This document shows positions 1 through 14,829 of a DNA stretch of 14,829 bases, piece by piece. The position numbers and the translations under genes are program-made. Within the stretch, counting starts at the first letter, position 1. Every line of letters begins with the position of its first letter. The notes under the pieces are model-generated. The model made no database searches. It worked only from the letters and a program-made list of their open reading frames with translations, and was not told the DNA's origin. Source of the DNA: Chitinophagaceae bacterium (GTDB lineage Bacteria; Bacteroidota; Bacteroidia; Chitinophagales; Chitinophagaceae). The stretch lies in contig JALOMX010000038.1 of assembly GCA_025455245.1 (NCBI GenBank), positions 1 through 14,829 of the forward strand. Reading direction: 5' to 3'.

Positions 1-1
1 C

Positions 2-40
2 TTAAACTAAAGGTTGGTGTCTCACCAACCTTTAGTTTAA
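2..40. terminator. Perfect 18-bp hairpin, probable terminator
   Basis: Positions 2-19 and 23-40 are exact reverse complements around a 3-nt loop (TCT). The stem has a GC-richer core (GGTTGGTG) next to the loop and an A/T-rich base. It begins 8 nt beyond the stop codon of the minus-strand oxidoreductase gene, which suits a transcription terminator. Its A/T-rich flanks could let it work in both directions. There is no long uninterrupted U tract, and the gene on the other side lies outside the window, so termination is inferred from position and symmetry. Confidence 0.65.
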
Positions 41-48
41 ACTCCAAT

Positions 49-1467
49 CTACACTTTATAAAACTCTTCCCACCCCTTACGTGGCGGAGGCCCGATTAGT
101 AATTCGTTGGCTTTTTTGCTGCTGGTAACTACTTTCTTTTTCGGGTCAAAAACAATCTTTTCCCCTGTCCATTGGGCTAATACGCCGAGGCAAAAAACCT
201 GGCTCAACGGGCCTGCAATGGAAAAAGGCGAACGCGCCTTTTCTTCGCCCATGCAGGCTTTCAGGAAATTGGCAAAATGATTGGAGGGGCTTGCCTGAAC
301 CATGGGCAAACGCGGTTCCATTTCTTTGGCTTTAGCCTCGGGTATGATGGATAAAGTGCTGCCGTGCGAACCGCCTTTAAAAGTGAGTTCTTTACTGTAA
401 ATAATTTTTCCCGGATTCAGTTTTGCGGGCGTAATCGGGCCATTGCTTGGGGGCGGAATATTGGGGTCGAGGCCCTGCACACCATACCCCTCAGGAATGG
501 GAGGAAGGTTATCGATGCCATCGTACCACCTTATCTCAACAGGAGGTTTATTGCCGCGCTTTGCAAATTTGAATGAAAGCGTAGTGGACATAGGATAAAA
601 AAAGTTATTATGCCCGTCCAACTTCAGTGGGGTAACTTCGTATGGAAGCCCAAGTTCGAGGAACTCATGCGCCGTATCAATAATGTGCGCGCCCCAATCG
701 CCGAGCGCCCCCATGCCAAAATCGTACCAGCAACGCCACTGCCCGTTTACAAAGTCTTCATGATAATTATGACCCTGCGTATGACCCTGCCATAAATCCC
801 AGTCAAGCGTATCCGGAATTTTTTCAGCCGGTGGAAAAGAACTGATTTGCGGGTTCCATCCATGCCATCGGCGGGAATTATTCATATGAGCAACAATAGA
901 CGTTACATCTTTAATGATGCCGGCTTCCGTCCATGCCTTAAACTGAAAATAATTGGCTTCGGAATGCCCCTGATTGCCCATTTGAGTTACAACTTTCGGG
1001 TATTTGGCAGCAGCTGTCATCATCAGTTCAACTTCATTGAAAGTGCGGGCCATAGGCTTCTCAACATACACATGTTTGCCTAACTTAATGGCCATCATGG
1101 TTACCGGAAAGTGCGAGAAATCTGGTGTACCAACAGATACAGCATCAATCTGCTTACCTATTTTTTCAAACATCTGCCTGAAGTCCTTGAACCGGGGAAC
1201 ATCCGGAAATTGTTTGAGTATATCAAGGGTATGCGGCGCTTCCATATCCACATCGCACAGCGCCACAATATTGGCCAATCCGGTTTTGTAAAACTCGCGG
1301 ATGATTTCACCGCCACGGTTTCCAATACCCACACAGGCAAGGTTTACCTTATCGCCGGCTTTAAATTGATAGACGCCGGCTTTCAACAAACCGGGAGTAG
1401 CCACCGCCGCAGATGCAAGCATGGCCTGTGTTAAAAACTTTCTTCTTGAATAGTTATTTTCAGACAT
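49..1467 (-). CDS. Tat-exported Gfo/Idh/MocA-family oxidoreductase
   Basis: NAD(P)-dependent dehydrogenase of the Gfo/Idh/MocA family, probably acting on a sugar or polyol; the substrate cannot be read from sequence. The 472-residue product starts with a twin-arginine signal (SRRKFL, residues 7-12) followed by an Ala-rich hydrophobic stretch, so it should be exported folded, probably with its cofactor bound. A Rossmann motif (GIGNRG, 47-52) and an acidic strand end (CDVD, 71-74) mark the nucleotide site. EKP (136-138) carries the family's catalytic Lys, and GDWGAHIID (256-264) supplies the usual His and Asp. I chose the ATG at 1467 because the 10-codon longer reading would begin with TTG and push the Tat motif inward. 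Such exported members are abundant in Bacteroidota and often serve glycan degradation. No glycan genes are adjacent here. Family call is firm, substrate unknown. Confidence 0.9.
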   Translation of the reverse strand: MSENNYSRRKFLTQAMLASAAVATPGLLKAGVYQFKAGDKVNLACVGIGNRGGEIIREFYKTGLANIVALCDVDMEAPHTLDILKQFPDVPRFKDFRQMFEKIGKQIDAVSVGTPDFSHFPVTMMAIKLGKHVYVEKPMARTFNEVELMMTAAAKYPKVVTQMGNQGHSEANYFQFKAWTEAGIIKDVTSIVAHMNNSRRWHGWNPQISSFPPAEKIPDTLDWDLWQGHTQGHNYHEDFVNGQWRCWYDFGMGALGDWGAHIIDTAHEFLELGLPYEVTPLKLDGHNNFFYPMSTTLSFKFAKRGNKPPVEIRWYDGIDNLPPIPEGYGVQGLDPNIPPPSNGPITPAKLNPGKIIYSKELTFKGGSHGSTLSIIPEAKAKEMEPRLPMVQASPSNHFANFLKACMGEEKARSPFSIAGPLSQVFCLGVLAQWTGEKIVFDPKKKVVTSSKKANELLIGPPPRKGWEEFYKV

Positions 1468-1577
1468 GGCAAAATAATTTGTAAAAGAAAAAATCAATGA
1501 AGCTTATGCTAACAAAATACGACCTAAAACACCATAGGTTCATCAAGTCATTTGGAATATCCTCATTAATTACCTAA

Positions 1578-1585
1578 CAAACTTA
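1578..1585 (-). promoter_or_regulatory. Candidate Bacteroidota -7 box for the oxidoreductase
   Basis: The minus strand reads TAAGTTTG, an exact match to the Bacteroidota -7 consensus TAnnTTTG, about 110 nt upstream of the chosen start. A TTG lies 15 nt further upstream, closer than the usual -33 spacing. The box suggests that the oxidoreductase has its own promoter instead of relying on read-through from argS. The call rests on the motif alone. Confidence 0.35.
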
Positions 1586-1637
1586 AGCCTTGATCCAATT
1601 CAAAAAAACCTTCCTTTAAAAAAGTGAGCCGGGGCGA

Positions 1638-3536
1638 TTACATCCTTTCCGGAACAGCAATTCCCAGCAGCTTCATGGCATTGCGGATAACCACACCGGT
1701 AAGGTAACTGATCTCAAGGCGCAAGGTTCTTTTTTCTTCACTTTCGGCTTTTGCAATGCTATGTTCAGCATAAAATGAGTTGAAGGCTTTTGCTACCTGA
1801 AAGGCATAATGGGCAATAACCGAAGGGCTCATTTCTGTGCATGCCTGTTTTACCATTCCGGGAAACTGTTCAAGCAGTTTTATTTGTTCCCTTTCCAACG
1901 GCAGCAAGCCGGCCTCCGTCAGGTCCTTATCCGTTTCTTTTGTATAACCGGCCTTTTTCAATACTGATTGAATACGGGCATAGGTGTATTGTACAAAAGG
2001 CCCTGTGAACCCATGAAAATCGATGCTCTCTTCGGGATTGAAAACCATACGCTTTTTGGGGTCCACCCGCAGCAGATAAAACTTCAAAGCGCCCATACCC
2101 AGCGTATGGTAAAGCACTTTCAGTTCTGCTTCGGTAAACCCTTCCACTTTGCCCAGCTCAGCAGTTTTATCGGCCGCAACTTTTTCCATCTCATCGCACA
2201 GGTCATCTGCATCAACTACCGTGCCCTCGCGGCTTTTCATACGGCCGGTAGGAAGATCTACCATGCCATAACTCAGGTGGTGGATACCATCTGCAAACGG
2301 CATATCCAATTTTTTGCATATGTGTTTCAGCACATTCATGTGGTAATTCTGTTCGTCGCCTATCACATATACACTTTGCTCCATGGGAAAATCGGCGTAC
2401 TTGTGCTTTGCCAAACCAATGTCCTGTGTGATGTACACTGAAGTGCCATCCTTACGAAGCACCAATTTTTCATCAAGTCCTTCGCCGCTCAGGTCAATCC
2501 AAACACTGCCGTCTTCTTTGCGAAAAAAAACACCGCGGTTCAACCCTTCGTCCACATACTGTTTCCCTTCAAGGTAGGTTTCGCTTTCGTAGTAAATTTT
2601 GTCGAAGTTGCTTCCTATGCGCTTATACGTTACATCAAAGCCATCGTACACCCAGCCATTCATCATTTTCCAAAGGGCCATGGTCTCCGGATCACCCTGT
2701 TCCCACTTGCGCAGCATATCGCGCACCTCGTGCATAATGGGTGTGGCATTGCGCGCCATATCTTTTAGTTCGTCCCTGATTTCTGATTGTTTATCATCAG
2801 GCAGTTGGCCATCCGACAGTTTTGCCACCAACAACTTTGCCTTCTGTAAAGCCGCCTCATCCATTCCTGCCACATCCCTTCCTTCGAGCAATTCATGCAA
2901 AACCGGTTCAGACTGTGACCGTAGTTCATTTTCAAATTTTACATAATAATCGCCCACCAGGTGGTCGCCCTTGGTTTGGGTAGTAGCCGGCGTAGCGCCG
3001 TTCCCAAATTTTTGCCAGGCCAGCATGCTTTTGCAGATGTGGATTCCGCGGTCGTTTACCACACAGGTCTTCATCACATTATACCCGTTGGCCTTATAAA
3101 TTTCCGCGACACTCCAGCCCAGAAAGTTGTTTCGTAAATGACCAAGGTGCAAAGGCTTATTCGTGTTGGGGCTGCTGTATTCCACCATCACTTTTTTACC
3201 GTGGGGTGCCGCCATGCCAAAGTGTTCACCCCCTTGCTGTTGCAAAAAGATTACCCAGTATTGATTGGAAACACTCAGGTTCAGGAAGCCTTTTACGGTT
3301 TCAAAACCGGAAATAATTTCAGGAGCATTGGCCTGCATCCATTCACCAATGGAGGCCCCCAATGCGTCGGGACTTTTGCGTGCCTGCTTTACAAACGGGA
3401 ACAACACCAGGGTATAATCACCGGTAAACTCCGGTTTGGTTTCGTTAATGGTCAGGCTTTCAGGGGTTGCATCAATATCAAAAACGGCCTTTAAAGCCTG
3501 AATGCTCAATTGTCTTATAATGTCTGCTATCTGCAT
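1638..3536 (-). CDS. argS: Arginyl-tRNA synthetase
   Basis: Charges tRNA-Arg with arginine in the cytoplasm; a class I aminoacyl-tRNA synthetase of 632 residues. The N-terminal part (about 1-110) fits the ArgS tRNA-binding add-on domain. The class I HIGH signature appears as HLGHL (130-134) in an NKPLHLGHLRNN context, followed by the ArgS-typical NDRGIHICKS (161-170). The KMSKS-equivalent loop is MKSREG (433-438), within GRMKSREGTVVDADD. The C-terminal third is the helical anticodon-binding domain (DALR-type). The protein is longer than the roughly 580 residues of E. coli ArgS, with extra charged helical sequence around 195-285, as I recall for Bacteroidota homologues. The ATG at 3536 is preceded by a -7-like box 53-60 nt upstream. 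A housekeeping gene that helps anchor this segment as chromosomal. Confidence 0.97.
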   Translation of the reverse strand: MQIADIIRQLSIQALKAVFDIDATPESLTINETKPEFTGDYTLVLFPFVKQARKSPDALGASIGEWMQANAPEIISGFETVKGFLNLSVSNQYWVIFLQQQGGEHFGMAAPHGKKVMVEYSSPNTNKPLHLGHLRNNFLGWSVAEIYKANGYNVMKTCVVNDRGIHICKSMLAWQKFGNGATPATTQTKGDHLVGDYYVKFENELRSQSEPVLHELLEGRDVAGMDEAALQKAKLLVAKLSDGQLPDDKQSEIRDELKDMARNATPIMHEVRDMLRKWEQGDPETMALWKMMNGWVYDGFDVTYKRIGSNFDKIYYESETYLEGKQYVDEGLNRGVFFRKEDGSVWIDLSGEGLDEKLVLRKDGTSVYITQDIGLAKHKYADFPMEQSVYVIGDEQNYHMNVLKHICKKLDMPFADGIHHLSYGMVDLPTGRMKSREGTVVDADDLCDEMEKVAADKTAELGKVEGFTEAELKVLYHTLGMGALKFYLLRVDPKKRMVFNPEESIDFHGFTGPFVQYTYARIQSVLKKAGYTKETDKDLTEAGLLPLEREQIKLLEQFPGMVKQACTEMSPSVIAHYAFQVAKAFNSFYAEHSIAKAESEEKRTLRLEISYLTGVVIRNAMKLLGIAVPERM

Positions 3537-3588
3537 GAAAATGAATTATTTATTAGCTAAACCGCCTTCAATGGCTTCAATGAACCGG

Positions 3589-3596
3589 CAAAATTA
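3589..3596 (-). promoter_or_regulatory. Candidate -7 box for argS
   Basis: The minus strand reads TAATTTTG, an exact match to TAnnTTTG, placed to give a leader of roughly 45 nt before the argS ATG. No TTG is visible at the usual -33 spacing. It lies almost back to back with a plus-strand -7 box at 3609-3616, so this 96-bp gap appears to be a compact divergent promoter region. Confidence 0.45.
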
Positions 3597-3608
3597 GGCC
3601 AATCCTGT

Positions 3609-3616
3609 TACCTTTG
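3609..3616 (+). promoter_or_regulatory. Candidate -7 box for the GtrA-family gene
   Basis: TACCTTTG matches the Bacteroidota -7 consensus TAnnTTTG exactly. It ends 16 nt before the ATG of the downstream gene, implying a very short leader. No clear TTG -33 element is present. Divergent to the argS box at 3589-3596. Confidence 0.4.
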
Positions 3617-3632
3617 ACCGCCTTTTTAAACT

Positions 3633-4115
3633 ATGATAGCATCCTTTATATCCCGTGTCCTTGAGTTTTTCTACCCGCCCTTCAGGCAATGGATGCCATT
3701 TCAGACCTTTCGTTATGCAGCCTGTGGCGCCTACAATACAGCCATGGGAATCCTCGTATTTTTCGTGGGCTATAATTTCATTTTTAAAAAACAATTGGTA
3801 CCCACCCCCATTGTAACCCTAAGTCCGCATATTGCCGCCATGATTTTGTCATTTATGGTAACCTTCCCCGTAGGTTTTTACCTGGCGCGGTATGTAGTTT
3901 TCAGCGGCAGTATGCTACGCCGCAGGCATCAATTGTTCCGGTATTTTTTGACTACCATGGGCAGTGTATTCCTGAATTATATCAACCTCAAAATCATGGT
4001 GGATATCCTCGGTTTTTACCCTACCATATCTCAGGTCATCAACGTTGTGATAGTAGTAACTTTCAGCTACCTGATGCAGAAATATTTTGCATTCAGGGGA
4101 GCGCATAAGCATTAA
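3633..4115 (+). CDS. GtrA-family four-helix membrane protein
   Basis: A 160-residue inner-membrane protein of the GtrA-like family, whose best-known members are proposed to help move lipid-linked sugars such as undecaprenyl-phosphate glucose across the membrane. Four hydrophobic segments are visible at about 24-49, 63-88, 101-122 and 130-152. The family hallmarks are the FRYAACGAYNTAMG stretch at the first helix and the closing YLMQKYFAFR. Family length is about 120-160 residues. It stands alone: divergent from argS, convergent with the next gene, and with no glycosyltransferase partner in view, so the substrate is unknown. The gap to the convergent gene is only 17 nt, with no obvious terminator hairpin. 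Confidence 0.85.
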   Translation: MIASFISRVLEFFYPPFRQWMPFQTFRYAACGAYNTAMGILVFFVGYNFIFKKQLVPTPIVTLSPHIAAMILSFMVTFPVGFYLARYVVFSGSMLRRRHQLFRYFLTTMGSVFLNYINLKIMVDILGFYPTISQVINVVIVVTFSYLMQKYFAFRGAHKH

Positions 4116-4132
4116 ATCATAAAGACTCCATG

Positions 4133-4899
4133 TTAAGGAAGATCAATATCTTTCAATGAAAAGGGGATTTTCTTTACCGATGCCGGGGTTTCAATATTCA
4201 ATACAAGTTTCCAATCGGGTTTGGGTTGTTCCTCAAAATAATACCCGATCATATTACCGCTTTTTGTATAGCCATTCCGGCTGATTCTTTTACCGGAAGC
4301 ATCCTCAAAATATAAGTCCACCAACTTACTTTCATCACCATCCATAACAAACATGACCTGATTGGGATCATCGCCAAACATTGAAAATCCGTCTAAAGCA
4401 CTCATCAATATTTCAGCAAGTTCCTTAGCAGCACTGCTGAGTTTGTTCAGGTCGGCTTCCTTTTTTTGCTTTTGTTCTTTAGCAAACTTATCCATGCTTT
4501 CCTTGGTCAGGTAAACAAGCTTTAAGCCAACATTATCCGGCAATAAATTCTGATTGGCTTTTGATTGATAACCTGAAATTTTCAAAATGCCTCCATTGGC
4601 CTCAGTAGGTGAGAATAAACTGATCTCACCAGCAAGTTCCTTCACAACACTTGCTTTCCGTGAAGGTGTTTTGGTTTTAAACCGAACCATACCCTCCTGA
4701 TCTATTTCTTCATATTCATGATCATCCTCCTCTTCACTCAGCAGGTCAAGACCCTGATCATCCGTTACTTTGGTGAGCGAAGAGAATAGCTATCGGAAGT
4801 TGAACGAGTTTCAATAATGCTGTAAACCGATACTTTCTGAGCATGCAGGTTGATTACATGGAAAACTGATATGCTCATAAAAAACAATATAAACCGCAT
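4133..4899 (-). pseudogene. Secreted hypothetical protein, apparent frameshift
   Basis: I do not recognise the family. Reading from the ATG at 4899 gives a clean signal peptide (MRFILFFMSISVFHVINLHA, then QKVSVYSII), but this frame stops at 4765-4767 after 44 residues. A second frame on the same strand is open from 4789 down to the stop at 4133. It contains protein-like sequence upstream of its first ATG (4690), including an acidic run (EEEDDHEYEEIDQE). Joining the frames within 4767-4789 gives a secreted protein of about 250 residues, so one base seems to be missing there (or two extra). The mature part is polar, with a Lys/Gln-rich coiled-coil-like stretch (KFAKEQKQKKEADLNKL) and a beta-rich C-terminus. 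No slippery heptamer is seen, so programmed frameshifting is unlikely. It lies 33 nt downstream of the lipoprotein gene and is probably cotranscribed with it. Mutation and sequencing or assembly error cannot be told apart here. Confidence 0.65.
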
Positions 4900-4932
4900 A
4901 TAAAAAAATTTAAACTGTGAACAAATACAATG

Positions 4933-5544
4933 CTATTCCCGGCTTTCTTCATCCGATTCCCGAAGGCAGCACTTTCTGTACATGTTGCCAAGTTCGGTAA
5001 AAAAATCATCAAACTGTTCAAATTGAGGAACATAATAGGTAAATCCATCGGAATGATCCTGATCTGTAAAGCCAATAAAAGAAAGTGATTTCCCTGAATT
5101 CCAGTCATAAGTACGGTTTACAAAAATCCGGATATTGGGCGGCAGAACACAGCTTTTTTCAAGATCACCTGAACCTTTCTCTCTGTGGGCCATCAATGTA
5201 TCATTGAACCTGCGCAACGTATCCATCAGCGCAGGAATATCGGAACAGCAAATCAAGGTGGCTACCCGCCCTTCGGTAGTCTGAAGCTGACCATTCACCA
5301 TTTCAATCCGGGTCATTTTATATGAAAACTCCATGCCATATTCACGATTCTTGCAGGGGGTTGTAGACGGCCAGCAATAAAAACCATAGTCTTTTATGTC
5401 ATTTTGTTGTTTTTCACGGCACGACATTCCCATTACCATCCATAGGGTCATGCTTATTACCTGAAACAGATAACTGATTTTATAAAAAAGGGGGAAACTA
5501 TGGAAAGTAAATCTATGTTTTTGAAGGCCGCATGAGTGTTTCAT
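4933..5544 (-). CDS. Putative lipoprotein, function unknown
   Basis: A 203-residue protein of unrecognised family. It has a long N-terminal segment with a hydrophobic stretch (about residues 18-40) ending in VMGMSC, where Cys42 is a plausible lipidation site, although the lipobox is not canonical. The mature part contains several cysteines (FYCWPSTTPC, ICCSD and a near-terminal KCC) that could form disulfides in the periplasm. I chose the ATG at 5544 over the in-frame GTG at 5550. The gene heads a probable two-gene unit with the frameshifted secreted protein 33 nt downstream. Both look like envelope proteins, which may indicate a joint role. Nothing in the sequence names a function. Confidence 0.6.
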   Translation of the reverse strand: MKHSCGLQKHRFTFHSFPLFYKISYLFQVISMTLWMVMGMSCREKQQNDIKDYGFYCWPSTTPCKNREYGMEFSYKMTRIEMVNGQLQTTEGRVATLICCSDIPALMDTLRRFNDTLMAHREKGSGDLEKSCVLPPNIRIFVNRTYDWNSGKSLSFIGFTDQDHSDGFTYYVPQFEQFDDFFTELGNMYRKCCLRESDEESRE

Positions 5545-5922
5545 AGACACATGCCATTTCTTTTAAAAAAGCAAACCCCAAGATAATACAGCAAATCCTG
5601 AAAAGCAATATCAGACAAAAATTTAATACTTCTACCATGCAAAACAGGCTGATATCATAGTCATTGTCCAAATCGTTTCCTTTTCCGGAACTTCGGAAAA
5701 AAAGCGTACCTGCTATGAAAGTCTTTCCTTGTAATGCCTAAAATTGATCAATACCCTGATATTTCTCATAAATAACCCAAACCGTCTTACGTAACTTCAT
5801 CCCCGCTTTTACGATTGCATTCCGGCCTGTAAGAATTGTCCGGGTTAAAGGGTTGATTGTGTGCATTTTCATTCCGGCATGCAAAAGTATCCGGCATTTT
5901 TGTTTGCCATAAAACATAAGCC
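5545..5922. other. 378-bp gene-free divergent intergenic region
   Basis: This spacer separates the minus-strand lipoprotein gene from hoxF. I see no convincing gene in it; the open minus-strand stretch at its right end overlaps hoxF and looks non-coding. It holds a small hairpin at 5681-5700 (TTTTCCG / CGGAAAA arms, 6-nt loop, followed by more A) and repeated TCCGGC-containing elements in the 105 bp before hoxF. It should contain the promoters for both flanking genes. No exact TAnnTTTG box was found for either; the nearest on the plus strand is CATTTTTG at 5895-5902, with one mismatch. Confidence 0.6.
5818..5897 (+). promoter_or_regulatory. Repeated TCCGGC elements upstream of hoxF
   Basis: CATTCCGGC occurs identically at 5818-5826 and 5870-5878, and a third related copy (TATCCGGCAT) covers 5888-5897. 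CCGGCAT is repeated at 5874-5880 and 5891-5897, 17 bp apart. The last copy overlaps a near-consensus -7 box (CATTTTTG, 5895-5902). This arrangement could be a regulator-binding region controlling the hydrogenase operon, but that is inferred from repetition and position only. Confidence 0.25.
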
Positions 5923-7659
5923 ATGACAGAACCGATGCGCACCCACATGATGGACCGCCTTTGGGAATTGCAATTAGCCAATGGTTACATTCGGGATGAG
6001 GATATTAAAAACCTTTCCGATGAGTTTAATCTTTCGTCCATTGAAATAGAAGGCGTTGTGTCTTTCTACCATTTCTTCCACCGCAAACCCACAGGGAAGT
6101 ACACCATATACCTCAACAACAGCATTGTGGCCGATCATAAAGGGTTTCAAAGGGTAAAAGAAACCTTTGAAAGGGAAACCGGCGCCACTTTCGGATCAGT
6201 TGACAGAACCGGCACTTTTGGCTTGTTCCTAACCCCCTGTATCGGGCTGAGCGATCATGAACCATCAGCATTGATAAACTTTCATCCTTTTACCCACCTG
6301 AATGCCATAAGGGTAAAAGACACCATTTCGGCATTACGGAGAGGCCTTGACGTTGATATGTTGTGTGATTCACCATCGGACAATTTGCGGTATGCCCCCG
6401 CCCCGGGTTCGGTTTTCTTTAAAAGTTTTGAGCCTGGCATGGTTCTGGAAAAAGCTTCAGTTCTTGGCAGTGATGGCATTCTTGATGAAATGAAGAAAGC
6501 CGAGCTCAGCGGTCGCGGAGGGGCCTACTACCCTACCTGGAAAAAATGGCTTGCAGCAAAAAATGCTCAGGGTGACACCCGATATGTAGTTTGCAATGCC
6601 GATGAAGGCGAGCCGGGCACCTTTAAAGACCGGGTATTGATGAACACCCGACCTGAAACATTGCTTGAAGGAATGTTGCTGTGCGGATACACCATTCAGG
6701 CGCCGCATGGTATTATTTACCTGCGGGGAGAGTATCGATGGCTGTTGCCAAAACTACAGGCTGCCATTGACAAATACAGGGAAGCCGGATTGCTTGGAAA
6801 GGATTGTGGAGGGATAAAAGGATTTGATTTTGACATCCGCGTGCAGATGGGCGCAGGTTCGTATGTATGCGGTGAAGAAACAGCCTTGCTTGAATCGCTT
6901 GAAGGCAAGCGTGGCGAGCCAAGGACAAAATGGTTTTTTCCTGTAGAAAAAGGATATCTTCAACAACCCACGGTTATCAATAACGTTGAAACGTTTTGCG
7001 CCGCAGCACGCATCATCGAAATGGGTTCGGAAGCATGGTGTCAGCTTGGCATACCGGGATCACCCGGCGTCAAGTTGTTGTCCGTTAGCGGCGATTGCAA
7101 GTTGCCCGGTATTTACGAAATTGAATGGGGCATGACGGTTGCAGAACTGCTTGAGTTGTGCGAAGCAGATGATCCTATGTATATTCAGATCAGTGGCCCA
7201 TCGGGTGAATGCATTTCCATAAAGGATAAATACCGCCGGATTTCCATGCTCGATTTGCTGGCAAGAAAAGATATCCGTTCAGGGGGGTCAATCATGGTTT
7301 TCAACAAAAGCAGGGACCTGGTAAAAGTGTTGCTTAATTTTTCTGAGTTTTTCAAAAGCGAAAGCTGCGGAATTTGTACGCCCTGTCGTGCAGGCAATTT
7401 CATTATTCAGCGAAAACTGGAAAGACTGGACCTTGGGCTTGCCAATGAAAAAGACCTTGAGGAATTGAAAAACTGGGGAATGATCATGAAAAATACGAGC
7501 CGCTGCGGACTTGGAAAAACAGCTACCAACAGTTTAATTTTTGCGATGGATAAATTTAGCGACTACTTCAAAGCAAGGCTGGATAAGGATTACAACGGCC
7601 TGAACCTGAAATTTGACCTGGAGGCAGCAACTGAAGCGTATGAACAGTATAAGAATTAA
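5923..7659 (+). CDS. hoxF: NAD-reducing hydrogenase diaphorase subunit HoxF
   Basis: Flavin-containing diaphorase subunit of a soluble group 3d-type [NiFe] hydrogenase; it exchanges electrons between NAD(H) and the iron-sulfur chain to HoxU. The 578 residues combine a NuoE-like N-terminal domain (about 1-145) and a NuoF-like domain (about 165-578), close to the usual HoxF length. NuoF signatures are CNADEGEPGTFKDR (224-237) and GAGSYVCGEETALLESLEG (310-328) for FMN and NADH, and C482, C485, C488 and C528 for the [4Fe-4S] cluster (SCGICTPCRAG, then SRCGLG). Two oddities: the NuoE-like part keeps only Cys106 of its cluster ligands (TPCIGLSDHEPSALIN), and the normally invariant GRGGAGFPTGxKW loop reads GRGGAYYPTWKKW (197-209). 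It is first in the hox cluster; no separate hoxE is present. The strong match outside these sites makes the assignment secure; electron-acceptor preference is less certain. Confidence 0.92.
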   Translation: MTEPMRTHMMDRLWELQLANGYIRDEDIKNLSDEFNLSSIEIEGVVSFYHFFHRKPTGKYTIYLNNSIVADHKGFQRVKETFERETGATFGSVDRTGTFGLFLTPCIGLSDHEPSALINFHPFTHLNAIRVKDTISALRRGLDVDMLCDSPSDNLRYAPAPGSVFFKSFEPGMVLEKASVLGSDGILDEMKKAELSGRGGAYYPTWKKWLAAKNAQGDTRYVVCNADEGEPGTFKDRVLMNTRPETLLEGMLLCGYTIQAPHGIIYLRGEYRWLLPKLQAAIDKYREAGLLGKDCGGIKGFDFDIRVQMGAGSYVCGEETALLESLEGKRGEPRTKWFFPVEKGYLQQPTVINNVETFCAAARIIEMGSEAWCQLGIPGSPGVKLLSVSGDCKLPGIYEIEWGMTVAELLELCEADDPMYIQISGPSGECISIKDKYRRISMLDLLARKDIRSGGSIMVFNKSRDLVKVLLNFSEFFKSESCGICTPCRAGNFIIQRKLERLDLGLANEKDLEELKNWGMIMKNTSRCGLGKTATNSLIFAMDKFSDYFKARLDKDYNGLNLKFDLEAATEAYEQYKN

Positions 7660-7672
7660 AATTTATTGTTTA

Positions 7673-7700
7673 GGGTTTTTTGTTGGGTGTGAAGGGAGGG
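7673..7700 (+). other. Four GGG runs, possible G-quadruplex
   Basis: Runs of GGG at 7673-7675, 7685-7687, 7694-7696 and 7698-7700 are separated by loops of 9, 6 and 1 nt on the coding strand, 14 nt after the hoxF stop. This could form a G-quadruplex in RNA or single-stranded DNA, though the first loop exceeds the common 7-nt limit. It sits between hoxF and the HoxU-HoxY gene, where a structure could alter the relative expression of the subunits. Confidence 0.25.
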
Positions 7701-7737
7701 TGTGAGATAGTAATGAGTTTAAAAATTGTAATTCCCC

Positions 7738-7769
7738 TTTGGAATTTGGAATTTGTTTATTTGGAATTT
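7738..7769. repeat. Triple TTTGGAATTT repeat
   Basis: TTTGGAATTT occurs at 7738-7747, 7745-7754 (overlapping by three bases) and 7760-7769, directly before the HoxU-HoxY start at 7782. The spacer is otherwise non-coding. Short A/T-rich iterations of this kind look like a dispersed intergenic repeat of the genome; a regulatory role is only possible. No Shine-Dalgarno sequence precedes the start codon. Confidence 0.6.
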
Positions 7770-7781
7770 AACTAATACATC

Positions 7782-9056
7782 ATGTCAGACCTTGTACATA
7801 TTACCATCGATGGTAAAAGCATTCAGGCTGAAAAAGGCCGTAACCTGGTGCAGGTAGCGAAAGAAAACGGCATCTTTATTCCCTCGCTATGTTATTATGA
7901 ACATATAGAACCTCCCCTTGGCACTTGCCGTGTTTGCACAAGCAAAATCAATGGAAAATACGCACCGGCATGTACTGAAAAAGTAAGAGAGGGATTAACG
8001 GTTGAGGTAAACACGCCCGACCTGAACGACACAAGAAAGGCATTGGTTGAGATGATGTTTGCTGAAGGGAATCATATTTGTCCGGCATGTGAAAAAAGCG
8101 GCAATTGCGATCTTCAGCACATGGGTTATGAACTTGGAATTTCCAATACAAGGTTTCAGCACCTGTTTAAAGACAGGCTGATAGATTTCAATCCCCAACG
8201 CATGATCATGGAACACAACCGTTGTATTAAATGCTTGCGTTGTGTTGTGGATGTAAAAACGGATGAGGGAAAAACTGTTTTTAATTATCAAAACCGGGGC
8301 AATGAAACCTATGTAGGCATTGATTATGAGCAGGAAGCCAAACTAACGGAAGAACAGGCTGTGAATGCCATGCATATTTGTCCGACAGGGGCTATTATTG
8401 TACGCGGAGTCAGCCTTTCTGCCCCTTTTGGCGAGCGTAAATTCGATATGGAATCTGTGCAGGAAAACTTCAACAAGAAAAAACCGGGGCTGCGCAAACG
8501 TGAGCCCGTTATGAGTAAAAAGATCGTTGCTACCGTTTCGCTTGCCGGTTGTTTTGGTTGCCATATGAGCCTGCTTGATATTGACACCGAATTGCTTGAT
8601 ATGGTAGAATTAGTATCATTCGATAAATCGCCGCTTACCGACTTCAAACACTTTACATCAAGATGTCATTTGGGTATCATTGAGGGAGGTGTATGTAACT
8701 CGGAGAACATTGAAACGTTGCGGAAATTCAGGGAACAGTGTGACATCCTTGTATCACTGGGTGAATGTGCTATCTGGGGAGGCCTGCCTTCTATGCGTAA
8801 CAGTATTCCGTTGAGTGAGTGTCTTGAAGAAGCTTACCTCAACTCGGCCACAAGCGAAGCAGGCGCCCATGTAGTTCCCTATCACGAAGACTTGCCAAAG
8901 ATTCTGGACCGTGTATATGCATGCAACGAAATTGTGAAGATTGATTATCACATACCCGGTTGCCCTCCTGATGCAAACCATATCTGGAAGACAGTGAAGA
9001 ACATTCTTTGGGGTGAAGAGTACTCGATCTTATATTCTGAGTTTAAATATGATTGA
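7782..9056 (+). CDS. hoxU-hoxY: Fused HoxU-HoxY subunits of NAD-linked hydrogenase
   Basis: One 424-residue ORF covers two normally separate subunits. Residues 1 to about 222 are HoxU (NuoG N-terminal-like). C37, C49, C52 and C64 suit a [2Fe-2S] cluster; H98, C100, C103 and C109 the His-ligated [4Fe-4S] cluster; C148, C151, C154 and C200 an N4-type [4Fe-4S] cluster. Residues 244-424 are HoxY, the [NiFe] small subunit, with GCFGCHMS (256-263; C257, C260), GECAIWGG (C329) and PGCPPDANHIW (C394) for the proximal cluster. Cys305 in EGGVC is an extra cysteine. The join is a polar linker of about 20 residues. Met244 sits at the join, but no ribosome-binding site precedes it. In the separate enzyme, HoxU belongs to the diaphorase half and HoxY to the hydrogenase half, so the fusion would tie them together. 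Domain calls are secure; whether one polypeptide accumulates in the cell is inferred from the open frame. Confidence 0.93.
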   Translation: MSDLVHITIDGKSIQAEKGRNLVQVAKENGIFIPSLCYYEHIEPPLGTCRVCTSKINGKYAPACTEKVREGLTVEVNTPDLNDTRKALVEMMFAEGNHICPACEKSGNCDLQHMGYELGISNTRFQHLFKDRLIDFNPQRMIMEHNRCIKCLRCVVDVKTDEGKTVFNYQNRGNETYVGIDYEQEAKLTEEQAVNAMHICPTGAIIVRGVSLSAPFGERKFDMESVQENFNKKKPGLRKREPVMSKKIVATVSLAGCFGCHMSLLDIDTELLDMVELVSFDKSPLTDFKHFTSRCHLGIIEGGVCNSENIETLRKFREQCDILVSLGECAIWGGLPSMRNSIPLSECLEEAYLNSATSEAGAHVVPYHEDLPKILDRVYACNEIVKIDYHIPGCPPDANHIWKTVKNILWGEEYSILYSEFKYD

Positions 9057-9234
9057 TTTTTTGTTTATTATTTATGGTTCAGGGTATATTCTTTAGTTCA
9101 AACATCTCATTAAATTTTACACACATCAACCTCGTACATATAAATCACACTAACCATAAACAATAAACCATAAACACCAGATACAACACACCAACAATAA
9201 ATACCAAACCATAAACCAAAAAACAACTATTAAC
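9057..9234. repeat. A/C-rich spacer with AACCATAAAC repeats
   Basis: The 178-bp gap before hoxH has no gene. AACCATAAAC is repeated at 9152-9161, 9166-9175 and 9207-9216. An inverted relative occupies 9061-9079 and pairs with 9152-9170 at 17 of 19 positions, which could fold a long hairpin with a loop of about 70 nt. From about 9120 to the hoxH ATG the plus strand is nearly free of G, so the leader of hoxH should be largely unstructured. That can aid translation in organisms that rarely use Shine-Dalgarno sequences, and none is seen here. Function is unproven. Confidence 0.6.
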
Positions 9235-10686
9235 ATGACACAAAAAATAACGATTGATCCCGTAACGCGTGTTGAAGGCCACGGACGGGTTACCATCCAT
9301 CTCGATGAATACGGACAGGTGAAGGATTCATTTTTTCACATTGTTGAATTCAGGGGATTTGAGCGGTTCATACAAGGGCATCCGTATTGGGAAGCGCCTG
9401 TACTGGTGCAAAGGCTTTGCGGTATTTGCCCGGTTAGCCATCACCTTGCTGCCGCCAAAGCCATTGATCAGCTCGTGGGTATTGATCCGGAAAATCTTTC
9501 TCCCACTGCAACCCTGCTTCGACGGTTGATGCATTTCGGACAAATGTTTCAATCGCACGCCCTGCACTTTTTTTACCTCGCTTCCCCCGATCTCTTGTTT
9601 GGCGTAGATGCACCTGCTGAAAAAAGAAATGTTGTGGCTGTTGCCGAAGCTAACCGTGACCTCGCCATAAAAGGCATTACCATGCGCAAGTTCGGACAGG
9701 AGATTATCAAAGCAGTTGCGGGTAAAAAAATACATGGTATACTTGCCGTACCGGGTGGTGTACATAAAACCTTCTCGCAGGAAGAAAGGGATTACTTCCT
9801 TGATGGAAAAAATATCGAAAGCATTGATACCATGATCGAATGGTCAATGGGAATGATTGATTTCATAAAAAGTTACCACGAGGCCAATCATAAATTCCTC
9901 GATGAATTTGCTTCCTTCCCGTCGGGTCACCTTGGCATGGTGAGAAGTGATGGCGCTATGGAAATGTATCATGGAAAGCTGAGGGCTGTAGACTTTGAGG
10001 GAAATTGCACCCTTGATGATATCAGTACAGACGAATATCAGGAGTATTTTCTGGAAGCGGTTGCCCAATGGTCATACATGAAGTTTCCCTATTTAAAAAA
10101 TCTTGGGAGGGATAAAGGATGGAACAGGGTTGGCCCACTTGCACGTATAAATGTGTGCGACTACATCCCTACTCCGTTGGCTGAGAAAGCCCGTCAGGAT
10201 TTTATAGCCTTTACAGGAAAGAAAGTAAATAACAGCACTATGTTTTCGCATTGGGCACGCCTGATAGAAATCCTGCACAGTGCAGAGATTATGCGCGAAA
10301 TATTACTTGACCCTGAGCTTTTCGGAAATGACCTGGTACGTAAAGGTGAACCCCGTTATAAAGGTATTGGAATTATTGAAGCACCAAGGGGTACATTGAC
10401 CCACCATTATGAGGTTGATGAAAAAGGCATGATCACAAAATGCAATTTGATTGTAAGTACTACGCACAACAACGATGCGATGAACAATGCCGTAAAATGG
10501 GTGGCAAACAATGTTATCAGCAGGAAAGGGCATGTTACAGATGGTATGCTGAATCAGGTGGAGGTTGCCATCCGCGCCTACGACCCCTGCCTGAGTTGTG
10601 CCACACAGGCATTGGGTAAAATGCCTTTGAAGGCTGAATTATATAGCCATAAAGGAGAACTGATAGATGAAAGAACAAGAAACTGA
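9235..10686 (+). CDS. hoxH: NAD-linked [NiFe] hydrogenase large subunit HoxH
   Basis: Carries the Ni-Fe active site that splits or forms H2, paired with the HoxY half of the preceding protein; cytoplasmic. The N-terminal RVEGHGR (12-18) and the L1 motif RLCGICPVSHH (60-70) supply Cys62 and Cys65. The C-terminal L2 motif DPCLSC (450-455) supplies Cys452 and Cys455, so all four metal-binding cysteines are present. The 483-residue length and the tail ALGKMPLKAELYSHKGELIDERTRN in two blocks (459-468 and 469-483) fit a precursor that is trimmed at its C-terminus after nickel insertion. The residue before the expected cut is Gln458 (CATQ, codon CAG), where His is usual. Its processing protease gene overlaps the 3' end. 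Group 3d assignment follows from the hoxF-U-Y-H arrangement and motif context. Confidence 0.96.
   Translation: MTQKITIDPVTRVEGHGRVTIHLDEYGQVKDSFFHIVEFRGFERFIQGHPYWEAPVLVQRLCGICPVSHHLAAAKAIDQLVGIDPENLSPTATLLRRLMHFGQMFQSHALHFFYLASPDLLFGVDAPAEKRNVVAVAEANRDLAIKGITMRKFGQEIIKAVAGKKIHGILAVPGGVHKTFSQEERDYFLDGKNIESIDTMIEWSMGMIDFIKSYHEANHKFLDEFASFPSGHLGMVRSDGAMEMYHGKLRAVDFEGNCTLDDISTDEYQEYFLEAVAQWSYMKFPYLKNLGRDKGWNRVGPLARINVCDYIPTPLAEKARQDFIAFTGKKVNNSTMFSHWARLIEILHSAEIMREILLDPELFGNDLVRKGEPRYKGIGIIEAPRGTLTHHYEVDEKGMITKCNLIVSTTHNNDAMNNAVKWVANNVISRKGHVTDGMLNQVEVAIRAYDPCLSCATQALGKMPLKAELYSHKGELIDERTRN
10651..10657 (+). promoter_or_regulatory. Shine-Dalgarno-like site for hoxW
   Basis: AAAGGAG lies inside the 3' end of hoxH, 9 nt before the hoxW ATG at 10667. 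It is one of the few clear Shine-Dalgarno-like sites in the window and supports both that start and the 20-bp overlap with hoxH, where translational coupling is likely. Confidence 0.6.
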
Positions 10687-11158
10687 GGATATAAAAATAT
10701 TACTGCTTGCCATTGGCAATAGTGGGCGCGGAGATGATGGTCTCGGCTGGAAATTAGGAGATTTGATTGCTGAATCGGGCTTTAAAGAAGTTTCGGTTGA
10801 ATACAGATATCAGTTACAGGTCGAAGATGCTCAATTCATTACCCATTATGATGCCGTAATATTTTCTGATGCAACCGAGCAGCAAAATGAAAAGGGATTT
10901 TCATTCAGCAAATGTATTCCGGCCAACACCTACTACTACTCATCCCACCGGCAGAGTCCGGAAACAGTTCTTTATTTATCCAATGAACTTTATGGAAAAT
11001 TTCCCGAAGCATGGATTCTGGCAATCAGCGGTTATAACTGGGAACTTGGGGAGGGTCTGAGTGAACATGCGGAACAGAATTTAAACAAAGCATTTTTTGC
11101 GCTGCAAGGCATTTTGGAAAGCCATATCAGAACTACAGTTCCGGAGACAGTTGAATAA
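10667..11158 (+). CDS. hoxW: Hydrogenase maturation endopeptidase HoxW
   Basis: Nickel-sensing aspartic-type endopeptidase of the HyaD/HybD/HycI/HoxW family that removes the C-terminal tail of the large subunit once nickel is inserted, closing the active site. The 163-residue protein shows the family's AIGNSGRGDDGLG opening (15-27) and the likely nickel-contacting residues Asp23, Asp68 (IFSDAT) and His94 (SSHRQSP), corresponding to Glu16, Asp62 and His93 of HybD. The gene overlaps hoxH by 20 bp and has its own Shine-Dalgarno-like site, so it is very probably dedicated to HoxH. This matters because its substrate has Gln, not His, before the cut site. The 109-bp gap after it separates the hox genes from the Ech genes. 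Confidence 0.88.
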   Translation: MKEQETEDIKILLLAIGNSGRGDDGLGWKLGDLIAESGFKEVSVEYRYQLQVEDAQFITHYDAVIFSDATEQQNEKGFSFSKCIPANTYYYSSHRQSPETVLYLSNELYGKFPEAWILAISGYNWELGEGLSEHAEQNLNKAFFALQGILESHIRTTVPETVE

Positions 11159-11194
11159 CATCGCCCAATCAACCTAACCCAAATCATGCTGCAA

Positions 11195-11210
11195 TATGAC
11201 CTTTGTCATA
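11195..11210. promoter_or_regulatory. Small perfect dyad between hoxW and echA
   Basis: TATGAC at 11195-11200 and GTCATA at 11205-11210 form a perfect 6-bp inverted repeat around CTTT in the 109-bp gap before echA. It is too short and lacks the T tract of a terminator; it could be an operator half-site pair. Evidence is symmetry alone. Confidence 0.2.
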
Positions 11211-11267
11211 AGCCACCCACCCCCCTATCGGTAATTTCGTGCATTCTGCCACTCGAAATCTCCGGTT

Positions 11268-13133
11268 ATGGAAAGTTATTTGTCCGGCCTTTTTTTTCTA
11301 CCTCTTCTGGTCAGTCTTTTATTGCTCATTCTTCCAAAAAACCTGGTAAAACCTTTGGTTATTGTTGCTGCAGTGGCATTGTCTGCAATGTCTGTTATAG
11401 CATTCAGCAACATATCAGGTGCACAATACATTACCGCCCCGGATTATACGAATAATATAGTATTTGGACTCGATGTACTGTTGCTTTGCTTTTTTGGATG
11501 GGTAGCTATTCAAAGAAAAAGTTTATGGGTTGGTATATTAAGTGTGGTTCAGTTAGCCGGACTGATCTACCTGTTCTTCAACCTTTCCCATACACAATCT
11601 GCACAGTTGATGGTAGATGAATTAAGCGGGTTCATGTTCATACTGATCAATGTCATCAGCAGCATTATTGCCATTTTCTCCCTGAAATATATCGAACAGG
11701 AAGATTGCAGTCCTTTCAGAAGAAAATATTTCCTGTCCATAATTTTCTGGTTTATAGCAGCCATGAACCTTGTGGTATCAGCCGACAACCTTGAATACTT
11801 TTTCCTGTTTTTTGAATTGACCACATTGGCTTCCTATCTTCTGATCAGTTTCAGGAAAGATGAGGTTTCAGAAAAAAATGCAGTCACCGCATTATGGATG
11901 AATCAGATTGGCGGAGTAGCCTTGTTAAGTGCCATCTTTTATATTCACCTGAATCAATTGGGTGATATTACATTCACCAATTTGCTTTCAAACACCGGAC
12001 AACAGGCTATTTTATTACCGCTTGCATTCATCAGCATAGCAGCCCTTATCAAAGGCGCTCAAATGCCCTTCAGTAAATGGTTGCTTGGGGCTATGGTAGC
12101 TCCTACTCCTGTGAGCGCTTTACTGCATTCAAGCACCATGGTTAAAATTGCACCCTTTGTTATCCTACGTCTTTCGCCGGCATTAAAAGACACTTCACTT
12201 TCAATGGTTATCATAGGGCTGACTGCCTTTGTGTTTGTGGCAGCAGCTTTAGGTGCTTTGGCTCAGGATAATTTTAAACGGATCCTTGCCCACTCCACTA
12301 TTGCCCTGCTTGCCCTTATGATAATGATGGCGGCCTTGGGTACACCAACTACTACCATTGCCGCATTAGTCCTGATCCTTTTCCATGGAATTTCAAAAAG
12401 TATGCTATTCCTCAATGCCGGGATACTTGAAAAGGTCTTTCATATGAAAGAAACTTCGGATATGGACCGTCTGAGCGAAACAGGCCCCTTCACCGCCATG
12501 GTCATGATCATTGGTTTTATGAGCCTTTTATTGCCTCCATTCGGTGCATTTATTGGTAAATGGCTAAGCATTGAAACCCTGGGAAGTTTTGCCATTGAAT
12601 CGAAACTGCTTGGCGCGCTAACCATTGTGGCAGTGGCCTTCGGCGGGGCCATCCTTACCTTGCTTTACTTTAAGGTAATCGGGGTACTGATAAACCGTTC
12701 GGGAGAAACCGATAAAATCAGTTTTGAAAAAACAGGTATGATATACCGTGCGACCATGTACATGCTCCTTGGTATTATTACTTTCAGTATTTTCGGATTG
12801 CCATGGTTGTTAACACAATATTTTTCACCGGTTTCAGAGGCGACTTTGCAGCAAGCCGCGACCGTTACATCAGAAGGATGGAATATGCTCATCGGATCAG
12901 TAAGCCTTCCCATTGTACCATTGGCTATTGCATTTCTGATGTTGCCTGCCACCTTATTGACGGCCATGTTTATCAGGTTTAAGAATGTGGACCGCGCAAA
13001 AGAGTATATGTGCGGTGAAAAGGTTAATTATTCGTTTGGATCGTTTTACTTTTCTACCGAGGTGGCAACACCCTGGTTTTACTCAATAGGCATCGCATTT
13101 TTTCTGGCCATGCTCATGGTATCACTTTTATAA
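11268..13133 (+). CDS. echA: Ech-type hydrogenase antiporter-like subunit EchA
   Basis: A 621-residue polytopic membrane protein of the NuoL/MrpA-like family, with about 15-16 hydrophobic segments. It is the ion-translocating subunit of a group 4 energy-converting hydrogenase. Conserved charged residues sit within the helices as expected: Glu183 (FFELTTLASYLLI), Lys262 (ALIKGAQMPFSKWL), Lys293 in the HSSTMVK segment, His373/Lys377 (FHGISKSML) and Lys431 (FIGKWL). The C-terminal cytoplasmic EYMCGE (579-584) followed by FGSFYFSTE matches the ending of Ech/Coo-type subunits better than NuoL or Mrp proteins. It starts an EchA-B-C-D order like that of described ech operons. The ATG at 11268 begins directly with a hydrophobic segment and lacks a clear Shine-Dalgarno site. 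Proton versus sodium specificity cannot be read from this alone. Confidence 0.88.
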   Translation: MESYLSGLFFLPLLVSLLLLILPKNLVKPLVIVAAVALSAMSVIAFSNISGAQYITAPDYTNNIVFGLDVLLLCFFGWVAIQRKSLWVGILSVVQLAGLIYLFFNLSHTQSAQLMVDELSGFMFILINVISSIIAIFSLKYIEQEDCSPFRRKYFLSIIFWFIAAMNLVVSADNLEYFFLFFELTTLASYLLISFRKDEVSEKNAVTALWMNQIGGVALLSAIFYIHLNQLGDITFTNLLSNTGQQAILLPLAFISIAALIKGAQMPFSKWLLGAMVAPTPVSALLHSSTMVKIAPFVILRLSPALKDTSLSMVIIGLTAFVFVAAALGALAQDNFKRILAHSTIALLALMIMMAALGTPTTTIAALVLILFHGISKSMLFLNAGILEKVFHMKETSDMDRLSETGPFTAMVMIIGFMSLLLPPFGAFIGKWLSIETLGSFAIESKLLGALTIVAVAFGGAILTLLYFKVIGVLINRSGETDKISFEKTGMIYRATMYMLLGIITFSIFGLPWLLTQYFSPVSEATLQQAATVTSEGWNMLIGSVSLPIVPLAIAFLMLPATLLTAMFIRFKNVDRAKEYMCGEKVNYSFGSFYFSTEVATPWFYSIGIAFFLAMLMVSLL

Positions 13134-13142
13134 TCCGGCAGT

Positions 13143-13982
13143 ATGACAAATATGTATATATCAATCATTCTCATCATTGCAGCTCCTCTGATCGGAGGCC
13201 TGTTGTATGGATTTGAACGCATCGTAAAAGCCCGGATGCAGCGGAGAATAGGCCCCCCATTACTTCAGCCATTTTATGACTTTTTTAAACTGGCAGACAA
13301 AAGGAAAATGGTAGTGCATTCCGCTCATGCCTTTCTGGGCATCATGCATTTCATTTCACTTTGGTTTGCATTGGCTGTTTTATTGCTTGGCGGCGATCTC
13401 ATCCTCGTCATTTTCCTGCACCTGCTTTCCTCTGCCCTGCTTATTCTTTCAGCTTACAGCACAAGGTCAGTATTCAGCCATCTCGGTGCCAACAGGTCTG
13501 CCATCAGCATCCTTGCATACGAACCGGTACTGATCATTATTGCTGTTTCCATTTTTATGTTGACCGGTAGCTTTGAAGCAGGCGCGGCTTTTAGCAGCAA
13601 CCAACCGCTTTTGTACAAAATGCCCCTTGCATTTGTAGCTTTGCTGTTGGTACTTCCTATTAAACTGAAGAAATCTCCATTTGATGTAGCGGAAGCACAT
13701 CAGGAGGTGACCGGAGGGGTGGAACTGGAATTCTCAGGTATTTTTTATGAAGCTGTGTACACGGCAAAATGGCTTGATTATGTTTTTTGCTATACACTCA
13801 TTTTTCTTTTTGCCGGGAGCAATTTGCTGCTTGGTTTTGCATTAAGTATTTTCACATTTATTTATCTGAATGCACTTGACAATTCAACGGCCCGTGTCAA
13901 TTACAAACAGATGCTACGATTTTCACTCGGTGTTTCCTTTTCACTCGCATTCATTAATTTATTAATAAACAGTTTGTCATGA
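13143..13982 (+). CDS. echB: Ech-type hydrogenase NuoH-like subunit EchB
   Basis: A 279-residue integral membrane protein related to NuoH/HycD/CooK, which anchors the peripheral hydrogenase arm and links redox chemistry to ion transport. Motifs are ERIVKARMQRRIGPP (25-39) followed by LLQPFYDFFKLADK (40-53), the signature first cytoplasmic loop, and SPFDVAEAHQEVTGG (178-192), the acidic loop equivalent to that of NuoH. About eight hydrophobic segments are visible, and the length fits Ech/Hyc versions, which are shorter than NuoH. It starts 9 nt after echA; its stop overlaps the echC start in an ATGA arrangement, showing tight operon organisation and probable translational coupling. Confidence 0.92.
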   Translation: MTNMYISIILIIAAPLIGGLLYGFERIVKARMQRRIGPPLLQPFYDFFKLADKRKMVVHSAHAFLGIMHFISLWFALAVLLLGGDLILVIFLHLLSSALLILSAYSTRSVFSHLGANRSAISILAYEPVLIIIAVSIFMLTGSFEAGAAFSSNQPLLYKMPLAFVALLLVLPIKLKKSPFDVAEAHQEVTGGVELEFSGIFYEAVYTAKWLDYVFCYTLIFLFAGSNLLLGFALSIFTFIYLNALDNSTARVNYKQMLRFSLGVSFSLAFINLLINSLS

Positions 13983-14491
13983 ACCTTTCAGGCTATAGAA
14001 AAAAATCTCCGTGGATACTTCATTACAATGCCGGCAGTTGCAATGGCTGCGACATTGAAATTCTGGCCTGCCTTGGCCCCAAATATGACATTGAAAGATT
14101 TGGCATGATCAATACGGGTAACCCGAAGCAGAGTGATATTTTACTCGTTACCGGGCCCGTTACCAAACGCTCGCGTGAAAGATTGGTGGAGATATATGCA
14201 CAGATGCCGGAACCCAAAGTGGTTATTGCCTGTGGCGCTTGTGCTTCAACGGGAGGTGTATTCAGGGGTATGTATAACTGTGAAGGCGGAGTTGACCAAT
14301 ACATTCCCGTAGATGTATATGTATGCGGATGCGGAACAAGACCGGAGCAAATTATTGATGGTGTAGTACAGGGGCTTGCCATTCTTGAACAGAAGACAAA
14401 AGAATTGGAAGCTTCGGTAAAATTGAATAACGAAGCTATTGAAGAAAATCATCAGGTAAACAGAAGACATATTGCAGCATCTATTAAATAA
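13979..14491 (+). CDS. echC: Ech-type hydrogenase small subunit EchC (NuoB-like)
   Basis: The 170-residue NuoB/CooL-like small subunit should hold the [4Fe-4S] cluster next to the Ni-Fe site, at the junction with the membrane arm. The likely ligands are Cys21 and Cys24 (GSCNGCDIE), Cys88 (CGACASTGG) and Cys118 (CGCGTRPE). Two extra cysteines sit three and two residues before the last two ligands (Cys85 and Cys116), and the usual GCPxRPE end reads CGCGTRPE, lacking the proline after the ligand. The final 35 residues form a polar charged tail. The start overlaps the echB stop by 4 nt. The NuoB family is clear; hydrogenase versus hydrogenase-like complex depends on the large subunit beyond the window. 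Confidence 0.9.
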   Translation: MNLSGYRKKSPWILHYNAGSCNGCDIEILACLGPKYDIERFGMINTGNPKQSDILLVTGPVTKRSRERLVEIYAQMPEPKVVIACGACASTGGVFRGMYNCEGGVDQYIPVDVYVCGCGTRPEQIIDGVVQGLAILEQKTKELEASVKLNNEAIEENHQVNRRHIAASIK

Positions 14492-14502
14492 AACATGGTG
14501 GC

Positions 14503-14829
14503 ATGAATAAAATTGAAACCAATATTGATAATCTGAAAAAAGACATCAGTAATTTTTACCGGCCCGACAAGCATCATTTCATGGTAATGAATGCTGTAGA
14601 AGTGGGAACACAAATGGAAGTACAATGGTTTTTTGCAGATTATGAACCACCGGCTGAAATCACCTGCTTTTATACACTCATCGATCCTGCGACTGAGGTA
14701 CCAAGCATCAGGGATATTGTACTAAGCGCCTGGGTAGCCGAAGCAGAACTTGTTGACCTGATGAACATACATATTGAAGCAACGGAGAAAGGATTTGTGC
14801 TGGAACCGGATTCGGAAAGCGGACCTCTG
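14503..14829 (+). CDS. echD: Ech-type NuoC-like subunit EchD, 3' truncated
   Basis: An open frame from the ATG at 14503 runs off the window after 109 codons. It resembles the NuoC / 30-kDa domain found in EchD or at the N-terminus of HycE-like proteins: HHFMVMNAVEVG near the start, a central FYTLIDPATEVPSIRDIV, and a C-terminal part resembling the NuoC signature region (AEAELVDLMNIHIEA, then GFVLEPD). The ERExxDxFGI consensus is degenerate here (EAELVDLMNI). It lies 11 nt after echC and fits the echA-B-C-D order. Whether it ends as a separate EchD or continues into the large subunit cannot be seen. Confidence 0.8.
   Translation, partial: MNKIETNIDNLKKDISNFYRPDKHHFMVMNAVEVGTQMEVQWFFADYEPPAEITCFYTLIDPATEVPSIRDIVLSAWVAEAELVDLMNIHIEATEKGFVLEPDSESGPL

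Follow-up and report, generated by a model that had tools for sequence, protein, structure and literature searches.

On its forward strand, the window (the whole 14,829-nt stretch of DNA that was analysed) carries a Hox-type operon in the order hoxEF-hoxUY-hoxH-hoxW, and relatives retain this order over the stretch that their contigs cover. The hoxEF gene (5923..7659, +) encodes a NuoE-like domain without its four cysteines, fused to a HoxF with an FMN/NADH site and the [4Fe-4S] ligands C482, C485, C488 and C528; Pfam recognised Complex1_51K, NADH_4Fe-4S and 2Fe-2S_thioredx in this protein, and residues 1-160 hold only Cys106 and Cys148. It is followed by the 424-aa fusion gene hoxUY (7782..9056, +), by hoxH (9235..10686, +), which encodes the [NiFe] large subunit with the motifs RLCGIC and DPCLSCATQ, and by a hoxW-like gene (10667..11158, +) for a hydrogenase maturation protease that scored above the TIGR00072 cut-off. 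Outside the fusion, membrane hydrogenase-type genes occupy 11268..14829 (+) and encode NuoL/MrpA-like, NuoH-like, NuoB/MbhJ-like and NuoC-like proteins, the last cut by the contig end. The gaps that flank hoxUY are 122 nt (7660-7781) and 178 nt (9057-9234) long, with a GC content of 0.30 and 0.28 versus 0.44 for the window; these are long gaps, as spacings below 20 nt were found among the relatives (window counted) in 27 of 47 cases between hoxEF and hoxUY and in 61 of 67 between hoxUY and hoxH.

The original prediction held that HoxU and HoxY are joined in one continuous frame, and translation bore this out: the 424 codons of 7782-9056 (+) run without a stop. The HoxU domain (residues 1-226; 7782..8459, +) carries one [2Fe-2S] motif, two [4Fe-4S] motifs and a PFGxRKFD tail motif; the linker (residues 227-243; 8460..8510, +) is variable in sequence; and the HoxY domain (residues 244-424; 8511..9053, +) contains the ligands of the proximal [4Fe-4S] cluster. 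Pfam searches with the 424-aa protein placed Fer2_4 at residues 4-78, NADH-G_4Fe-4S_3 at 85-124, Fer4_Nqo3 at 143-205 and Oxidored_q6 at 257-407, and alignment to the solved H. thermoluteolus enzyme matched residues 7-226 to 5xf9_B (HoxU) and 247-424 to 5xf9_C (HoxY). Four sets of residues are invariant across 54 aligned fused proteins (C37, C49, C52 and C64; H98, C100, C103 and C109; C148, C151, C154 and C200; C257, C260, C329 and C394), and we take their assignment to the individual clusters from the family motifs. By domains, alignments and invariant ligands, both the HoxU cluster motifs (to C200) and HoxY are complete, as had been claimed. The separate HoxU and HoxY chains of 5xf9 have 242 and 189 aa, a sum about equal to the 424 aa of HoxUY, which indicates that nothing large was gained or lost at the joint.

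Two structure models of HoxUY were computed, both as monomers and thus silent on the complex. The first reached a pLDDT of 65.4 and a pTM of 0.40, with linker residues 232-243 as one of several low-confidence stretches; the second, made from an alignment that included stand-alone HoxU and HoxY, reached 84.2 and 0.59, and in it residues 231-240 had a pLDDT of 58, as low as that of residues 281-290 and above that of the last residues. Fold searches matched the modelled domains to the HoxU and HoxY chains of 5xf9; among the 50 rows listed per search, no chain closely covered both domains, and the few long alignments had an rmsd of at least about 17 Å.

A contig scan with one genome per species yielded 76 related loci, or 77 with the window, and one uninterrupted frame spans both domains in 72 of these 77. 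The five exceptions are four loci that end at contig edges (L066, L075, L077 and L079) and one with a broken frame (L074); the stop or frame break between the domains that the original prediction had named as evidence against itself was found in the linker of none of the other 72. Furthermore, a protein database search with HoxUY returned 1121 proteins at E 1e-3, and the best 120 of the 1121, which were examined, are all 402-432 aa long with both domain sets, so that the proposed check for equal-length matches spanning both domains came out in favor of the fusion. Some frame-broken copies also occur in the database (e.g., P0123/P0252 and P0166/P0270), each of these pairs on equally long contigs, and the tails of the HoxU pieces P0252 and P0270 are out of frame or end early.

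Because the MAG to which this contig belongs is only 78% complete, an assembly or sequencing error could be suspected of having joined two genes; however, the fusion is common to the 72 loci, including three whose record titles name a strain (L015, L046 and L076), and lies on long contigs in L010 (3.09 Mb) and L071 (1.55 Mb). The isolates Ginsengibacter hankyongi BR5-29, Flavivirga rizhaonensis RZ03 and Robiginitalea marina 2V75 carry the gene. This recurrence refutes the reading as an artefact, and the chance of such an error in this contig is negligible. If translation of HoxY also, or instead, began inside the gene, at Met244 or a different codon of the linker, two proteins would be made, a possibility that had likewise been raised against the fusion and that gains from the ATG that the window has for residue 244, the point at which the nearest stand-alone HoxY proteins begin. 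However, only 18 of the 72 fused proteins have a Met at this residue, and residues 227-247 contain no ATG, GTG or TTG in 35 of the 72 fused genes (ATG in 23), from which it follows that internal initiation is not conserved. A start in the linker was preceded by an SD-like 4-mer in 3 of the 72 fused genes, and a missing SD is weak evidence in Bacteroidota. To judge from the sequence, internal initiation is unlikely in the window itself, and production of two proteins in this manner is considered quite improbable. Post-translational cutting of the linker, which would yield the usual four-chain enzyme, is regarded as improbable: a linker that is variable in sequence and modelled at low confidence could be exposed to proteases, but no common cleavage motif was seen by eye in the linker rows of the 72 proteins, and the HoxW-like protein is the only protease among the window proteins scanned. 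We infer that HoxUY is produced and left uncleaved in the cell.

The type of the enzyme was also weighed, as the subunits could belong to a Mvh/Vhu-like (group 3c) or HydABCSL-like electron-bifurcating hydrogenase and not to an NAD-reducing Hox enzyme. The best NCBIfam names are VhuA for HoxH (410 bits) and VhuG for HoxY (112 bits), both below the cut-off, HydL and HydS of 7t2r are the second-best PDB matches, and HydA of 7t2r matches the HoxU part by sequence slightly above 5xf9_B (129 versus 124 bits). On the other side, the best PDB match of HoxH is 5xf9_D, and 5xf9 is also the best match of the HoxY part and HoxEF by sequence and of the HoxU part by structure; the operon has a HoxF partner with an FMN site, its NuoE-like domain lacks the cluster cysteines as in C. 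necator HoxF and unlike HydC, and an Hdr-like protein was found in 0 of the 9 window proteins scanned. A separate HydC with a [2Fe-2S] cluster and a full-length HydA, the traits of HydABCSL, are absent, as the NuoE-like domain is fused to HoxF and its four cysteines are missing. Sequence traits of group 3d were found in a HoxH that groups with known HoxH, a HoxF with FMN/NADH site and [4Fe-4S] cluster, the cluster-less NuoE-like domain, the one [2Fe-2S] and two [4Fe-4S] motifs of HoxU, and the proximal [4Fe-4S] ligands of HoxY; the separate HoxU and HoxY chains described for this group, which do not define it, were not. A group 3c or HydABCSL-like identity is therefore judged most improbable.

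The linker had been proposed to replace an N-terminal extension of stand-alone HoxY, and this was not upheld. Stand-alone HoxY proteins outside the fused set have 179-197 aa, are 58-67% identical to the HoxY part of the window and in most cases open with MSKK or a similar sequence whose place is that of Met244 or close to it (e.g., P0181, MSKKIVATTSLAGC), and the linker prolongs the HoxU tail. Stand-alone HoxU proteins, which are 42-51% identical, end about 15 residues past a P(I/V)GxRxYD motif (tails read for 31 of the best 120 HoxU matches), and the fused protein retains this motif as PFGERKFD. Junctions of separate genes were read in 13 of 15 loci, with L084 taken from the annotation and the L154 genome (= L140) from spacing and stop. 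The hoxU tail, one stop, a spacer of a few bases and the hoxY start all lie in the same frame in L137, L138 and L139; the hoxU stop overlaps a start by 4 bases in L085, L094 and the C. necator annotation; and in L143 and L146 one of several possible starts overlaps it by 4 bases. A stop separates hoxU and hoxY in all 46 of the 46 separate pairs checked, and the distance between the conserved ends is 49-79 nt (median 58; 71 loci) in fused genes and 30-126 nt (25 loci) in separate ones. Read in this way, the linker is the HoxU tail plus a read-through junction. The same-frame or overlapping junctions and the like distances indicate that losing a single stop could be enough to create the fusion, with the frame adjusted in some ancestors: in adjacent, probably translationally coupled hoxU and hoxY, the hoxU stop would have been lost and the short junction read through. 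Because tblastn joined U and Y in L008, L093, L121 and L122, another fusion, arisen independently in the paralogous (type B) operon, was considered as well; it was ruled out by stops between U and Y in the translations of L008, L093 and L121, and a stop was found in L122 too.

The full joint was seen in Bacteroidota, Balneolota, one Rhodothermaceae MAG, one Polyangia MAG and a nested group of Xanthomonadales/Lysobacterales/Woeseiaceae MAGs; in a Pirellulaceae MAG (L079), the HoxU part alone precedes the contig end. This range of taxa suggests that horizontal transfer has spread the fusion, and single MAGs may be mis-binned. The full fused frame is present in 7 of 395 genomes sampled from the phylum and 6 of 198 sampled from the order (own genome included in both), and separate HoxU/HoxY pairs occur in at least 18 genomes of the phylum sample, counted from best matches (17 loci, L093-L109, plus the second operon of the same MAG). 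The phylum of the Polyangia MAG gave 1 of 282, which is that MAG, and 17 other matching genomes with separate genes or a stop between; the order of a gammaproteobacterial MAG gave 5 of 200, including that MAG and G581, both known beforehand, and 5 other matching genomes with separate genes. The phylum, order and gammaproteobacterial-order samples, as well as the set that holds G580, partly repeat genomes of the 76 loci. Four plasmid records had one place covering 80% of the query, from C. necator (twice), Lichenicola and Acaryochloris, and the three that were inspected have separate hoxU and hoxY genes; no phage record covered 80% of the HoxUY query.

Three trees bear on whether the fusion arose once or repeatedly. 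The HoxH tree had 83 rows (71 fused, 12 separate; window included) after removal of duplicates and incomplete HoxH; in it, the fused rows form one side of a branch with an SH-aLRT of 93, and they group with C. necator, Lichenicola and L094, at a starred support of 100, against the other 9 separate rows. A HoxU+HoxY tree, made without the window, held 53 fused rows (18 of 71 dropped as near duplicates), 25 separate SH-type rows and 7 outgroup rows; here the fused rows are again on one side of a branch (100/100), inside the separate SH-type, and their neighbors are L140 (weak, 88/65) and C. necator (99/96), both on long branches. A HoxY-only tree (178 columns, quick method, window included) kept 64 of the best 120 matches and left out fragments and N-truncated rows, as recognised by motif position. 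It was less clean, with 10 changes needed, 5 of them forced by starred branches, and a starred set of 85 rows holds the fused ones plus 11 unfused besides C. necator and P0195. Eight of these 11 lie on contigs shorter than 3 kb and could be fragments of fused proteins; P0123 and P0166 lie on contigs as long as those of the HoxU pieces P0252 and P0270; and P0147 is a row to which neither account applies. P0159, P0173, P0190 and P0238 may be genuine cases of secondary splitting. Most likely, the fusion arose once, inside the separate-subunit C. necator-type enzymes, and two of the three trees agree with this.

Taken together, these data indicate, with a probability of roughly 0.87, that hoxUY encodes a real fused subunit, most likely of single origin, and that the enzyme, an NAD-linked [NiFe]-hydrogenase of the C. 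necator/H. thermoluteolus type (SH, group 3d-like), consists of three chains, HoxEF, HoxUY and HoxH, with its halves tethered. The fused HoxUY is conserved and genuine; it goes beyond a peculiarity of a single contig but does not amount to a new kind of system.

The C-terminal motif DPCLSCATQ of HoxH is shared by the window and 44 other HoxH of the fused clade (45 of 71); the last position is His in 25 of 71 fused and 12 of 12 separate proteins (one of the 71 not read), and the Gln/His switch is one change on the HoxH tree. An excerpt of PMC2670836 describes protease-processed [NiFe] large subunits as cleaved always after DPCxxCxxH/R, a rule that the window HoxH, with Gln at the cleavage position, does not fit. 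The same MAG has a conventional Hox operon on contig C326, with separate HoxE, HoxF, HoxU (235 aa), HoxY (180 aa) and HoxH; two small unrelated frames lie there between hoxU and hoxY (L081, G000:C326, 3473-4674), and the matched parts are 1.4 kb apart. G580 has fused and conventional operons on one 3.09-Mb contig, and in L008, L009, L012 and L014 a divergent conventional operon adjoins the fused one, which places two NAD-linked hydrogenases side by side. NuoL/H/B/C-like genes follow the fused operon in the Chitinophagaceae-type loci L005, L007, L008, L009, L011, L015 and L061. Further downstream, L005, L008, L011, L015 and L061 encode a NuoD-like large subunit whose CGLC and DPCLSC motifs point to a group 4-type membrane hydrogenase, and L005 continues with HypA, a ferredoxin-like protein and both subunits of a 2-oxoacid:ferredoxin oxidoreductase. 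A ferredoxin-to-H2-to-NADH loop is possible in these loci. A wider proposal is tentative and rather doubtful: the fused clade would be a distinct, obligately coupled subtype of three chains, with no free diaphorase or HoxYH and, among the members sampled, mostly Gln at the HoxH maturation site, and in Chitinophagaceae it would be wired to the co-encoded group 4 membrane hydrogenase and 2-oxoacid:ferredoxin oxidoreductase, with intracellular H2 carrying electrons from ferredoxin to NADH.

In the proposed electron route from H2 through HoxH, HoxUY and HoxEF to NAD+, electrons from H2 at the HoxH [NiFe] site would pass to the [4Fe-4S] cluster of the HoxY domain, to the HoxU-domain clusters within the same chain, and on to the HoxF cluster and FMN, where NAD+ would be reversibly reduced. 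The fusion would keep the hydrogenase and diaphorase halves joined in a 1:1 ratio, and permanent tethering at a fixed ratio, as originally suggested, is probable from the anatomy of the protein. In excerpts of the literature, the moieties of separate-subunit enzymes are described as able to dissociate in R. opacus in vitro (PMC3189943), and the Synechocystis halves as coming apart in vitro and in vivo (PMC7363133). A benefit of tethering may be presumed; however, it is not obvious, because the C. necator enzyme remains intact without a fusion (PMC3189943, excerpt). The original prediction did not know this architecture as typical. A search of the open-access literature by titles and abstract starts, with subscription papers mostly outside its scope, found no description of a natural HoxU-HoxY fusion, but among relatives the joint is widespread. 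In the passages retrieved, the string "hoxUY" denotes gene sets or an engineered photosystem I-hydrogenase construct. In Synechocystis, a separate role for free HoxEFU is described as an open question (PMC7363133, excerpt), and a natural lineage with inseparable HoxU and HoxY offers a ready test of that role. The fused HoxUY could also serve as a design template for stabler NADH-regenerating hydrogenases, and hoxUY, as a single gene, could mark this hydrogenase in metagenomes of Bacteroidota, where the database names of the fused protein are inconsistent (F420-reducing hydrogenase gamma subunit/ferredoxin, diaphorase moiety small subunit, 2Fe-2S protein).

Among known systems, bifurcating NiFe-HydABCSL (7t2r) has HydS, HydL and a HydA N-terminus homologous to the window subunits, but it consists of five separate chains, its HydA has 692 aa versus the 226 aa of the HoxU part, and its HydC keeps a cluster (PMC8880783, excerpt). 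The cyanobacterial-type HoxEFUYH enzymes and the C326 operon of the same MAG have homologous subunits, with a separate HoxE that has its cysteines and with separate HoxU and HoxY, and the C326 copies are 34% (U) and 40% (Y) identical to the fused protein. The Cupriavidus necator H16 SH, encoded on pHG1, likewise has the order F-U-Y-H-protease and a HoxF with a degenerate NuoE-like domain, described as lacking cluster N1a (PMC3189943, excerpt), and its subunits are 48% (U), 52% (Y) and 50% (H) identical to the window proteins; however, its hoxU and hoxY are separate genes with a 4-base overlap, and its HoxY has about 27 extra N-terminal residues. The closest solved match is the NAD+-reducing hydrogenase of Hydrogenophilus thermoluteolus (5xf9/5xfa, HoxHYFU), which has the same domain set and in which, as the original prediction stated for known group 3d enzymes, HoxU and HoxY are separate proteins (chains B and C), whereas here they form one chain.
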